Assembly (NCBI GenBank): GCA_028287305.1
Contig: JAQBPX010000015.1
Location: 1 to 64,000 of the forward strand
Length of the DNA: 64,000 nucleotides
Direction of reading: 5' to 3'
Origin: Gemmatimonadota bacterium
Lineage (GTDB): Bacteria; Gemmatimonadota; Gemmatimonadetes; Gemmatimonadales; Gemmatimonadaceae
The translations under genes and the position numbers were made by a program. The notes under the pieces were generated by a model, which worked only from the letters and a program-made list of their open reading frames with translations, was not told where the DNA came from and made no database searches. This document shows positions 1 to 64,000 of the stretch, one piece after another (position 1 is the stretch's first letter; each line of letters opens with the position of its first letter).

Positions 1-1132
1 CGGCCGGGGTATCCCAGTCCAGCGTTTGGCGGGGACGGGTGTTGAGGCGTTCTGCAATGACATCCAGCTGGCGCTGTGTAACGGCGCTGAGATCCATGCC
101 TTTCGGGTAATACTGACGGAGCAGCCCGTTGGTATTTTCGTTGCTGCCGCGCTGCCAGGGACTGTGCGGATCGCAGAAGTAGACCTGCACCTGCGTGGCC
201 ACCGTGAAGTCCTTGTGCCTGGCGAGCTCGGTGCCGCGGTCCCAGGTCAGGGAGCGCTTGAGGTGCGTCGGCAGGCGACGGATCGTGCGAGCAAGCGCCC
301 GCGTGACGGTCAGGCTTTCCTTGTTCTTGACCTTCACCAGCATCACGTAGCGCGAGGCGCGCTCGACGAGCGTCGCGATGTAGCTCGAGTTGGCGCCCGC
401 GAGGAGGTCCCCTTCCCAGTGACCGGGGACGGCGCGATCAGCCGCTTCGGCGGGCCGTTCACTGATGGAGATCGGGTCCCGCACACGCGAGGTCTGCCTG
501 GCCGCGCTCGTGGCGCGACTGCGGCGCATCGAGTGTCCCCGGCGCAGGTGCGCCGTGAGTTCCTGCCGCAGGACGCCGCGGGTCTGCACGTAGAGGCTGC
601 GATAGATCGTCTCGGCGGAGAGGTGCATCTGGGGGTCGTCGGGGTACGTGCGCCGCAGCCAGCCAGCGAGCGTGGCGGGAGACCAGTTAAGGGTCAATTT
701 GTGCGCGACGATGTCGCAGAGGACAGGGTTCGTGGCGAGGCGACACAGCTTCGGGCGCCGCGCGGCGTGCCAGGCGCGCTCGTCGGCGGTCGCGGCGTGG
801 TATCCGCGGTGGTGTGCCGTCCGGCCCCCGTTGCGCCTGACCTCTCGACTGATGGTCGAGACCGGGCGCGAGAGCAGGAGGGCGATGGCCGTGAACGACT
901 GCCCCGCGTTGAGGCCGCGCTCGATCACTTGCCGCTCTACCAGGGACAGCGTGCGCGCACTGCGCGTCGGCGTCGCCGGTCGGATGCCACCCGCCCGCCG
1001 CAACAGGCCATGCACCCCCGAGGGCGAGACCGCCAACGCCGCGCTGATGATTTCGAGCGTTTGTCCGGCCATCCATCGCGACCAGCTTTCCCCACACTCT
1101 GCGCGCGACAGCCGCGTCCGACGCTTTGCCAT
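1..1132 (-). CDS. IS30-family transposase (3' end missing)
   Basis: This is a DDE transposase catalysing cut-and-paste or circle-mediated movement of its own IS. The frame read from ATG at 1132 stays open to the window edge (about 377 codons) and begins MAKRRTRLSRAE. The N-terminal part carries helix-turn-helix-like segments (around residues 5-45 and 70-100). The catalytic part shows the IS30 signature: first Asp in GHWEGDLL (about residue 241), second Asp in TWDRGTE (about 297), and Glu in GSNENTNGLLRQ (about 332), followed by ERLNTRPRQTLDWDTP near the end. A good Shine-Dalgarno (GGAGG) lies about 10 bases before the ATG. All three catalytic residues are present, so it could be active if the missing tail is intact. 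The family usually ends shortly after the last motif seen, so little is missing. Confidence 0.92.
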   Translation of the reverse strand, partial: MAKRRTRLSRAECGESWSRWMAGQTLEIISAALAVSPSGVHGLLRRAGGIRPATPTRSARTLSLVERQVIERGLNAGQSFTAIALLLSRPVSTISREVRRNGGRTAHHRGYHAATADERAWHAARRPKLCRLATNPVLCDIVAHKLTLNWSPATLAGWLRRTYPDDPQMHLSAETIYRSLYVQTRGVLRQELTAHLRRGHSMRRSRATSAARQTSRVRDPISISERPAEAADRAVPGHWEGDLLAGANSSYIATLVERASRYVMLVKVKNKESLTVTRALARTIRRLPTHLKRSLTWDRGTELARHKDFTVATQVQVYFCDPHSPWQRGSNENTNGLLRQYYPKGMDLSAVTQRQLDVIAERLNTRPRQTLDWDTPA

Positions 1133-1190
1133 GATTCCACTTCCTCCGGAGGATGCACAGATGTAACTGTTGCATTCACCGGTTGACGCC
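1..1190 (-). mobile_element. IS30-family insertion sequence, cut by window edge
   Basis: The element consists of the DDE transposase gene plus a short leader. The other end lies beyond position 1. The segment near 1162-1190 (TGTAACTGTTGCATTCACCG and following) is a plausible terminal inverted repeat, because it lies just upstream of the transposase start and IS30 ends often carry a TGTTGCA-like core. The partner repeat is not in the window, so the exact boundary is inferred. The element sits immediately upstream of the polysaccharide locus and may have replaced the native promoter of the gene at 1262. Confidence 0.6.
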
Positions 1191-1261
1191 ACCATCTGCA
1201 GTGGTTGTACTGGACAGACGACAGGCGAAGGTAGAACGTACCGCATCCTCTCCCCGCCGCC

Positions 1262-2542
1262 ATGCCAACTCGCAGAGATTTCGTCGCCCAGTCCGTCCTC
1301 GCCGCCGCCGCGATCCCGCGCTGGAAGCCGACCTCCATTCGCAGCTTGTACGGCGCGATGAGCTCGGGCGACGGCGCGCCAGATGACGAGAGCTACTGGC
1401 AGGAAATCCAGCGCGCCTTCGACCTGGATCGCTCGATCATCAACCTGAACAACGGTGGCTGCTCGCCTGCGCCGACCATGGTCCTCGAGCAGATGATCCG
1501 CGACGTGCGGTTCAGCAACGAGCTCCCGGTCCAGCACATGTGGCAGGTGCTCGAGCCGCGCGTGGAAGCGGTGCGGCGCGAGCTCGCGATCGAGTTCGGG
1601 TGTGACCCCGAGGAGATGGCGATCACGCGCAATGCGAGCGAGAGCAACGAGACCGTGATCTTCGGCACCGACATGAAGGCTGGGGACGAGGCGATCATCA
1701 CGACGTTGAACTACCCACGAATGCAGAATGCCTGGCGGCAGCGCGAGCTGCGCGACGGAGTCGTCGTCAAGCGCCTCAAGCTCCCGACGCCGATTCCGAG
1801 CGACGACGTGTTCGTGAAGGCCTTCGCCGACGCAATCACGCCGCGCACGAAGGTGATCGAGATCATGCACCTGAGCTTCCAGACCGGGTACGTGGCGCCG
1901 GTGCGGAAGATCATGGAGCTGGTGAGGGGGAAGGGCATCACGGTGCTCGTGGATGGCGCACATGCCTTTGCGCACTTCCCCATGAGTCGCGATGAGCTCG
2001 GCGCCGACTTCTATGGAACGAGCCTGCACAAGTGGCTGATGGCGCCGATCGGCACCGGCTTTCTCTACGTGCGCCGCAATCGCGTGAAGGACACCTGGCC
2101 GCTGCTCGCGTGCACGTATCCCACGGAGCAGGACGACATCCGCAAGTACGAGCAGATCGGCACGCACCCCGCGGCGAACCACAATGCGATCGCTGTCGCG
2201 CTGACCTTCAATCGCGGCATCGGACAGGACCGCAAGACGGCGCGGCTGCGCTTCCTGCGCGACCGCTGGGCGAAGCGGCTGGTGGCCTACTCGCCGCGGG
2301 TGAAGATGATCACGTCGCTGGAGCCGGGGGCCGCAGGGGCACTGGCGGTGGTGACGATCGAGGGGATGGACATCGGCAAGCTGCAGGGCTGGTTGTGGGG
2401 CAAGCACCAGATCATGACGACACCACTGGTCGGGGACGAGTTCCAGGGGCTGCGCGTGACGCCGAACGTCTACACCATGACGCAGGAGATCGACCGGTTC
2501 TCCGACGCGATGGAAATGGCGATCAAGGTGGGCGTGGCGTAA
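1262..2542 (+). CDS. Tat-exported class V aminotransferase (isopenicillin N epimerase-like)
   Basis: This is a PLP-dependent fold-type I enzyme of the aminotransferase class V / cysteine desulfurase superfamily, 426 residues. The N-terminus MPTRRDFVAQSVLAAAAIP matches a twin-arginine signal (TRRDFVA), so the folded enzyme is probably exported. The PLP-binding Asp lies in LVDGAHAF (D231) and the Schiff-base lysine in GTSLHKWL (K257). The early NLNNGGCSPAP stretch is typical of the isopenicillin N epimerase-like subgroup. The substrate cannot be told from sequence. It starts about 70 bp past the presumed IS end, with no clear Shine-Dalgarno, and is 43 bp from the MBOAT gene. A role in the glycan pathway is not shown by anything but position. 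Confidence 0.85.
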   Translation: MPTRRDFVAQSVLAAAAIPRWKPTSIRSLYGAMSSGDGAPDDESYWQEIQRAFDLDRSIINLNNGGCSPAPTMVLEQMIRDVRFSNELPVQHMWQVLEPRVEAVRRELAIEFGCDPEEMAITRNASESNETVIFGTDMKAGDEAIITTLNYPRMQNAWRQRELRDGVVVKRLKLPTPIPSDDVFVKAFADAITPRTKVIEIMHLSFQTGYVAPVRKIMELVRGKGITVLVDGAHAFAHFPMSRDELGADFYGTSLHKWLMAPIGTGFLYVRRNRVKDTWPLLACTYPTEQDDIRKYEQIGTHPAANHNAIAVALTFNRGIGQDRKTARLRFLRDRWAKRLVAYSPRVKMITSLEPGAAGALAVVTIEGMDIGKLQGWLWGKHQIMTTPLVGDEFQGLRVTPNVYTMTQEIDRFSDAMEMAIKVGVA

Positions 2543-2585
2543 GGGGCGTAGGAAAAACGGCTGACTAATGAGTAGCTTGTGTTAG

Positions 2586-4001
2586 ATGCTCTTTAACAGC
2601 CCGACGTTTGTCGTCTTCTTAGTCGTTGTTTTCGCGAGCTATTGGCGGCTCGATGACCGCCGCAAGCAGAACATCCTCCTGCTCGCCGCCAGCCTGGTGT
2701 TCTACGGGTGGTGGAATTGGCGCTTCCTTTTCCTGCTGCTGTTCGCCGCGGGAGTGGACTACCTCGTCGCGATCGCGCTCGAGGGGACCGCGCGCTCGCA
2801 CGCGCGCCGAGCGCTGCTCCTGGTGTCGCTCTCGACCAACATCGGCATGCTGGCGCTGTTCAAATACGCCGACTTCTTCCTTCGGTCGGCGCACGCGGCC
2901 GGCGGCGCGATGGGACTGTCGTGGCACTATTCGCCGCTGCACCTCGTGCTGCCGATCGGGATCTCGTTTTACACCTTCCAGGCGCTCAGCTACACCATAG
3001 ACGTGTATCGGGGACAGCTGCCCGCGACGCGCGACCCGGTAGCCTACTTCGGCTTCATCGCGTTCTTTCCCCACATGGTCGCGGGCCCAATCCAGCGGGC
3101 GACGCACCTCCTCACGCAGTTCCAGCAGGAGCGGAAATTCAACTATCATCAGGCGGTCGACGGCTGCCGCCAGATGCTATGGGGACTGTTCAAGAAGATG
3201 GTGGTGGCGGACAACCTCGCCCCGCTCGTAAACGCCGCCTATGCCAATCCAACGGCGGCGGGTAGCTGGCAGCTGCTATGGGCCGTATATGCGTTCGCCA
3301 TTCAGATCTACGCGGACTTCTCGGGCTACACCGACATCGCCCTGGGTTGCGCACGCCTGTTCGGCTTCGAGCTGACGCCGGCCTTCGCCTATCCGTATTT
3401 CGGCCGGACCATGCCGGAAGTATGGAAACGGTGGAACATGTCGTTGATGGAGTGGTTTCGTGAATACGTGTTCATCTCCCTAGGCAAGACCCGCACTATG
3501 CGGCGCCGCCCACGAGCGAACCTCTTCATCATATTCGTGTTGAGCGGCCTGTGGCACGGTGCCGCGTGGACGTTCGTGGTGTGGGGCGTCTTTCACGGAC
3601 TGATGTACCTCGCGTACGAGCTCACCGGAGTGGACAAGTATCTGAGGCGCCGACGCGAGCCGAATCGCCTGGTTGATGTCGCCCTCTGGTTCGTCGCGTT
3701 TCACATCGTCTGCTTCTCGATGATCCTCTTTCGCGCAGGTTCACTGTCGGACGTCGCTGCAATCGCGACGGGGATCGCCCATGTCCCGATCACGATCCCA
3801 TCGCCACCGATCGCCACCGGCGTCTTTGCGATCGCCATGGGTATGATGATCTTCGAATGGTTCCAGCGTCACCGGAGATTCGCGCTCGAGATGGTCGGAT
3901 GGCTGCCGTCAGCGAGGTTCGCAACCTACTATCTTCTCATGGCGATGATGTTCTGGAAGGCGAATCTTGGTTCCGCTCCCTTCATCTATTTCCAGTTTTG
4001 A
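2586..4001 (+). CDS. MBOAT-family O-acyltransferase (AlgI-like)
   Basis: This is a polytopic membrane O-acyltransferase that moves acyl (often acetyl) groups across the inner membrane for polysaccharide O-acylation. It is 471 residues, the normal AlgI size. It opens with the family-typical MLFNSPTFVVFLVV and has about ten hydrophobic segments. The conserved HMVAGPI motif and the LSGLWHGAAWTFVVWGVFHG block are present, with the catalytic histidine at H324 and a second conserved His about residue 338. Its stop overlaps the TTG start of the SGNH-like gene at 3998, so the two are probably translationally coupled, as in AlgI/AlgJ or DltB/DltD pairs. The acylated substrate is unknown. Confidence 0.93.
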   Translation: MLFNSPTFVVFLVVVFASYWRLDDRRKQNILLLAASLVFYGWWNWRFLFLLLFAAGVDYLVAIALEGTARSHARRALLLVSLSTNIGMLALFKYADFFLRSAHAAGGAMGLSWHYSPLHLVLPIGISFYTFQALSYTIDVYRGQLPATRDPVAYFGFIAFFPHMVAGPIQRATHLLTQFQQERKFNYHQAVDGCRQMLWGLFKKMVVADNLAPLVNAAYANPTAAGSWQLLWAVYAFAIQIYADFSGYTDIALGCARLFGFELTPAFAYPYFGRTMPEVWKRWNMSLMEWFREYVFISLGKTRTMRRRPRANLFIIFVLSGLWHGAAWTFVVWGVFHGLMYLAYELTGVDKYLRRRREPNRLVDVALWFVAFHIVCFSMILFRAGSLSDVAAIATGIAHVPITIPSPPIATGVFAIAMGMMIFEWFQRHRRFALEMVGWLPSARFATYYLLMAMMFWKANLGSAPFIYFQF

Positions 4002-5140
4002 GTTGGCCACCTGAAGTAGCTCGTTTTGTCGGGCGCCTCGCCCTGGTGCTGCTGCCGTTGGCGTTGGTCGGCGCGACGTCCGAGCTCCTCCTCATGGCCT
4101 CGCGCGAAACATGGACATCGGCGCGAGTCGTAGCGTACCAGCGGGATCATGCGGGCATCCTGTTTTCTCGAAAATTTCTGCCCGAGCGGCTCGCTGAATA
4201 CAAGACAGAGCTGCTTCTTCGTCATCCCGCGCCTATCGCGGCCCTGGGGTCGTCACGGGTCATGCAGTTCCGCGACTGGATGTTTGGACCCGACTCGAAC
4301 CGCTTCGTCAATCTCGGCGGGCTGGTTCAGAGTCTCGATGATTTGGAACTTGTCGCCACCTCCGCGCCCGCAGGATCCTTACCGCGCTTCCTTCTCATTG
4401 GCGTCGACGCACGATGGCTCAATGGGAACTCACGCGATCCTGACAAGCTGAGCCTCGCTACGCAGTCTCCGCTCACCTGGGAGGATTACGTGCGTGCGAC
4501 ACGCGCCTACGTCGCACGACCGCGCGTAGTCGCCAAGGCAGTCCGGCTGCTTTTCGCTGGCAAGCAGGCAATTGGCATTCGCGCGCTCGTCGATTCGTCA
4601 GGCTTTCGCCGAGACGGGAGTTTTCGATGGTCGTACTCCGTTCCGGATTCTGATTTTAGGTACGTCGACCGTGTTACGCCGACCGCATTAGAGCGAATCC
4701 GCATAGGCACCTTGGGATTCGAACGAACGAGTGGAGTGGACAGAGCGCGCCTCCACCAGCTTGGCCGGGTACTGGACGTGTTCACTCGCAGAGGCGTGAT
4801 CGTCGCCGGATTCATTCCTCCCCTGGCCGGTCCGGTGGTGGCCGCGCTCGAGGCAGACGATCGCCAGCGTCCGTTGCTGATGCAGTTCGGCCCCTCCGTC
4901 GCCGCCACCTTCGCCGCTCGAGGCCTCTCATTCGTGGACGCGTCACGCCTCGAGCAGTTCGGACTGGACGATCGCTACATGGGCGACGGCTACCACGCGA
5001 TGGAAACGTTCCACGTCGTCCTGCTGACGCGGCTGTTGCAGGACCCCAAGGTCCAACTCGCGCTTCAGGTACGTCCAGAGTGGCTCACCTCGCTCCTTCG
5101 CGATCCTCGCACGAATTACTGGTACGTGGCCGGGCACTAG
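3998..5140 (+). CDS. SGNH-like partner of the MBOAT acyltransferase (DltD/AlgJ-like)
   Basis: This is a membrane-anchored, periplasm-facing protein that probably hands the acyl group to the glycan. The chosen start is TTG at 3998, overlapping the MBOAT stop (TTGA). An open frame upstream runs inside the MBOAT gene and is rejected. The protein is 380 residues, with one N-terminal membrane helix (about residues 10-32). A serine block AALGSSRVMQF resembles the DltD/AlgX-type nucleophile region, and a C-terminal MGDGYHAM supplies an Asp-x-x-His pair. The family is diverse, so catalytic assignment rests on these two blocks and on the pairing with the MBOAT. Confidence 0.75.
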   Translation: MSWPPEVARFVGRLALVLLPLALVGATSELLLMASRETWTSARVVAYQRDHAGILFSRKFLPERLAEYKTELLLRHPAPIAALGSSRVMQFRDWMFGPDSNRFVNLGGLVQSLDDLELVATSAPAGSLPRFLLIGVDARWLNGNSRDPDKLSLATQSPLTWEDYVRATRAYVARPRVVAKAVRLLFAGKQAIGIRALVDSSGFRRDGSFRWSYSVPDSDFRYVDRVTPTALERIRIGTLGFERTSGVDRARLHQLGRVLDVFTRRGVIVAGFIPPLAGPVVAALEADDRQRPLLMQFGPSVAATFAARGLSFVDASRLEQFGLDDRYMGDGYHAMETFHVVLLTRLLQDPKVQLALQVRPEWLTSLLRDPRTNYWYVAGH

Positions 5141-5177
5141 CTCTAGGCAGGAGCCACGCAAAGGGATAGCCTTGGGC

Positions 5178-6014
5178 ATGTCGTACTCGGCAGAACTCTG
5201 GCAGTCTCGCGAACTCGTGATGCAGTTTGCATTGCGGGACCTGCGCCTTCGCTATAAGGAAGCGTTGATGGGGTGGGGCTGGGCCATCCTGATGCCGGTG
5301 CTGATCGTCTTCAGCGGCGTAATCCTGCGCTCGATCATTGCGCGGGCGGGCGGCCAGCACGTGACGCTCGAGACCGCGGCCGAAATCGCCGTGAAAGCGG
5401 TGCCGTGGGCCTTCTTTGCCTCCACGATCCAGACGGCCACGCAGTCGCTCGTCGCCAATCGCGCGCTGATCGGCAAGGTCTACTTTGCCCGCGAGGCAAT
5501 CCCCCTTGGCGCCGTTGCAGGGCAGATGGTCGACCTCGTGATCGGCATGGCCATGGCGCTCCTCGTGCTGGTGTTCGCGGGTCACATCCCGACGTGGTCA
5601 TGGTTGTGGACACTGCCCCTGCTGGCACTGCTCGTACTCAGCACCACCGGTGTCTCGCTCCTCCTGAGCTGCGCGAACCTGTTCTTTCGCGACGTGCGGT
5701 ACGTGGTGGGCGTGGTCATGTCCTTCGGCATCTTCGCCACTCCGATCTACTATACCCCGGACATGGTAGGTCCCACGGGCGCACGGCTCCTGGCCTGGAA
5801 CCCCCTCTCGGCGGTCATGCTGGGCTTGCAGCGCGTGCTGGTGCAGGGAAGCCCGCTCCTCTCCCCGCAACAGCACCAGTGGGCAGACGGCACCAGCAGC
5901 ATGGTCTGGACGCCATGGATGCTCTCGTACACCCTCGCCTGTGGCGTGACTGGCCTGGCCGCCGGACTGGTGCTCTTTCGCCGCTACTCGGCTGTGTTTG
6001 CGGAGTGGAGCTGA
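5178..6014 (+). CDS. wzm: Polysaccharide ABC exporter permease (Wzm-like)
   Basis: This is the ABC-2 type integral membrane subunit of a polysaccharide exporter, 278 residues with six predicted membrane segments. The cytoplasmic N-terminal sequence ending in RDLRLRYKEALMGWGWAILMP is the standard opening of the Wzm/TagG/KpsM family, and FGIFATPIYYTPDMV matches the family's late conserved loop. ATG at 5178 is preferred over TTG at 5172. Its stop overlaps the ATG of the ATPase (TGATG), so the two subunits are co-translated. It exports a lipid-linked glycan made in the cytoplasm, a route separate from Wzx/Wzy. Confidence 0.93.
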   Translation: MSYSAELWQSRELVMQFALRDLRLRYKEALMGWGWAILMPVLIVFSGVILRSIIARAGGQHVTLETAAEIAVKAVPWAFFASTIQTATQSLVANRALIGKVYFAREAIPLGAVAGQMVDLVIGMAMALLVLVFAGHIPTWSWLWTLPLLALLVLSTTGVSLLLSCANLFFRDVRYVVGVVMSFGIFATPIYYTPDMVGPTGARLLAWNPLSAVMLGLQRVLVQGSPLLSPQQHQWADGTSSMVWTPWMLSYTLACGVTGLAAGLVLFRRYSAVFAEWS

Positions 6015-7240
6015 TGCGGGCGAGCACCGCGCATCCACAGGTCACCTTCGACGGTGTCTCCAAGAAGCTGCGAAAGGGGACCGCGCACAACTCGCTGCGC
6101 GACCTGCTGCCCGCGCTCGCGCGCGGGCTGGTGGCTCGGGGACAGGCGCGCGAGGCGCTGCGCCGCGAGGAATTCTGGGCCGTGCGTGACGTGAGCTTTC
6201 ACGTCGGTGCCGGGGAGTGCCTGGGGATCATCGGCCCCAATGGTGCCGGCAAGTCCACGATCCTCAAGCTGCTGGGCCGGATCCTTGCGCCCACGCTGGG
6301 CCGCTGCGAAGTGATCGGCCGCGTCGGGTCCCTGATCGAACTGACCGCCGGCTTCCATCCGGACCTGACCGGCCGCGAGAACGTGTACCTGGCCGGTGCC
6401 ATCCTCGGGATGCGCCGCGCCGAGGTGAACGCGAAGCTCGATACGATCGTGGAGTTCGCCGGCGTGTCCGCCTTCCTGGATACGCCGACCCGGAAGTACT
6501 CGAGCGGCATGAGCGCGCGGCTCGGCTTCGCCGTGGCGGCGCACCTCGATCCGGAGGTGTTGCTGATCGACGAGGTGCTCTCGGTGGGCGACCACTCATT
6601 CCAGGAGCGCGCCTTCGCGCGCATCCGCACCATGGTAGACGCCGGCACGCCCGTGGTGGTCGTCTCGCACCACCTGAAGCGGGTGGCGGAGCTGTGCACC
6701 AAGGCGCTCGTGCTGAGCCATGGCCATGTGGTGCACGCCGGGGCGCCCCTCGACTGCATCAGCGCCTACATGCAGGTGTCGTCCGGTGACGCGCCACCGG
6801 GGCGTGACCTCGTGCGCATGCTGCGACGGGGGGCGGCGTCCAGTTCCATCGAGAGCGGGGGCCAGCTGGCCCTTGCCGCACTCGTGCAGCGCGGGGAGGA
6901 AGCGGCGATCGGCATCGGCGTGCGCATCATCGAGATCACCACCGGGCGCCTGGCGTTCCAGCAGTCGTCACTCATGGAGCTGGCCGCCGGGACGGGAGAC
7001 GGGGAACTCGAGGTGACGCTCGACATCCGCATGCACCTCCAGCGGGGACTCTATTCCGCGCAGCTGTACGCCACGTATCCCGGGCAGGCGGACTGGATCG
7101 GGGAGGCAGAGGCGACGGTCGTGGAGGTCGCATCCCCACCACGCTGGTCAGGCGAGTCGTGGCTCGCCGTTTCCTGTCGCTCCAGGCAAAGTGGCGAGGC
7201 ATTACAAAACCAAATGTTTGCACTCGCGAAAGAGCCGTGA
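6014..7240 (+). CDS. wzt: Polysaccharide ABC exporter ATPase with C-terminal glycan-binding-type domain (Wzt-like)
   Basis: This is the nucleotide-binding subunit that powers the Wzm permease. ATG at 6014 overlaps the wzm stop, and the longer open frame upstream is antiphase to wzm and rejected. It is 408 residues. The Walker A is GPNGAGKST and the signature is YSSGMSARLGF. Walker B is VLLIDEVLSVGD, with a switch histidine in VVVSHHLKRV. IELTAGFHPDLTGRENVYL is the characteristic Wzt/TagH block. Residues beyond about 255 form an extra beta-rich domain like the Wzt C-terminal domain, which in O9a-type systems reads the modified end of the glycan. This suggests a chain-end signal is needed for export, an inference. 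Confidence 0.93.
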   Translation: MRASTAHPQVTFDGVSKKLRKGTAHNSLRDLLPALARGLVARGQAREALRREEFWAVRDVSFHVGAGECLGIIGPNGAGKSTILKLLGRILAPTLGRCEVIGRVGSLIELTAGFHPDLTGRENVYLAGAILGMRRAEVNAKLDTIVEFAGVSAFLDTPTRKYSSGMSARLGFAVAAHLDPEVLLIDEVLSVGDHSFQERAFARIRTMVDAGTPVVVVSHHLKRVAELCTKALVLSHGHVVHAGAPLDCISAYMQVSSGDAPPGRDLVRMLRRGAASSSIESGGQLALAALVQRGEEAAIGIGVRIIEITTGRLAFQQSSLMELAAGTGDGELEVTLDIRMHLQRGLYSAQLYATYPGQADWIGEAEATVVEVASPPRWSGESWLAVSCRSRQSGEALQNQMFALAKEP

Positions 7241-7269
7241 GACGCGTACAGTAGAGGCTGCCGTTCGCA

Positions 7270-7749
7270 GTGCGTTTATCCCTCCCGCAGCCTCCCGCAG
7301 TGACCACAAGATTTCGCGTAAACGCCCCCTCCGTCGTCGACGAGACGATCGACGGAGAGGCGGTGATCATGAACCTCGACACCGGCCACTATTTCAGCGC
7401 GCAGGGGACCGGCTGTGAGGTTTGGAACTGGATTGCGGGCGGGTCCTCCGCGGAGGAGGCGTCGCTGTCGCTGGTGAGGCGCTATCGAGTCCGGTCCGAT
7501 GAAGCCCTTGCCGCCGTGGAGCGCTTCGTGGCTTCACTCCTCAAGCACAACCTCATCAGACCGGATCAAGAAGGCGGCGACGGGACGGCGCGAGGCGTCG
7601 CGCCGACCCTGGGCGAGCCGGGCGCATATTCGCCGCCCGCACTACAGGTCTACACGGACATGGAGGAAGTGCTGCTCCTCGACCCCATTCACGAGGTGGC
7701 CAGCTCGGGATGGCCCATGCCCCGCGACGCGGGCGTTCCCTCCGCGTGA
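7270..7749 (+). CDS. PqqD-family protein
   Basis: This is a small PqqD-like protein of 159 residues. PqqD proteins are peptide-binding chaperones and the prototype RiPP recognition element. The PqqD fold covers about residues 11-100, including DGEAVIMNLDTGHYFSAQG and a CEVWNWI helix, followed by a winged-helix-like SAEEASLSLVRRYRVRSDEA stretch. The C-terminal 55 residues look disordered. Start is GTG at 7270 or, perhaps better, GTG at 7300 inside a tandem 10-bp repeat. Its stop overlaps the next gene's GTG (GTGA). Together with the HprK-like and nucleotidyltransferase genes downstream it matches the HPr-kinase-related/PqqD associations found in RiPP and exopolysaccharide clusters. No precursor peptide was recognised nearby. 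Confidence 0.88.
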   Translation: MRLSLPQPPAVTTRFRVNAPSVVDETIDGEAVIMNLDTGHYFSAQGTGCEVWNWIAGGSSAEEASLSLVRRYRVRSDEALAAVERFVASLLKHNLIRPDQEGGDGTARGVAPTLGEPGAYSPPALQVYTDMEEVLLLDPIHEVASSGWPMPRDAGVPSA

Positions 7750-8453
7750 CCGGCCACGAGTTGGAGCGCGACCGGGACGTCTCCGTCGTGCTCGCAGTGA
7801 GGAACGGGGCGCGACTCGTGGCCGATGCCATCGAGTCCATCCTGGCGCAGACGGCCACTCCGCGAGAAATCATTGTCGTGGATGGCGCGTCGCACGATGA
7901 GACGCGCGACATCGCCGCGCGATATCCGCTCGTGCGAGTGATGGCGCAGCGATCGACCGGCATCGGCGGGGCCTGGAACGAAGGGATCGAGGCCAGCGCA
8001 GGTGCGACCATCGCGTTCCTCTCGCACGACGACATATGGCTGCCGGAAAAGCTGCACGCCCAGCTGGCGCACCTTGCAGGCGCGCCGCATTCCCCCGGCT
8101 GCGTCACGCACGTGGTGCATGAACTGCTTCCGGGCACCGAGTGCCCACCGGCGTTCCGGGCCGGCCTGCTCGGCCGCCCGGTGCCGGGCTGGATAATGGA
8201 ATCCCTCCTCGTCCGTCGAGGCGTGTTCGACTTGGTCGGTCGCTTCGACTCGCAGATGCGCATTGGCGAGGACACCGACTGGTTCGCCCGTGCGCGCGAC
8301 AAGGGCGTAATGCTCGACGTGCTGTCCGGCTGCCTGGTGCGCAAGCGCGTGCACGGGGCGAACATCACGCTTACCCAGTCCGACGCGCCCGGCGTGCTGC
8401 TCGACGTGCTACGACGTTCCATCGCCCGGAAGCGCGAAGGAGCGGAAGCGTGA
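7746..8453 (+). CDS. Family 2 glycosyltransferase
   Basis: This is a GT-A fold inverting glycosyltransferase, 235 residues, which is short for GT2. The nucleotide-binding start is DVSVVLAVRNGARLVADAI, followed by IIVVDGASHDET. The metal-binding acidic motif is SHDDIW, and a late GEDTDWFAR block is typical of the acceptor-side helix. Start is GTG at 7746, overlapping the pqqD-like stop. It is coupled by a second GTGA overlap to the next GT2, so the two act in the same pathway. Donor and acceptor sugars are unknown. Confidence 0.9.
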   Translation: MTGHELERDRDVSVVLAVRNGARLVADAIESILAQTATPREIIVVDGASHDETRDIAARYPLVRVMAQRSTGIGGAWNEGIEASAGATIAFLSHDDIWLPEKLHAQLAHLAGAPHSPGCVTHVVHELLPGTECPPAFRAGLLGRPVPGWIMESLLVRRGVFDLVGRFDSQMRIGEDTDWFARARDKGVMLDVLSGCLVRKRVHGANITLTQSDAPGVLLDVLRRSIARKREGAEA

Positions 8454-9166
8454 CGGCACTTCGCGTGTCCGTCGTCATTCCCTGCTACGACAGCGAGCGG
8501 TACCTCGGTGAAGCCGTCGAGTCCGCGCTCGGCCAGCGTCCCGCACCACACGAAGTGATCGTGGTGGACGATGGATCGGGGGACGACAGCGCGACCGTCG
8601 CGCGATCCTTCGGCCGGCACGTGACCGTGATCGATTCGGCGCACCGCGGTGCGAGCGCCGCGCGCAACCTCGGAGCAGCGGCGGCGAGCGGCGACGCGAT
8701 CGCGTTCCTGGACGCGGATGACGTCTGGCTGCCCGGCTCCCTGGAGGCCCGCGTGACGCTCAGCGCCGGCGCAGGGATGAACGTCATCGTCGCGGGGCTG
8801 GTGGAGCAGTTCATCTGCCCGAGAGTGGACGAGGCAACTCGCGAGCGGCTCGTGTGCCCCTCGGCGCCCAGACGCGGTCGTATGGCGGGTTCGATGCTCA
8901 TCCCGGCAGGCGTGTTCGCGCGCGTGGGGCCCATAGACGAAACTCTCCAGCTGGGCGAGATGATCGATTGGACCTCCAGGGCCGACGCACTGGGGGTCGA
9001 AACACTGTACTCCGATCGCGTGGTCCTGCGCAGGCGACTGCATGATCGCAACTCCACGATGCAGACGGGTCACCTTCAGCGTGATTACCTCCGCCTGCTG
9101 CGCTCTTCCGTGAATCGTCAGCGCAGCCCCGCCCAGGTTGTAGTGCGCAACGCCGGCCAGGACTGA
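8450..9166 (+). CDS. Family 2 glycosyltransferase
   Basis: This is a GT-A fold enzyme of 238 residues. It starts at GTG 8450 (GTGA overlap with the previous stop). The opening is RVSVVIPCYDSERYLGEAV, then VIVVDDGSGDDS, and the DxD-type metal site is FLDADDVW. The later LGEMIDWTSRA aligns with the ED-W block of its upstream neighbour and of the GT2 half of the next gene, so the three look like paralogues from local duplication. The stop overlaps the next ATG (TGATG). Confidence 0.9.
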   Translation: MTALRVSVVIPCYDSERYLGEAVESALGQRPAPHEVIVVDDGSGDDSATVARSFGRHVTVIDSAHRGASAARNLGAAAASGDAIAFLDADDVWLPGSLEARVTLSAGAGMNVIVAGLVEQFICPRVDEATRERLVCPSAPRRGRMAGSMLIPAGVFARVGPIDETLQLGEMIDWTSRADALGVETLYSDRVVLRRRLHDRNSTMQTGHLQRDYLRLLRSSVNRQRSPAQVVVRNAGQD

Positions 9167-10950
9167 TGCCGGTCGCGGTCCAGCGCTCTGACACGCCAGA
9201 GTATCCGGAGGAGGAGCAGGAGGCCTTCTTCCTTGCGTCGCTGGCGCGCACGCAGACGGCCGAGGCGCGCGTCGAGGTAATCCACGAGCGAATTGAGCTC
9301 GCCGGCTCGATCATCGCGCTTGAATTCGCCGGCGTTGTCATGCGCGACATGCTCTTCCCACCGCTGGCGCACCTATCGCTGGCCGCCTCCGGCGACGCGG
9401 ACGTCACGCTCCACGTGTGGGACAGCGTATCGACCGGCGTCGCGATGCTGCCGGCTCCCTGCGACAAGGATCACTTCACCACTCGCGGGGACATCTGGGG
9501 GATGACGAGCGCGCGCTTTCGCGCTGCGTGGCACTACCACGACTTTTCACTGAATCTGCTCGATGTCGTAACGGGTGATGGCGTGTACTGGACGCACGAC
9601 GCGGCGAAGCTACCGCATTGGTCACGCTCTTCCCCACTTCGCACCCTGTTGCACTGGTGGATGCGCGAAAAGGGGAAGCAGTTGATCCACGCGGCGGCGG
9701 TGGGCACCCCGAACGGCGCGCTGCTCATGCCCGGGCCTGGAGGCGTTGGCAAGACGACGACGTCGCTTGCCTGCCTCGAGCACGGGCTGCGCTTCCTCGG
9801 CGACGACTACGTGGTGGTGGAGCTTGACCCGCAGCCTCGAGTGTACAGCCTCTACTGCTCCGCCAAGGTCACGGAGCACGCGCTGGCGCGACTGCCGCTG
9901 CTGGCGCCGGAGGCGCGGTCGCAGGGAGTGGATGAGAAGCTCGTGCTCGACTTGCGGGAGGGTCACGGCGCGCAGATGGAGCGCTCGCTACCGATAGCAG
10001 CCATCGCGCTTCCGCGGGTTGTGGAGCAACCCGCGACGCGTTTCGCGGCGGTGCGCCCCAACGCGCTGGTGCGCGCATTCGAGTTCACGACTTCGGAGCA
10101 GCTTCCACATGCGGGATTTGAGCTTGCCGAGTTGACGCGCGAGATGGTGGCGAAGCTGCCGGGCTACGAGCTCCATCTCGGCACCGATGCGGCGATGGTG
10201 GCGCCGGCGGTCGCGGAAGCGCTCCGCATGCTGCCTCGCGCAGGCGCGCCAGCCGCACTGCCGAAGCTTCCGGTGACCGTGATCATTCCGGTTCATAACG
10301 GCACGCAGTTCCTGCCGGAGGCGATCGACAGCATCCTGGCGCAGGAGTTCGACACCGTGGAGATCGTCGTGGTGGACGATGGCTCCGCCGAAGACGTGAA
10401 GGCTGCAGTGGGAGCCCTCCGCGTGCCGGTGCGTTACGAGCGACAAGCCAACGCGGGAGCGGCTGCGGCGCGCAACCGCGGCATCGCAGCCGCGTCGCAT
10501 GAGACGATTGCGTTCCTGGACGTCGACGACCTGTGGCCGCCGGGCTCGCTGTCGATGCTTGCCGGAGAGCTCCTCGCGAATCCCGGGGTGGACGTCGCGC
10601 GCGGTCTTGCACAGCCGATGCGGTTGTCCGCGGAGGGGCGCATGACATTCCTCGGCGGTCCGCGTGATGCGTTCCCCTCCTATATTGGGGCGTGTCTCTA
10701 CCGCCGTCGTGCGTTCCGGCGCGTGGGGCTGTTCGACGCCTCGCTGCGATTCAGTGAGGACGACGACTGGTTCCGCCGGGCAGTCGAGCATGAGCTGCCG
10801 ATGATTCGCCTGGATGCCGTGACGCTGCTGGTGCGACGTCACCCGGGAAACAGCACCAAGGACCTGTCGATGGTGCAGTTGCAGGCACTGCGCGTCATGA
10901 AGATGGCCCTCGAGCGCCAGCGCACCACGCGCTTGCCGGGGGTGCGATGA
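9166..10950 (+). CDS. HprK-like kinase domain fused to family 2 glycosyltransferase
   Basis: This is a two-domain protein of 594 residues. The N-terminal part (about 1-355) resembles HPr-kinase-related proteins. It has a P-loop PGPGGVGKTTT (189-199) followed by a FLGDDYVVVE strand (DD at 213-214) that matches the acidic pair after the P-loop in HprK. The C-terminal part (about 368-594) is a GT2 enzyme with VTVIIPVHNGTQFLPEAID, VVVDDGS and the metal site FLDVDDLW (452-454), ending with a SEDDDWFRR block. Related stand-alone HprK-like kinases phosphorylate precursor peptides in some lasso-peptide clusters and occur with PqqD proteins. Here the fusion to a glycosyltransferase points to a sugar or glycan substrate, an inference. 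Both active sites look intact. Confidence 0.85.
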   Translation: MPVAVQRSDTPEYPEEEQEAFFLASLARTQTAEARVEVIHERIELAGSIIALEFAGVVMRDMLFPPLAHLSLAASGDADVTLHVWDSVSTGVAMLPAPCDKDHFTTRGDIWGMTSARFRAAWHYHDFSLNLLDVVTGDGVYWTHDAAKLPHWSRSSPLRTLLHWWMREKGKQLIHAAAVGTPNGALLMPGPGGVGKTTTSLACLEHGLRFLGDDYVVVELDPQPRVYSLYCSAKVTEHALARLPLLAPEARSQGVDEKLVLDLREGHGAQMERSLPIAAIALPRVVEQPATRFAAVRPNALVRAFEFTTSEQLPHAGFELAELTREMVAKLPGYELHLGTDAAMVAPAVAEALRMLPRAGAPAALPKLPVTVIIPVHNGTQFLPEAIDSILAQEFDTVEIVVVDDGSAEDVKAAVGALRVPVRYERQANAGAAAARNRGIAAASHETIAFLDVDDLWPPGSLSMLAGELLANPGVDVARGLAQPMRLSAEGRMTFLGGPRDAFPSYIGACLYRRRAFRRVGLFDASLRFSEDDDWFRRAVEHELPMIRLDAVTLLVRRHPGNSTKDLSMVQLQALRVMKMALERQRTTRLPGVR

Positions 10951-12938
10951 AACGCGTCCTCATGACGGGCGCGGCGGGGAGGGTGGCCACGCAACTGCGG
11001 CCACTGCTGGCGGGGGCATTCGAGGAGCTCATACTGGTCGACCGCCAGCGAGTGCAGCCGTTGTACCCCGGCGAGCGCGCGGTCCGCTGCAACCTGCGCT
11101 CCCAGCGCGCCCTGCAGAAGGTGCTGCGGAACGTGGATGGCGTGATTCACCTCAGCATCGCCCCCCACGATGGGCGACTCGAATCGCTGGTGAGCGGAAA
11201 CGTGGAAGTGGTGTGCCGGCTGTTCGAGGCGGCGCGCGAGGCGGGAATCCGCCACGTGGTGCTGCCGAGCAGCATGCACGTGTTGGGACTTTACACGCGC
11301 GACGAGCCCGTGGCACCGGGCTCGCTGCCCCGCCCGGACTCCCTCTACGCATGCACCAAGTCGTTCGCGGAGAACGTGGGGGCACTATACGCCACGCGAT
11401 ATGGGATGAACGTCGCTTGTCTTCGACATGGACACCTCACGGCGGAGCTAAACGACAAGACGGAGCCGGGGAACTGGACTTCGCCAGAGGACCTCGCGAA
11501 CTGCATTCGGGCGGCGCTGGATCACCGGTTCCTCGGATTCGAGGTGTTTCACGTCGTCGCTCCCAACGCGGGCGACGACATTGGGCAGGAATCCATTCGT
11601 CGCCGGCTGGGAGTCGAGTTGAAGGGTGTCGGCCCTTCCGCGGAGGCGTGTCTCGCGGTCATCGAGGAGTGGCACCCGCGGGATCACACGGCCCGGTTGA
11701 GGCGCGGCGGCCAGTTCGCGTCGGAGGGAGTTGCGCGCGTGCGCATGGGGGGCGCGCGACGGCTGGCCATCAGCGGCCAGGGTTCCGGCGACGGTCACCT
11801 CTGGCCCACCCCCGAGCAACAGCTGCTGCTCCAGGCGGCGCTCGATCCCAGCGACAACGCGCTCGAGGCGTTCGCCGAATGGCGGCAGCGGGTGGACGTG
11901 GAGCAGGCGTTCGGATGGTCGTCGGTGCGGCTGCTGCCGCTCGCCTACAGGAACCTGGCGGCCCTGAATTGCACCGATCCCCTCATGGGCCGGATGAAGG
12001 GGATGTATCGGCGATCGTGGTTCGAGACGAACACGCTGTTCCACCGCGTGCGGCCAGCGCTGGCACGGTTGGCCTCTGAGGGGATGGATCCTGTGCTGCT
12101 CAAGGGAGCGCCGCTCGCGATCAGCGCCTATCGCAACCTTGCGTTGCGCCCGATGTCCGACGTCGACGTCTGGGTCCCGAGCGAGCGGTTGCCGGATGCG
12201 GATCGCATCCTGCGGGAGGACGGGTGGCTGGCCGATGCGCTCGACGAGTCGCGCATTCGCGCCTTTCACGCGCTGCCGTACCACCATCCGGATGGTGGTG
12301 AGCTCGACCTCCACTGGCATGCGCTTCACGCTCGAAGCTCGGTGAGCGCCACGGCACGGCTGACCGGCAATTGCGAGTCGCTCGATTTCCTGGGTGTCGC
12401 GCTCCGCCAGTTGCGGCCAGCCCAGAGCCTGATCGTGAACGTCATGCATGGACTGCGCGTGAACAGGGAGTCACCGGTGCGCTGGATTGCGGACGCCGTG
12501 GTCCTCTCGCGCGCGCACGAGGCACCGATCGACTGGGAGCTCGTGGTGGAATTTGGCGCGCGACAGCGCGTGAGCCGGCAGCTGTGGATGGGACTCTCCT
12601 ACCTGCAGGCCCATCACGCGCTCCCCGTACCGGGGCCCGTGCTCAGCGCATTGGCGAATCGTCGCCCCGGGATCATGGAACGCGTGGAGCTCGCGTTCCT
12701 GGTCGATTCGCGGGAGGAATCGCAGGCCTTCAGTGGGAACCGGCCCCTTCGCAAGCAGCTGGCGAGAGCCGCGCGCGTCGTGGAACACGAGCGACCGCTG
12801 GTGACGGCACGGGTGGTGGCGCAATACTTCGCGGCGCGGACCCGCACCTACAAGCGGTTCGAGAGCGGGACGGCGAGGGCGATCGGCAGGCGAATCTGGA
12901 AGCGGATACGCAAGCGCATTTCACTGCGATTCGCCTGA
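10947..12938 (+). CDS. SDR epimerase/dehydratase fused to NTP_transf_5-like nucleotidyltransferase
   Basis: This is a two-domain protein of 663 residues starting at an ATGA overlap. Residues 1-245 are an extended short-chain dehydrogenase. They have an NAD-binding MTGAAGRVATQL, in which the third Gly of TGxxGxxG is Ala, a PSSMHV serine (S109) and a YACTK catalytic pair (Y134, K138). Residues about 290-600 match the uncharacterised NTP_transf_5 family: DPVLLKGAPLAISAYRNL, then RPMSDVDVWV with the metal-binding Asp pair D405/D407, then ELDLHWHALH. That family commonly sits beside HprK-like and PqqD-like genes. The reaction is unknown. The fusion to a nucleotide-sugar-type SDR suggests it acts on an activated sugar. 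Confidence 0.83.
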   Translation: MKRVLMTGAAGRVATQLRPLLAGAFEELILVDRQRVQPLYPGERAVRCNLRSQRALQKVLRNVDGVIHLSIAPHDGRLESLVSGNVEVVCRLFEAAREAGIRHVVLPSSMHVLGLYTRDEPVAPGSLPRPDSLYACTKSFAENVGALYATRYGMNVACLRHGHLTAELNDKTEPGNWTSPEDLANCIRAALDHRFLGFEVFHVVAPNAGDDIGQESIRRRLGVELKGVGPSAEACLAVIEEWHPRDHTARLRRGGQFASEGVARVRMGGARRLAISGQGSGDGHLWPTPEQQLLLQAALDPSDNALEAFAEWRQRVDVEQAFGWSSVRLLPLAYRNLAALNCTDPLMGRMKGMYRRSWFETNTLFHRVRPALARLASEGMDPVLLKGAPLAISAYRNLALRPMSDVDVWVPSERLPDADRILREDGWLADALDESRIRAFHALPYHHPDGGELDLHWHALHARSSVSATARLTGNCESLDFLGVALRQLRPAQSLIVNVMHGLRVNRESPVRWIADAVVLSRAHEAPIDWELVVEFGARQRVSRQLWMGLSYLQAHHALPVPGPVLSALANRRPGIMERVELAFLVDSREESQAFSGNRPLRKQLARAARVVEHERPLVTARVVAQYFAARTRTYKRFESGTARAIGRRIWKRIRKRISLRFA

Positions 12939-13228
12939 CTGCGCGGCCAGAAGGTGGACACGTGATACAAGGCCAGGCAGCCTGATGCTCTTCAGTTCCC
13001 CGACCTTCGTCGTGTTCCTGGTCGTGACGTTCGCGGCCTCCTGAGTGCGCGAGCGGGGGTTGTCGGAAGTGCTGTTCGATACACGGACCAACTCCTGGTT
13101 CCCCGCAGTCACTAGAGACCGCAGCCCGCCCCTTATTGGCGACCTTCGATGCGCGCCATGGCCGAGGCAGCTCTCACATCGTGTCTCGAGCTGGCGCTGA
13201 ATCGCCGGGCCGTACTTGCGCCCAGCTA
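12939..13228. other. Intergenic stretch with decayed gene material
   Basis: These 290 bases separate two converging gene runs. The only recognisable content is a 20-codon stub of an MBOAT gene (12985-13044). No Rho-independent terminator, RNA gene or conserved short frame was seen in the rest. It looks like a deletion or rearrangement scar. Confidence 0.5.
12985..13044 (+). pseudogene. Remnant of an MBOAT acyltransferase gene (5' stub only)
   Basis: From ATG 12985 the frame reads MLFSSPTFVVFLVVTFAAS and then a stop. The MBOAT gene at 2586 begins MLFNSPTFVVFLVVVFASYW, so 15 of the first 18 residues agree while the DNA differs at many third positions. Nothing of the remaining 450 residues follows. 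This is best read as the surviving start of a second acyltransferase gene that was truncated, leaving an old paralogue rather than a fresh copy of the 2586 gene. Confidence 0.75.
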
Positions 13229-13813
13229 CTATCGACGCCAGGAGGCAGTGAGCGCTGCGACGAACATCGTCGAGTTCCCCAGCGAGCCATACAGCGCGTC
13301 GGGCTTTCGGGGGCCACCGATGGAGTTGTACTGTCGCAGGGTCGCGCCGAGGCGCAGGGATCCAACCGAGATCGGCTCGACGATTGCCCCCAAGCCGATG
13401 GCCGCGCGGCGGACAGTTCCACTGACGCTGGCCGCGCGCTGAAATGTACCGAACTGCGAATTCGTGGCGCCGACGCCAGCCATGAGACTCACCGGAACGC
13501 GGAGCGGCAAGGAAGCTCGAAGTGACGCGAGGAGATAATTGCTATGCGACTTCTCGGTGCCCTCACTCGCTCTCCAGGCGAACGCGTCCACTCCAGCGCT
13601 CAAGCGGCCAACGAGACGAACATGGAGTGCGCCCATGAAGGCAGGGCCGGTGGCCTCGTGGCGCCCGGTGGTCGGATCAGCCGGCCCTCCATGTCCGAGC
13701 CCACCCCCGACCTCGAGGTGAATGGCGTCCGCTTGGGCGCCACGCGATGCTTGTGCGGGAAGAAGACGTGCTACGGCGAGCAGGAGCAGGGAAGCCAACG
13801 GTCGGATGCGCAT
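13229..13813 (-). CDS. Secreted protein, probable small outer-membrane beta-barrel
   Basis: I do not recognise a named family. The protein is 194 residues from ATG 13813, which lies one base past the stop of the upstream dehydratase gene (TGAAATG). It has a clear signal peptide (MRIRPLASLLLLAVARLLPAQA). The body has alternating Gly-rich and hydrophobic stretches such as VEVGGGLGHGG, HVRLVGRLSAGVDAFAWR and AIGLGAIVEPISVGSLRLGATL, ending in MFVAALTASWRR. This looks like short amphipathic beta strands with an aromatic near the C-terminus. A longer frame upstream overlaps the dehydratase gene and is not used. A role in the glycan system is inferred only from the operon position. Confidence 0.65.
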   Translation of the reverse strand: MRIRPLASLLLLAVARLLPAQASRGAQADAIHLEVGGGLGHGGPADPTTGRHEATGPAFMGALHVRLVGRLSAGVDAFAWRASEGTEKSHSNYLLASLRASLPLRVPVSLMAGVGATNSQFGTFQRAASVSGTVRRAAIGLGAIVEPISVGSLRLGATLRQYNSIGGPRKPDALYGSLGNSTMFVAALTASWRR

Positions 13814-13814
13814 T

Positions 13815-15800
13815 TCAGCTCGGGAGGATCGGAGTCTTCGGAAGTGGCCGAGGCGCGGACCTGCGCCCCCCATCGGTCTTCGCTGTAGTGGCGCGTTCGT
13901 CGGCTGGAGCGGTCGGATCTGCAGAGAAGGAGGAAGCGTTGGCGGTTGGGTGCCGATAGCCCGTGAAATCAGGAACGATTCGCTGGAGCAGGGCACGGAG
14001 CTCGTCGTCGCCGGCCTCACGCATCGTGGCCTGTATCAACTCCTCGATCGCGTCCCCCTCGCTCGGGTCGACCGTATCACGGGCGCACAGGACCTTGGGA
14101 TGCGCCGTGGGGGACGCTTCCTCATGCCCCCAGAACATCTCCTCAAATAACTTCTCGCCCGGACGCACGCCCGAGAACTCGATCTCGATGTCGGTGCCCA
14201 CCTCAAACCCACTCAACCGAATGAGGTCGGCGGCGAGGTCCACGATCTTCACGGGCTCACCCATGTCGAGCATGAACAGCTCACCGCCCCGCCCGATCAC
14301 ACCGGCCTGGAGCACCAGTTGAACCGCTTCGGGGATCGTCATGAAGAAGCGGCGCATGTCGGGATGGGTAACGGTGACCGGGCCACCCTTCTTGATCTGC
14401 TCGAGAAAAGTGGGCAACACGCTACCCTCACTGCCGAGGACGTTCCCGAATCGAACCGCGACGTAGTTCTTGTTGTTCTCTATCGCGGCCTGTCGCACCA
14501 CGTGCTCGGCGACGCGCTTCGTGACGCCCATGACGCTCGTGGGGCGCACCGCCTTGTCCGTCGAAATGAACACGACGTGCTCGACCCCAGCTTCGACGCA
14601 GGCATGAACGAGGTTTTGCGTCCCCTTAACGTTGTTTGTCACCGCCTCGATCACGTTCTCCTCCATCAGGGGAACGTGTTTGTGTGCCGCGGCATGAAAG
14701 ACAGCGAACGGTCGGTATTTCTCCATCACCTGGAACATGCGTCGCCGATCCCGTACATCGGCGATGATAGGTATTATTTCTAGTCCCGGATGCTTTGCCC
14801 GAAGTTCGCCCTGCACGTAAAAGATGGGATTTTCGGCGTGGCCGAGCAGGATGAGCTGACGCGGAGCAAGGTCTCCGAGCTGTCGAGCAAGCTCGGATCC
14901 TATTGAGCCCCCTGCCCCTGTCACGAGGACGACTTTGCCAGATGCGAGCTGTGCGACCCTTCCTAGGTCGGTCTGTACAGGTTCACGCCGAAGTAGGTCC
15001 TGAATCTCGACTTCGCGCAGGGCCTCGATGGAAACGCGACCCGAGACGATCTCGAAAAAGCCGGGTATCGTGCGCGTTCGAATGCCGGAGTCGAGCGCGG
15101 CGCGCACCAACGGGCGCACGACATGGCCAAGTGCCGTCGGCATCGCGATCACGAGCTCGTCGATCTTCCGCGCCTGGATGATGGAGGTGGCCATCGACAA
15201 CGGCCCCAGGACGGGGAGGTTGGAAAGGCGCATATTATGCTTGGCCGGATCGTCATCGATAAAGCCCACGGGATCGAGGCCAAGATCGGGGTTCTCTCGA
15301 AGCTCACGGGCTAGCATGTGCCCCGCAGCCCCCGCCCCGGCAATCAACACCCTCCGCCGGACACCCTTGACCGTAGCGCCACCTTGCAGCCGAGGGCGCA
15401 AGCCGCGCATCCGCATCAAGAAACGCGGGGTGGCGATGATCAGGATGCTCAAGAGGGAGTTGGAGAAGAGCACCGAGAGAGGCACGCGCACCGGCACGAG
15501 CCCTAGCCCTGGAAGAATCAGTCCGCCCAAGAGTCCGCTGATCAACGAGGCCGTGACCCCAGCCACAAAAATCAGCTCGAGCTCCGTGACGGAAGCGTAC
15601 CGCCACAGGCGGGAGTAGAGCCCGAAGCTATAGAACGTGACCAGTCTTATCGGTAGCATGATCGACGCGAACACGGCCGCCGTTAGCAGGTCGGCCTGCG
15701 CCCAGTGCCACGATTCAAAGCGGATCGCGTACATCACAAACGGCGAGACGCCAAGTAGAACCGCGTCGAGCACCAGCAGGTGCCGATTACGCAATTGCAT
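13815..15800 (-). CDS. Membrane nucleotide-sugar 4,6-dehydratase (CapD/WbpM/PglF-like)
   Basis: This is a UDP-GlcNAc-type C4,C6-dehydratase of the long membrane class, 661 residues from ATG 15800 (683 if TTG 15866 is used). About four N-terminal membrane helices are followed by a first Rossmann domain (LIAGAGAAGHMLARELREN) and then the catalytic SDR domain. That domain has NAD motif VTGAGGSIGSELARQ and the long-form active site STDKAVRPTSVMGVTKR, in which Met takes the usual Tyr position, as in WbpM and PglF. The product would be UDP-4-keto-6-deoxy-GlcNAc, the substrate of the DegT aminotransferase at 20301-21482. ATG 15800 begins the conserved MQLRNRHLLVLDAVLL and is the preferred start. Confidence 0.92.
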   Translation of the reverse strand: MQLRNRHLLVLDAVLLGVSPFVMYAIRFESWHWAQADLLTAAVFASIMLPIRLVTFYSFGLYSRLWRYASVTELELIFVAGVTASLISGLLGGLILPGLGLVPVRVPLSVLFSNSLLSILIIATPRFLMRMRGLRPRLQGGATVKGVRRRVLIAGAGAAGHMLARELRENPDLGLDPVGFIDDDPAKHNMRLSNLPVLGPLSMATSIIQARKIDELVIAMPTALGHVVRPLVRAALDSGIRTRTIPGFFEIVSGRVSIEALREVEIQDLLRREPVQTDLGRVAQLASGKVVLVTGAGGSIGSELARQLGDLAPRQLILLGHAENPIFYVQGELRAKHPGLEIIPIIADVRDRRRMFQVMEKYRPFAVFHAAAHKHVPLMEENVIEAVTNNVKGTQNLVHACVEAGVEHVVFISTDKAVRPTSVMGVTKRVAEHVVRQAAIENNKNYVAVRFGNVLGSEGSVLPTFLEQIKKGGPVTVTHPDMRRFFMTIPEAVQLVLQAGVIGRGGELFMLDMGEPVKIVDLAADLIRLSGFEVGTDIEIEFSGVRPGEKLFEEMFWGHEEASPTAHPKVLCARDTVDPSEGDAIEELIQATMREAGDDELRALLQRIVPDFTGYRHPTANASSFSADPTAPADERATTAKTDGGRRSAPRPLPKTPILPS

Positions 15801-15926
15801 CCTCAATACACCTGAAGCGTCTTCATGCTTGTAAAATACAAATGAATGGCTGGAGCGGGCGCTCAACTACTACAATACTACCTTTAAGCGAGCTGCGCCG
15901 TCATTGAGGCGGCGTCTGGGAGACTG

Positions 15927-16577
15927 ATGCCCGACGATCTCGAGGTCCCAAGCCAAGACGGCGAGGCGGAGCCGACGCGGAAGCGACGGCGCGAGGCGAG
16001 GCCCTCTGCGCGGCCGGCTGCGAGTCAGTCGGTCAAGACGCTGCTCGAAAAGGAGTCGGTTCAACTGCCGCTGCTGGTAGTGCTCGCAGTGCTGGCGGCG
16101 GTCGCAACGATTTACGAGGCGCGACACGCGCCGATTATTGCGGCGGCGAGTCTTCTTTTTTCGACTCTCGTTGCGATGGACCGCCCCAATCGATCGCGCC
16201 GCAAACATTTTCGCCGCGTCATTCGCATGACACTCGCGAGCCTGACGGCTTGGCTGCTCGTTGGAAGCGCAGTGTTGATTGTGGTTCATCGCTCGAACTT
16301 TGAAGTAGTGGGCGAGGACGAGTTTGGAGTCGCAATCTCGCGCGTGATCGACGGTCGGAACGACCTCGCGCGGCGCCAGCGCATCGTGGACCTGATGCTC
16401 AGCGGCACTATCTCACTGCTTGCCGCTCAGCTACTGCTCTCTTCGGGACGGGAGTTGTTGCCCAGCCGCCGCCGCAAGAAGCGACGCGACCTGGAGCGTC
16501 GCAAGAGGAGCCTCGCGGCTGCACAACCGAGTGGGCCCACGGTTCAGCTGGGACCCGACTCCTTCCGCAAATCGTGA
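15927..16577 (+). CDS. Unknown membrane protein between dehydratase and BY-kinase genes
   Basis: No family is recognised. The protein is 216 residues with a good Shine-Dalgarno (GGGAG) five bases before ATG 15927. It is highly charged at both ends: a basic N-terminus TRKRRREARPSARP and an Arg/Lys-rich C-terminal tail after residue 175. Between these are membrane segments near residues 47-65, 68-83, 108-124 and 160-172. It is the only plus-strand gene between two minus-strand runs, ending 10 bp from the convergent 3' end of the Wzc-like gene. Codon use and base composition resemble the neighbours. It could be an accessory protein for the polysaccharide machinery, but nothing beyond location supports this. 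Confidence 0.65.
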   Translation: MPDDLEVPSQDGEAEPTRKRRREARPSARPAASQSVKTLLEKESVQLPLLVVLAVLAAVATIYEARHAPIIAAASLLFSTLVAMDRPNRSRRKHFRRVIRMTLASLTAWLLVGSAVLIVVHRSNFEVVGEDEFGVAISRVIDGRNDLARRQRIVDLMLSGTISLLAAQLLLSSGRELLPSRRRKKRRDLERRKRSLAAAQPSGPTVQLGPDSFRKS

Positions 16578-16587
16578 CCGTCGCAAC

Positions 16588-19023
16588 TCACTTTGTAGTC
16601 GCGGCCGCGTAGCTCGAGTACGCCGAGTAGTAGTAGTAGTATCCGCCGTACTCGTATTTCTCCAATTTCGCATCGGGGTCATTCAGCACGGACCCGATAA
16701 CGGGTGCCCCCACTGCTCGCAGCTGCCGCATCGCGTCCTGAACAGCGCGGCGGTCGGACGCGCCCGCGCGAACTACAACCAGCGCCGCCTCACAGAGCGT
16801 GGCGACGATTGCCGCGTCCGCTGCGACGAGCACGGGAGGAGAGTCGACGATTACCAGGTCGTAGCCATCCCGAAGATCACTGAGGAGCCCGCGCATACGT
16901 CCACTACCAAGCAACTCCGATGGATTCGGCGGCAGCGTGCCGGACGGCAGCAGTGACAATCCATCAATTCCAGTGGAGCGAACGCAATCTGCGACCTGCT
17001 CGAAGCCGAGCAGCGCTTGTGTCAGCCCGGGCTCCTTCGCCACATCGAACACATCATGAAGCCTTGGCCGGCGGAGATCGCAGTCCACCAGCAACACGCG
17101 AATACCTTGTTGTGCGAACGCGATCGCCAGGTTGGTCGAAACCGTCGTCTTGCCCTCGGACGGTGAAGCGCTCGTGATCATGAGCGCCCGCAGGGGGTTG
17201 GATGCGTTCGAGAACATCAAATTCGTGCGGAGCGTGCGGAACGGCTCCGTGGCAACGTTGGACTGAACGCCCCTGGATTGCATAGCACTCGTCTCGACGC
17301 GCCCCTTATCGCCTCCACCGCCGATCAAGCGCCCAACGATCGCCAAGGTACCGCGGCTCGGTGCTCGCTCAGTGATACGCGGAATGGTGGCCATCACCGG
17401 CAACGTGAGAAGGCGTTCCAGTTCATCGCGCCGCCGAATGGTGGTATTGAGGTATTCGAGAAGAAATGAGAGCCCGGTCCCGAGCACCAGTCCGAGCAGT
17501 ACAGCGATGCCCAGCTTCATGCCGTGCCTGCGACTCAACTCTAGTGAGCGCGAAGCGAGATCGACAATCTCGACCTGGCCTGCTTCGACCGCCTCTGCGA
17601 TGCGCGCCTTCTGGTACTCCTCTCGGAGCTGGTCGGCCACCTTTCGGTTGATTTCCATCTGGCGAACGAGCCGCCCTTCCTCTGCTTCCGCAGTGGGTAG
17701 ACTCTGCATCCCTGCTTCTGTGCGCGATTTGAGTGCTGACAGGGCAGTCACACGCGCCTCGACAGCGTTGATGTGGCTCTTCACGGCGTCCAGTAGGCGA
17801 TCCTGCGTGACGCTCATCGCTGCGTTCAGGCGCATGAGGTCTGGATTCGTTGAAGCCGCACCGACTGACACCGCCGAGTCTCGACTTGTCTCCAGTCTGC
17901 TCAATTGCTGGTAGACGCCCTCGATCATCGGATTGGCTGCGATCTCTGGTGCCGCTATGAGATTGCGCACTGCATTGCTGCTTGGACGACCGGGATTGTG
18001 CGCGAGCGCATCCAAAAGAGCCTGGGCCATCTGGCGCTCAGCATCGAGCTCGTTGCGTCGAGTTTCCAGTGCCAGGAGGCCGGACTGCTCCTGCGTTGCG
18101 CGGGTAGCAGAGTTGAATGTCTGCTTGCGCGTTCGAAATTCGCTAAGCGCCCGCTCCGATATTTGCTGGATCGAGTCGGTTTGCTGCAGCTGTTCGAAAA
18201 CGAACTGTCGGCGACGCCGGGACTGCATCTGCGCGGCCTCAGTGTTGTACTGCTGAAAGCTCGTGACGACAGCGTTCACGACGTGCGAGGCGATAAACGG
18301 ATCGTTGGCTGAGTAGCTAACGTCGATGATGTCCGTTCCTTTTCTGGGTTTTCCGCGGATTCGGTTCAGCAAGGCATCCTCCGCCTGTGCAGCGTCTACT
18401 ATCTCGAGGAATGCGTGACGCACGCCCGGTGCGCTCTTCACCCGAAACCTCAGCCCGTTCATCGACAGCGCATCTCCGTAGGCGGCGCTGACGGAGGGTC
18501 GGCCGGCCGCGCTCATGACCACCCTTCCAGGCAAAAACTCAAGGCCAATGCTGTCGGGCAGTGCTCGTGTGTCGCCGCTATCAATCTGAAAGAGATCGGC
18601 GCGAACGCCGATGGGAATAACGCGTAACCCTAGCGGCGTGCCGCTCACGACCTTTTCCGCCACCGAGCGACTTTGTAGCACCTGCAACAAGGAGAGCGTC
18701 GGATCGGACGACTGTCCGGCCAATTTCTCCGCCATCGGCTGGTCGAGGCCTCCCGTGAGCGTGCGACGCGTATCCGCAATCCTGATCACGGCCGAAGCAT
18801 TGTAGAGAGGGAGATCGTCGCGAACTGCCGCGTACATCAGCCCCGCCGCGGCCATGGTGATCCCAAGAATCAGAATGAGATGACGTCGGATGACGCCGTA
18901 CAGTTCCTTGAGATCGATGGGCGCTACACCCGAACCAATTGGTCCGTGCGCGCCGGCGAAGCCGTCACCGGCGACTTCGAGTGGGACCGGGGAGTATCGG
19001 TGATCGGGTACGAGATTGGCCAT
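16588..19023 (-). CDS. wzc: Polysaccharide co-polymerase / tyrosine autokinase (Wzc-like)
   Basis: This is an inner-membrane PCP-2a protein controlling chain length and export, with a cytoplasmic BY-kinase, 811 residues. A Wzz-type N-terminal domain begins about residue 37, with TM1 near 47-66. A long periplasmic coiled-coil/GNVR region follows, and TM2 lies around 510-530. The kinase has Walker A SASPSEGKTTVSTN (about 618-631), Walker A' LLVDCDLRRPR (about 645) and Walker B LVIVDSPP (about 723). The C-terminus has nine tyrosines within about 16 residues (about 790-805), the autophosphorylation cluster. ATG 19023 abuts the stop of the upstream PGT-Wza gene, matching the usual wza-wzc pairing. 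Confidence 0.95.
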   Translation of the reverse strand: MANLVPDHRYSPVPLEVAGDGFAGAHGPIGSGVAPIDLKELYGVIRRHLILILGITMAAAGLMYAAVRDDLPLYNASAVIRIADTRRTLTGGLDQPMAEKLAGQSSDPTLSLLQVLQSRSVAEKVVSGTPLGLRVIPIGVRADLFQIDSGDTRALPDSIGLEFLPGRVVMSAAGRPSVSAAYGDALSMNGLRFRVKSAPGVRHAFLEIVDAAQAEDALLNRIRGKPRKGTDIIDVSYSANDPFIASHVVNAVVTSFQQYNTEAAQMQSRRRRQFVFEQLQQTDSIQQISERALSEFRTRKQTFNSATRATQEQSGLLALETRRNELDAERQMAQALLDALAHNPGRPSSNAVRNLIAAPEIAANPMIEGVYQQLSRLETSRDSAVSVGAASTNPDLMRLNAAMSVTQDRLLDAVKSHINAVEARVTALSALKSRTEAGMQSLPTAEAEEGRLVRQMEINRKVADQLREEYQKARIAEAVEAGQVEIVDLASRSLELSRRHGMKLGIAVLLGLVLGTGLSFLLEYLNTTIRRRDELERLLTLPVMATIPRITERAPSRGTLAIVGRLIGGGGDKGRVETSAMQSRGVQSNVATEPFRTLRTNLMFSNASNPLRALMITSASPSEGKTTVSTNLAIAFAQQGIRVLLVDCDLRRPRLHDVFDVAKEPGLTQALLGFEQVADCVRSTGIDGLSLLPSGTLPPNPSELLGSGRMRGLLSDLRDGYDLVIVDSPPVLVAADAAIVATLCEAALVVVRAGASDRRAVQDAMRQLRAVGAPVIGSVLNDPDAKLEKYEYGGYYYYYSAYSSYAAATTK

Positions 19024-20304
19024 CTAGCGGGTGAGAACTGAGTAGATCGAAACCAGGGCGGCGGTCACGCTGGCGAGAGGCAGAACAATCTCGGTCAGGC
19101 GATTGTGTTGGCGTCCAACTATGATGCGGTCGCCCGAGTGCACCGTTTCGGCGGTGCCATTTCGAGCGGGGTCTGTGCTAAGCAGGTCCACGGATAGCTC
19201 CCCAGTGTCGCGCAGGAGCTTGACGCTACGAAGTTGGCCTCGCTCGGTCGGACCTCCCGCCATGGCGACGGCTTGCGCTACCGTTGCCTCAGGCGGAAGG
19301 GAATACACATTGGGCGTGCGCACCTCACCCGCGACAATGACCCGGAAGAGTGGCTCCGCGATGAATTGCGGATCAGTCTCGTATCGCTTCAGGAATTCAC
19401 CAACGCGTATCGCGACATCGCGCGCAGGGATGCCCCGCACACTTACGGCTTGATACAAAGGATGTCGAAGGCTCCCGTCCGCGCCTACGGGCACGTCAGC
19501 GGAAAGCTCCGGCTTTCGCCACACGACGATGCGAACCACGTCCCCGGGCTGGAGCTCCGCGTCATTGACTCTCGGAGCGGCCTGTGCGTGCGCACCCTGC
19601 TGAAGGGCAGGGGCAAGGACCAGCAGGGCGATGACGAGCGCGCGTAGTGAGCGCATGGTGTTCTCGAAGGGAGGGGACGGCGGATCGTCGGATCCGTCAT
19701 GCGATAGCTCGTGCGACAGCATGCCAAGGGTCTGCAGGATCACCCGGCAATCCTTCCAGAGGGTGGCCCCGGCAGCGTACGCCAGGTTCCTGCGGATCTT
19801 GTCCGGCATGATCACCTCGACGTAGTGACGCTCGGGGTCCGCCGCGCGCGCGAGCTCACTGCTCTCGTCGCGGTAGCGAAGTGATGCCGGATCGGTGATG
19901 CCGGGCGTGAGGTCGAGCACGCGGCGCTGGGTCGCGTCGTACTGGTCGACGTAGCGAGCGACTTCCGGCCGCGGGCCCACGAAGCTCATCTCGCCCAGCA
20001 GCACGTTCAACAGCTGCGGCAGCTCGTCCAGCTTGGACTTCCGGAGCCAGTACCCCACGCTCGTCACTCGCGGGTCACGACCGATCGTGAGCTCCCCTCC
20101 ACGAGCGGAGGCGTCGACGACCATCGTGCGAAATTTCCACATGCGAAAGGGACGGCCGTAACGGCCGACACGTGCCTGCCCGAACAGGACCGGCCCGCCA
20201 TCCGCCATGCGGATCGCGAGGGCGCACAGCCCGAACAGCGGAAGGAGCACGAGCAGTCCGAACATGCTGAAGACGCAATCGAACGCGCGCTTGGTCCACG
20301 TCAT
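19024..20304 (-). CDS. Fusion of initiating phosphoglycosyltransferase (PglC/WcaJ-type) with polysaccharide exporter (Wza-type)
   Basis: One uninterrupted frame of 426 residues holds two proteins normally made separately. Residues 1-200 are a short bacterial sugar transferase with a re-entrant helix (8-32), RMWKFRTM, the catalytic [12 protein letters not shown] and [10 protein letters not shown]. This enzyme loads the first sugar-phosphate on undecaprenyl phosphate. Residues 217-240 look exactly like a signal peptide ([20 protein letters not shown], then GAHA-QA). Residues 241-426 are an outer-membrane exporter: the PES domain ([20 protein letters not shown]), an SLBB-like repeat ([21 protein letters not shown]) and a final hydrophobic helix. 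No lipobox cysteine is seen. An internal ATG at 19656 could start the exporter alone, but it has only a weak Shine-Dalgarno. Confidence 0.88.
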
Positions 20305-21482
20305 CGCCGATGCACGCGCAACAGGTACTGCACCGCGGCAATGACATCTTCCTGGTCCGTGTCCGACATGCGCGCATTGAGGGGAAGGCTCAACATCGCC
20401 TCGTACGCTCCATGCGCCATGGGCAGGTCCTGCGGAGCCATCTGGTAGCGATCCCGGTAGTAGGGATGCAGGTGCACCGGTATGAAGTGCACGGAGCTCC
20501 CGATGTTCAGTTCCGTGAGCTCCTCGATGAACTGGTTGCGCTCGATCGTGAGCAGGTCATGGCGCAGCCGGATGACGAAGAGGTGCCACGCGTGCTCGAC
20601 ATGCGCCCGCTCGACCGGAAGCACGAGCGCCTCCTCACCAGCGAATGCGTCGAGGTACCTCGCCACGAGCGCGCGCCGGCGCGCCTGCATGCCATCCAGG
20701 CGGCGAAGCTGCACGAGTCCCAGGGCCGCCTGGATGTCGGTGAGGTTGTACTTGAAGCCGGGAGCGGTGACCTCGTAGAACCAGCTCGCCCCACGATCGT
20801 ATCGGCGCCAGGCGTCCCGGTTCATCCCATGGAGGCTGATGACACGAGCACGATCGAGGAACTCGGGGTCGCCCGTGAGCATCCCGCCTTCCGCCGTCGT
20901 CAGGTTCTTGGTCGCGTAGAAGCTGAAGGCCGTGGGATTCGAGGAGCTGCCGATCGCGCGCCCGCGGTAGCTGGCGGGCAGGGCATGCGCAGCGTCCTCC
21001 ACGACATGGAGGGAATGCTGCGCGGCAAGCGCCTGGATGGGGTCGAGCTCCACGGGGTGTCCCGTGAAGTGAACGGGCAGGATGGCCCGGGTTCGCGGCG
21101 TAATGGCTCGCTCTACCTGTAGCGGGTCGATATTGAGCGTGTCCGGCTCGACATCCACCAGGACCGGTCGCGCTCCCACGTGCTCGATGACGTTGACCGA
21201 GGCCACGAACGTCATCGGCGTGGTTATCACCTCGTCGCCCGGGCCGATCCCGAGGGTCGCCAGCGCCACGTGCAGGCCAGCCGTGCACGAATTCAGTGCA
21301 AGTGCCGCCGGCGCTTGAAGATACGCTCCGAACTCCTGCTCAAACCTGCGCGCCTTCGGCCCGGTGGTAATCCAGTCGGATCGCAGGGTGTCTACGACTT
21401 CCGCGATTTCCTCCTCCGTGAGGGCCGGAGGGGAAAATGCGAGAAACGACTCTCGCTTGGGAGGCGCTGCAGGAATGGACAT
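20301..21482 (-). CDS. DegT/DnrJ/EryC1/StrS sugar aminotransferase
   Basis: This is a PLP-dependent nucleotide-sugar aminotransferase of 393 residues, the normal size. Conserved blocks are DWITTGPKARRFEQEF, LNSCTAGLHVALATLGIGPGD, a VVEDAAHAL acidic site, and the Schiff-base lysine in SFYATKNLTTAEGG. GFKYNLTDIQAALGL is the typical subunit-interface motif. It probably aminates the 4-keto group made by the CapD-like enzyme (13815-15800), giving a UDP-4-amino-4,6-dideoxy sugar. Its stop overlaps the ATG of the PGT-Wza fusion by four bases. A candidate promoter lies just upstream, so this gene may head a sub-operon with the export genes. Confidence 0.93.
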   Translation of the reverse strand: MSIPAAPPKRESFLAFSPPALTEEEIAEVVDTLRSDWITTGPKARRFEQEFGAYLQAPAALALNSCTAGLHVALATLGIGPGDEVITTPMTFVASVNVIEHVGARPVLVDVEPDTLNIDPLQVERAITPRTRAILPVHFTGHPVELDPIQALAAQHSLHVVEDAAHALPASYRGRAIGSSSNPTAFSFYATKNLTTAEGGMLTGDPEFLDRARVISLHGMNRDAWRRYDRGASWFYEVTAPGFKYNLTDIQAALGLVQLRRLDGMQARRRALVARYLDAFAGEEALVLPVERAHVEHAWHLFVIRLRHDLLTIERNQFIEELTELNIGSSVHFIPVHLHPYYRDRYQMAPQDLPMAHGAYEAMLSLPLNARMSDTDQEDVIAAVQYLLRVHRR

Positions 21483-21542
21483 TCGACCGCGGTCGCGGAA
21501 TGCAGGGAATCAAGGCGCCGCATCGAGCGCGCACGTCCCTTA

Positions 21543-21571
21543 ATAGTATCCAACGCCATGCGTGGCCGCAA
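21543..21571 (-). promoter_or_regulatory. Candidate sigma-70-type promoter for the aminotransferase/PGT-Wza/Wzc genes
   Basis: On the minus strand TTGCGG (21566-21571) and TACTAT (21543-21548) are separated by exactly 17 bases, in the 105-base gap between two genes of the long minus-strand run. The match is partial (3/6 and 4/6). Predicted transcription start is about 54 bases upstream of ATG 21482. The AT-rich patch stands out against the GC-rich surroundings. Confidence 0.4.
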
Positions 21572-21587
21572 TTTCCGTGACCGCGCG

Positions 21588-22829
21588 TCACTGCTGTTTC
21601 GGGGGTGAACGCCGGGCGATCTCAGCCGCAAAGGCACCCACCAGCGCCCTCCGATCGTAGAGCGATTCCGCACCCCTGCGACCTCCTGTCCCCAACTCGG
21701 CCCTCAGGGCTGGCTCGTCCCTCAACCGGGCGAGCGCCCCCGCCAGGGCGTCCACGTCGCCAGGGTCAACCGAGAGCCCTCCTCCGACCCGGTGGACCAT
21801 CTCCGCCGCTTCTCCATCGGAGACGGCCATGACCGCCCTCCCACTGGCGAAGGCCTCGTAGAGCTTGGATGGGGCGGCGTCGCGGAAGTTGCCTCGCAGC
21901 GGGACGAGGATCACGTCGGCCGCCGCGAGCAACGCCGGGATCTCGGCGTTCGGGCGTGGTGGCAGGAAACGAATGAATCGGGCGATGGCGGGCGGAACGG
22001 ATTCCATCAGCGACGCCTTCTGCGGCCCGTCGCCGATGAAGACCACGTCCAGCCCCGGGTCTCCACCGAGCCCCCGGCTGGCGAGGATCGACAGGGCCTG
22101 CACGACCTGGTCGAGGCCCTGCGCGAGTCCGTGCAGCCCTGCGTAGACCGCGACGCATCGCTCGCCGGGAGCCCCGAGCGCCGCCCTCGCTGCACCGGTG
22201 GCGCGCTCCGGCGAGAAGACGCTCGTGTCCACGCCATTGGAAAGATGATAGAGCGGCGTTCCGGGAAAGCGCTCGGCGATGGTCGCGACGATGCCGGCCG
22301 TCTGCCCCGTCACGAGCCACGCCGAGCGATAGCAGAGCTTCTCGAGCGCAGCGCTGAGGCGGAAGGCCAGGCCGGACCTGCTGATCAGGCCGAGCCGCGC
22401 GGCGGAATCGGGCCAGAGGTCCGAGACGTTGAAGATCAGGCGGGCGCCCTTGAGGCGCGCCAGCAGGATGCCCGTGATGCCGAGAAACAGCGGTGGGCTC
22501 TCCACCATCAGGTAATCGAACGAGCCTGTTCGCAGCCCCGCGAAGAAGGAACTGGCCACGAAGGAGAAGTAGTTCGCGAGCCGCCGCACCATCGACGCGC
22601 TCTGGGTCGGGTAGATGGCCGAGCGAACGACCGTCACGCCGTCCAGTCGCTCGCGCCGGAAGAGGCCCCCGTATCCGGGATGAATCTTCCCCGTGGGATA
22701 ATTCGGCATTGCCGTGAGCACCACGACCTCGTGCCCGGAGGCGGACAACAGTCGCGCGAGGCCGGAGAGCCGCGCCTGCGGCGCCCCGATCTCCGGCGGG
22801 TAGTACTGGGTGAGGATCGCGAGCCGCAT
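21588..22829 (-). CDS. Family 4 glycosyltransferase (WbuB-like)
   Basis: This is a GT-B fold retaining glycosyltransferase of 413 residues. It opens MRLAILTQYYPPEIGAPQAR, the hallmark of the WbuB/WcaI group, followed by TAMPNYPTG and VSDLWPDSA. The donor domain shows GDGPQKA and the AAPSKLYEAFASGRAV acidic motif (the E-x7-E-type region that binds the sugar nucleotide). WbuB itself is reported as an L-FucNAc transferase, but the donor here is not certain. Its ATG overlaps the stop of the PaaK-like gene (TGATG). Confidence 0.9.
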   Translation of the reverse strand: MRLAILTQYYPPEIGAPQARLSGLARLLSASGHEVVVLTAMPNYPTGKIHPGYGGLFRRERLDGVTVVRSAIYPTQSASMVRRLANYFSFVASSFFAGLRTGSFDYLMVESPPLFLGITGILLARLKGARLIFNVSDLWPDSAARLGLISRSGLAFRLSAALEKLCYRSAWLVTGQTAGIVATIAERFPGTPLYHLSNGVDTSVFSPERATGAARAALGAPGERCVAVYAGLHGLAQGLDQVVQALSILASRGLGGDPGLDVVFIGDGPQKASLMESVPPAIARFIRFLPPRPNAEIPALLAAADVILVPLRGNFRDAAPSKLYEAFASGRAVMAVSDGEAAEMVHRVGGGLSVDPGDVDALAGALARLRDEPALRAELGTGGRRGAESLYDRRALVGAFAAEIARRSPPKQQ

Positions 22830-24235
22830 CAGGATCCAGCCAGTGCGCGCTGTTCCGGCGTGAGCCGCGAGACCACGTAGCGGAGCTTCCCGTTGGCGGT
22901 GCGCGGAATGAGCTCCACCGGCTCGACCGACACCGCCACGTCGCCGACGCGGTCGCGAAACCGCGCGATGATGAGCGCGCGCGCCGAATCATCGAAGCCG
23001 GGGCGCGGCGTGACGAGGATGCGAAATTCGTCGAGCGATTCCTGGATGATCTGCGCCTCACTCACGGTGCCCACCGTCTGGAAGACTGCCTGCAGCTGCC
23101 CGATGCGACGCCCATCCCGGGTGAGGACCAGGTCGTCGCTGCGTCCCTCGATGCTTGAGAATTCCGGCATGGTACGGCCACAGGAACAGGGAACGCCGGC
23201 GGGGCGGCGCACCGCGCGGTCACCGACGCGATAGCGGATGAGGGGCATGTCCTGGTTCACGAGCCCAGTGCACACGAGGTCACCCACCTCCCCATCCATC
23301 ACGGCGTGGCCCTCCTCGATCAGCTCCACCACGCCGACCTCCGGCCAGATGTGCAGCCGCCCCGCCTCGCACTCGGTGGCCGTGGTGACGATCTCGGACA
23401 TCCCATACGTTTCGCGCAGCGGCGCGTTGAATGCAGCCTCGATCACCTCACGCTGGTGCGCATGGACCGGCTCCGCGTTGGTCACCAGCACATCGAGCCG
23501 GGGTGGGCGCAGCCCTTGTTCGCGAATGGCCTCCGCCAACGTGTAGATCGCCGACGAATATGCGAACAGGTAACGAATACGGTGCCGTTCCAGGGCGCCG
23601 AGGTACGCGGGAATGTTCCGCGCCGACAGGTGCCATGCGGACATGTACAGCTGGTTGAGCGCCGAATTCCACACCCAGAACGGCGGTCGTTGCCGGCTCA
23701 CGGGAGTGACCAACTGGCCGCCGATGATCGCCCAGTGATCGTGCCGGCTCACTCCATACCAGTTGCGGCATCGCGCCTCGAAGAGCGCATACCATTCGCG
23801 AACGGTCGCGCGACTCCACCAGAGCGTGGTCGACTTGCCCGTCGTGCCGCTCGTTCGCTCGACGAACATGCGTCGGGGGTCGCAGTCGTCGGCGAGAAAG
23901 CGCTCGGGCGTGGCGCGGAGCACGTCCTTCTCGAGGATGGGCCAGTTCTCCAGGTACGACCACGACGCGCGATCACCACGCCGGCGTCGCTCGGCCCAGT
24001 GTTCGCGATACCAGGGCACGCGCGTCGCTGCCCGATCGAGCAGCATGGGCAGCTGCGTCGCGTACCAGTCACTCCACTCCGATTCGCTCCACCGCTCTCG
24101 CTCGCGCGCCTCCGCAACCAGGCGGTCGGTCTCCGGACCGTAGCGCCAGCGCCGCAGCTGGTATCCGCGGAGTGTTGCCGCGATACCCTGCATCGAGGCC
24201 GGAAGCCGGCGATACACCTCGAGGGCGAGGCTCAC
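22829..24235 (-). CDS. PaaK/CapK-like AMP-forming ligase
   Basis: This is a member of the phenylacetate-CoA ligase-like adenylate-forming family, 468 residues from GTG 24235 (GTGA overlap with the upstream GT4 gene). Key blocks are the AMP-binding VERTSGTTGKSTTLWWS, the ETYGMSEIVTT motif, an IRYRVGDRA segment, and a CSCGRTMPEFSSIEGRSDD block. CapK homologues are frequent in capsule and exopolysaccharide loci. They are thought to activate a carboxylate, perhaps for acylating or amidating the glycan, but the substrate is unknown. Its place between two GT4 genes ties it to this glycan. Confidence 0.87.
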   Translation of the reverse strand: MSLALEVYRRLPASMQGIAATLRGYQLRRWRYGPETDRLVAEARERERWSESEWSDWYATQLPMLLDRAATRVPWYREHWAERRRRGDRASWSYLENWPILEKDVLRATPERFLADDCDPRRMFVERTSGTTGKSTTLWWSRATVREWYALFEARCRNWYGVSRHDHWAIIGGQLVTPVSRQRPPFWVWNSALNQLYMSAWHLSARNIPAYLGALERHRIRYLFAYSSAIYTLAEAIREQGLRPPRLDVLVTNAEPVHAHQREVIEAAFNAPLRETYGMSEIVTTATECEAGRLHIWPEVGVVELIEEGHAVMDGEVGDLVCTGLVNQDMPLIRYRVGDRAVRRPAGVPCSCGRTMPEFSSIEGRSDDLVLTRDGRRIGQLQAVFQTVGTVSEAQIIQESLDEFRILVTPRPGFDDSARALIIARFRDRVGDVAVSVEPVELIPRTANGKLRYVVSRLTPEQRALAGS

Positions 24236-25314
24236 CTGACCGCGTGCCCCTCGATGAGGGACCCGAGCACGCGTTCCCACTCGGGAAGCACCACGGCCCA
24301 GTCGTGCAACGCTGCGGTCGCCCGCCCGCCGCTGGAAATCCGGAGGGCAAGCTCGCGATCCTCCAGGAGCTCGGTGATCGCGCGCGCTCCAGAGACCTCG
24401 TCATCCGAGGGAAAGAAGCGCGCGTCGCGACCGTCGCCGAACAGGTACGGGATGCCGCCGACCGAGGTCGTCACGACGCACAGTCCGCTCGCCATTCCCT
24501 CGAGCAGGCTCACGGGAGTGTTGTCGACCGTGGTCGTGTTGAGGAGGATGTCTGCATCCTGCAGCGCGCCGGGCACGTCGGACTTGGGAAGTCCGTTCAC
24601 GAACGAGATGCTGCCCAGCACCCCGAGCTCCGCGGCCACTGCCTCCGTCGCCTGGCGGGAGCCATCTCCCTTGTCGGGACCGATCATCGTCAGGTGCGCG
24701 TGAGGAAAGCGATCGAGCAATCGTGCGAGGATCCTCGGGGCAAGCGACGGATTGTACAGTTCGTGGAACGCGCGCAGCCACACGATGCGAGGCTCGAGGT
24801 GGCTCCGCAAACGAAACGCGTAACTGCCGAGTTCCAGCGCGTTGCGCACGAGTGTGAGCGGCGCCCCGTACTCCTTCATCGTCTCGGCAAGATAGGGCGA
24901 GGGGACCGTGATCGCCCGGGCGGAGCGGAGCAACGCGCCGACGCGGCGTGGATGGCGACGGGCGTAGGCGGGGAGACCCCCGCCACGCAGGATGAGGACG
25001 TACGGCACACGGCTCACGCGCAGGACCGCGCAGGCCGCCTCGGCGAGCAGGAAGCCGGGACCGCTGAAGACGTCGACGATGGCGAGGTCGACGGCGCCCC
25101 GTGCCCGCCACGCAGTGGTGGCGATGTCGAGCAACCGCGGCAGCCGCGCCGGCTCGTGTGACGCACGCCTGACGATCCAGCCCCGCGCCTCGAGGCGATC
25201 GGTGATGTCCTCGATCGCACTGCGATACCGACCGGCCGTCGAGAGAAAGTTGCCGATGGCCAGGAGCCGAAAGGGACGCGCAGGCGGTCGTGGCGGAGAC
25301 TTCGCTATGCCCAC
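24232..25314 (-). CDS. Family 4 glycosyltransferase
   Basis: This is a GT-B enzyme of 360 residues. The start is GTG 25314, ten bases inside the asparagine synthase gene's 3' end. A longer frame upstream is antiphase to that gene and rejected. Domains run from FRLLAIGNFLSTAGRYRSA (acceptor half), through RGGGLPAYARRHP and LVRNALELGSYAF, to TMIGPDKGDG and DNTPVSLLEGMASGLCVV in the donor half. Its stop forms GTGA with the next gene. Sugar specificity is unknown. Confidence 0.88.
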   Translation of the reverse strand: MGIAKSPPRPPARPFRLLAIGNFLSTAGRYRSAIEDITDRLEARGWIVRRASHEPARLPRLLDIATTAWRARGAVDLAIVDVFSGPGFLLAEAACAVLRVSRVPYVLILRGGGLPAYARRHPRRVGALLRSARAITVPSPYLAETMKEYGAPLTLVRNALELGSYAFRLRSHLEPRIVWLRAFHELYNPSLAPRILARLLDRFPHAHLTMIGPDKGDGSRQATEAVAAELGVLGSISFVNGLPKSDVPGALQDADILLNTTTVDNTPVSLLEGMASGLCVVTTSVGGIPYLFGDGRDARFFPSDDEVSGARAITELLEDRELALRISSGGRATAALHDWAVVLPEWERVLGSLIEGHAVR

Positions 25315-27233
25315 TCGAAGCCCTGGTCGCGCAGCCACAACTCGAGCGCGAGCAGAATGAAGACGCGCTGGTAGAGGCCCCCGCGACTCAGGCGGCCACC
25401 GAGCTTCTCCGAGCGCGCCCGGCGAAAGAGGTCGAGCCATCGCATCACCACGGCGCGATCGAGGATCCGCTGCGTGCGCGAGTCGGGGCCGAGGAGCAGG
25501 TCCTGGAGCATCACATGAAAGTCGTCGCCGATCATCACGTCCACCGGCAGGCTGAATCCCTGCTTCGGCCGCCGCGCAATCTCGGGGGGAAGCCACCGCC
25601 GCGCCACCTCGCGCAGCACGATCTTGCCCTCGTGCCCATCGGTCTTCAACGCATGCCGCAATGAAAGACCCGCCTCGACCAGGTCCTCGTCGAGCATCGG
25701 CACGCGAACCTCGATGCTCGCCTTCATCGACATCATGTCGACCTTGCGCAGCATGTCCGAGGGCAGGCCGACATGCAGGAGGTTCTCGGTGACGCGCGCG
25801 GACATGTCCTCCAGCGGATCCCCGGAGCGATACTCCTGCGTGCGAAACAATCGATTGGAGCCGAGGAGCGCCTCCCGGGCCTCGGGCCGGACGAGCTCCG
25901 CCTTCTCCGCCTCGGAGAGATAGCTGGAATACCCGCGCAGCAGTTCCGCGGGGTCCTTTCTCGCGGCATTCACGAGGGTCGCGCCCTTGGCGAGCTGGCG
26001 CCCCTGGTCTCGCGTGAGGGGCGTGAGCAGCTGTCCCACTGCTGCCAGCGCTCTCGCCACGACCGGCGGCAGGGACATGAGGCTCATCACGCGATTCGTT
26101 CGCCAGAAGCGCGCATAGCCACCGAAGACCTCATCGCCGCCATCGCCCGAGAGGGCACAGATGATTCCCGCACCGCGGATCTGGCTGGCGATGGAGTACA
26201 TCGGGAGGCAGCTGGTGTCGGCGTACGGCTGGTCGAAGTGCCGCAGGATACCACACACGGAGTCGGCATCGAGCGCACTGCGCTCCATCGGGATGACCCG
26301 ATGGTCGGAATGACAGGCGCGCGCAACCTCCGCGGCGGCGGCAGTCTCGTCGTACGCCGCCTCGGGAAACTGCACGGTGAAGCTCACGGGAGGCTTCCCT
26401 CCCCGCGACGCCGCCGCGAGCAGGAGCGTGGAGTCGATTCCGCCGCTGAGGAGAGCGGCGACTGGCACATCCGCTTCGCGCTGCCGCTCGACGCTTTTCG
26501 TGAGGAGATCGGAAACGCGGTCCGCCTGCTCCGCAACGGAACTTCCGGCGACGGCCTTCGGCATCACCGACGCGAAGGAGCGAATGGCGTGGCCGTTCGA
26601 GTCGGCCGTCAACAAGTGGCCGGGGGACAGTGCCGTGATCTCCTGGAAGCCCGTGGCTGGCTCGGGAATGTAGCCGAGCCCGAGGTAGTCGAGGCACGCC
26701 TGCCGGTCGAGGGTGGCTCGCGGCCCCGGGAGCGCGACCAGTGCCTTGAGCTCGCTCGCGAACGCAACTCCATGCGCGCCCGTCCGCACGAACAGCGGCT
26801 TGATGCCGAACCGGTCGCGCGCGAGCACCAGCCGGTGCGCGCGCATGTCGTAAATGCCGATCGCGAACATGCCCCTGAGGCGAGACGCGAAGTCGTCGCC
26901 CACTTCCTCGTACAGGTGGACGATCACCTCGGTGTCGGAATGCCCACGGAAGGTGTGTCCGCGGCCCTTGAGCCACGCGCGCAGTTCATGATGATTGTAG
27001 ATCTCGCCGTTGAAGACGAGCAGGATCGACGCATCCTCATTCGGCATCGGCTGGTTGCCGGCCGGCGAGAGGTCGATCAGCGCGAGGCGCCGGAACACGA
27101 GCGTCGCCTGGGCGTCACAGAAGCTGCTTGCGTCGTCCGGGCCACGGTGGGCAAGCAGTGTGGAGGCACGCCGGGCCCACTCTGCAAGGTCCGGAGTTCC
27201 GCGTGCATTGAAGCAACCCGCAATGCCGCACAT
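25305..27233 (-). CDS. asnB: Glutamine-hydrolysing asparagine synthase family protein
   Basis: This is a class B asparagine synthetase-type enzyme of 642 residues. The N-terminus MCGIAGCF exposes the nucleophile Cys2 of the Ntn glutaminase domain, with RGPDDAS and FNGEIYNH blocks. The synthetase domain has the PP-loop LLSGGIDSTLL and ALSGDGGDEVFGGY. In polysaccharide loci such proteins are thought to amidate a sugar acid or amino-acid substituent rather than make free asparagine. A second copy lies at 37630-39519. The glutaminase domain makes it unlike lasso-peptide cyclases, which lack it. Start ATG 27233 overlaps the GNAT stop. Confidence 0.93.
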   Translation of the reverse strand: MCGIAGCFNARGTPDLAEWARRASTLLAHRGPDDASSFCDAQATLVFRRLALIDLSPAGNQPMPNEDASILLVFNGEIYNHHELRAWLKGRGHTFRGHSDTEVIVHLYEEVGDDFASRLRGMFAIGIYDMRAHRLVLARDRFGIKPLFVRTGAHGVAFASELKALVALPGPRATLDRQACLDYLGLGYIPEPATGFQEITALSPGHLLTADSNGHAIRSFASVMPKAVAGSSVAEQADRVSDLLTKSVERQREADVPVAALLSGGIDSTLLLAAASRGGKPPVSFTVQFPEAAYDETAAAAEVARACHSDHRVIPMERSALDADSVCGILRHFDQPYADTSCLPMYSIASQIRGAGIICALSGDGGDEVFGGYARFWRTNRVMSLMSLPPVVARALAAVGQLLTPLTRDQGRQLAKGATLVNAARKDPAELLRGYSSYLSEAEKAELVRPEAREALLGSNRLFRTQEYRSGDPLEDMSARVTENLLHVGLPSDMLRKVDMMSMKASIEVRVPMLDEDLVEAGLSLRHALKTDGHEGKIVLREVARRWLPPEIARRPKQGFSLPVDVMIGDDFHVMLQDLLLGPDSRTQRILDRAVVMRWLDLFRRARSEKLGGRLSRGGLYQRVFILLALELWLRDQGFEWA

Positions 27234-27847
27234 CAGGCCACGCTCCGGACCATCCTGCCATCCCAGCCCTCGGGTCCCTCATGCCGGGCCCACCCCTCAC
27301 GCTCGTAGAACGCGATGGCCGCGGCGTTGGACTTGTGCACCGTCAGGTGCATCTGACCGAATCCACGTGCTTTCGCTTCGGCCACCATCCGCGCCAGGAG
27401 CGCCGATCCAACACCGCGTCGAATGAACGCCGGATCGGTCGCGATCGAAAGAATGGCGAATGACCGGGTGCTGGGGTTCGCTGCAGGCGCAGGCGGCGCG
27501 TGCATGAGCAGGCGCGCGCCGAGCGAAGTGCGCGACCGCATGACGCGGCCCACGAGGAGCCAGGGCCGCGCGAGCAGCCGCGTGGCGAGGAAGAAGCGAT
27601 TGTCCTGGACGAACCGCGCGACGGGCCTGCGCAGCAGGCCGCCGAATGAGAACCCGACCAGCTGCTCCGACTGGAAGGCGACGATCGCGACGGCGTCATG
27701 GGGTGGCGCGAGCAGTGAGCGGTAGTAGCGCCGGACCGCCTCGGCTCCCAGTGACGTGAGTGCGCTGTCAGAAAATGCGCGCAGGTGCACCGCGGCGATT
27801 GCATCGATGTCGACGGGCGCGACGGGGCGCACGGAGAGTTCCGTCAC
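27233..27847 (-). CDS. GNAT-family N-acetyltransferase
   Basis: This is a 204-residue acetyl-CoA-dependent acetyltransferase. It starts at GTG 27847, forming GTGA with the stop of the upstream polymerase gene. The fold elements run from LSVRPVAPVDIDAIAAVHLRAF through the acetyl-CoA loop SIATDPAFIRRGVGSALL (motif A, R/Q-x-x-G-x-G/A as RRGVGS) to LTVHKSNAAAIAFYEREGW. In this setting it could acetylate the amino group of the 4-amino sugar made by the DegT enzyme, the role PglD (a different fold) plays in bacillosamine synthesis. That is inference. Confidence 0.87.
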   Translation of the reverse strand: MTELSVRPVAPVDIDAIAAVHLRAFSDSALTSLGAEAVRRYYRSLLAPPHDAVAIVAFQSEQLVGFSFGGLLRRPVARFVQDNRFFLATRLLARPWLLVGRVMRSRTSLGARLLMHAPPAPAANPSTRSFAILSIATDPAFIRRGVGSALLARMVAEAKARGFGQMHLTVHKSNAAAIAFYEREGWARHEGPEGWDGRMVRSVA

Positions 27848-29235
27848 CGCGGGGCCACCCGAAGCGAGGCGCGTTTCCAGGGCGCCACCACCTGCGGCCA
27901 GTCGACGATGGTGAGGCACAGCACCAGGATCAGCGGCTGAATGACCAGCTTCAGCCCCACGTAGAACAGGGAACCGAGCGCCATCGCGAACAGGGCCAGG
28001 CGCAGTGCCCTGGTGTCGTTGTCCTTCACGGCCGCCGCGGAGACGCCGATGGCGAGCAGCATCAGTGCGTAGAGAATCGCACCGGGAACACCATGCTCGG
28101 CTCCGGCGCGCACGAGCTCGTTGTGCGCCCCCGAGGTGGAGCCGAAATACTCGTCCTCCGCCACCACCACGTAGTAGTTGCCCGTCCCGACGCCGGCGAC
28201 GGGATGATCCGCCATCATCTGGAGACCCTGCCGGACCAGGTCCACTCGCGCCGTCTTGGTGCTGGTGAATCGCTCGATCGCGGCGCCGGAGGTGGTGCTG
28301 ATTGCCGCGCGAAAGGCGAGCACCGCTCCAGCCGCGTAGACGGTGGCGAGGATGACGCTCTTCATCGACGGACGACGCGCGATGGTGAATATGACGAGTC
28401 CCAGCGCAAGCAGATACGAGCCACCCCGGGAGAAGGTCAGGATCATGAGGTAGGTGAAGCCGGCCGCCAGCATCCAGCAGAACGGGCGCGACACGGCAGG
28501 CAGCCGGTCACTTGCCACCACCCATGCGAAGGCGCTGAGGGCGAACATGAGGCTGACGTGATTGGGGCCCATGCCGCCGCTCGCCCCGAAGTTCGACCCC
28601 GTGAGCCACTGGATGCCCCCCCCCAGCAGGTAGATCTGCGCGACGATCGCTCCCATGCTGAGGGAGCCGAGGAGGAATCCCCGTGCCACTCTCGCCGTGA
28701 GGGCTGGATTCAGCTTGATGCGGCCGGCCATCGCCAGGCAGCCGACGAACGCGATGGTGGGCACCGTTACCGTACGCGCATAAATGAGCGCCTGGCTCTG
28801 CACGAATCCCGCAACCTCGAAGACGAGATAGATCACGCCAAGCAGCGCCCCCCACCCCATTCCCGACTGTCGCCGGGACGCCCAGAGCGCCGCCCCTACG
28901 AAGACCAGTGTCGCGTATTCGAGGCCGAGATAGGGGAGGCGCTCGCCATACTCTCGAATCGCCGGCTGCATGGTCGCGAGGTAGAGCATCGCGGCCAGTG
29001 CGGAGGTCGCCCGCTGGCGGATGAACTGGATCACCACATAGGCCGAGAGCAACACCACGAGTGCCGTGACCGCGAGCCCAGTCATGATTCGCGTGGATGC
29101 CAGCACCCAGAACACGACGCTCAGGAGTGCCAGCACGCCGGAGCGCATCGCGCCATGCGAACGCGCCCCCGCAGGCGACGCGGGCCGCGCAACTGGGGCG
29201 ACTGCCGCGTTGTGTGTCACTGCTTGCTGAATCAC
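27844..29235 (-). CDS. O-antigen ligase/polymerase family membrane protein (Wzy-like)
   Basis: This is a polytopic inner-membrane protein, 463 residues from GTG 29235 (GTGA overlap). About eleven membrane helices start near residue 30. The Wzy/WaaL family periplasmic loop has the TSGAHNELVRAGAEHGVPGA motif with its conserved His, following VGTGNYYVV, where upstream RVDLVRQGLQMMADHP is also typical. In a Wzx/Wzy locus it is the best candidate polymerase joining repeat units. A ligase role cannot be excluded by sequence. Confidence 0.88.
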   Translation of the reverse strand: MIQQAVTHNAAVAPVARPASPAGARSHGAMRSGVLALLSVVFWVLASTRIMTGLAVTALVVLLSAYVVIQFIRQRATSALAAMLYLATMQPAIREYGERLPYLGLEYATLVFVGAALWASRRQSGMGWGALLGVIYLVFEVAGFVQSQALIYARTVTVPTIAFVGCLAMAGRIKLNPALTARVARGFLLGSLSMGAIVAQIYLLGGGIQWLTGSNFGASGGMGPNHVSLMFALSAFAWVVASDRLPAVSRPFCWMLAAGFTYLMILTFSRGGSYLLALGLVIFTIARRPSMKSVILATVYAAGAVLAFRAAISTTSGAAIERFTSTKTARVDLVRQGLQMMADHPVAGVGTGNYYVVVAEDEYFGSTSGAHNELVRAGAEHGVPGAILYALMLLAIGVSAAAVKDNDTRALRLALFAMALGSLFYVGLKLVIQPLILVLCLTIVDWPQVVAPWKRASLRVAPR

Positions 29236-30386
29236 TGCATTCCCCAGGAACCTTCGAGTACGCGCGCGAGGTGAGACTGCCATGACTCGAGTGTCATCGT
29301 CCGGGCAAATCGCCGTCCGTCCTCGATCATCGAGATCATCATGGCACAATCCCTGGCGAGCGCGGCCACGCGGTCCGCCGCCTGGCCTGCATCCCCGACC
29401 GGGAACCACCGACCACGGGAGCCCTCTCCCACGAGCCAGCGGCTTTGGCCAACGTCGCTGAGGACGGGAATGACTCCATGAAAAAAAGCCTCTACCGGTA
29501 CCTTACCGAAACCCTCGGCATGGGGAGATTGGATTACAAAATCCGCATGTCGGTATGCCTCACGCACCTCGTCCACCGAGCGACGACCCGCAAAGTGCAC
29601 AAAGTTCTCCAGCCCGAGTTGTGCGACCTGCTGGAGGAGGAGCTGGCGGCGCGGGCCATCACCGATGATCGAGAGCCGCGCGTCGATTCCCTGCTCGCGC
29701 AGGAGTCGCACGACCTCGATCACCACCGCCTGGCTCTTGTTGTCGTCCAGGGTGCCGACGGTCACGAGCCGCACCGAAGTGAGTGACGGAGTCGTACGGA
29801 GGGCTGCCAGCCGGGCTTCCACCACACGGAGCTCGCTGCTCCACTCCTCGTCCGAATAGGACGGACTGAAGGTCGTCACGACGTGCTGGCCGCCTGACGA
29901 GGGACCGTACACGGCAACCGGGCCCCGGAAGCGCCGCAACATCCAGCGCTGGAGCGCGAAGGTGCGAGGCTCGGTTGCGTAGCCGTTCCAGTCTCCCGTG
30001 TAGACGGCATGCCGCCGCGTGCGCCGGAAGGTGAGCATCGCCAGGGCAGGAATACTGATGTTGTTCGGGCAGCGGACGTGGACCGCATCCACCTGCGCGA
30101 ACAGTCGCCCCAGCGCCCGCACCCAGCCGGGCAGCACTCGCACCAGCCTCCATTTCGCACGAACGCCGTGCCCGCCAGCAGGCTGAATGGCCAGGAGCCG
30201 GATGTTGTGCGCCTCGTAGGGCGCATGGCTCGCAGGCGGCTCGCCCTCCAGCAGCGGCGCACAGATCACGACCTCGTCGAACAGCCGAGCCCAGCATTCG
30301 AACTGGCGCTTCAGAACTCCCAGGTTCCACAGCCGGCCGTCGGCGCTCCGATAGTGGTGACTGTCGGAGACGATTCCCACCCTCAT
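29232..30386 (-). CDS. Family 4 glycosyltransferase
   Basis: This is a GT-B enzyme of 384 residues opening MRVGIVSDSHHYRSADGRLW. Donor-domain features are LVTVGTLDDNKSQAVVIE, LSIIGDGPRRQLLLQQ and the acidic HAEGFGKVPVEAFFHG motif with both conserved Glu. Start ATG 30386 overlaps the upstream stop by four bases. Its stop overlaps the GTG of the Wzy-like gene. Sugar specificity is unknown. Confidence 0.9.
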   Translation of the reverse strand: MRVGIVSDSHHYRSADGRLWNLGVLKRQFECWARLFDEVVICAPLLEGEPPASHAPYEAHNIRLLAIQPAGGHGVRAKWRLVRVLPGWVRALGRLFAQVDAVHVRCPNNISIPALAMLTFRRTRRHAVYTGDWNGYATEPRTFALQRWMLRRFRGPVAVYGPSSGGQHVVTTFSPSYSDEEWSSELRVVEARLAALRTTPSLTSVRLVTVGTLDDNKSQAVVIEVVRLLREQGIDARLSIIGDGPRRQLLLQQVAQLGLENFVHFAGRRSVDEVREAYRHADFVIQSPHAEGFGKVPVEAFFHGVIPVLSDVGQSRWLVGEGSRGRWFPVGDAGQAADRVAALARDCAMMISMIEDGRRFARTMTLESWQSHLARVLEGSWGMQ

Positions 30387-31522
30387 GGACTCAGCCCGCC
30401 AGCGCCGCGTTCCAGCCGTTCGTAGACGGTCGCGAGCTCCTCGGCCTGGCGCCTGATGTCGAAGAGCCTGGCCACCAGGCGACGCCCCGCGTCGCCAAGC
30501 CGGCGTCGCTCATCCGCGCTCAACTCGACCATCGCGTCGAGCGCTGCGGTAAACCCCGCCTCGTCTCCCGCAGCGACGAACCCGGGGAACTCGCCCTCCA
30601 TGTACACGAGCTCCGCGATCTGGCCGGTGCGCGTCACCACGAAGGGGAGTCCCGCCGCCAGGTACTCCAGCAGGGCGATGGGGCCAGACTCCGATCTCGA
30701 CGACAGCACGCCGAGATCGGAGGCCGCGAGCAGCTGGGGTACGTCGACCCGTGGCCCGAGCAGCGTGAAATTGCGCTGCAGTCCAAGCTCCTCGATCAGC
30801 GCCTGACATTCGCGCTTGTACGGCGGGTCCCCCTCGAGCCCGAGCAGCAGGATGTGCAGGCGCTCGCGGGCGGCGTTGCTGCCTGCCAGTGCCCGGATGA
30901 GCAGCCCGTGGTCCTTCTGCCGGCGAAAGTTGGCGATGTGGATGCCCAGCAGCGGGAGCGATGACTGCGTGAGCTCCGACCGCGGGATGGGCACCGCACC
31001 CTCGAAGCGACCGAGGTCGATCGCATTTCCCAGTAGCATGGTCTTGCTTTCTGGAAGGCGCAGTCGCTCGCGCGCCCATCGCACCAGGCTTGGTGAGACA
31101 CCGATGTACTGGTCGACCACGAAGTGAACCGGCAGCCACAGGTGCGAAGGCACCGATTGGTCGATGTCGATCGAGCCAAAGTGATCGTGAAACACCACTC
31201 GCACCGAATGCCCGGCGCCGACCAGGAGCACCTTGGCGAGCGCGCAAAGCCGCATGCTGCCGCGCCCGTGCGCATGCAGGATGGTGACGTGCTCGGCGCG
31301 GCAGTAAGCCAGGAAGCGCCGCAGGGCGCGTCGATCCCAGGTGTGTCGCCGTTCGAGCACCAGCACGGGAATGCCGCCAAGCACCTCGCGCCGGAGGTCT
31401 ACGGCCGCGCGCGTGACGCAGATTCCCACGGGGACGTGGCGACGATGCAACGCGTTGACGAGCTCCACGAGCACGCGCTCGGCACCACCTGGCGCCAGCG
31501 AATCGATGACGTGAAGGATCAC
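30383..31522 (-). CDS. Family 4 glycosyltransferase
   Basis: This is a GT-B enzyme of 379 residues. The start MILHVIDSLAPGGAERVLVE is the classic GT4 opening with the GGAE loop. ILHAHGRGSMRLC, LGIHIANFRRQKDHGLLIRA and SRSESGPIALLEYLAAGLPFV follow in order, the last being the donor-binding E-x7-E. It overlaps both neighbours by four bases, so it is part of one translation-coupled string of glycosyltransferases. Confidence 0.92.
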   Translation of the reverse strand: MILHVIDSLAPGGAERVLVELVNALHRRHVPVGICVTRAAVDLRREVLGGIPVLVLERRHTWDRRALRRFLAYCRAEHVTILHAHGRGSMRLCALAKVLLVGAGHSVRVVFHDHFGSIDIDQSVPSHLWLPVHFVVDQYIGVSPSLVRWARERLRLPESKTMLLGNAIDLGRFEGAVPIPRSELTQSSLPLLGIHIANFRRQKDHGLLIRALAGSNAARERLHILLLGLEGDPPYKRECQALIEELGLQRNFTLLGPRVDVPQLLAASDLGVLSSRSESGPIALLEYLAAGLPFVVTRTGQIAELVYMEGEFPGFVAAGDEAGFTAALDAMVELSADERRRLGDAGRRLVARLFDIRRQAEELATVYERLERGAGGLSP

Positions 31523-33150
31523 GGGTGGCCGAAGTTCGCTATTCGTACTCCGCGAGCCAGCAACCTGTAAGCTTTGGCATTAGCACGCCGCCACTTGAAC
31601 GGCCAGGCGATTCCAAGCAGCGCCATTCGAAGGAAGGCTTTCGCGCGACGGGCAGGGTGAACGCCTGAATTGCGGAGATCTGGAGGCAACTTGCTCGTTA
31701 CATACATGAGCAGCGCGCGCTCACGACGCTGGCGCGGAGAGAGGTATCGGAGTCCGTAATACGCCTGCGTGACCGGTGGGAACGGCTCCATCAATCCGCG
31801 GTCGGTATTGTACTTCAAAGAGCCATGTACACGCAGTCCGCCCATCGGGGCTTTGTAGTGGACACGGCAGGCGCGGGGGTTGTGCAAGATGCGATACCCC
31901 CCCAGATAAAGTCGCGTGCCAAAGTCCGTGTCCGTGCCGGGGCCGAAATCGTAGTTGCGATCAAGACCTCCCATCTGTCGGACAAGCGCCGTTCGAAGCA
32001 GCGCGTTCCCGGTGTCCAAGGTCTGCGCGAGTCGGGGGTGCCGAAATGACGGCGGCAACTCGTAGTGCTCCGGCGCCGGTGGATACGAAACTCCCGTTGA
32101 CACATCGAATCCAGAGTCGGCCACGGCCGAGAGGTGTTGCTCAATGACGTCCAAGGCGGCAATCGAGTCATCGTCGAACATGAACACGTACTCGCCAGTC
32201 GCCTTCGCGAGCGCGGTATTTCTGGCGAGGCTCTGCCCACGCTCGTCTTGCCAGATTACTTGCAAGCCGATGTCTTCATATCCCAGATAGACGCTGGGCT
32301 GTCTCGACTCTGGAGGATTTTGATCGACGACAATCACTTCAAGTGGAACAACGGTTTGGGTGCGCATGGACTGCAGCGCAGCCGGCAGGTACGGATATCG
32401 TCCGAGGGTGGGAATGATCACTGATACCGTTCCGTGACTTGGCGGCTTTTTCGCCAAACGACGGGTCGGGATCGGAGACGGGGATGGCGGAAGCGATTGA
32501 GCACAGCGGGCGATGGCCAGTCGAAGTGACATCCACTCCTTCCAGATGAGATGTCCGGAAAAGCCTCGACGTGCCACGACGTACCGTGCCCAGCGAAGCC
32601 CGTAACTGCGGAGAAGGAACGCATATAGCTCCTCCGTTCCTACAGGCTCGCGTCTGCACCGCGCAGGCTTCTGAAGTTCGGGGCGATGCTCGATCACTGC
32701 ACCCGACATCAGCAGACGATGGCCAAGCTCCAGGCCCGCCACAGCAAGGGACTCGAAAGCCAGGTCGATTCCACCCACCGCCTCGAGGGCCTCCCGACGC
32801 AGCAGGCATCGCTGTAGCGAGAGTCTCCAGCTGGTGGATGCACGATCCGAGGGAGCATTGAGCATGCTCCAGTCCTGGATGGCGTAGTACAGATCCGGCA
32901 GCTCGTCGCCCAAGCCATAAAACAGGCCTGCGTGGGCACAGTGCAGCCCGCAGTCTGCAAGGTCGCGCAGTACCGACACGGAAGGCATCGGCGCACCATC
33001 ACCGAGGAAAAAAATCCAATCGGTGGAGCATTCATCGCTCGCTCGCCGAATGTCACCGACAGAGGACGAAGAAAGGTGTACAACCGGCGCATCCCACTCG
33101 ACAGGCGGGTGGGCTTCTCCCCAGCAGACTAGCGTGATCGAAGGGCACAC
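31519..33150 (-). CDS. Family 2 glycosyltransferase with a degenerate GT2-like N-terminal half
   Basis: This is a 543-residue protein starting at GTG 33150. The C-terminal half (about 235-500) is a normal GT2 enzyme: VSVIIPTLGRYPYLPAALQ, EVIVVDQNPP, and metal site FMFDDDSIA, then GTDTDFGTRLYLGGYRI. The N-terminal 215 residues resemble a GT2 domain in layout (CSTDWIFFLGDGAPMPSVS, then LLRREALEAVGGIDLAFE) but lack a clean nucleotide-binding start and DxD. They may be a non-catalytic recognition domain. The gene lies two bases downstream of the methyltransferase stop. Confidence 0.85.
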   Translation of the reverse strand: MCPSITLVCWGEAHPPVEWDAPVVHLSSSSVGDIRRASDECSTDWIFFLGDGAPMPSVSVLRDLADCGLHCAHAGLFYGLGDELPDLYYAIQDWSMLNAPSDRASTSWRLSLQRCLLRREALEAVGGIDLAFESLAVAGLELGHRLLMSGAVIEHRPELQKPARCRREPVGTEELYAFLLRSYGLRWARYVVARRGFSGHLIWKEWMSLRLAIARCAQSLPPSPSPIPTRRLAKKPPSHGTVSVIIPTLGRYPYLPAALQSMRTQTVVPLEVIVVDQNPPESRQPSVYLGYEDIGLQVIWQDERGQSLARNTALAKATGEYVFMFDDDSIAALDVIEQHLSAVADSGFDVSTGVSYPPAPEHYELPPSFRHPRLAQTLDTGNALLRTALVRQMGGLDRNYDFGPGTDTDFGTRLYLGGYRILHNPRACRVHYKAPMGGLRVHGSLKYNTDRGLMEPFPPVTQAYYGLRYLSPRQRRERALLMYVTSKLPPDLRNSGVHPARRAKAFLRMALLGIAWPFKWRRANAKAYRLLARGVRIANFGHP

Positions 33151-33152
33151 GG

Positions 33153-34103
33153 TCAGTTCGCGCTGGTGGCGCCCGGATTTACGGCGACGAAGTGCACCCC
33201 GGCAGCGAGCACGCGCATTTTTTGCAAACGTACGCCTCGAACGTCGCCCTTCTTCAGTCCATACAGGAAATAGAGGAAGCTGTGAATCTGAAACACCGGC
33301 CAGGCAAGCGCATTTGCGACGCGCTTCGGGATTCCCGGCAGGATTGCGCGCGCGATAGAGTGAATCGCGTGCCAGCCAGGATGAAGGTATTTCACCTCGA
33401 AGCCCGAGGATGTCAGCACCGTATAGATGCCCAGGTAGCTGTGATGCAGGTACGACCCGTGGGGGAGGCCGTGAACAGCCTCGATAAAGCCAACGATTCC
33501 AATAAGGCGACCACCCGGCTTGAGCACTCGCCTGATTTCCCGCGCCGCGAGGAAGGGATTCTTCAGATGCTCGAAGACGGACATGCAGAGTAGCACGTCC
33601 ACGCTGTGATCGCGCAGGGGGATGGCGTGCGCGTCGCCCAGTACCATGGCGTCCGGTGCGTTTATCTCGATGGCAAGGTACCGTGCTCCCAGGCCCTCAA
33701 CGATCCGCATGTCACGGTTCGACTTGGACCCAAGATCCACCACCAAATCTCCCGGTCCGATCGAATCGACCATCCACGCGAGAATGTCTTGTTGCGGGCG
33801 GCCCACTATCGCTGCAGCACCATCGAGCCGACTCGACACGTCATGAGGCAGTGCCCACACCGCGTCGGGCACCTGCGTGAGGAGGGGATCGTAGGTAGTC
33901 GGCAGGTCCAGCGTGAGCGCAGACGTGAGTCGCATGTCGGGCTGGCCCACGGGCCCGAGCGGATAGGTAACGCCACAGCGAGTACAACTCCGGCCTCCGT
34001 CCGTCAGCGAGCGCAGCTCACCCTTGCATCGAGAGCAAACGAGATTCGCCGATAGAAATTCGGAATGGTCGCGCGCTGGGGGGTTGGGCGTTGCGTCGGT
34101 CAC
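33153..34103 (-). CDS. Class I SAM-dependent methyltransferase with N-terminal zinc-ribbon
   Basis: The protein is 316 residues from GTG 34103. A Trm112-like zinc ribbon with two CxxC pairs opens the protein (LVCSRCKGELRSL and SCTRCGVTYPL). The Rossmann core follows, with motif I DLVVDLGSKSNRDM, ALEINAPDAMVLGD and a VLLCMSVFEHLKNPF block, then a motif IKPGGRLIG-type strand. It is likely to methylate a sugar hydroxyl or carrier-linked glycan. The zinc-ribbon variant is common among polysaccharide-locus methyltransferases. The downstream GT2 gene starts two bases after its stop. Confidence 0.87.
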   Translation of the reverse strand: MTDATPNPPARDHSEFLSANLVCSRCKGELRSLTDGGRSCTRCGVTYPLGPVGQPDMRLTSALTLDLPTTYDPLLTQVPDAVWALPHDVSSRLDGAAAIVGRPQQDILAWMVDSIGPGDLVVDLGSKSNRDMRIVEGLGARYLAIEINAPDAMVLGDAHAIPLRDHSVDVLLCMSVFEHLKNPFLAAREIRRVLKPGGRLIGIVGFIEAVHGLPHGSYLHHSYLGIYTVLTSSGFEVKYLHPGWHAIHSIARAILPGIPKRVANALAWPVFQIHSFLYFLYGLKKGDVRGVRLQKMRVLAAGVHFVAVNPGATSAN

Positions 34104-34145
34104 GGAAGCTCGGAATTGGAGGTCAGTGCTCGAAGCTCGTGCACG

Positions 34146-35192
34146 TCAGCTGCGGTGCGCAAGCAGCGCGTCCACGACGCGTTCACTTGCCTGGCCGTCC
34201 CAGCCAGCTGGAGTGCGCCGCGAGGTCCAGCCCACGGCAAGCTCTACGGCATCTCGGATCTGGAGCGGATCGGGTACCAGCGTGTTCCCACCGGCGTCAA
34301 CGGTTTCGGGCCACTCGGTAGTGTCGCGCAGTGTGACGCAGGGCGTGCCGAGTGCCATCGCCTCGACCTGCAGTCCCCCCGAATCAGTGATTACTGCTTC
34401 CGAGCTCGCGGTAAGTTCAAGCATGTCATGATACCCAATGGGACCGCGCAACTCGACCCCTGGCAGCGAAAGGCCAAGGCTTTCGAGGCGCGCTCGGGTC
34501 CGCGGATGCACCGGGAAGACTACTGGCATGCGCTCGGCGAGCTCCACGAGCGCCGTCGCGATCTGCCGCAAGCGGCCAGGATCGTCGACGTTGCTAGGCC
34601 GGTGAAGTGTCACCCCGATTCCTCGCCGCGGTTGCCGCGCTCCTTCACGCCGGGGCCGGCTTTGCAGTACCGCGTCGACCATGACGTTTCCCACAAACCT
34701 TACCCGGCTTTCCGGCACTCCCTCCGACAGCAGTGTGGCGACCGCCTCTTCCGACGGTGTGAGAAGCAGGTCGGCGAGTCGGTCTGTAACCACCCGATTA
34801 ACTTCTTCGGGCATGCGCATGTCATGACTGCGCACCCCTGCCTCAACGTGCGCGATTGGCAGGTGCAGCTTGGACGCCACGAGCGCAGCGGCGAGGGTAG
34901 AATTTACGTCTCCATAAACCACTACCCATTCGGGGAGCACCCGCTCGAAGACCGGCTCGAGTGCCATCATGATGCGCGCCGTCTGGATTGCATGGGAGTG
35001 AGAGCCCACGGCGAGCGACACGTCGGGCGCGGGCAGGCCGAACTCTCGCAGGAGCGCCCCGAACAGCGCGTCGTCGTAGTGCTGTCCCGTGTCCACAATC
35101 GTCTGTTTGATCTGCCTCGATTCCGCGGCCCGGTGAATCGGGGCGAGCTTGGGCAGATTTGGGCGGGCCCCAATCACGTGCAGAATGTGCAT
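34146..35192 (-). CDS. wecB: Non-hydrolysing UDP-N-acetylglucosamine 2-epimerase
   Basis: This is a GT-B-like epimerase interconverting UDP-GlcNAc and UDP-ManNAc (or a related 2-acetamido sugar). It is 348 residues from ATG 35192; the longer frame upstream adds 41 residues with no homology. Signature blocks are ILHVIGARPNLPKLAPI, VDTGQHYDDALF, YGDVNSTLAA, HVEAGVRSHDMRMPEEVNR and a TDSGGLQVEA motif near the C-terminus. Conserved catalytic Asp/Glu/His positions are retained. The deviation GARPN from the more common GTRPE fits a subgroup acting on modified sugars. It heads the long minus-strand run and is divergent from the flippase gene. Confidence 0.92.
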   Translation of the reverse strand: MHILHVIGARPNLPKLAPIHRAAESRQIKQTIVDTGQHYDDALFGALLREFGLPAPDVSLAVGSHSHAIQTARIMMALEPVFERVLPEWVVVYGDVNSTLAAALVASKLHLPIAHVEAGVRSHDMRMPEEVNRVVTDRLADLLLTPSEEAVATLLSEGVPESRVRFVGNVMVDAVLQSRPRREGARQPRRGIGVTLHRPSNVDDPGRLRQIATALVELAERMPVVFPVHPRTRARLESLGLSLPGVELRGPIGYHDMLELTASSEAVITDSGGLQVEAMALGTPCVTLRDTTEWPETVDAGGNTLVPDPLQIRDAVELAVGWTSRRTPAGWDGQASERVVDALLAHRS

Positions 35193-35408
35193 GAAGCGGC
35201 TTCGGCAGTGGCTGAGGAAACCAGTCAGCGGGGGGCGTTGATCCGCGTCGGCTTCTGAAACTAGCGAGCGGACGTACCGGCAGCCATCGATCGCGAGCGT
35301 GCTCGCAAATTCCACGGTCGGCGCCTAGCTTGCAGGACCTTGTAGGGTGCAGCCAGCTTCTTGCCTTGGGCGGCTCCGACCGGGTCCGATCCGTCCTCCG
35401 CAGCAGAC

Positions 35409-36929
35409 ATGAGTAAACCAGAATTCGGCGCAGGCGGGGGACTGGCTGTCCAGTCCGCCCGGGGGGGCGGATGGCTCCTCGGTCGACGTATGACCGCCAA
35501 CATCATCAGGCTGGGCGCGATGTCCGTGCTGGCCCGCCGGCTCTCTCCCGCGGACTTCGGCCTGGTCGCGCTGGCGCAGGTCGTTCTGCTTTTCATCGTG
35601 GCAGGCGACTCAGGAGCGGGAACCTACGTCATCGCTGATCGAGGCGAAGATTGGAGGCGACGTGCTTCGAGCGCATTCTGGTTGGCTGGTGTGATGGCTG
35701 GAACTCAACTATTGCTGCTCGCGGTCGCCATTCCATTCCTCGCGCGGTTCTACGCAGAGCCTCGTTTGAGCGGCGTGTTGTGGATGCTGGCGGGGTTGTT
35801 GGCTGTGCGACAGATGGCGTCGGTGCCCGAGGCGATTAACCGGAGAATGTTTCGCTTCCGCATCATGGTGGTACGGGACACGGCCTGCGATATCCTGTCA
35901 GCGGCTCTCAGTGTGGTCATGGCGATTCGGGGATACGGTGTATGGAGTCTCCTGGTACCGCAAGTCGCAGTGGAGCCGATTCGCACGGTGCTCATTTTTC
36001 AGATCGCTGGCTGGTATCCCTCCCTGCGCGCCGGGATGGAAGACTGGAAGACGATCCTGAAATACCAAGCGCACGTGATCGCGACGAGTTACCTCGGCTT
36101 GATAGTCAACGACTCCGACACGGTCACTATCGGCAAGGTGCTCGGAAGTGCCTCACTGGGCCAGTATAATCTCGCGTGGCAGCTGTCCAACCTGGTTGGC
36201 AGAAACCTCACGGGCGTGGTGGCGACCGTGGCATTGCCCGCGCTGGCCGCGATCAAACACGACTCCGCGAGGCTGCGCGCGAACTACCATCGCATGCTCA
36301 GCATGCTCGGGGCGTTGTCGTTCCCGATTCTCCTGTTCATGTTTGTCACGGCCGACCACCTTGTCGCGTTCGTGTACGGTCCCAAATGGACGAGTGTGAG
36401 TGCGATTCTCCGGATTTTCATCGTCTTCACGATCGCCCGCTCGGTCACGTCACCCAGTGGCATCGTGTTCAACGTCATGGACCGGCCGGACATCGGATGG
36501 CGGTTTAACCTCGCCTTCGTACCATTTTTCCTTGCCGGTATCGCGATTGGAAGTCACTGGGGAGTGATCGGCGTCGCCGTGGCGGTGGCCGCCGTGCGCA
36601 TCGTGGGTGCGCTGCTCTCGTTCTCGCTCTCGGCTCGCCTCCTGGGAATGGCCGTGCTGGAGACGCTCTGGACGAGCTTTTCGCGCACGGCACTGGCGGC
36701 CCTGGTCATGGCTGGGTGTTCGTACGCGTTGCAGCGACAGCTCGACAAGTCGCGCAGCCCGCTCGTCGTGACCATCGCGGTCTGCGGAGTGGCGAGTATC
36801 ATCGTGTATGCTGGCGCGCTCCGCGCCTTCGCGCCGTTGCTGTTTCGAGACGCCGTTCAGATTGTGCAGGCTGCACTCTCTCGAAGAGATCCGCGCGCCA
36901 CTGCGCGCGTCGATCCGCTGGTGACCTGA
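35409..36929 (+). CDS. wzx: Lipid-linked oligosaccharide flippase (Wzx-like, MOP superfamily)
   Basis: This is a polytopic transporter moving undecaprenyl-PP-linked repeats across the inner membrane. It is 506 residues from ATG 35409, with 12-14 helices. The family-typical start is GGGWLLGRRMTANIIRLGAM followed by LARRLSPADFGLVALAQV, and LGSASLGQYNLAWQLSNLVG and FVYGPKWTSV match the later conserved loops of polysaccharide flippases. It is the first gene of the plus-strand run. Promoter elements probably lie in 35193-35408, where I could not pick a convincing pair. Confidence 0.92.
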   Translation: MSKPEFGAGGGLAVQSARGGGWLLGRRMTANIIRLGAMSVLARRLSPADFGLVALAQVVLLFIVAGDSGAGTYVIADRGEDWRRRASSAFWLAGVMAGTQLLLLAVAIPFLARFYAEPRLSGVLWMLAGLLAVRQMASVPEAINRRMFRFRIMVVRDTACDILSAALSVVMAIRGYGVWSLLVPQVAVEPIRTVLIFQIAGWYPSLRAGMEDWKTILKYQAHVIATSYLGLIVNDSDTVTIGKVLGSASLGQYNLAWQLSNLVGRNLTGVVATVALPALAAIKHDSARLRANYHRMLSMLGALSFPILLFMFVTADHLVAFVYGPKWTSVSAILRIFIVFTIARSVTSPSGIVFNVMDRPDIGWRFNLAFVPFFLAGIAIGSHWGVIGVAVAVAAVRIVGALLSFSLSARLLGMAVLETLWTSFSRTALAALVMAGCSYALQRQLDKSRSPLVVTIAVCGVASIIVYAGALRAFAPLLFRDAVQIVQAALSRRDPRATARVDPLVT

Positions 36930-36935
36930 CCAGCC

Positions 36936-37625
36936 ATGAGAGCGGGTCTCATGCTTCGCACCGCGGTGCTCGAACCAATGCTCGCCGTCCATGCGCCCGC
37001 GCCGCGTCTGGTGCTCGACATTGGCGGCTTCGATGGTGGGGTCTCTCGCTCGTTCACAAAACCTTGCACGACGACGCTGGTGTTGGATCTCGACATGATT
37101 GGCCTGCGAGATGCGGTCATCCATGGGCAACATGCGATTCGCGCGTCCGCTGCGGAGCTCCCTGTCGGTGACGGCAGGGCCGACTGCGCACTGTGTCTGG
37201 ATCTGCTGAGTGCCCTGCCGGCGAGCGAGGAGTCTGTGGTGCTCCGGGAGGTCAGCCGCGTGTTGTCGCCGGACGGTCGGGTCTTCCTGTCCACGTTGGA
37301 CCCGTCATTCCGGCTCCCATTCGTCTCGATCGAACAGATGAGACAGCGATGGCAGGTTCGTGTGGGACATGAACTGCCTGCCCTGGAAAGGATGACCGCT
37401 GACGCGGGCTTCGCGATAGTCGCGCGGCAGCGGTGGTATGGCGCCCTGGCGCGATGGAGTTACTGGCTCCTCTTCTACCTGAACATTCCCGCCCGGCCAC
37501 TACGCGTGAAGCGCTGGCTCTTCCGGGCAATTCTTCGCCTTGAGCGCGTGGTGTGTCTTGCCCCCCGCGCGCATCTGCATGTTCTCGAGCGCCGGCGCGA
37601 CGGCGCGGCTGCGGCGGTGCAATAG
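36936..37625 (+). CDS. Class I SAM-dependent methyltransferase
   Basis: The protein is 229 residues. It has motif I VLDIGGFDGGVSRSF, motif II-like LVLDLDMIGL, DGRADCALCLDLLSALP, then EVSRVLSPDGRVFLST, which is the standard class I order. The C-terminal 60 residues hold a hydrophobic amphipathic stretch (WSYWLLFYLNIPARPL) that may dock on the membrane. It is seven bases after the flippase stop and four bases before the second asparagine synthase, so it belongs to the same operon. The target is probably a sugar of the glycan. Confidence 0.85.
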   Translation: MRAGLMLRTAVLEPMLAVHAPAPRLVLDIGGFDGGVSRSFTKPCTTTLVLDLDMIGLRDAVIHGQHAIRASAAELPVGDGRADCALCLDLLSALPASEESVVLREVSRVLSPDGRVFLSTLDPSFRLPFVSIEQMRQRWQVRVGHELPALERMTADAGFAIVARQRWYGALARWSYWLLFYLNIPARPLRVKRWLFRAILRLERVVCLAPRAHLHVLERRRDGAAAAVQ

Positions 37626-37629
37626 CCGC

Positions 37630-39519
37630 ATGTGCGGAATCTGTGGGATCTTCACGCACGAGCACCTGAATTCCTCGCACCTGGACGAACTCACCGCGCT
37701 CGTTGGACTCATGAGACGTCGAGGCCCCGACGACCAAGGCGCATGGACCGACGATGCCCACGCGGCACTCGGTTTTCGCCGGCTCGCCATCATCGACCCC
37801 ACGCCCGCCGGGCACCAGCCCATGCTGTCTGCAGGTGGGCGATACGCGCTGGTGTTCAACGGGGAACTGTACAATTATCGCGAGCTTCGCGAAGAACTCC
37901 TCTCAAAAGGATGCCAATTCCGTTCGACATCGGACACGGAGGTGGTGCTGCAGGCGCTCGGAGAATGGGGAGTCGACGCGCTCCGCCGCTTCAATGGCAT
38001 GTTCGCAATCGGGTTCTACGACAGTGAGGAGTGTGAGCTCCTGCTCGCGCGCGACGCGATTGGCGTAAAGCCGCTGTACTTCTTCGACGATGGACGCACG
38101 CTCGTCTTCGGATCGCAGTACGATCAGGTAATCCGGCATCGCTGGTGTGATCGTGCCGCCATCAGTGATGAGGCCCTTGGTCTTTACCTGGCGCTTGGCC
38201 ATGTGCCCGCACCCTTCGGCATTGTACGCGGCACCTCGCAAGTCGAGCCCGGAGAATGGGTAACTATTCGTCCCGGCGGTCGAGTTGCGCGCGGTCGGTT
38301 TTATTCACTTCCGATTAGCGGCGCAGGTGCGGACCGTGAAGCCCGCGCCGCACTTCCGGACGCACTGCAGCAGGCCGTGCGACGGCAGATGGTGAGTGAC
38401 GTTCCCATCGGCGCATTCCTTTCCGGGGGCGTGGATTCACCGTTGGTGGCCGCGTTGATGACGCGCGCAACCAGTGAACCGGTGCGAGCGTTCACGATAG
38501 GGTCGCCGGATGAAGCACTGGACGAGAGCGAATCCGCGCGTGCGTACGCATCGGCGCTCGGTTTACAGCATACGGTGCGAACGTTCTCGGCGGAGGCGGC
38601 GCTCTCGCTGGTCGATTCCGTCTCACATGCGTACTCGGAACCCTTCGCGGACCCGTCCGCCTTCCCGACAATGCTCGTGTCTTCCGTGGCGCGGGAACAA
38701 GTCGCTGTGGCACTCTCGGGGGACGGTGGCGACGAGTTGTTCTGGGGGTATCCCCGGTTCCGAAAGCTTCTGGCGGCGCGATCACTCTTCGAACGAAGCC
38801 GATCGGAGCGATATCTTCGGTATGTCGCGGGACGTGCCGGGATGGGACCGAAGCTTCCCGGAGGCGTGCTTGAAGCGTCACTTGGTGACTGGTACCTGCA
38901 CGCTCATTCGGCAATCACGCAGAGGGAGCTGTCGCGACTGGCGCCCTCGCTACCACCGGCGCAGGCCACGCTGTCGTGGTATCGGCTGGAGACGGCCCCG
39001 CGCGACGATCTGGTGTTTGCGCACTGGATGCGAGAAAACGAAATTCGCGGCCACCTGCAGATGCTACTGCTGAAGGTGGATCGGGCGAGCATGTTCTACA
39101 GCCTGGAGGTGCGCGTACCCCTGCTCGACCAGGAACTCGTTGGCTTAGCCATGCAGCTTTCGCCAACGAGCTGCATTGGTCCCACGGAGGGCAAGTTGCC
39201 CTTGCGTCAGGCACTCGCGCAGTTTGTGCCTGCCACCCAGATTCCCAACGGCAAACGCGGATTCGACGTCCCGATCGCGTCCTGGCTGCGCCGCGAGCTT
39301 CGGCCGTTGGTGCATGAGTTGCTCTTCGATCGCCAAGGGACGTTCATGGCAGCCCTCGATTCTCGTGAAGTGCGCCGACTTGTTGATCAACACAATGGCG
39401 GCCTTGACCGACATCGCGCGCTCTGGAACCTGATGGCGCTACAATTGTGGGACCGTGATCACCGATCGGTGGGCACGGCGCCGGTGCCTGACGGACCGCC
39501 ATTGTTCATTGAGCGCTGA
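37630..39519 (+). CDS. asnB: Glutamine-hydrolysing asparagine synthase family protein (second copy)
   Basis: The protein is 629 residues from ATG 37630. The start MCGICGIFTHEH supplies Cys2 as glutaminase nucleophile, and the 30 residues of open frame before it are discarded. RRRGPDDQG, LVFNGELYNY and LLARDAIGVKPLYFF complete the glutaminase domain. The synthetase domain has FLSGGVDSPLVAAL and ALSGDGGDELFWGYPR. It differs enough from the copy at 25305-27233 that the two are not a recent duplication. Its stop overlaps the deacetylase ATG (TGATG). It probably amidates a sugar-acid or amino-acid substituent of the polymer. Confidence 0.93.
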   Translation: MCGICGIFTHEHLNSSHLDELTALVGLMRRRGPDDQGAWTDDAHAALGFRRLAIIDPTPAGHQPMLSAGGRYALVFNGELYNYRELREELLSKGCQFRSTSDTEVVLQALGEWGVDALRRFNGMFAIGFYDSEECELLLARDAIGVKPLYFFDDGRTLVFGSQYDQVIRHRWCDRAAISDEALGLYLALGHVPAPFGIVRGTSQVEPGEWVTIRPGGRVARGRFYSLPISGAGADREARAALPDALQQAVRRQMVSDVPIGAFLSGGVDSPLVAALMTRATSEPVRAFTIGSPDEALDESESARAYASALGLQHTVRTFSAEAALSLVDSVSHAYSEPFADPSAFPTMLVSSVAREQVAVALSGDGGDELFWGYPRFRKLLAARSLFERSRSERYLRYVAGRAGMGPKLPGGVLEASLGDWYLHAHSAITQRELSRLAPSLPPAQATLSWYRLETAPRDDLVFAHWMRENEIRGHLQMLLLKVDRASMFYSLEVRVPLLDQELVGLAMQLSPTSCIGPTEGKLPLRQALAQFVPATQIPNGKRGFDVPIASWLRRELRPLVHELLFDRQGTFMAALDSREVRRLVDQHNGGLDRHRALWNLMALQLWDRDHRSVGTAPVPDGPPLFIER

Positions 39520-40487
39520 TGCGAAGCATCTTCTATCATAGCGTGGTCCCTCGCCGTGACCCGGCGGACTACTACTCCATGCGCTCGGTGGACGCAGCGC
39601 AGTTTACACAGCAAGTGCGGTGGCTCGCACGGCATCGCATCGTCCTTTCGCTCGCCGAGGTAGTTGAACTGCGCCAAGCAGGGCGCGCACTTCCCCGGCG
39701 GGCCGTTCACCTGAGTTTCGACGATGGTTTTCACAATAACGTTGTAGCGGCGGAGATCCTCGCGACATACCGCGTGCCGTGGACGCTGTTCGCGCTCACC
39801 AATTCCGTGCTCGACGGCTATCGGCCTTGGTACATTCGGCTCGCGGACGCACTCGCGCCGGCTCGGCACGCCGTAGGGAGCGCAACGACTCGCTTCGATC
39901 TCAGCCGGTACGAAGACAAAAATCGACTCGCGAGCTTGATCAAGCAGCGCGTGCTCGATGCGCCCTTCTCGAGCCATCTGTCGGTACTTGATGACGAGCT
40001 GGGGCGCTGGAAGCTTGAGCTGCCGGCCGAAACTCGATGGAAATTCCTCGACATTCACCAGCTGCGCCAGCTCAACGCCGCGGGAGTCGAGATCGGCGGC
40101 CACACAGCCACCCATCCGAACCTCCTTCGTTGCACCGAGGATGAGCTTCGGAACGAGATTGTCGGTAGCGCCGATCGACTCGCTGCGGCCCTGGGTCGCG
40201 CTGTCATCGCCTTCAGCTATCCTGATGGCCGGCTCGATGCCCGAGTGCGCGATATCGTGGCGGAACGATTCACGCTGGCCATGGCGACACATCGGCCGCC
40301 CCTTTGCGACGACATCTTCGCGATGCGGCGATGGAGCGTGGGCAGCTTGGCGGCGGACCTGCCGCGCGCGCTCCACCCGATGTCGGGCATTCTGCTGCGT
40401 GCGCGGGCCATGCGAACAGTAATAAAGCACCGCGTGAAGTCTATCCTGCGAGCGCGTAACGGCATCAGCCACCCGCATGCGCGCTGA
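39519..40487 (+). CDS. NodB-type polysaccharide deacetylase
   Basis: This is a carbohydrate esterase family 4-type enzyme of 322 residues. The metal and catalytic motifs are all present: VHLSFDDGFHNN (D-D pair), IGGHTATHPNLLR (H-x-x-x-H), and FSYPDGRLD (arginine-region motif). No signal peptide is visible, so it acts either in the cytoplasm on a lipid-linked intermediate or by an unseen route. ATG overlaps the asparagine synthase stop. Its 3' end overlaps the next glycosyltransferase by 11 bases. Confidence 0.9.
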   Translation: MRSIFYHSVVPRRDPADYYSMRSVDAAQFTQQVRWLARHRIVLSLAEVVELRQAGRALPRRAVHLSFDDGFHNNVVAAEILATYRVPWTLFALTNSVLDGYRPWYIRLADALAPARHAVGSATTRFDLSRYEDKNRLASLIKQRVLDAPFSSHLSVLDDELGRWKLELPAETRWKFLDIHQLRQLNAAGVEIGGHTATHPNLLRCTEDELRNEIVGSADRLAAALGRAVIAFSYPDGRLDARVRDIVAERFTLAMATHRPPLCDDIFAMRRWSVGSLAADLPRALHPMSGILLRARAMRTVIKHRVKSILRARNGISHPHAR

Positions 40488-41715
40488 CGCGCGATGCATT
40501 CGACTGCGCATCGTTACCGGCGCGTTTCCGCTCCGATCGCAGTCCTTTATCACCAACAAGGCCATTTTGCTTGCGGAACGCGGGCACCAGGTCGAGGTGC
40601 TCGCTTCACATCCGGGTGACATCGCGATTGCCCAGGGCGATTGGTCGCGTGCGGCAGGGCGTCTGCTGGTACGCTATCGCCGACCGACAAGTTGGCTCTC
40701 GAGCCTGGCAGTGGCGCTTCATCAGGCCTCCATACTCGCGCGACACCCGGGCGCACTGATGGCGCTCTGGCCTTCGCTTCGGCGCGAGTCCCGCCCGCTT
40801 CGTGCAGCCATGCGCGAGATATGGGACGCATCGTTTTTCCTCGAAAGCGTGCCCGACATCACTCACTTCGAGTGGTCGACAAAAGCCGCGGAGTTATCGG
40901 CACTCCTTCCCCTTCTCGAGGGACGCATCGTGGTGAGTTGCCGAGGGTCGGATGTTCGCATCCTGCCTCTCGCGAATCCTGGCCTGCAAGGACGCCTGCG
41001 TGCGGTGTTTGCTCGCGCCGATCGCGTGCATTGCGTCGCGAGGGCCGTCCAGCAGAGCGCCGAACGCTACGGGCTCGACGCGTCGCGCGCTTTCGTGAAT
41101 CACCCCAGCATCGACATCGAGCGCTTTACCCCCCGCCAGGCCGTCACCGCGGTCCAGCCTTCCTTCCGCATATTGAGCATCGGCCGCCTTCACTGGGTAA
41201 AAGGCATTGAATACGCGCTGCAGGCCGTGGCCCTGCTCGTCGCTCGAGGTCACGACGTACACTATCGAATAGTGGGACCTGGCAGCGCGGAGGTGCAGGC
41301 ACAGCTTGTGTATACGATCGACGCGCTGGCGCTCACCGATCATGTAGAGCTCGTCGGACCCGTCTCGCCGACTGAAGCGACTCGCGAGTTGCACGTCGCG
41401 GATGCCTACCTTTTGTCCAGCTTGAGCGAGGGAATCAGCAACGCAGTCCTGGAGGCGATGGCGAGTGGAGTGCCGGTCGTGAGTACGGATGTCGGCGGAA
41501 TGGCGGAAGCGATCGTCCACGAGCGTGACGGCCTGCTCGTGCAAGCGCGCGAGCCCGCAGCCATGGCTGACGCACTCGAGCGGCTGCTAACCGATCGTGA
41601 ACTGCGCACCAGGCTGGCCGCAAACGCCCGAGCGCGCACCGAGAGGGAGTTCTCGATCGATCGGCAGATCGACGTCTTCGAGCGAGAGTATAGTAATTTA
41701 TTGGGGGGTGAATGA
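40477..41715 (+). CDS. Family 4 glycosyltransferase
   Basis: This is a GT-B enzyme of 412 residues. The start is LRIVTGAFPLRSQSFITNKA (S/T-E-T-F-like GT4 opening). Donor motifs are ILSIGRLHWVKGIEYALQA, a YRIVGPGSAE block and LSSLSEGISNAVLEAMASGVPVV with the E-x7-E. It overlaps the deacetylase gene, and the epimerase gene follows after 37 bases. The sequence resembles colanic-acid-type (WcaL-like) glycosyltransferases. Donor is unknown. Confidence 0.9.
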   Translation: MRADARCIRLRIVTGAFPLRSQSFITNKAILLAERGHQVEVLASHPGDIAIAQGDWSRAAGRLLVRYRRPTSWLSSLAVALHQASILARHPGALMALWPSLRRESRPLRAAMREIWDASFFLESVPDITHFEWSTKAAELSALLPLLEGRIVVSCRGSDVRILPLANPGLQGRLRAVFARADRVHCVARAVQQSAERYGLDASRAFVNHPSIDIERFTPRQAVTAVQPSFRILSIGRLHWVKGIEYALQAVALLVARGHDVHYRIVGPGSAEVQAQLVYTIDALALTDHVELVGPVSPTEATRELHVADAYLLSSLSEGISNAVLEAMASGVPVVSTDVGGMAEAIVHERDGLLVQAREPAAMADALERLLTDRELRTRLAANARARTEREFSIDRQIDVFEREYSNLLGGE

Positions 41716-41752
41716 CGCTCACGATCCCGCTTTCTCTTCTTCCTTTCTGGTC

Positions 41753-42691
41753 ATGCGATTCCTGATCACTGGCGGAGCCGGGTTTATCGGTTCCCACCTC
41801 GTCGAGCATTTGCTCGAGCGTGGAGAGGATGTCGTAGTGCTCGACGACTTCTCGACCGGTCGCCGCTCCAACGTGTCCCAGTTTCTCGATCGAATCACGC
41901 TGCTTGAGGGCAGCATCACGGACGAGTCGCGCTGCCGACAGGCGATGAAGGGCGTGGACTTCGTGCTGCACCAAGCCGCGCTCTCCTCGGTCCCGCGTTC
42001 AGTCAATGACCCCCGTTCGTCACACGAGGTCAATGCGACCGGCACCCTAAACCTGCTCGTCGCGGCGCGCGACGAGGGGGTCAAGAGGTTCGTTTACGCT
42101 GCCTCCTCGTCGGCGTATGGCAATACCGCGGAGCTTCCGAAGCACGAGGGCATGCCATCGCGTCCCCTGTCGCCCTATGCGGTTGCCAAGCTCGCGGCCG
42201 AAAACTATTGCCGAGCGTTTTTCCTGACATACGGCCTGCCGACGGTCGCCTTGCGGTACTTCAACATCTATGGCGCTCGCCAGGACCCGAACTCCCAATA
42301 CTCAGCAGTCATCCCGCGGTTCATTACGGCAGCCATGCAGGAGAAGGCTCCCATGATCTTCGGAGATGGTGAACAGACGAGGGATTTTACCTACGTGGGA
42401 AATGCGGTAGTTGCAAACATGCTGGCGTGCGCAGCGGGCTCTAGCGCTTTCGGGGAGGTGTTCAACGTCGGGTGTGGTGACCGAATTTCGGTTAACGAGC
42501 TATGGCGCCAAATTCGGGAACTCGTCGGCGCGAACGTTGAGGCTGTGTACGAGACCGGACGTGCTGGGGATGTTCGAGACTCGCTCGCATCACTGGCTCG
42601 CTCGCGAGAGCTCCTCGGCTATCATGTCGCGACGCCCCTTGAGGAAGGACTCCGCCTGACGGTGTCCGCATACCTCGCCGAAGCTCGTTGA
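41753..42691 (+). CDS. NAD-dependent nucleotide-sugar epimerase (WbpP/GalE-like)
   Basis: This is an extended SDR of 312 residues from ATG 41753, with the longer upstream frame discarded. It has NAD motif ITGGAGFIGSHLVEHL, LHQAALSSVPRSV, a serine in YAASSSAYGN, and catalytic PYAVAK (Tyr and Lys). The ALRYFNIYGARQDP and IFGDGEQTRDFTYV blocks are typical of UDP-GlcNAc/UDP-Glc C4-epimerases such as WbpP. It would supply UDP-GalNAc or UDP-Gal. It is the last gene of the plus-strand run and converges on the formyltransferase gene with a 12-bp gap. Confidence 0.9.
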   Translation: MRFLITGGAGFIGSHLVEHLLERGEDVVVLDDFSTGRRSNVSQFLDRITLLEGSITDESRCRQAMKGVDFVLHQAALSSVPRSVNDPRSSHEVNATGTLNLLVAARDEGVKRFVYAASSSAYGNTAELPKHEGMPSRPLSPYAVAKLAAENYCRAFFLTYGLPTVALRYFNIYGARQDPNSQYSAVIPRFITAAMQEKAPMIFGDGEQTRDFTYVGNAVVANMLACAAGSSAFGEVFNVGCGDRISVNELWRQIRELVGANVEAVYETGRAGDVRDSLASLARSRELLGYHVATPLEEGLRLTVSAYLAEAR

Positions 42692-42703
42692 CAAGCGGCT
42701 CGT

Positions 42704-43522
42704 TCACGGAAGCAACTGAAGTCGACGATAAATGCGAAGTCGTGCTTCGAGCGTGAGTTCGTGGGCGCGGTACGCCCGCGAGGCATCCCTGGGCTGAGCG
42801 ACTCGCGCGGCACGACCTTCGAGTATCGCTCGCGCGACGCTGGGATAGTGGCGCCAGACAAGCAGCTGATTGCTGGCGCGAGCCATAAACGGATCGGTAT
42901 CGCCGGGAATGGGGTTTTTTTTCTGGAATACGATATCCCCTGTGTCTACGCCCGCGTCCACTCGATGAATGGTGATGCCAGCATTGTCGTAGTCCGCTTC
43001 CAGCGCCTGGAAGAATTCAACCTTCGATCCACGATATGCCGGCAGTAGGGAATTGTGTGCGTTGAGCACCGCCACTCGGGCGGTCGCAAGAATCGGCGGC
43101 TTCACGATCGAAACGCCATATAGCACGATGAGGTCTGGCCTGAGGGATTGAAGTCGCTCGAGCACCCCCGGCCCATTGATGAGTGGGGTTTGCAGAACGG
43201 GCACTCCCGCGGGCAGGGATGCGGGGAGCGATTCGCCAGCCTGTGCGAGTTGGCGCCGAAAGTATGCATCGGCAGCTTTTCTCAGCCTCTCCTCCAGAAA
43301 CGCCACGCGACGTTCATCGGCCGACTTGGTGAGCGAAGCGAGTAGCTCATAGCGATGCGGGCCAAGAATCGCAAAAAGCAGTCGCTTCGGTGCCGACAGG
43401 TTGCGTCTCGGCCGGCGATGCTGGACGACGATCCCCGAGAGGGAAAGCTCCCGATGCAACGCGTGTGCGACGGCAATCGAATCCCTGCCGGTGCCGCAGA
43501 GGAGGACGACGGAAGGACTCAT
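42704..43522 (-). CDS. Formyltransferase-family protein (likely sugar N-formyltransferase)
   Basis: This is a 272-residue member of the methionyl-tRNA/GAR formyltransferase fold. The catalytic Asn/His/Asp set is visible: VLNAHNSLLPAYRGSK (N and H) and DAGVDTGDIVFQKK (D). It lacks the C-terminal tRNA-binding domain of Fmt and has a sugar-formyltransferase-like length. The probable role is formylating an amino sugar using formyl-tetrahydrofolate. A 4-amino-4,6-dideoxy sugar from the CapD/DegT route is the obvious candidate, as inferred from the locus. It is a single gene on the minus strand, divergent from the methyltransferase at 43692. Confidence 0.85.
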   Translation of the reverse strand: MSPSVVLLCGTGRDSIAVAHALHRELSLSGIVVQHRRPRRNLSAPKRLLFAILGPHRYELLASLTKSADERRVAFLEERLRKAADAYFRRQLAQAGESLPASLPAGVPVLQTPLINGPGVLERLQSLRPDLIVLYGVSIVKPPILATARVAVLNAHNSLLPAYRGSKVEFFQALEADYDNAGITIHRVDAGVDTGDIVFQKKNPIPGDTDPFMARASNQLLVWRHYPSVARAILEGRAARVAQPRDASRAYRAHELTLEARLRIYRRLQLLP

Positions 43523-43691
43523 CGCGACGGCCAGCGCTCCGGAAGAGAATCGTCGTGCACGGCTACCGAGGCAGTGTGCGGCGGGTTAACGTAGTCGGGC
43601 AAATACACGACTAGAGAATGCTTCGCACATCCAGAGAAAAGCGAACTTCCTCCATCATATTAGCGTGCGGCAACTGAAGAAGGTGCATGGC

Positions 43692-44441
43692 ATGTTTCGC
43701 AGCGTTTTTCCGTCCCCAGTTTACCGACTGGCCTCAGCCGTTCGTCGCCGGCTGCGCCTGGCGCGATATGCCGGCGACGCGGTGGAGTGTCCCATCTGCG
43801 GGCATTGCGCGAGCCGATTCGTCCGCGCAGGAATTGTAAACGTGCGCGAGAACGCAAAGTGCGTGAACTGCCTCGCGGTTGAGCGACATCGACTCATGTG
43901 GTTGTACCTGCGCGAGCGAACCGACCTCATGACGAGGCCCCAGCGGGTGCTGCATTTCGCACCGGAGACGGGCATCGAGGCGAGACTGCGTCTGATTCCC
44001 ACCCTGGAGTATCAGAGCGCAGACCTTGAGCCGGGGCGCGCGATGATCCAGGCCGATATTACGGATACGGGACTTCCGGACCGTTCATATGACGCCATCA
44101 TTTGTTCTGACGTGCTGGAACACGTGCCCGACGACGCCGCGGCGTTACGAGAGTTGCTCCGACTGCTGCGTCCGAACGGGTGGGCCTACCTGCGAACGCC
44201 GATTGACGTCAATCGCGCCACTACCTACGAGGACTGGTCTATCACTTCGCGAGCGGGCCGCCTCGCTGCTTTCGGCCAGGAAGATCATGTGCGATTCTAC
44301 GGCCGCGATTTTCCAGCTCGCGTGCGCAGTGCGGGATTTGAGCTGTTCGAGGATAATTATGCCTTGCAGCTTTCCCCAGCACTAGTTCGACGATATGGTC
44401 TCGTCCCACAGGTGATTTACATTGCACACCGACCAGGCTAG
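43692..44441 (+). CDS. SAM-dependent methyltransferase with zinc-ribbon
   Basis: The protein is 249 residues from ATG 43692, which has the purine-rich AAGAAGG about eight bases upstream. GTG 43665 would add nine residues. Two CxxC pairs (VECPICGHC and AKCVNCLAVERHR) form a zinc-binding knuckle ahead of the SAM domain. VLHFAPETGIEARL stands in for motif I and is characteristic of a polysaccharide-locus methyltransferase subgroup. YDAIICSDVLEHVPDD and LRLLRPNGWAYLR follow. It is a single plus-strand gene between two minus-strand units. The target is unknown. Confidence 0.83.
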   Translation: MFRSVFPSPVYRLASAVRRRLRLARYAGDAVECPICGHCASRFVRAGIVNVRENAKCVNCLAVERHRLMWLYLRERTDLMTRPQRVLHFAPETGIEARLRLIPTLEYQSADLEPGRAMIQADITDTGLPDRSYDAIICSDVLEHVPDDAAALRELLRLLRPNGWAYLRTPIDVNRATTYEDWSITSRAGRLAAFGQEDHVRFYGRDFPARVRSAGFELFEDNYALQLSPALVRRYGLVPQVIYIAHRPG

Positions 44442-44585
44442 GCGCCTTTCGTGGACTGGTGGGCCCGCACGTATCTGAATACGGCTTTGGGGGAGGAATG
44501 CCCGGCCGACTCGGACACCAGCACGCAATACACGGAAGTGCTTGCTCGCGCCGTGAAAGATCATCGCCGTGACTCCGTTAGCCAG

Positions 44586-46649
44586 TTAACAGGAACGGAA
44601 CAGCGCAGCCCGCGTCTCGCAACCAGTGCGACTGTCAAACCGCTCGTAGATCCTGTGCCGGGCTTTTTCGCCTATCGTGCTCCGCAGTATCGGGTCCTCC
44701 AACAAGGAGCGGATCGCGCGCGCTAGCGCGCCGACGTCGCCCGGTGCAACCAGGATTCCGCTCGTCCCGTGTTCCACGAGCTCCGGAATCGCACCAACCG
44801 TCGTCGAGATCACTGGCAGGCCAATCGCCATCGCCTCCAAAATGCTGTTGGGGGTGATGTCCCGCGTGCCATCCCTCGCCTCCACGCATGGTAGCACGAA
44901 GACGTCAGCCCACCTGAGGGCATCACGTGATTGCGCATGCGACAGGGGGCCACGTAGCGAGACGACGTCCTCGAGCCCGAGCGAGGCGTGCAGCCAGTGC
45001 AGCTCGACCACCGCTGCGGGATACGAGACCAGGTCGGGCCCTCCGATGATCTCGCAAGTGAACTGGGCGCCTTCCTCTCGCAGTTGGTGAAGCGCCCGCA
45101 TCAGGATCGACAGCCCCTTTGTCTCGACGAGGCGCGCGATCGACACGAGGTGTGGGATCGTTCCGGCGGCGCTGGTCACGCTGCCCCTGGGGATCGACGC
45201 CTCTACCGTGTCGTAGATGATGTGAAGCGGCGGTAGCAGACGGCCCTCGACGGCCTGGTGAAGCGCCCGTTCATTGTAGGCGGAGTTGGTAATCACGAAG
45301 TCCGCGTACATGACGCGATCGGGCAGCGCGACGCTGTCCACTTTGCGGTGGACGTCCGATGCTCGAGCCTGCACGCTGAAGGGCAAGCCAAGCAGGCGCG
45401 CGGCGAGCAGGGAGACCGTGGCCGTATGCGTGGCCCACGGTGAATGCACGTGCGTCGCGCCAGCGGCGCGCAGCTCGCTCGCGAGCCGTCCCACCTCGCC
45501 GAGCACCTCGCGGTCGCGCGCCCAGAGCTTGTCGGGTCGATTGCGGTGCCGTGCAACGAACGCCAACGCCCCGAGCGTCACGACTGGTCGCGACCAAAAC
45601 CCCTTCCAGATGAATGCCAACCCCCGCTCGACACTTCCCGATCCGTAGTATCGAACCGGCCGATGACTCACCACTGCGTCGAGGGGACAGGGAGTGTCGT
45701 CGGGCTCGAGCGCGAGCACGACGAGGTTCGCGCCCCAGCGATGGAGCGCTTCCACCTCCCGTCGGATGAATGTCTCGCTGAGAATGGGATAGCGCCAAAG
45801 GACGTACGCAATGCACTCGCCTCCCGACGCCGAAACGCCGGAGGCGGAGGGTAGCGGAGCAGGAAGCCGGCGAAGGAGCTGGTGAAGCAACTGGTAAGGT
45901 CGTGGTGCGCCCAGCACGAACCGGCTGACTGGACCCGGACCGAGCATTCGTGCGAGGCTCCGTCGCAGCTTGGTCAGCGAGACTCGCCGTCGCGCCGTGA
46001 GCGACGCGTGCAGGTAGGCAATCGCACGACCGACGCGGCGCGACAGTGATGGCTGAACCTTCCCGTCCGTGCCCGGGAAGCGGCCGCAAACCGGATGCGG
46101 CAAGAGCCACGGTGCTCCCGGACCCACTGCGTACCGGGCCGCGCGCTCCAGCGCGGCTTCGAGCGTCCTGCCCCGAAAACCGCCGTGCGAGAGCAGCGTA
46201 TCACGCCTGAAGGTGGGGAGCGCCTGCAGGAAGGAGAGTTCATCACGCGCCTTGTTCCGGTCTCGCATGGCCTGGCGCGTCGTGGCGCCTCGCGCATCGA
46301 CTGGAAACCATCGCCCGTGAACCATTCCGATGGCGTCATCATGGCGCAACGCGTCACAGAGCTGTCGCACTGCACCGGGCAGCACGAGCTCACCTGACCG
46401 CACGATCGTGACGAAATCCGACTGGACGTTCAGGACGGCTGCCTGCAGCGCACGCACCTGTTCGGCACCGGAGCGACCGGTCGCCACCTCCGTGACCAGG
46501 AACGAATCCGCCGCGAGGCGAAGCCGCGCGACCTCCACGAGCGGGTCGTCGGTCCTTCCGCAGAGGAGCACCGCACAACGGCGTGGGTCCGCCGTCATCG
46601 CAAGTGCGAGGTCGGGCGCGATCCGGCGGAGGACGCGCGAGGTTACCAT
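44586..46649 (-). CDS. Fusion of degenerate GT2-like domain with family 4 glycosyltransferase
   Basis: The protein is 687 residues from ATG 46649, with seven bases of overlap with the upstream gene. Residues 1 to about 230 resemble GT2 (CAVLLCGRTDDPLVEVARL, SDFVTIVRSGELVLPGAV), but the position of the acidic metal motif reads RSGE and the nucleotide-binding start is altered, so this half may be inactive. Residues about 300-687 are a complete GT4: AYVLWRYPILSETFIRREV opening, HSPWATHTATVSLL, LVSIARLVETKGLSILMRAL, and DGTRDITPNSILEAMAIGLP. The gene is followed by about 145 bases with nothing recognised before the convergent gene. Confidence 0.87.
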   Translation of the reverse strand: MVTSRVLRRIAPDLALAMTADPRRCAVLLCGRTDDPLVEVARLRLAADSFLVTEVATGRSGAEQVRALQAAVLNVQSDFVTIVRSGELVLPGAVRQLCDALRHDDAIGMVHGRWFPVDARGATTRQAMRDRNKARDELSFLQALPTFRRDTLLSHGGFRGRTLEAALERAARYAVGPGAPWLLPHPVCGRFPGTDGKVQPSLSRRVGRAIAYLHASLTARRRVSLTKLRRSLARMLGPGPVSRFVLGAPRPYQLLHQLLRRLPAPLPSASGVSASGGECIAYVLWRYPILSETFIRREVEALHRWGANLVVLALEPDDTPCPLDAVVSHRPVRYYGSGSVERGLAFIWKGFWSRPVVTLGALAFVARHRNRPDKLWARDREVLGEVGRLASELRAAGATHVHSPWATHTATVSLLAARLLGLPFSVQARASDVHRKVDSVALPDRVMYADFVITNSAYNERALHQAVEGRLLPPLHIIYDTVEASIPRGSVTSAAGTIPHLVSIARLVETKGLSILMRALHQLREEGAQFTCEIIGGPDLVSYPAAVVELHWLHASLGLEDVVSLRGPLSHAQSRDALRWADVFVLPCVEARDGTRDITPNSILEAMAIGLPVISTTVGAIPELVEHGTSGILVAPGDVGALARAIRSLLEDPILRSTIGEKARHRIYERFDSRTGCETRAALFRSC

Positions 46650-47701
46650 GTGCTCGCTCGCTGGTGCGGAAGCAGCAGTCGGCGAGCCAGCGCGCGCGCG
46701 TGCGCACGCAACCGGGACGTGCCCGTGGCCCTGGATTCGTCGCCGAGCGCCATGAATCGCGCGAGCAAGTGCTCCGAGTCCCGGGATCGGTCCATGGGCG
46801 ACCACGCGCCGAGCAATCCGTGGGCAAGCCCCAGGATCTCCACGGTGACGGCCTCGTCGACGGGGCGGGTTCGCAGGATCGCAAGCGCGGAGGCAAAGGC
46901 GTCTCGATCGTTGGAGAGCGCGACGCCCCGTGCTCGACCCTCGCGAAACACGTCGCGCAATCGGCCCGTTCCACGAATGGTTGCGCGGTCGGAGTCATTG
47001 CGCGCCTCGAGGGCCGGCGACTCACCGAGGAAGCTCACGAGCCGGTCAGCGAGGGGGTCCGCAACGAGCGGGGCGAGACCGTCTCGGCTCCAGCGCTGGA
47101 AGAAACCGTGACCCAGCGCAACGAGCGCCAGCGAGGCGCGCGGATGCACGCTCGTCGCGAGTCCCGCGATTGACTGCCGCAGTCCCGCCCGTGCACCGCG
47201 GTATCGATACCGGGCGCCCTCGAGCATGAACTTCCGGAAGCAATATTGCGCGGAGTAGTCGGGTTCATGCTCGCCGAGTGCTTCCGCGATGGCAGTGATG
47301 CGCCACCCCTTCGCCTGAACGGCGTCGACGAAGTCCGTGTCGGAGCTGATCGAATCAGCGTAGGGCATGGAGAGAAGGCACTCCCTGCGAAACAGCTTGA
47401 CGCCAACGATGTCCCCGCGCAGGGGGTCGCGCAGCGCGGCGTGCACGAGCGCCGTGTCTCCGGTCATCTCCCCCCGGAGGCGTGCGACGCAGCCGGCGTC
47501 GAGCGACATGTCCGCATCGACCTGAAGGAGGAAGGGCGACTGAACGCGACGTGCTGCCTCGTTCATCGCGCGAAAGAACGGCGTCACGTTGCGCACCGTG
47601 TGGATCTCGCGGATTGCGGGCGCCTGGGCTTCGACGCTGGCGATTGCTCGGGTTGTCGACTCCTCGTCGAGGGTGAGTATCGCGGCGCCCACGTCACTCA
47701 C
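46643..47701 (-). CDS. Family 2 glycosyltransferase
   Basis: The protein is 352 residues from GTG 47701 (GTGA overlap with the next gene upstream). The long frame extending further is antiphase to that gene and is rejected. It has VGAAILTLDEESTTRAIASV (nucleotide-binding strand), VTPFFRAMNEAARRVQS and the DxD site LLQVDADMSLDAGC, then a SISSDTDFVDAVQAKGWRI block. The C-terminal 100 residues are charged and not typical of GT2. Donor is unknown. Its stop overlaps the next gene's start by seven bases. Confidence 0.85.
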   Translation of the reverse strand: MSDVGAAILTLDEESTTRAIASVEAQAPAIREIHTVRNVTPFFRAMNEAARRVQSPFLLQVDADMSLDAGCVARLRGEMTGDTALVHAALRDPLRGDIVGVKLFRRECLLSMPYADSISSDTDFVDAVQAKGWRITAIAEALGEHEPDYSAQYCFRKFMLEGARYRYRGARAGLRQSIAGLATSVHPRASLALVALGHGFFQRWSRDGLAPLVADPLADRLVSFLGESPALEARNDSDRATIRGTGRLRDVFREGRARGVALSNDRDAFASALAILRTRPVDEAVTVEILGLAHGLLGAWSPMDRSRDSEHLLARFMALGDESRATGTSRLRAHARALARRLLLPHQRASTW

Positions 47702-48846
47702 TGCGGGCCGCCCGGCTCGCCTGGTGAGTGCAGTGGCACGAAGGCTCGCACTGCCGCCTCGAGCACGCCGACCAGCGCCGAGTGATCGCCCTCCATGTCG
47801 AACTCTCGCGAGCGATCGGCAAGGGGCGCCTTGATGGCCAGGCGGACACGCTCGACGAATGCCGATGTCGTGAACGGCGCAACGAGCAGCGCGGGGTTGC
47901 AGAGCTCGGAGTTTCCACAGTTGGCGGAGGCGACGAGGTTGCATCCCATGACCGATCCCTCGAACAGCACACCCGGGGCGGCGTCGATCAGGGAGGGGCA
48001 CGCCACGCAGCGCGCGCGCCCGAGCAGGGACATGACGTCCTCGCGCGAGGCGAGGAACCCGTGATGGGTGACGCCCGGGATCTCTCGCGGCACTTCTCCC
48101 ACGACGTGGATCGACGCCATCGGCAGTGCCTTGGCGAGCGCCTCGACCCAGGGCCAGTTCTTCTCGCGCCGGGACCAATTCGAGGCAATGAGGACCACGT
48201 CGATGTCCCGCTCCGCGAAGGGGCGGGCTCGGCCCTGGTGGACGCGCGCGTCGTCAGAGATCCACTTGCCGAACGAAAAGGGTGTCGGGAAGATCCGCCC
48301 GACCTCCCGCGGATAGCACTGCTGCATCAGCGACAGCGTCATGGGCGAGTGCGTCAGGACGAGCGAGGCACGGCGGACGGCCTCGCGCTCGTGGCGGTTG
48401 ACCAGGGGTGAGCCATTCCCCTGCGCGAGGTGTTCGCGCACCTCGCTTGCGCTGCCTGCGTATCCGCTGGATACGTGATCCTGGGCGAGACGGCAGCACT
48501 GAGTGATGAAGACCACGGGAATGTCCCCTGCCGCGTTGCACAGGAGGAGCGCGGCATGATAGCCGAACGCGACCAGCAGGTCCGGATCCACTTCGCGAAC
48601 CGCCCGGGCGATCGCGGGCTGGGAACCCGTCAGCAGCCCATGCACGAGGAGCGGCCGCACAGTGGGGATTTGCGCGGTGTTGCCGAGTGCCTCACCAAAC
48701 GTGAATCGGTAATAGGCCTCGTCGCGCTCATCCAGCATGTTGAGGAGGTGCGCGTCGAGTCCGTCGGCACAGAGCCGGCGAAAGAATCCGTACGCGGCGG
48801 AGGCACCACCCCCGTAGCCGGGAGGCTCCGTGACGCCAAGAAGCAT
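47698..48846 (-). CDS. Family 4-type glycosyltransferase
   Basis: This is a GT-B enzyme of 382 residues from ATG 48846 (GTG 48858 possible). It has MLLGVTEPPGYGGGASAAYG with a glycine-rich acceptor loop and DPDLLVAFGYHAALLL. A donor half contains VVLIASNWSRREKNWPWVEA, SIHVVGEVPREIPG and AAPGVLFEGSVMGCNLVAS. It belongs to the GT4 superfamily but is divergent. It is coupled by GTGA to the GT2 downstream. The 112 bases up to the divergent gene at 48959 contain no clear promoter that I can name. Confidence 0.83.
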   Translation of the reverse strand: MLLGVTEPPGYGGGASAAYGFFRRLCADGLDAHLLNMLDERDEAYYRFTFGEALGNTAQIPTVRPLLVHGLLTGSQPAIARAVREVDPDLLVAFGYHAALLLCNAAGDIPVVFITQCCRLAQDHVSSGYAGSASEVREHLAQGNGSPLVNRHEREAVRRASLVLTHSPMTLSLMQQCYPREVGRIFPTPFSFGKWISDDARVHQGRARPFAERDIDVVLIASNWSRREKNWPWVEALAKALPMASIHVVGEVPREIPGVTHHGFLASREDVMSLLGRARCVACPSLIDAAPGVLFEGSVMGCNLVASANCGNSELCNPALLVAPFTTSAFVERVRLAIKAPLADRSREFDMEGDHSALVGVLEAAVRAFVPLHSPGEPGGPQ

Positions 48847-48958
48847 GCGAGAGGTCACGACGGGAAGATCGGGATTGCCGCGCGGACCTTCAAGGTTGCC
48901 TTCCTCGGCGAATTGCCAGGGGTGATATTCGGGCCATGGCCTGCGATCGCGCCTGCAA

Positions 48959-50203
48959 GTGACGTCGTACCGACGAATCGGGCGTGGATCGCTCGCCCTG
49001 CTCGCATTCCCGCCGCCCGCGAGGGCGTGGGTGACGGTCTGCAATGACCCCGACAACACGACGGTCGACGCGTGGCAGCAGGTCCATGAGCTGATCTGGG
49101 AGGAGCTCGGACTCGAGTGGTCGGATGGCTTGTTCGTGCTCTCCCGGAATGATGCGCTTCCCGACCAGGTGAGCCTGGCTCGCGATGGGGATTCGCTCCT
49201 CCGACATCCCCATGACGTCATTCACACGTGGGGAGATTTCGTCGGGTCGCGTGGCCGGGTGTTCGGTCGCGAAGATGCACACGTCGCGATGGGGTTGCTC
49301 GAGCGCCACGGAATTCGGCCGCGCGTGTGGAGCGATCACGCGACGTTCGAAGGCAACGTCATGCACGAGAGGGGGCTTGGGGCATCCCCGATGCGGGAGG
49401 ACGCTTCGGGACACCGGTACGAAAACGGCGCCTATACGCTGGACCTGATCCAGGCGGCCGGCGTACGGTACCTGTGGGACGGGGAGATCACGAACTTCAT
49501 CGGGCAGGACGTGCCGGTCAGGCGCGTCGATCGGCTGCAGGAACTGGGCGTTCCCGCGTGGCGTGCCCGGGCCATGTCCGCGCTGGCATTCCTGGGTCGT
49601 CCCCTGTGGCGTGCCGTGGATGCGCGTCGCTTCCGCGTCGACCGGGAGAACCGGCAGTATCGCCGTCACGCGTTTCCGGATGGCCGCGAGTTCTACGTGT
49701 TTCGACGTTACGGCGAGTGGAAGCTCGCAGACATCGATGGACTCGCCACGATCCTCGCTCCCGGGCGCCTCGACATGCTGGAGTCCCGGCAAGGGACCTG
49801 CGTCATCTACACGCACCTTGGCAAGCGCCGGGCGGACCGCGCGTCGGGTCCACGCCACGTGCCTGAGGCAACGCGCACGGCGCTCAGCGACCTTGCCAGG
49901 AGAAGGGACGCGGGTACCATGATCCTCTCGTCAACGTCCCGCCTGCTCGATTACCTCGTGCTGCGCGACCATGCGCGACTGGATCCCCGCACCGGTACGA
50001 TCGCGTTCGAGCCGGACGGATTGCGCTTTTCCTCACTGTCAGCGGAGATCCTCTCGGCGTTCGCGTTCGGAGTCCACGCGAGCAGCGGCGGCGTTCGATC
50101 GGTAACGATCGATGGAGTGGCGGCGGAGTACGAGCTCACCCCCGTCGACCGTCAACATGCGGTGCTCAGGATTCCCTCACCCGCGCGCGAACGCGATCAC
50201 TGA
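48959..50203 (+). CDS. Unassigned protein, possibly divergent NodB-fold deacetylase
   Basis: The protein is 414 residues from GTG 48959, alone on the plus strand inside a minus-strand array. Its 3' 38 bases overlap the end of the convergent GT2 gene. It has WVTVCNDPDNTTVDAWQQV (an acidic pair after a beta strand), DVIHTWGDFVG, LLERHGIRPRVWSDHATFEG and LIQAAGVRYLWDGEIT. This order resembles a divergent polysaccharide-deacetylase barrel: metal Asp pair, then His-x-x-x-Asp, then His. Sequence identity to known deacetylases cannot be judged here. The opposite-strand open frame is Arg/Pro-rich without motifs, so this strand is chosen. Confidence 0.7.
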   Translation: MTSYRRIGRGSLALLAFPPPARAWVTVCNDPDNTTVDAWQQVHELIWEELGLEWSDGLFVLSRNDALPDQVSLARDGDSLLRHPHDVIHTWGDFVGSRGRVFGREDAHVAMGLLERHGIRPRVWSDHATFEGNVMHERGLGASPMREDASGHRYENGAYTLDLIQAAGVRYLWDGEITNFIGQDVPVRRVDRLQELGVPAWRARAMSALAFLGRPLWRAVDARRFRVDRENRQYRRHAFPDGREFYVFRRYGEWKLADIDGLATILAPGRLDMLESRQGTCVIYTHLGKRRADRASGPRHVPEATRTALSDLARRRDAGTMILSSTSRLLDYLVLRDHARLDPRTGTIAFEPDGLRFSSLSAEILSAFAFGVHASSGGVRSVTIDGVAAEYELTPVDRQHAVLRIPSPARERDH

Positions 50204-51038
50204 GCTCACCCAGTGCCTTGCCCAGGTCGAAGCAGAGGCAAAGGAAGCCTGCGACACGAGATGGGCCGAGCACGAGACGGCGCAGGTCACCGGCGACCAG
50301 GCGAGGAACGTTCATCCAGCGGCGCACGGCGCGTCCCCGCGCCCGATGCCGGTGGCGAACACGGTGTCCCCAGCGTCCGTGCAGGTATCCCTCCCGCACG
50401 AGCCCCAGCAGCGTACGCTCATTCCCGTGTTGAAGGACGGCGTTCGGCGCGTACACCAGCTGGTATCCCAGTTCGTGGATGCGCCAGGCCAGGTCGACAT
50501 CCTGCCCGCGAAGCATTGCGAGATCGAATAGCCCGGCCTCGATCAGGACCGATCTCCGGGATGCCCAGCTCATCGAGATGACGTACGGATTCGAGTCGTC
50601 CTCTATGGCGCGCTTGTGGTCATGGATCTCCTCCCCGAAGCGCTCGATCGCGTTGGCCCCATGACGCGCGGCAATGCGCCCTCCAACGATGCCCACTTCC
50701 GGACGGACGAGCGGCTCGAGCAGTGCGTCCAGCCATCCGGGATCCACTACGCAGTCTGCATCGGTGAAGGCGACCCATTCGCCGCGCGCGGCGCGGATGC
50801 CGCAGTTGCGCGCGGCTGAGACCCCGCGCTCTGTCTCGGAGAGAAGGACCAGGCGATCGGCGTACGACTCGAGCCGACGACGCGTACCGTCAGTGGAGTC
50901 ATTGTCGACCACGATGATCTCGACTTCACGCGACGACCGAAGCGCCAGCAACGACTCGACGCACGCGACAATGGACGCCTCGCCGTTTCGAACGGCCACG
51001 ATCACGGTCACATCGACGGCGCGGCGAGCTTCCGTCAT
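50166..51038 (-). CDS. Family 2 glycosyltransferase
   Basis: The protein is 290 residues. It has VTVIVAVRNGEASIVACVES, VEIIVVDNDSTDGTRRRLE, GVSAARNCGIRAARGEW, and DxD site AFTDADCVVDPGW, then MLRGQDVDLAWRIHELGY (the ED-like catalytic block). The C-terminus is basic and may contact the membrane. ATG 51038 overlaps the acyltransferase stop by four bases. Confidence 0.92.
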   Translation of the reverse strand: MTEARRAVDVTVIVAVRNGEASIVACVESLLALRSSREVEIIVVDNDSTDGTRRRLESYADRLVLLSETERGVSAARNCGIRAARGEWVAFTDADCVVDPGWLDALLEPLVRPEVGIVGGRIAARHGANAIERFGEEIHDHKRAIEDDSNPYVISMSWASRRSVLIEAGLFDLAMLRGQDVDLAWRIHELGYQLVYAPNAVLQHGNERTLLGLVREGYLHGRWGHRVRHRHRARGRAVRRWMNVPRLVAGDLRRLVLGPSRVAGFLCLCFDLGKALGELSDRVRARVRES

Positions 51039-53002
51039 CGAGGCGCCCGGCCGATCGCCAGGGCGACTGCACGCCCGAGGTCAGGCTCGAGCGTGAGGAG
51101 GAACGTCCCATTCGCATGCCCGCTATCACGGTACCGCACCACGCCCTCAGCGATCGGCAGGCAGAACACCGGTCCGCAGAAGCGATCGTTCAGGTCGATG
51201 AGGGTGACGCCCGGCGTCACCGCCAGTACCCGGTCCTCCGCGGCGCCGGCAGTCGGGTTCACCACGTACTCGCGCTGGAGCATGCACCGATTCTCCACAG
51301 TGCCCCGCCGATATAGCGCGCGAGAGAGGCACGACGGCACGTCGAAGCCCGCATTCGGTGTATCTCGCAGGTAGGCCACGTGAATGCCCGCCGAGTCCAG
51401 CGTGAAGAGGATGGACGCCAGGCCTCGCCTCCACTGATCACCCGTCACCTGCGCATATCCACCCGAATAGTAGGGCGTCGCGACATAACCGCTGTTCGTC
51501 GCGATGATCACGAGCGCGGGATGCAACGCGATCGACTTCCGGAGCGCCTCCTCCCGCCACGCGCCACACGCTTTCTCGACCGTGCCGAGAAGCGGATTGG
51601 AAATCTCCACCCGCAGGATCGGGCAGGCAGCCTTCGCGATCAGGACCAGCTGCCAGTGGCGCTCACGGGCCATCCGGTCGAGCGCCAGTTCCCACTGGGT
51701 CGCATGCGAATCGCCGACGACCACGACTCGGACCCCGGAGCCGGTGTCACCGCGCAGGCATGCCCGCACGCGCGCATCGCCCTCGCGCGGGATGCATCCG
51801 TCGAAGAAAGAGGGCTCGCGTTGCGCCGAAGCCCGTAACATCGACTGCTGCGAGGCGCTGCGCGTGAGGTAGCGCGCTCGCGCCAGTCCAGCGGTCGCGA
51901 CGAGCAAGCCAGCGACCACGAGCGCTCCGCCGAGCGCGAGGGACCGCCTGGTGTTCGAGCGGAGCGAGGGGTGCTCGCGCGCCGGGCGCTCCACGTAGCG
52001 CTCCAGGAGGGCCGCCAGCGGCAGGGTGACTACTACGCATGCGATGCGCGCCGGCAGGGAGAGATCGCCGCGAATCGCCTGGGCGAAGACAAGCGCGGGC
52101 CAGTGCAGCAGGTACCACGAGTAAGACCAGCGGCCCAGCAGCCGCAGCCATCTCATGGAAAGCAGGCGCGCACTCGGTGATCCCGGTGCTGTCGCTCCCG
52201 ACGCGAGCAGCAATGCAGTGCCGGCGACCGCGGGGAAGTTCACCCAGGGCGACGGGAATCGGACGGGAAGGAAGACGGATCCGAGCACGGCGATGAGCCC
52301 GAGCCCACCCGCCACGGCCCACGCGCCGGTGCTTCGCGAGCCACCGGGGACCCGAAAGGCGACGAGCGCGCCGAGCGAAAATTCCCACACGCGAAATGGC
52401 GTGAGATAAAAGATCCACATCGGGCGCCACACCGGCACCATCATGGCGGCGAGCAGCGATGCGAGGCCCACCGCGGCGAGCGCCGTGCATCGGCCACGCG
52501 TGGTGCGCAGCAGCGCGAGCACCGCGATGATCAGCAGCGGCCATGCCAGGTAGAACTGCTCCTCCACGGAGAGCGACCATGCCTGCAGCACGGGAATGCG
52601 CCCGGCATACGGGGCAGCGTAGAAGCCCGTGCGAAGTACCAGCAGTACGTTGCCCACGAAGGCAGCAGTGGCCACCGCGAATGGCGCCAGCCGCGCCTGT
52701 TCCACGGGGGAGTGCCACCGCATGCTCGCCAGCACGCTCCCGGCCAGGACGAGAGTGGCCGCAGGGAGGATTCGCCGCGCCCGCCGAGCGTAGAAGTCCG
52801 CGAGGCCGATGCGCCCGCGCGCGAAGTGCTCGCGCACCAGGAGGCCGGTGATGAGGAATCCCGACAGGACGAAAAAAACGTCCACCCCGAGAAAGCCGCC
52901 CGTCGCGAAAGTTGCGTCCACATGGAACAGCACCACCATCAGCACGGCAACGCCGCGCAGTCCCTCGATGTCCGCGCGAAATGGCAGGCGCGACTCCATC
53001 AT
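51035..53002 (-). CDS. OafA-like O-acyltransferase with C-terminal SGNH domain
   Basis: This is a two-domain membrane protein, 655 residues from ATG 53002 (ATGA overlap). The first about 340 residues are acyltransferase-3: RADIEGLRGVAVLMVVLFHVD with the catalytic His, then GGFLGVDVFFVLSGFLIT and ten helices. The C-terminal periplasmic SGNH domain has VVVVGDSHATQWE (Ser nucleophile) and VVRYRDSGHANGTF (Asp and His). It O-acetylates extracytoplasmic glycan using acyl groups passed across the membrane. It is a tandem paralogue of the next gene, sharing the same motifs in the same order. Confidence 0.95.
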   Translation of the reverse strand: MMESRLPFRADIEGLRGVAVLMVVLFHVDATFATGGFLGVDVFFVLSGFLITGLLVREHFARGRIGLADFYARRARRILPAATLVLAGSVLASMRWHSPVEQARLAPFAVATAAFVGNVLLVLRTGFYAAPYAGRIPVLQAWSLSVEEQFYLAWPLLIIAVLALLRTTRGRCTALAAVGLASLLAAMMVPVWRPMWIFYLTPFRVWEFSLGALVAFRVPGGSRSTGAWAVAGGLGLIAVLGSVFLPVRFPSPWVNFPAVAGTALLLASGATAPGSPSARLLSMRWLRLLGRWSYSWYLLHWPALVFAQAIRGDLSLPARIACVVVTLPLAALLERYVERPAREHPSLRSNTRRSLALGGALVVAGLLVATAGLARARYLTRSASQQSMLRASAQREPSFFDGCIPREGDARVRACLRGDTGSGVRVVVVGDSHATQWELALDRMARERHWQLVLIAKAACPILRVEISNPLLGTVEKACGAWREEALRKSIALHPALVIIATNSGYVATPYYSGGYAQVTGDQWRRGLASILFTLDSAGIHVAYLRDTPNAGFDVPSCLSRALYRRGTVENRCMLQREYVVNPTAGAAEDRVLAVTPGVTLIDLNDRFCGPVFCLPIAEGVVRYRDSGHANGTFLLTLEPDLGRAVALAIGRAPR

Positions 53003-54972
53003 CGGCCCGCGAGCACGCGGCCGAGCTCGTCCCCGATCCCGGGGGCCAGGGTCTGGAGGAACAGCGGCGACGCATGTCCGGAATCCAGGTAGCGGACTAC
53101 TCCCCCGGCTTCCGGCAAGCACGTGACAGGGCCGCAGAAGGAGTCCGTCATGTCCATCAGCCGCAAGCGCGGGAACTGCTGCAACAGCAGCGCCTCCACC
53201 CTGATGGCGGTCGGGTTGACTGAGTAGAACCGGAGCGAGCTGCACGACTTCCCGGACCGCTGGCCACGAAAGGTGGCGCGCGAAAGGCAGACCGGGCTGT
53301 CGATTCCCGTGTTGGGCGTGTCGCGCAACAGCACTGTCGCAACACGCGCCGAGTCCAGCGCCTGCAGTACGGAGAAGACGCCGTCATGCCATTGCTCGAA
53401 CGTCAGCTTCGCGGTGCCGCCGGAATAAAAGGGCTCGGCGATGTACCCAGAGGAGTTGGCGATCACCGCGACGGCCGGATGCATGGCTGCTATCGCCGCG
53501 ATGGCGCTCTCCCGCCATGCGTCGCACGCCTCGTCCACTCGTCCAAGCTGCCAGTTCACCATGCGTACGCGTGACAGCGGGCATGATGCCCTCGTCATGC
53601 TGACCAGCCGCCAGTGCCGCTGCCGGGCCACGATCCCGAAGGCCGCTCGCCACTGCTCAGCATGCGAATCGCCCACCAGCACGATGGTGGTGTCGCTACC
53701 GGCCACGCCACCTTCACAGGTGACGAGCCGAGGATCCTCCCAGCGCACCAGGCAACCGGCGCCATAGACTACCGAGCCCTGGTTGATGGCAGCGAGGTAT
53801 GGCTGCTGCCCGGGCTCGTTCGCCAGGTGGTTGGCGCGCCTCACACCCGCGAGTGTCGCGAGCACTCCCGTCACCGTGAGCGCTCCGGCCAGGACGAGGC
53901 TGCGACGAGGGCTGTCCAGCAGGAACCGGTGAAACCTGATTGGCCGTTCGATCTTCGCTTCGAGAAGGACGGCGACCAGGAAACTCACGGCAACGCAGAT
54001 GAATCGCTGTCTCGGCGAGAGGCTGCCGTGCCACGCCGTCGCGATCACCAGTGCGGGCCAATGCACGAGGTAGAGAGAATAGGAAACGCGGCCCACCTGC
54101 GTAAGCAACCCCGCGCGCAGCAGGCGCCCCGCTCCTCGCCGCGGCGCAGCAACGCCTGCCATCAGCAGGACCGCCGTTCCTGCCGTCGCTGGCAGGGCGA
54201 CGAGTGGCACTCGAACGCCGTTGTCGAGCGCCGCCGAGGCGACCACCGCTACGAGGGCTGCCCAGCTGGCGAATACCCACGACCGCGCATGCGCCGACTC
54301 CCGCTGCACGAGCATGACCGCAAGCGACCCCATGGCAAACTCCCAGGCGCGATACGGCGTGAGGAAGAAGACCGCTGGCGCGTTGGTGATTGGGGAGAGC
54401 CACGCCAGCGCAAGCGTCGACAGCAGCAGCGCGCCGATCGCAAGGAACAGCGCGCGACGGGAACGCGCGGCGTTCATCACGATCGCGATGAACATTGGCC
54501 AGGCGAAGTAGAACTGCTCTTCGACACCGAGCGACCACTCCTGCAGGTACGGGTTGGTCACCGCCACGGCGCCGAAGTACGTGCCCACGTGGCTTGCCAG
54601 CCAGACGTTGCCCGCGAACAGCGCCGTCCAGAGTCCGGTCGGCTGGACCAGCACCTGTGACACCGGCGCGTAGAGCAGGCCGACGGCCACGGAGGTGCCG
54701 GTGGTAACCAGGATCGCGGCGGGCAGGATGCGCCTGGCGCGGCGCGCGTAGAAGTCAGCAAACGAGATCGTTCCGGAGAGGTCGCGCTCGCGCAGGAGCA
54801 ACCTGGTGATCAGGTAGCCCGAGAGCACGAAGAAGACGTCGACCCCGAGAAAGCCACCGGTGAAGCCCGGCACCTTCGCGTGATAGAAGACCACGAGGAG
54901 CACCGCGATTCCGCGAAGCCCCTCGATGTCCGCGCGATGTCCGCGTTCGTTCAGGTATGCACCATCGCCCAA
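52999..54972 (-). CDS. OafA-like O-acyltransferase with C-terminal SGNH domain (paralogue)
   Basis: The protein is about 657 residues. TTG 54972 is chosen as start because the open frame before it overlaps the GT-C-like gene. A CTG at 54987 forming CTGA with that gene's stop is also possible. It has RADIEGLRGIAVLLVVFYHAK, GGFLGVDVFFVLSGYLIT, ten helices, then SGNH blocks TIVLVGDSHAEQWR and VVRYLDSGHASPLF. It is clearly related to the neighbouring acyltransferase. The two could acetylate different positions of the polymer, which is inference. Confidence 0.93.
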   Translation of the reverse strand: MGDGAYLNERGHRADIEGLRGIAVLLVVFYHAKVPGFTGGFLGVDVFFVLSGYLITRLLLRERDLSGTISFADFYARRARRILPAAILVTTGTSVAVGLLYAPVSQVLVQPTGLWTALFAGNVWLASHVGTYFGAVAVTNPYLQEWSLGVEEQFYFAWPMFIAIVMNAARSRRALFLAIGALLLSTLALAWLSPITNAPAVFFLTPYRAWEFAMGSLAVMLVQRESAHARSWVFASWAALVAVVASAALDNGVRVPLVALPATAGTAVLLMAGVAAPRRGAGRLLRAGLLTQVGRVSYSLYLVHWPALVIATAWHGSLSPRQRFICVAVSFLVAVLLEAKIERPIRFHRFLLDSPRRSLVLAGALTVTGVLATLAGVRRANHLANEPGQQPYLAAINQGSVVYGAGCLVRWEDPRLVTCEGGVAGSDTTIVLVGDSHAEQWRAAFGIVARQRHWRLVSMTRASCPLSRVRMVNWQLGRVDEACDAWRESAIAAIAAMHPAVAVIANSSGYIAEPFYSGGTAKLTFEQWHDGVFSVLQALDSARVATVLLRDTPNTGIDSPVCLSRATFRGQRSGKSCSSLRFYSVNPTAIRVEALLLQQFPRLRLMDMTDSFCGPVTCLPEAGGVVRYLDSGHASPLFLQTLAPGIGDELGRVLAGR

Positions 54973-54983
54973 AGGTGGCGCAG

Positions 54984-56486
54984 TCAGCCGCCGGTCGGTA
55001 GAGCCGGTGCCAACACGCGGTAGAGACCTGCGCGCGGGAGAATCATCACGGGCGGGAAGCGGCGTGGCATGCGCGTGACGAGGGTGGCTGTCGCGCTGCC
55101 CTTCGCTTCGTCGTGGAGCACCACGTACTGGACGCCACGCGCCTCGAGCCACGCGGCAACGAGATTCGCCGAGCGAGGCGCCGATGCAAGGTCGCTTCCC
55201 TCGCGTCGTGTGAGCACCACCAGCATGGAACGCTGGCGCGCGGCGAAGCGCGCGTCGGGGGCGGAGTGCTCACGCAGCCAGCGCGCGACCTGCTCGAGGT
55301 CCGTGTTGGAGCTGCGGCGGATCTCGAATCCATCCTCCGCAGGCAGGTGCGCGGCGCGAATCACGCGCACGAGTCGCTGTGTGCCAACCCCGACGAACAA
55401 CAGCGCCCAGGCGGCGAGGGCCACGTGATGCCGGCCCCGCAACGCCGTGACGACCACGGAGTACACGAGGAATGGCATCACGGGAAGCAGGTAGCGCAGG
55501 TCGTCGTCGCCCATGAAGATCATGTGCGCAAGCACGACGGTCACGTACACGGCGACGTACACGCCAGCCACGCGGAGCTTCCCGCGCAATGCGCGTCGCG
55601 CGCAGGCAAGAACGAGCAACGACGCGAGGAGCAGCACCGTATCGCGCGCCCATGCGCTCCCAGGGGGAGTGACGTTCAGCACCGCGCGCCCCGGGGTGCC
55701 AAGCATCGCCGCTCCGTGCCACGCCCGGCTCGCGAGCGCGCCCACCCCGAGGGAGCGAGGCGCTGACGCAAAGGGGTCGTCCACCGCGAACATCCTGAGC
55801 CAGCCACCGATGTAGCCCGCGCCGGCAAGCGAGTCCCACGCAACCGCCGCGCAACAGGCGGCGGCCGAGCCGAGGAGCAGCAGGCGCGTTCGAGTGTCCA
55901 GGCGCACTCCGTCACGGGGCCATGAGGTCCAGGCGACCGCCAGCACCAGCGCCAGGCCGATGGTTCGCGTGAGCGCCAACGCCACGAGCAGCGCCGCTCC
56001 CGCCACGGCCTGTCGAGCGCCTCCCGACTGGCGCGGGATCGTGACGCACCGCAGCGCGGCCACGCTCAGGAGCAGGTACAGCGGCTCGGACAGCAACTGC
56101 GTGCTGGCATTGATGAGCGCCACCGAGCAGAGCGACAGCACGGCGGAGATCCCCGCCGCCCGAGGATCGTCTCGCGCGAGCAAGCGCCACGCGAGCAGTA
56201 TCCCGGAGAGCAGCAGGAGGTGGTTCCACGCGTTGAGCGCCGTGTACCCGCGGGGCGCGGCGCGCAGCACCAGCGCGAAGGCCGCGGACGTGAGCGGTGG
56301 GCCGCCGGCGCCAGTGTCGAAGCGACCGGCGGCCCATCGCTGCGCAGCCCCTACGTACGTGGCACTGTCCGGCGAGATCTCCCAATGGGGACCAATGCCG
56401 GCCAGCAGCAGTGCCGCCAGCAGTGCCGCCAGTACTGCCGCAATGGCCCATGTCACCTGCATTCCGCCCATCGCGAACCGCCGCAT
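54984..56486 (-). CDS. Polytopic membrane protein, probable GT-C-type glycosyltransferase
   Basis: The protein is 500 residues with about eleven hydrophobic helices and a periplasmic C-terminal domain. The first loop reads HWEISPDSATYVGAAQRWAAG, giving an Asp after the first helix, as in ArnT/PMT-like GT-C enzymes that use polyprenyl-phosphate sugars. MIFMGDDDLRYLLPVMPFLV is a second acidic loop. The C-terminal 110 residues (TDLEQVARWLREHSAPDARF onward) resemble the soluble tail of GT39-type proteins. Family assignment is by layout rather than strong motif match. ATG 56486 overlaps the deacetylase-like stop (TGATG). Confidence 0.72.
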   Translation of the reverse strand: MRRFAMGGMQVTWAIAAVLAALLAALLLAGIGPHWEISPDSATYVGAAQRWAAGRFDTGAGGPPLTSAAFALVLRAAPRGYTALNAWNHLLLLSGILLAWRLLARDDPRAAGISAVLSLCSVALINASTQLLSEPLYLLLSVAALRCVTIPRQSGGARQAVAGAALLVALALTRTIGLALVLAVAWTSWPRDGVRLDTRTRLLLLGSAAACCAAVAWDSLAGAGYIGGWLRMFAVDDPFASAPRSLGVGALASRAWHGAAMLGTPGRAVLNVTPPGSAWARDTVLLLASLLVLACARRALRGKLRVAGVYVAVYVTVVLAHMIFMGDDDLRYLLPVMPFLVYSVVVTALRGRHHVALAAWALLFVGVGTQRLVRVIRAAHLPAEDGFEIRRSSNTDLEQVARWLREHSAPDARFAARQRSMLVVLTRREGSDLASAPRSANLVAAWLEARGVQYVVLHDEAKGSATATLVTRMPRRFPPVMILPRAGLYRVLAPALPTGG

Positions 56487-57907
56487 CAGGTCGCGTTCGC
56501 GAGAAACAGGTCGGCAGCCACGGAGTCCGCCGTTCGCAGCGTAGCCCGCGACTGCAGTGCGCTGAGGATAGCGGGGTAGTGCGGCAGCCAGTGCGCGGCA
56601 TAGCAGTCGTGCAGGCCGAGCGCCACGAACTCATGCCGCTCCACGGCGTCGAGAAGCAGCCGGAGCCACGGCTCGAACTCCATCTCGCGCGTGTGGAGCG
56701 CGTAATCGTCCATCAGCACCGGGATCCTGGCGACCCCGTCCTGCAGGCGAGGAACCCGGGTGCCCAGTGAGCCAACCGAGCTCGCGACCCATTCGAAATT
56801 GTGCCAGGCCAGGTTGCGCGATGACAGCTCTCGCGTGACCCGGCTGCGCGGCACCCGGTAACCCTTCACGCGATAGTCCACGCTCCGGCAGCGGCCGAGC
56901 TGCGGCGCCGCCAGGTCGTGGTCGAAGGAGTGAAACGCCAGGCAATGGCCCGCCTGTTCGATCGACTCTCGATACGCCGGGAAGAGCGCGCCCACCACGC
57001 AATACGTGGACGACACGCGCGAGTCCGCCTCCACCGCGAGCATCTCGCGCAGCGCGCGAGGTGACTCCAGATCCATGCGGGCCGCGCCGGCCGGGTCGCC
57101 GTCGCGGTGGCCGAAGCCTCCTTCGATGTCGTGCATGACGCAGACCGTGCGGCCGCCGCCGATGCGCTCCGAATGCCGCGAGGCGGGAACGCGACGCGAC
57201 GCGATGCCTGACGCCTTCACTTCCCACCAGTCGCCGCGCCGCGAGGCGTCGAAGCGCGCCGAGGCTGCGCCATCGTATACGCGCTGGAACAGGGCGGGCT
57301 TCACTACGCGCGCGCGGTCAGTGTGCAGCATCGCCAGCTCGGCGGAGGGAATGCGGATCCGCGCGGCCTTCCGCTCGTGCGCGAAGTTCGCCACCGCATT
57401 CATCAGCAGGTGATGCCAGCCGCGAAATTCCCGCTCCACGCGCGTCTTGAGCTCGCGCCGCCGGGAGATTCGCTGCACGAGATCCGACTGGTGGCACATG
57501 GTGTAGAGCGTCCGCCCTGCCTGCGCGATGGAGACGCTCGCCACCTGGCCCAGGCGCCCGAAGTGCTGCTGGTGCCACGCGACGTCTGCGTCATGGAAGA
57601 GCGACGGATCGAACCGGGAGGCGACCTCGGGCTCCGCGAACAGCACGAGCTGCCACACACGATCCGGCCGCCGCACGTTCGCCATCCGCTCGGCGAGCAT
57701 CATTCCATCGGGTCCGCACTTGGGCATCGCGCGCCAGTGATGCGGAAAGAATCCCTGCGTCGGGATACCGATCTTCCGGAATGCGGCCCGGTCAGCCTCG
57801 GGATGACGATGCAGCCTGGCTTCCATGCCGGGCGCCCACGATTGTGCCTGTTCCGTCCCCAGCCATGGCAGGAGCTGGGGCCAGTGTCGTTCCGGTCGCA
57901 GGCTCAC
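56486..57907 (-). CDS. Polysaccharide deacetylase-like protein
   Basis: The protein is 473 residues from GTG 57907, forming GTGA with the GGDEF-EAL stop. The long open frame further upstream lies across that gene and is rejected. The region with CVMHDIEGGFGHRDGD resembles the first NodB motif (metal-binding Asp/Glu after a strand), FHSFDHDLAAPQ the His-x-x-x-His/Asp site, and LGLHDCYAAHW the final His block. The N-terminal 230 residues (GIPTQGFFPHHWRAMPKCG, WQLVLFAEPEVASRF) are an extra domain of unknown role. Activity is inferred from the three spaced motifs. Confidence 0.75.
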   Translation of the reverse strand: MSLRPERHWPQLLPWLGTEQAQSWAPGMEARLHRHPEADRAAFRKIGIPTQGFFPHHWRAMPKCGPDGMMLAERMANVRRPDRVWQLVLFAEPEVASRFDPSLFHDADVAWHQQHFGRLGQVASVSIAQAGRTLYTMCHQSDLVQRISRRRELKTRVEREFRGWHHLLMNAVANFAHERKAARIRIPSAELAMLHTDRARVVKPALFQRVYDGAASARFDASRRGDWWEVKASGIASRRVPASRHSERIGGGRTVCVMHDIEGGFGHRDGDPAGAARMDLESPRALREMLAVEADSRVSSTYCVVGALFPAYRESIEQAGHCLAFHSFDHDLAAPQLGRCRSVDYRVKGYRVPRSRVTRELSSRNLAWHNFEWVASSVGSLGTRVPRLQDGVARIPVLMDDYALHTREMEFEPWLRLLLDAVERHEFVALGLHDCYAAHWLPHYPAILSALQSRATLRTADSVAADLFLANAT

Positions 57908-59949
57908 CCCTGCACGATCTTCAACTCCACGCTGCCCGAGACGCGCTTCATCACTGCGCCCTCGCGCTTGAACATCCCGCTCATCTCGTCCGGCGCGATC
58001 GGCGGGCAGCAGAGGTAACCCTGCCACATCTCGCACCCCTGCTCCTGCAGGAACTCGAGCTGCGCCGGATTCTCCACGCCCTCGGCGATCACCGTGAGGT
58101 TCATCGAGCGCGCCAGCGCGACCACTGCGCGCGCAACGGCTGCGTCGTTGGGGTCGAGCACCAGGTCGCGCACGAACGACCCATCGATCTTGAGCGCGTC
58201 CACCGGGAAGCTCTTGAGCACCGCCAGCGACGAATAGCCGGTGCCGAAGTCGTCGATCCAGATCTTCACGCCGATCTTCTTCAGCACCTTGAGGCGCTCG
58301 AGGGTCTCGCCCTCGATGTCCATCGCCGCGCTCTCGGGAATCTCCAGCGCGAGGCAGTTGAGCGGGAGGTCGTGCTTCCGCATCAACTCGCTCAGCATGT
58401 TGACGAAGTTGCTCTGCTTCAGCTGTCGCGGGCTGAGGTTCACGCTGAGGCTCAGCTCGGGATGCCCGTTGGTGCGCCACTGCTTGAGTTGCGCGACCGC
58501 CATCCGGATCATCAGCTCGCCGATCTCCACCATCATTCCCGTGCTCTCGGCGAGGCGCAGGAAGTGGTCGGGGCGGAGCAGGCCGAGCATCGGGTGGCGC
58601 CAGCGCAGCATGGCTTCCACGCCTTCGATGTGCTGATTGTCCATCCGCACGATCGGCTGGTAGTGCACCTCGAAGTCGGCGCCGTGCTGCACGCTGCGAC
58701 GGAGCGCGCCCTCGAGCGCGAGCTGCTCCAGCGCGTGCGCGTTCATCTCGGCGGTGTACAGCTGGAAGAGGTCGCTCCCCTCGGCCTTCGCGCGATACAT
58801 GGCGGCGTCGGCATTCTTGAGCAGGACCTCGGCCGTGTCGCCGTCATCGGGATAGATGGTGATCCCCATGCTGCCGCTCACGAAGAGCTCGCGTCCGTCG
58901 ATCTCCATCGGGAGGCGAATGGCCTCCTTCACCTTCTTCGCGACCTGGATGGCGTCGTCGACGCTGTTGACCACGGGGGCGAGGATGGTGAACTCGTCGC
59001 CGCCCATGCGCGCGACGGTGTCGTTCTCGCGCAGCACCTGCTTCACGCGCAGCGCGATCTGCTGGAGCATCTTGTCGCCGACGCTGTGGCCGAGCGAGTC
59101 GTTGATGACCTTGAAGCGGTCGAGGTCGAAGAAGAAGACCGCGAGCTTGTGACGCGAGCGTCGCGCCTGCGGGATCGCGAGGTTCAGGTGGTCCATGAAC
59201 AGCTTGCGATTCGGCAGCCCCGTGAGCGGGTCATGGAACGCCAGCTGCGCGATCTGCTCGGCGTTGCGCCGGGACACCTGTCGCTCCTCTTCCAGCAGCC
59301 AGATGACGACGCCCAGCCCGATGGCGAACATCAGGAGGAAGTCGAAGAAGCTCAGGTAGAGCGAGTGTTCCTCGGGGAGCGAGAAGCCCAGGAGCCCGGT
59401 GAGGCTCGAGGTCGACATGAGCTGGTCCACGCCGTAGGCGAGGAATGCGGAGGTCACGAGGCGCTTGCCGATGCCACCCTCGGTCGCCTTGTGGCGCCAG
59501 ACCACGGCCGCCGACCAGAGGAAGGCGAAGCCCGCGGAGAAGCCGCGCAGCCCGCTGCGCATGAGCAGCCGCTGCGCGGCGGTCCCGCCGTCCCACGTGA
59601 ACAGGAGGTGAGTGCCCGCACCGATGACCACGGCTGCGATCAGGAGGTGCTGGCGGGTGCCGGGGGCTACGTCCTCGTCGTGCGAGAGCTCCCACGCGCC
59701 AAGGAGCAACCAGACGAGCTGGAGGTAGCCGGCGACGCCCGTGCCCACGGTGAGCAGGAGCCTGAGCCCGCCCTCGGTGGACATGACCATCGGCACGCCG
59801 ATGAGGAGCACGGCGTGCGCGACCCAGCTCCGCATCCAGTCCCGAAGGAATGGGCGGTTGTAGTCCTTGTAGAAGGCCCGGAAGATGACGGCGGTGATGA
59901 GCGCGCCGAGGGCTTCGAGCAGGAAGGTCGCGTAGAGCGTAGTCCGCAT
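57904..59949 (-). CDS. Membrane GGDEF-EAL protein (c-di-GMP metabolism)
   Basis: This is a 681-residue c-di-GMP enzyme. Seven or eight membrane helices fill residues 1-220 as a sensor. The GGDEF domain (about 235-400) has an intact ARMGGDEF (316-320) preceded at the right spacing by an RxxD inhibitory site (307-310). In the EAL domain (about 405-665) the name motif reads VEAMLRW, so EAM rather than EAL, while DDFGTGYSSL and the IAEGVE block are kept. Cyclase activity looks possible and phosphodiesterase activity is uncertain. It sits at the head of the acyltransferase/deacetylase run, sharing GTGA with the next gene, which suggests co-regulation with decoration of the polymer. Confidence 0.92.
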   Translation of the reverse strand: MRTTLYATFLLEALGALITAVIFRAFYKDYNRPFLRDWMRSWVAHAVLLIGVPMVMSTEGGLRLLLTVGTGVAGYLQLVWLLLGAWELSHDEDVAPGTRQHLLIAAVVIGAGTHLLFTWDGGTAAQRLLMRSGLRGFSAGFAFLWSAAVVWRHKATEGGIGKRLVTSAFLAYGVDQLMSTSSLTGLLGFSLPEEHSLYLSFFDFLLMFAIGLGVVIWLLEEERQVSRRNAEQIAQLAFHDPLTGLPNRKLFMDHLNLAIPQARRSRHKLAVFFFDLDRFKVINDSLGHSVGDKMLQQIALRVKQVLRENDTVARMGGDEFTILAPVVNSVDDAIQVAKKVKEAIRLPMEIDGRELFVSGSMGITIYPDDGDTAEVLLKNADAAMYRAKAEGSDLFQLYTAEMNAHALEQLALEGALRRSVQHGADFEVHYQPIVRMDNQHIEGVEAMLRWRHPMLGLLRPDHFLRLAESTGMMVEIGELMIRMAVAQLKQWRTNGHPELSLSVNLSPRQLKQSNFVNMLSELMRKHDLPLNCLALEIPESAAMDIEGETLERLKVLKKIGVKIWIDDFGTGYSSLAVLKSFPVDALKIDGSFVRDLVLDPNDAAVARAVVALARSMNLTVIAEGVENPAQLEFLQEQGCEMWQGYLCCPPIAPDEMSGMFKREGAVMKRVSGSVELKIVQG

Positions 59950-60006
59950 GCCGTTAGTTGGACGGTCAAGATGCGGTCACGCCACAACTGGAGTCCAGAC
60001 CCTAAA

Positions 60007-60044
60007 CGCCCGTTCCTGTATAGAATCTATACAGGCAACGGGCG
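60007..60044 (-). terminator. Long hairpin, candidate terminator for the ferritin-like gene
   Basis: Positions 60007-60024 pair with 60026-60044 as an 18-bp stem with one bulged C (60036) and a single central base. The arms are CGCCCGTTCCTGTATAGA and its complement. On the minus strand it lies about 20 bases past the ferritin-like stop and is followed by TTTAGGG, a weak T tract. It could also be a protein-binding palindrome upstream of the GGDEF-EAL gene at 59949. Confidence 0.6.
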
Positions 60045-60062
60045 GTCGGTCAGAACGGCGGT

Positions 60063-60578
60063 TTACTCGGCGGCTTCCTTTTCCGCCATCCCTTCCAGCT
60101 TCTGCATGGCGCCGAGCGCGTTGCGCTCGATGAAGGTCGCCATCGCCACCTCCTGCTCCAGGTTCGCATTGAGCAGCCGCGAGCACTCCGCGTTGCCCAG
60201 CGTCTCGGCGATCGCGATCGCCGTGCGGTAGGCCGCGATCTCGTAGTGCTCGATGCGCAGGCCGCTGCCGACGTCGAACGCCTCGAGCATCGCCTTGTTG
60301 GGCTCTTCGTCCTCGATGAAGTTGTCGTGCTCTTCCTTGAGCCCCACGGCGGCGTCGCACTTCTGCGCCCGCGCGGCGTAGCCGATCGTCTCGAACGCCT
60401 TCTCGACGTTCACGATCTGGTCCTCGGTCTCCGAGGCGTGCTGCTCGATGCGCGACTTCATTTTCGGGTCGCGCACTTCCTTTGACATCTTCTTGAGCCC
60501 CTTGAGGAAGGTGCGCTCGGCGTACAGGATGTCGCCGAGCTCATGCTTCAGGAGCTGGGTGAGGTTTTCTACGGCCAT
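60063..60578 (-). CDS. DUF892 ferritin-like protein (YciE-like)
   Basis: The protein is 171 residues from ATG 60578; the 25 codons of frame before it lack homology. It is a four-helix ferritin-like domain with the DUF892 pattern: LKHELGDILYAERTFLKGLKK (Glu ligands), RIEQHASETEDQIVNVEKAF, and LRIEHYEIAAYRTAI, with LEQEVAMATFIERNA near the end. The conserved Glu/His positions could bind a di-iron site. YciE-type proteins are stress-associated, and no link to the polysaccharide genes is visible. A long hairpin follows the stop. Confidence 0.93.
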   Translation of the reverse strand: MAVENLTQLLKHELGDILYAERTFLKGLKKMSKEVRDPKMKSRIEQHASETEDQIVNVEKAFETIGYAARAQKCDAAVGLKEEHDNFIEDEEPNKAMLEAFDVGSGLRIEHYEIAAYRTAIAIAETLGNAECSRLLNANLEQEVAMATFIERNALGAMQKLEGMAEKEAAE

Positions 60579-60593
60579 GGTCGGGTCCCCTGG

Positions 60594-60624
60594 ATTATGA
60601 TGTTGGTCCCGCGGACACTGGCAA
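60594..60624 (-). promoter_or_regulatory. Weak candidate promoter for the ferritin-like gene
   Basis: On the minus strand TTGCCA (60619-60624, 5/6 to consensus) and CATAAT (60594-60599, 5/6) are 19 bases apart, two more than ideal. The implied transcript starts only about 8 bases before ATG 60578, leaving little room for a Shine-Dalgarno, so this is a low-confidence call. Confidence 0.28.
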
Positions 60625-60696
60625 GGCGAGTACCACGAAACGCCCCGGGACAAGGGTCGTCATGCTCGCGTCACGTCCGCATGCCCCCGACGACGG

Positions 60697-63315
60697 ATGG
60701 CAGTCATGACCGCATCACCGCCCGCCCGCGCCCGCCTCGCGCACGATCACGGCGCGTTTCGCCTCCCCCACGGCGACCGGCAGTGGTGCGCCTTCGAGCT
60801 CATCGAGCGCCAGGCGCTGCGCACGCCGCACGCGACGGCGGTGGCGCACGAGAACACGCGATGGAGCTATGCCGAGCTCGATCGGCGCGCCACGCGAGTT
60901 GCCGTTGAGCTCGCGCAGATGGGCGTGGGCAGGGGCAGCCTGGTGGCGCTGTGCACCAGTCGCACGCCGCGCATGGTCGCCGCGATACTCGGCATTCACA
61001 AGGCGGGCGCCGCCTACGTGCCGCTCGACAGCCAGTATCCGCCCAACCGCACCGCGTTCATGCTCGACGACACGTGCCCGCAGGTACTGCTGACGGAGAC
61101 GTCGCTGCTGTCGGGACTGCCGCTGCCCAGCTGCGCCATGCTCCTGCTCGACACGCTCGACCTCGACGAGCCCGTGTCCGGCTGGATAGCGCCACTCGTG
61201 TCGCCGCACGACCTGTCACACGTGATCTACACCTCGGGTTCCACCGGCACGCCCAAGGGGGTGGCGATCGAGCACCACAGCCTGACGTCACTGGTGGAGT
61301 GGTCCGCCAGCGCCTTCAGCGAGCAGGAGCTTGGCGGATTGCTCAGCTGGACGTCCCTCTGCTTCGACGTCTCGGTGTTCGAGCTGTTCGCGCCGCTCGC
61401 GCACGGTGGCACGGTGATTCTGTGCGACCACCTCGCCTACCCCGATCCCACGCTGGGATGTGAGGTACGCATGCTCAGCACGGTTCCGTCGCTGATGCGG
61501 GAGTTGCTTCGCAGGGGCTCGATTCCCAGCTCTATCACCACCGTGCTACTCGCGGGCGAGCCCCTCACGACCGCCATGGCGGACCTCGTTCACCAGCGAC
61601 CGTTCCCCACTCGCGTGCTCGACCTCTACGGTCCCTCCGAATGCACCACGTTTTCCACGTGCGGCGAGCGCCGGCGAGGTGATCCCGCAACGATCGGCCG
61701 GCCGATCACGGGCACCAGCGTCACGATCCTCGATGAGGCCGGCCGACGCGCGGCCGCCGGAGAGTCCGGCGAGCTGTTCATCAGCGGCGCGGGAGTGGGG
61801 CGCGAGTATCTCCATCGCCCAGCGCTCACCGCCGAGCGGTTCGTCATGATGGAGGACGCGTCGGGTCGCGTCGCGCGCCACTATCGCACGGGGGACCGGG
61901 TACGCGAGCGCGCTGATGGACAGCTCGAGTTCATCGGCCGGCTCGACAACCAGGTGAAGGTGCACGGGGTCCGCATCGAGCTGGGCGAGATCGAGGCGGC
62001 CATCCTGGCCACGGGTCTCGCCCAGGAATGCGTCGCCGCCGTCCAGCGAGACGCAGGCGGCTCGCCTTCCATCGCTGCCTACGTCCTGCGCCACGTACGC
62101 GCGCCGACGGTCTCGGCACCCACGCTGCGGAACCTCCTCGAGCAGACACTCGTTCGAGCGATGATCCCGGCCTCCATCACGTTCGTCGAGTCACTCCCGC
62201 TCGGCGCAACCGGCAAGATCGACCGAAGCCGTCTCCCTGCTCCGAGCGCTCCCGAAGGAATCCGTGCCCCGGCCGTTCAGGATGATTCGCTCGCAGGGCG
62301 CGTAGCGCGGCTGTTCGCACTCGCGCTGGGCCACTCGAGCTTCACGTTCACGGACGACTTCTTCGATCTCGGGGGCACCTCGTTGATGGCGCTTCGACTT
62401 TCGGAGGAGGTCCATCGTGAATTCGATGTCCGGGTGCCCCTCGCCGCGCTCGTGGGCGGAACGTCGGTCATGGCGCTCGCTGCACTGGTGATGGATTGCG
62501 GACCCGCTCTCAAGCACGGCGGTCCCCTGGTAGCCATCCGTACGGCAGGTGCGCGCCTCCCATTCTTCCTCGTGCACGCTGCGGGTGGCAATGTCCTCAT
62601 CTACCGCGCCCTGGCGGCTCAGCTGCCGCCCGACCTCCCGGTGTACGCGCTACAGGCGTCCGGCCTGGACGGGTCGACGCAGGCGCTCGATCGGGTGGAA
62701 CACATGGCTGCACTGTACGTGCAGCACGTTCGAGATGTGCAGCAGCATGGACCCTACAGGCTCGGCGGCTCTTCCGTAGGGGGCTCGGTGGCACTGGAGA
62801 TGGCCCGGCTGCTCGAGGAGAGCGGGGAGCAGGTGTCGCTCGTCGCCTTGCTCGACACCTTTCCATCGCGCAACTCATTCACGGTAGAGCGACGGGGTCC
62901 GCTCGGTCGCGCACGCAGCGCGTTATGGAGGCTCGCTACGGTGTTCGCCAGCGCGGAGGCCCGCCGCAGCGTGATCACGCAGCTGCGCCGGACGATATTC
63001 CGGGGACTCCGCAGTCCGCTCCGCTCGAGGACTCATGCGGCGGGACCCACGACTGCGGTCGCACTGGTGGTGAGGGGCTGTCGGGACGCCCACGTTGCCT
63101 ACCGTCCATCACGAACTCGCGTGCGCCCGACCCTGCTACGTGCGATGCAGCTGCGAGCCGGTACTCGCGACTTCAGCGATCCTCGACCGCTTTGGGAAAG
63201 GGCGCTCCCCGGACACGTGGACGTGACCGACGTGCCGGGCAACCATGAGAGCATGCTCGCAGAACCCCATGTAGCAGCGCTCGCGCAGCGCCTCGATGCG
63301 CTGCTGGTGCCATGA
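60697..63315 (+). CDS. Single-module nonribosomal peptide synthetase (A-PCP-TE)
   Basis: The protein is 872 residues. The adenylation domain (about 30-515) has all core motifs: A3 YTSGSTGTPKG (178-188), A5 LYGPSEC (310-316), A7 HYRTGDRV, A8 GRLDNQVKVHGVRIELGEIE, and A10 GATGKIDR with the catalytic Lys507. The residue aligned to Asp235 of PheA is Asp224, which implies an alpha-amino acid substrate. A carrier domain has FFDLGGTSLMALRL with Ser562 for phosphopantetheine. A type I thioesterase has HAAGGN, GSSVGGSVAL (Ser693) and a late NHESML His. There is no condensation domain, so it may release, transfer or dimerise one amino acid. Start is ATG 60697 or 60706. Confidence 0.93.
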   Translation: MAVMTASPPARARLAHDHGAFRLPHGDRQWCAFELIERQALRTPHATAVAHENTRWSYAELDRRATRVAVELAQMGVGRGSLVALCTSRTPRMVAAILGIHKAGAAYVPLDSQYPPNRTAFMLDDTCPQVLLTETSLLSGLPLPSCAMLLLDTLDLDEPVSGWIAPLVSPHDLSHVIYTSGSTGTPKGVAIEHHSLTSLVEWSASAFSEQELGGLLSWTSLCFDVSVFELFAPLAHGGTVILCDHLAYPDPTLGCEVRMLSTVPSLMRELLRRGSIPSSITTVLLAGEPLTTAMADLVHQRPFPTRVLDLYGPSECTTFSTCGERRRGDPATIGRPITGTSVTILDEAGRRAAAGESGELFISGAGVGREYLHRPALTAERFVMMEDASGRVARHYRTGDRVRERADGQLEFIGRLDNQVKVHGVRIELGEIEAAILATGLAQECVAAVQRDAGGSPSIAAYVLRHVRAPTVSAPTLRNLLEQTLVRAMIPASITFVESLPLGATGKIDRSRLPAPSAPEGIRAPAVQDDSLAGRVARLFALALGHSSFTFTDDFFDLGGTSLMALRLSEEVHREFDVRVPLAALVGGTSVMALAALVMDCGPALKHGGPLVAIRTAGARLPFFLVHAAGGNVLIYRALAAQLPPDLPVYALQASGLDGSTQALDRVEHMAALYVQHVRDVQQHGPYRLGGSSVGGSVALEMARLLEESGEQVSLVALLDTFPSRNSFTVERRGPLGRARSALWRLATVFASAEARRSVITQLRRTIFRGLRSPLRSRTHAAGPTTAVALVVRGCRDAHVAYRPSRTRVRPTLLRAMQLRAGTRDFSDPRPLWERALPGHVDVTDVPGNHESMLAEPHVAALAQRLDALLVP

Positions 63316-63962
63316 TCGGGGTCGATCCGGGCACAACTCCCAGTGTGCAACTCTGGGAGGTACGCACCTCGGGTCCTGTACGCGCCACGTTGCTCAACGC
63401 CTCGGAGCGCGCACGTGCGAACCGAATGGCCAGTCCAGGCACCAGGCGGTTGTTCGTGACCTGTCGCACGGCGCTGCGAGTGATCCTCGGCGATGCGCTC
63501 GGCTTGCCCCCCCTCTCCATAGCACTGGTTGCGGGCGCTGGGGGCAAGCCCGCGCTGGACATGCCGGCCGCGCTGTCCTTCAACGTGTCGCACTCCGGCG
63601 ACGTCGCACTCATTGCGCTTGCGCGGGGCGTGAATGTGGGCGTCGACGTGGAGCGAGTGCCGGATGACGTTGCCGCGCTCGCCGCCGTCGAGGCGTACCT
63701 CACGCCGCGCGAGCGACGGGAACTGATCGCTCACCTGCCCGCCGAACACCCGGGCTTCGTGACGGCCGCGTGGACGCGTCGCGAGGCGCTGCTCAAGGGA
63801 CGGGGCGCTGGCATCTCGGAGGTTGGACTTCGAAGGGACCCCACCACGGACCCCGACTGGACGGTCCGTGACGTCGAGATGCCCCCCGGTTACCGGGCCG
63901 CCCTCGCCGTCGAACTTCCCTGCTGGACGGGCCTCGTGACCCGGGAGCGGTTCACCGGCTAG
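63312..63962 (+). CDS. 4'-phosphopantetheinyl transferase (Sfp-type)
   Basis: This protein activates carrier domains by transferring phosphopantetheine from CoA. It is 216 residues, starting at an ATGA overlap with the NRPS stop, so it almost certainly modifies that carrier domain. Motifs are FNVSHSGDVALIAL, NVGVDVERV (Mg-binding Asp/Glu) and AAWTRREALLKGRG. The usual WxxKEA motif has Arg in place of Lys (WTRREA), a conservative change. The last 38 bases of the window after its stop show nothing. Confidence 0.93.
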   Translation: MIGVDPGTTPSVQLWEVRTSGPVRATLLNASERARANRMASPGTRRLFVTCRTALRVILGDALGLPPLSIALVAGAGGKPALDMPAALSFNVSHSGDVALIALARGVNVGVDVERVPDDVAALAAVEAYLTPRERRELIAHLPAEHPGFVTAAWTRREALLKGRGAGISEVGLRRDPTTDPDWTVRDVEMPPGYRAALAVELPCWTGLVTRERFTG

Positions 63963-64000
63963 TCGCTTCTGCGCGGGGGCATCCAACCAGCGGGCCCTGG

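Follow-up and report, generated by a model that had tools for sequence, protein, structure and literature searches.

The closest known system to the one described in this report is that of the linear polyphosphorylated peptides (LPP) of Bacillota (Popov et al. 2026, PMC13381572), to which LPP are reported to be restricted. LPP pathways rely on a SipW-like leader peptidase and on a separate precursor that combines the motif YxxPxVLxHQxIxFETxxS with a variable C-terminus; their NTP transferase had no detectable activity in heterologous expression (PMC13381572). There are precedents for HprK-like kinases and NTP transferases phosphorylating and glycosylating peptides presented by a RiPP recognition element (RRE) (PMC9266682, PMC13381572). 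Lasso peptides of the paeninodin/pseudomycoidin type are also comparable, since they have in common with our locus the RRE fold, the leader motif, and the kinase and NTP_transf_5 partners. To our knowledge, RREs have been described as either inside modifying enzymes or stand-alone, serving in trans a precursor encoded separately. In borosins, the precursor is fused to its own modifying enzyme, a methyltransferase acting on its own tail; our locus similarly has a pathway protein with a substrate-like peptide at its C-terminus, but the fusion partner is a recognition domain alone. We found no paper in the openly licensed literature on the combination of PqqD, HprK and exopolysaccharide, related topics leading to the LPP paper and to surveys of RREs and lasso peptides.

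The window—64,000 nucleotides of contig JAQBPX010000015.1 from a Gemmatimonadota bacterium—contains at 7300-12938 a tight operon of five genes, all on the forward strand like every other feature described below, with coding overlaps of 40, 4, 1 and 4 bases. These encode a PqqD protein of 149 aa (7300..7749), GT2 glycosyltransferases A (7710..8453; PF00535 2.4e-21) and B (8450..9166; PF00535 1.8e-28), an HprK-like kinase-GT2 fusion (9166..10950) and an SDR/epimerase fused to NTP_transf_5 (10947..12938; PF01370 1.5e-18, PF14907 3.5e-33). The five overlapping genes listed in an earlier note on this DNA are thus all present on a single strand, and their families are borne out by Pfam, NCBIfam and profile matches. 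Two of its starts have to be moved: the PqqD protein probably begins not at 7270 but at GTG 7300, which was picked from the family alignment, and the gene call places the second GT2 at GTG 8450 instead of 8141. A Wzm-like ABC permease, a probable exporter partner (5172..6014; NCBIfam Wzm/RfbD 8e-13, under the model cut-off), is followed by a Wzt-like ABC ATPase with a C-terminal extension (6014..7240; ABC_tran 5e-18; Wzt/RfbE 3.5e-47, under cut-off), the start of which, ATG 6014, was read from the sequence. For the tail protein, the kinase and NTP_transf_5, neither the window proteins nor the members tested reached the cut-off of any curated NCBIfam family, and a promoter/terminator scan of the window was uninformative. 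The genome also carries a genuine lasso cluster.

The PqqD protein (Pfam PqqD 3e-13; model pLDDT 87) consists of an RRE and, fused to its C-terminus, a leader-like tail. The PqqD-fold domain (7357..7557) matches PF05402 above cut-off with 52 bits. When its model was compared with RiPP recognition elements, a check that the earlier note had proposed, the top structural matches were the leader-bound lasso RREs TbiB1 (5v1v; Z 12.6, rmsd 1.9, 87 aligned) and TfuB1 (6jx3; Z 11.6), while the alignment to the NisB-NisA leader complex reached model residue 120. The C-terminus of the protein, YSPPALQVYTDMEEVLLLDPIHEVASSGWP, comprises a lasso-type RRE-binding motif and then a near-invariant segment; this tail, YSPPALQVYTDMEEVLLLDPIHEVASSGWPMP (7627..7722), is conserved in 77 aligned sequences and contradicts the previous statement that there is no recognisable precursor. 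Its consensus is a leader motif [F/Y/W]xxPxL, followed by DMxDLLLLDPIH[D/E]V..GWP. The lasso leader motif [Y/W]xxPx[L/V/I] is represented in the window by YSPPAL, with F replacing Y/W in 62 of the 77 sequences. P113 and D120 are found in 77/77 tails, W138 and P139 in 76, M121 and G137 in 75, and V133 in 74, and columns outside the search pattern are conserved as strongly as those within it. AlphaFold2 places a strand at residues 116-118, with a pLDDT of 95 for residues 111-120 after a low-confidence linker. As read from this confidence and from the secondary structure, the tail motif is predicted to contribute an additional strand, as though docked on its own RRE.

A different role for the tail would be that of a cis-acting gate, filling the groove of an RRE that serves a separate peptide encoded elsewhere until this true precursor displaces it. 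The RRE grooves of lasso and LPP pathways do bind leaders in trans, and the tail has the same type of motif. However, a search for separate precursors that covered the window plus 93 related loci gave 91 scattered matches to [YFW]xxPx[LVI] in short ORFs, none of which was conserved, leaving no conserved second YxxPxL peptide. Moreover, conservation is equally high in the motif and in the segment that follows it, and a gate would have no need of the latter. We therefore consider a gate unlikely.

The kinase is the N-terminal part (9166..10245) of a fusion that has full-length homologues with 43-51% identity in three genomes of the family (model pLDDT 90.8), and the remainder is a third GT2 domain, C (10276..10947; PF00535 8.8e-26; heparosan synthase 2 Z 24.7). 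Its Hpr_kinase_C match is weak (17 bits against a cut-off of 33). Nevertheless, as judged from sequence, the HprK assignment holds because of the NCBIfam models HprK_rel_A/B (1.9e-7 and 1.5e-6, both under model cut-offs) and of profile matches to solved HPr kinases (5e-6) and to the kinase of the same-genome lasso cluster (4e-11). The P-loop GxxGxGK[ST] (near 9733-9756) and the Asp pair (213/214) are intact, and in 68 sequences G193, G195 and K196 are conserved at 99-100% and the Asp pair at 97%; the domain also has His175 and Lys258. The loss of P-loop and Asp-pair residues, which the earlier note had named as grounds for abandoning its idea, did not occur. In fold searches with the fusion model, the GT2 domain dominates the matches, so that the evidence for the kinase fold comes chiefly from sequence profiles, but the Foldseek list also includes PEPCK (1ayl, 6com), with alignments longer than the GT2 domain alone could account for. 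In the NTP_transf_5 domain (11928..12608; PF14907 115.7 bits), the LKG and D-x-D motifs are intact (residues 385-387, 405 and 407), and D405 and D407 are present in 89 and 95% of 56 sequences, respectively. The two fusions previously stressed are real, but they carry different weight: HprK-GT2 recurs in relatives, as one of two common layouts, whereas SDR-NTP_transf_5 is a private rearrangement seen only in the window, these being separate genes in relatives, which makes the emphasis on fusions secondary.

The module, its tail and their co-occurrence are directly evident in sequence comparisons across many genomes. Scanning some 85,000 species revealed 199 tail-protein loci, spread over at least a dozen phyla. 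Among the 55 loci with enough flank, neighbours include HprK in 47, GT2 in 49, NTP_transf_5 in 44 and an MsbA-like exporter in 38, and 313 of 334 core matches share one strand. Of the eight loci whose neighbourhood lacks HprK, seven belong to genomes that encode one at another place. Among 395 genomes of the window's phylum, 12 have both the tail protein and this HprK subfamily, one has the tail only, none the kinase only, and 382 neither. Most accessory genes encode sugar enzymes; the accessory set includes GT4, sulfotransferase, methyltransferase, MocA-type oxidoreductase and GlcNAc 2-epimerase. A complete cassette is found on a plasmid of the cultured cyanobacterium Crinalium PCC 9333. The association of PqqD, HprK and NTP_transf_5 with carbohydrate enzymes is therefore, on these neighbourhood counts, recurrent rather than a random assortment. 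This bears on the explanation that the operon came from a lasso or LPP cluster by decay or by chance rearrangement beside exopolysaccharide genes, with no dedicated function. The lack of the exporter that relatives have, the private SDR-NTP_transf_5 fusion and the lasso cluster in the same genome would fit such an origin, but the presence of the same module in so many phyla, its catalytic residues conserved and its co-occurrence nearly perfect, already disfavours it and makes it very improbable.

Comparison with known systems highlights important similarities and differences. Like LPP loci, ours has an HprK-like kinase and an NTP transferase beside an RRE, a YxxP leader motif, a polysaccharide-locus setting and no macrolactam cyclase, while the MsbA-like exporter is shared by the window's relatives only. 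Unlike in LPP, the tail is on the RRE chain, where it matches only the YxxPx[L/V] part of the LPP precursor motif, and it continues into a near-invariant segment; GT2 genes are regular members, and the range is far from confined to one phylum. There is also no SpI/SipW-like leader peptidase among the scanned window genes (1262-12938) or annotated in the Crinalium cassette, which has no annotated protease of any kind, and an S24 model (a weak test, as it was built from one sequence) matched 0/75 related loci. Compared with paeninodin/pseudomycoidin-type lasso peptides, RRE and tail are a single chain and there are several GT2s, but no transglutaminase-like B2 protease and no asparagine-synthetase-like cyclase in the window cluster, as the earlier note had stated; the cyclase occurs in 1/75 related loci, as a neighbouring gene. 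Since no protease was found, there would be no usual release of a peptide product. As for export, the genome has no close ortholog of the MsbA-like transporter absent from the window cluster, candidates being only general ABC exporters with at most 41% identity, many of them partial. Because the dedicated exporter of relatives is missing, the suggestion that Wzm/Wzt is the exporter is reasonable here, with a putative cargo. The exporters of related loci are akin to glycan and glycolipid transporters, and the locus shares with MsbA/HepA/PglK-type and Wzm/Wzt systems an exporter family adjoining glycosyltransferases, but neither the window cluster nor the Crinalium cassette showed a lipid-carrier initiating transferase.

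RiPP cores are not usually near-invariant as this tail is, and such conservation fits a docking segment equally well. In the chief rival to our preferred reading, the tail is a scaffold: RRE and docked tail would assemble HprK, NTP_transf_5 and GT2s into a complex that phosphorylates and extends a non-peptide acceptor, a sugar or lipid-linked sugar flipped by the MsbA-like exporter or Wzm/Wzt. This would explain why the tail barely changes while individual loci carry anything from 0 to 7 GT2s, and it is consistent with the sugar-related exporters and accessory genes, the missing protease and a tail with no strictly conserved hydroxyl. However, the missing lipid-carrier initiating transferase counts against it, the segment after the leader motif occupies the exact core position, and characterised kinase/transferase relatives act on RRE-presented peptides (PMC9266682, PMC13381572). 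We regard a scaffold as a serious possibility, albeit not a probable one.

Our preferred reading, which we hold tentatively and at slightly less than an even chance, is that the operon is a self-contained RRE-directed phospho-glycan pathway in which the tail is a self-presented substrate or primer. We infer the acceptor, the cargo of export and all of the catalysis as follows. The RRE carries, beyond a flexible linker, its own leader motif and near-invariant segment, and the leader motif is predicted to dock in cis, as in the leader-loaded RREs of lasso and LPP pathways, so that the PqqD protein would permanently present its own tail to pathway enzymes. The HprK-like kinase would phosphorylate a tail hydroxyl, either that of Ser/Thr119 or that of a Ser/Thr downstream of GWP. 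The 77 tails have no strictly conserved acceptor: Ser/Thr119, present in 70, was rejected as the single site since it is missing in seven although all seven loci are kinase-positive by the same models. The NTP_transf_5 enzyme would then add the first sugar onto the phosphate, as PsmN reportedly does in pseudomycoidin. GT2s, one of them joined to the kinase, would lengthen a short glycan, the SDR and other sugar enzymes would tailor it, and an ABC exporter—MsbA-like mostly, probably Wzm/Wzt here—would translocate the product, or else its glycan, across the membrane. The original interpretation, that the module may phosphorylate or nucleotidylate a glycan or attach a peptide-derived group to it, is partly upheld: the module with its carbohydrate enzymes and the exporter suggestion hold, while the peptide, present in the form of the PqqD tail, had been overlooked.

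This system, which looks like an undescribed form of sugar-chain building controlled by a gene-encoded peptide, ties peptide-recognition logic to glycan building, with a single chain, conserved across distant phyla, holding both the recognition domain and the sequence that it recognises. It offers a testable case for the function of NTP_transf_5 enzymes, a sequence handle with which to find the system, [F/Y]xxPxLxKY[T/S]DMQDLLLLDPIHEVDExGWP, and, in the compact plasmid-borne cassette of a cultured cyanobacterium, a whole that can be expressed. More speculatively, and we are doubtful on this point, peptide-primed glycans may be widespread, with an RRE, the leader that it carries and an invariant acceptor tail together forming a reusable gene-encoded primer or carrier that would replace a lipid carrier, and on which kinase and NTP_transf_5 would start, and GT2s extend, an exported glycan.

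The PqqD protein carries a leader-like sequence of its own. The earlier note had seen no recognisable precursor, a view overturned by the extension of this protein past its domain, through a variable linker, into a leader-like tail, YSPPALQVYTDMEEVLLLDPIHEVASSGWPMP (7627-7722). The start of the tail fits [Y/W]xxPx[L/V/I/A/F/Y], the motif bound by discrete lasso RREs (PMC13381572), and the remainder is nearly invariant among relatives. Since loci were picked from a scan of ~85,000 species by the pattern [DE][LV]L[LM]LDP[IV]H, conservation within that pattern is in part a product of the selection. Beyond the pattern, P113 and D120 occur in 77/77 aligned sequences, W138 and P139 in 76, M121 and G137 in 75 and V133 in 74; at position 110, 62 have F, 11 have Y and 3 have W. 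Three more distant Gemmatimonadota members have tails ending ...LLALDPPMP, without the IHDV..GW part. An AlphaFold2 model built with 77 sequences gives pLDDT 93-98 in the RRE and 95 over residues 111-120, which include a strand at 116-118; the linker scores 67-77 and the part after residue 120 scores 58-70. The comparison with RiPP recognition elements that had been proposed gave leader-bound lasso RREs as the best structural matches (TbiB1, Z 12.6 and 12.4; TfuB1, Z 11.6). The NisB-NisA leader complex aligns over residues 1-120 (Z 7.9), consistent with the modelled tail occupying the place of the bound leader, and the tail is predicted to dock in cis on its own RRE. One published account describes RREs as parts of enzymes or as partners that work in trans (PMC10858898); the openly licensed papers searched yielded no RRE joined to a leader and tail of its own, which is not proof of novelty.

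The tail protein opens a run of five consecutive plus-strand genes (7300-12938; overlaps of 40, 4, 1 and 4 bases by the gene calls) within the opening 64 kb of contig C24 of a 4.37-Mb genome. Pfam and NCBIfam uphold the families first assigned from sequence: PqqD, two GT2 enzymes, an HprK-like kinase–GT2 fusion and an SDR–NTP_transf_5 fusion. The window protein alone scores weakly against the HprK Pfam model; a profile built from its homologues matches solved HPr kinases (5e-6) and, over 186 columns, the kinase of a lasso cluster in this genome (4e-11). Across 68 aligned kinases there is almost no variation at His175, the P-loop, Asp213/214 or Lys258; the loss of P-loop and Asp pair named as telling against the module did not appear. 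The LKG and D-x-D motifs of NTP_transf_5 are conserved (56 sequences), and the GT2 catalytic Asp residues are mostly retained. Upstream, the same databases place MBOAT (2586-4001) and Wzm and Wzt (5172-7240) genes and one gene of unknown family. A short remnant at 12985-13044 (MLFSSPTFVVFLVVTFAAS*), repeating the MBOAT gene start at 2586 (MLFNSPTFVVFLVVVFASYW), lies where the Wzm-to-NTP_transf_5 block finishes, on the side away from that gene, and may be the scar of a duplication or insertion. Separately, 1262-2542 encodes a class V aminotransferase-like protein whose top NCBIfam match, below cut-off, is the periplasmic pyoverdine-tailoring PvdN.

Tail and kinase travel together. When 395 genomes of the phylum were searched with a profile, 13 showed the tail protein at E 1e-24 or better, clearly separate from PqqD-only matches (8e-14 or worse), and a separate search found the HprK subfamily in 12, all among those 13 (both 12, tail only 1, kinase only 0, neither 382; Fisher p 5e-22, kinship ignored). 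The sole tail-only genome is 82% complete, with a cut contig. The wider scan gave 199 loci that encode a relative; of these, the top 80, mostly metagenome bins whose individual taxon labels may be wrong, are labelled Gemmatimonadota, Chloroflexota, Nitrospirota, Cyanobacteria, Acidobacteria, Bacteroidetes/Ignavibacteria, several proteobacterial and desulfobacterial groups, Planctomycetes, Verrucomicrobia/Lentisphaerae, Bipolaricaulota, Bacillota and Actinobacteria. The contig of locus L098, equal in length to that of L070 in genome G235, is titled Candidatus Kuenenia although the genome is assigned to the window's family, so its name or its binning is in conflict. Cultured carriers include Oscillatoria PCC 10802, Dolichospermum UHCC 0259, Chamaesiphon CCALA 037, Intrasporangium chromatireducens and Crinalium epipsammum PCC 9333.

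Of 75 non-duplicate loci, 55 extend far enough downstream past the tail gene; with models trained on the window's relatives, which may miss distant members, these hold HprK (47), GT2 (49), NTP_transf_5 (44) and an MsbA-like exporter (38). The suggested neighbourhood search recovered HprK, GT2 and NTP_transf_5 jointly beside the tail gene in 43/55 loci. Seven of the eight genomes without a local HprK carry one elsewhere (E 1e-84 to 1e-106), and therefore the tail-HprK link is more than adjacency. Core matches within 8 kb share the strand of the tail gene in 313/334 cases, and the gene right after it is HprK (34 loci), NTP_transf_5 (14) or GT2 (13). GT2 genes number 0 to 7 per locus, usually 2 or 3. 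One recurrent layout runs from the tail through GT2s or NTP_transf_5 and the exporter to an HprK-GT2 fusion; in the other, the tail is followed by an unfused HprK, then GT2s, exporter and NTP_transf_5. Concerning the fusions, HprK-GT2 does recur (16 ORFs, in related loci); the SDR–NTP_transf_5 fusion was seen only in the window, with separate genes in relatives. Recurrent accessory genes, assigned from sequence and partly by Pfam, are GT4 (16 loci), sulfotransferases (10) and radical SAM (9); a methyltransferase, a MocA-type oxidoreductase, a GlcNAc 2-epimerase and a GDSL-like protein occur in single loci. The Crinalium plasmid pCRI9333.04 cassette, generically annotated, comprises the tail protein (tail confirmed), two nucleotidyltransferase-family proteins, HPr kinase, an FkbM methyltransferase, two GTs and an ABC transporter, with no protease annotated. 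At two Chloroflexota loci other genes follow the tail gene: L099 includes an importer-type binding protein, with HprK elsewhere in the genome, and L103 has HprK ~7 kb away.

In three same-family genomes with full-length HprK-GT2 homologues the PqqD protein bears this tail too, and the genes are ordered PqqD-tail, NTP_transf_5, ABC exporter, HprK-GT2 (in one, split over two contigs); in two of the three, GT2s lie between tail protein and NTP_transf_5, and in two an SDR follows the fusion. The window, by comparison, lacks the exporter gene and has NTP_transf_5 last, fused to SDR. Wzm/Wzt likely substitutes for this exporter, because a search of the window's own genome for its ortholog found only general ABC exporters (≤41% identity, many partial). 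Cyanobacterial loci L108 and L140 have Wzm and Wzt together with NTP_transf_5, HprK and the tail protein. Loci L068 (3975-8255) and L069 (3287-8033) form a pair: in genome G387 a 1426-aa ORF joins NTP_transf_5, exporter and HprK-GT2, which are separate genes in a near-identical cluster of G068, a genome assigned to another family. The pair would be a contig shared by misbinning or a recent transfer, possibly with frameshifts.

The window's genome holds other PqqD/HprK loci. Contig C23 (L033, 9022-15022) has a canonical lasso cluster with PqqD, transglutaminase-like protease, Asn-synthetase-like cyclase, leader-type sequence YDAPTLRVYGSVLKRTLSNPLPHKQDKDGLPSTKT, HprK, methyltransferase and NTP_transf_5. 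On C18 (L034, 8704-11844), NTP_transf_5, whose C-terminus gives a weak S24/signal-peptidase-like match, is followed by HprK, PqqD and, at the contig end, radical SAM, adjoining a Wzz/BY-kinase gene; this resembles a cluster for linear polyphosphorylated peptides (LPP), here outside Bacillota. C29 (L035, 8516-12863) is a second, different RRE-with-tail and glycosyltransferase locus: an HprK-resembling P-loop protein, PqqD fused to a twin-arginine-like tail (TRRSVLLKVAALALAPTIIRMVAPTTASAAS), a PF11397 GlcNAc-type glycosyltransferase and an HtrL_YibB protein.

How the module works is best approached from its nearest counterparts. Unlike lasso clusters, it has neither B2 protease nor cyclase, which rules out that identity. 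It uses the same parts as LPP systems, but no SpI-like peptidase was seen, there is no separate LPP-motif precursor and it is not confined to Bacillota. In pseudomycoidin, PsmK phosphorylates a C-terminal Ser, and PsmN, an annotated nucleotidyltransferase, is needed for hexose addition to the phosphate (review PMC9266682). In LPP systems, LppK adds multiple phosphates to a single Ser of a linear peptide presented by an RRE, and LppN had no detectable effect in a heterologous host (PMC13381572). By analogy, we tentatively suggest that the tail downstream of the docked motif could be the natural substrate of the pathway enzymes: the kinase would act on the segment past the motif, NTP_transf_5 would follow, and GT2s would extend the product before export. 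Alternatively, and somewhat less probably, the tail is a scaffold gathering enzymes around a different acceptor. Tail invariance also fits a scaffold, and counted against the tail as substrate is that none of its hydroxyls is strictly conserved in the 77 aligned sequences: position 119 is S/T in 70, and the remaining seven carry Ser or Thr further along. Support for the module and for its components is good; the chemistry and product are proposed by analogy. The module is real and conserved, apparently undescribed, and best called RRE-directed (RiPP-like) biosynthesis merged with glycan building.
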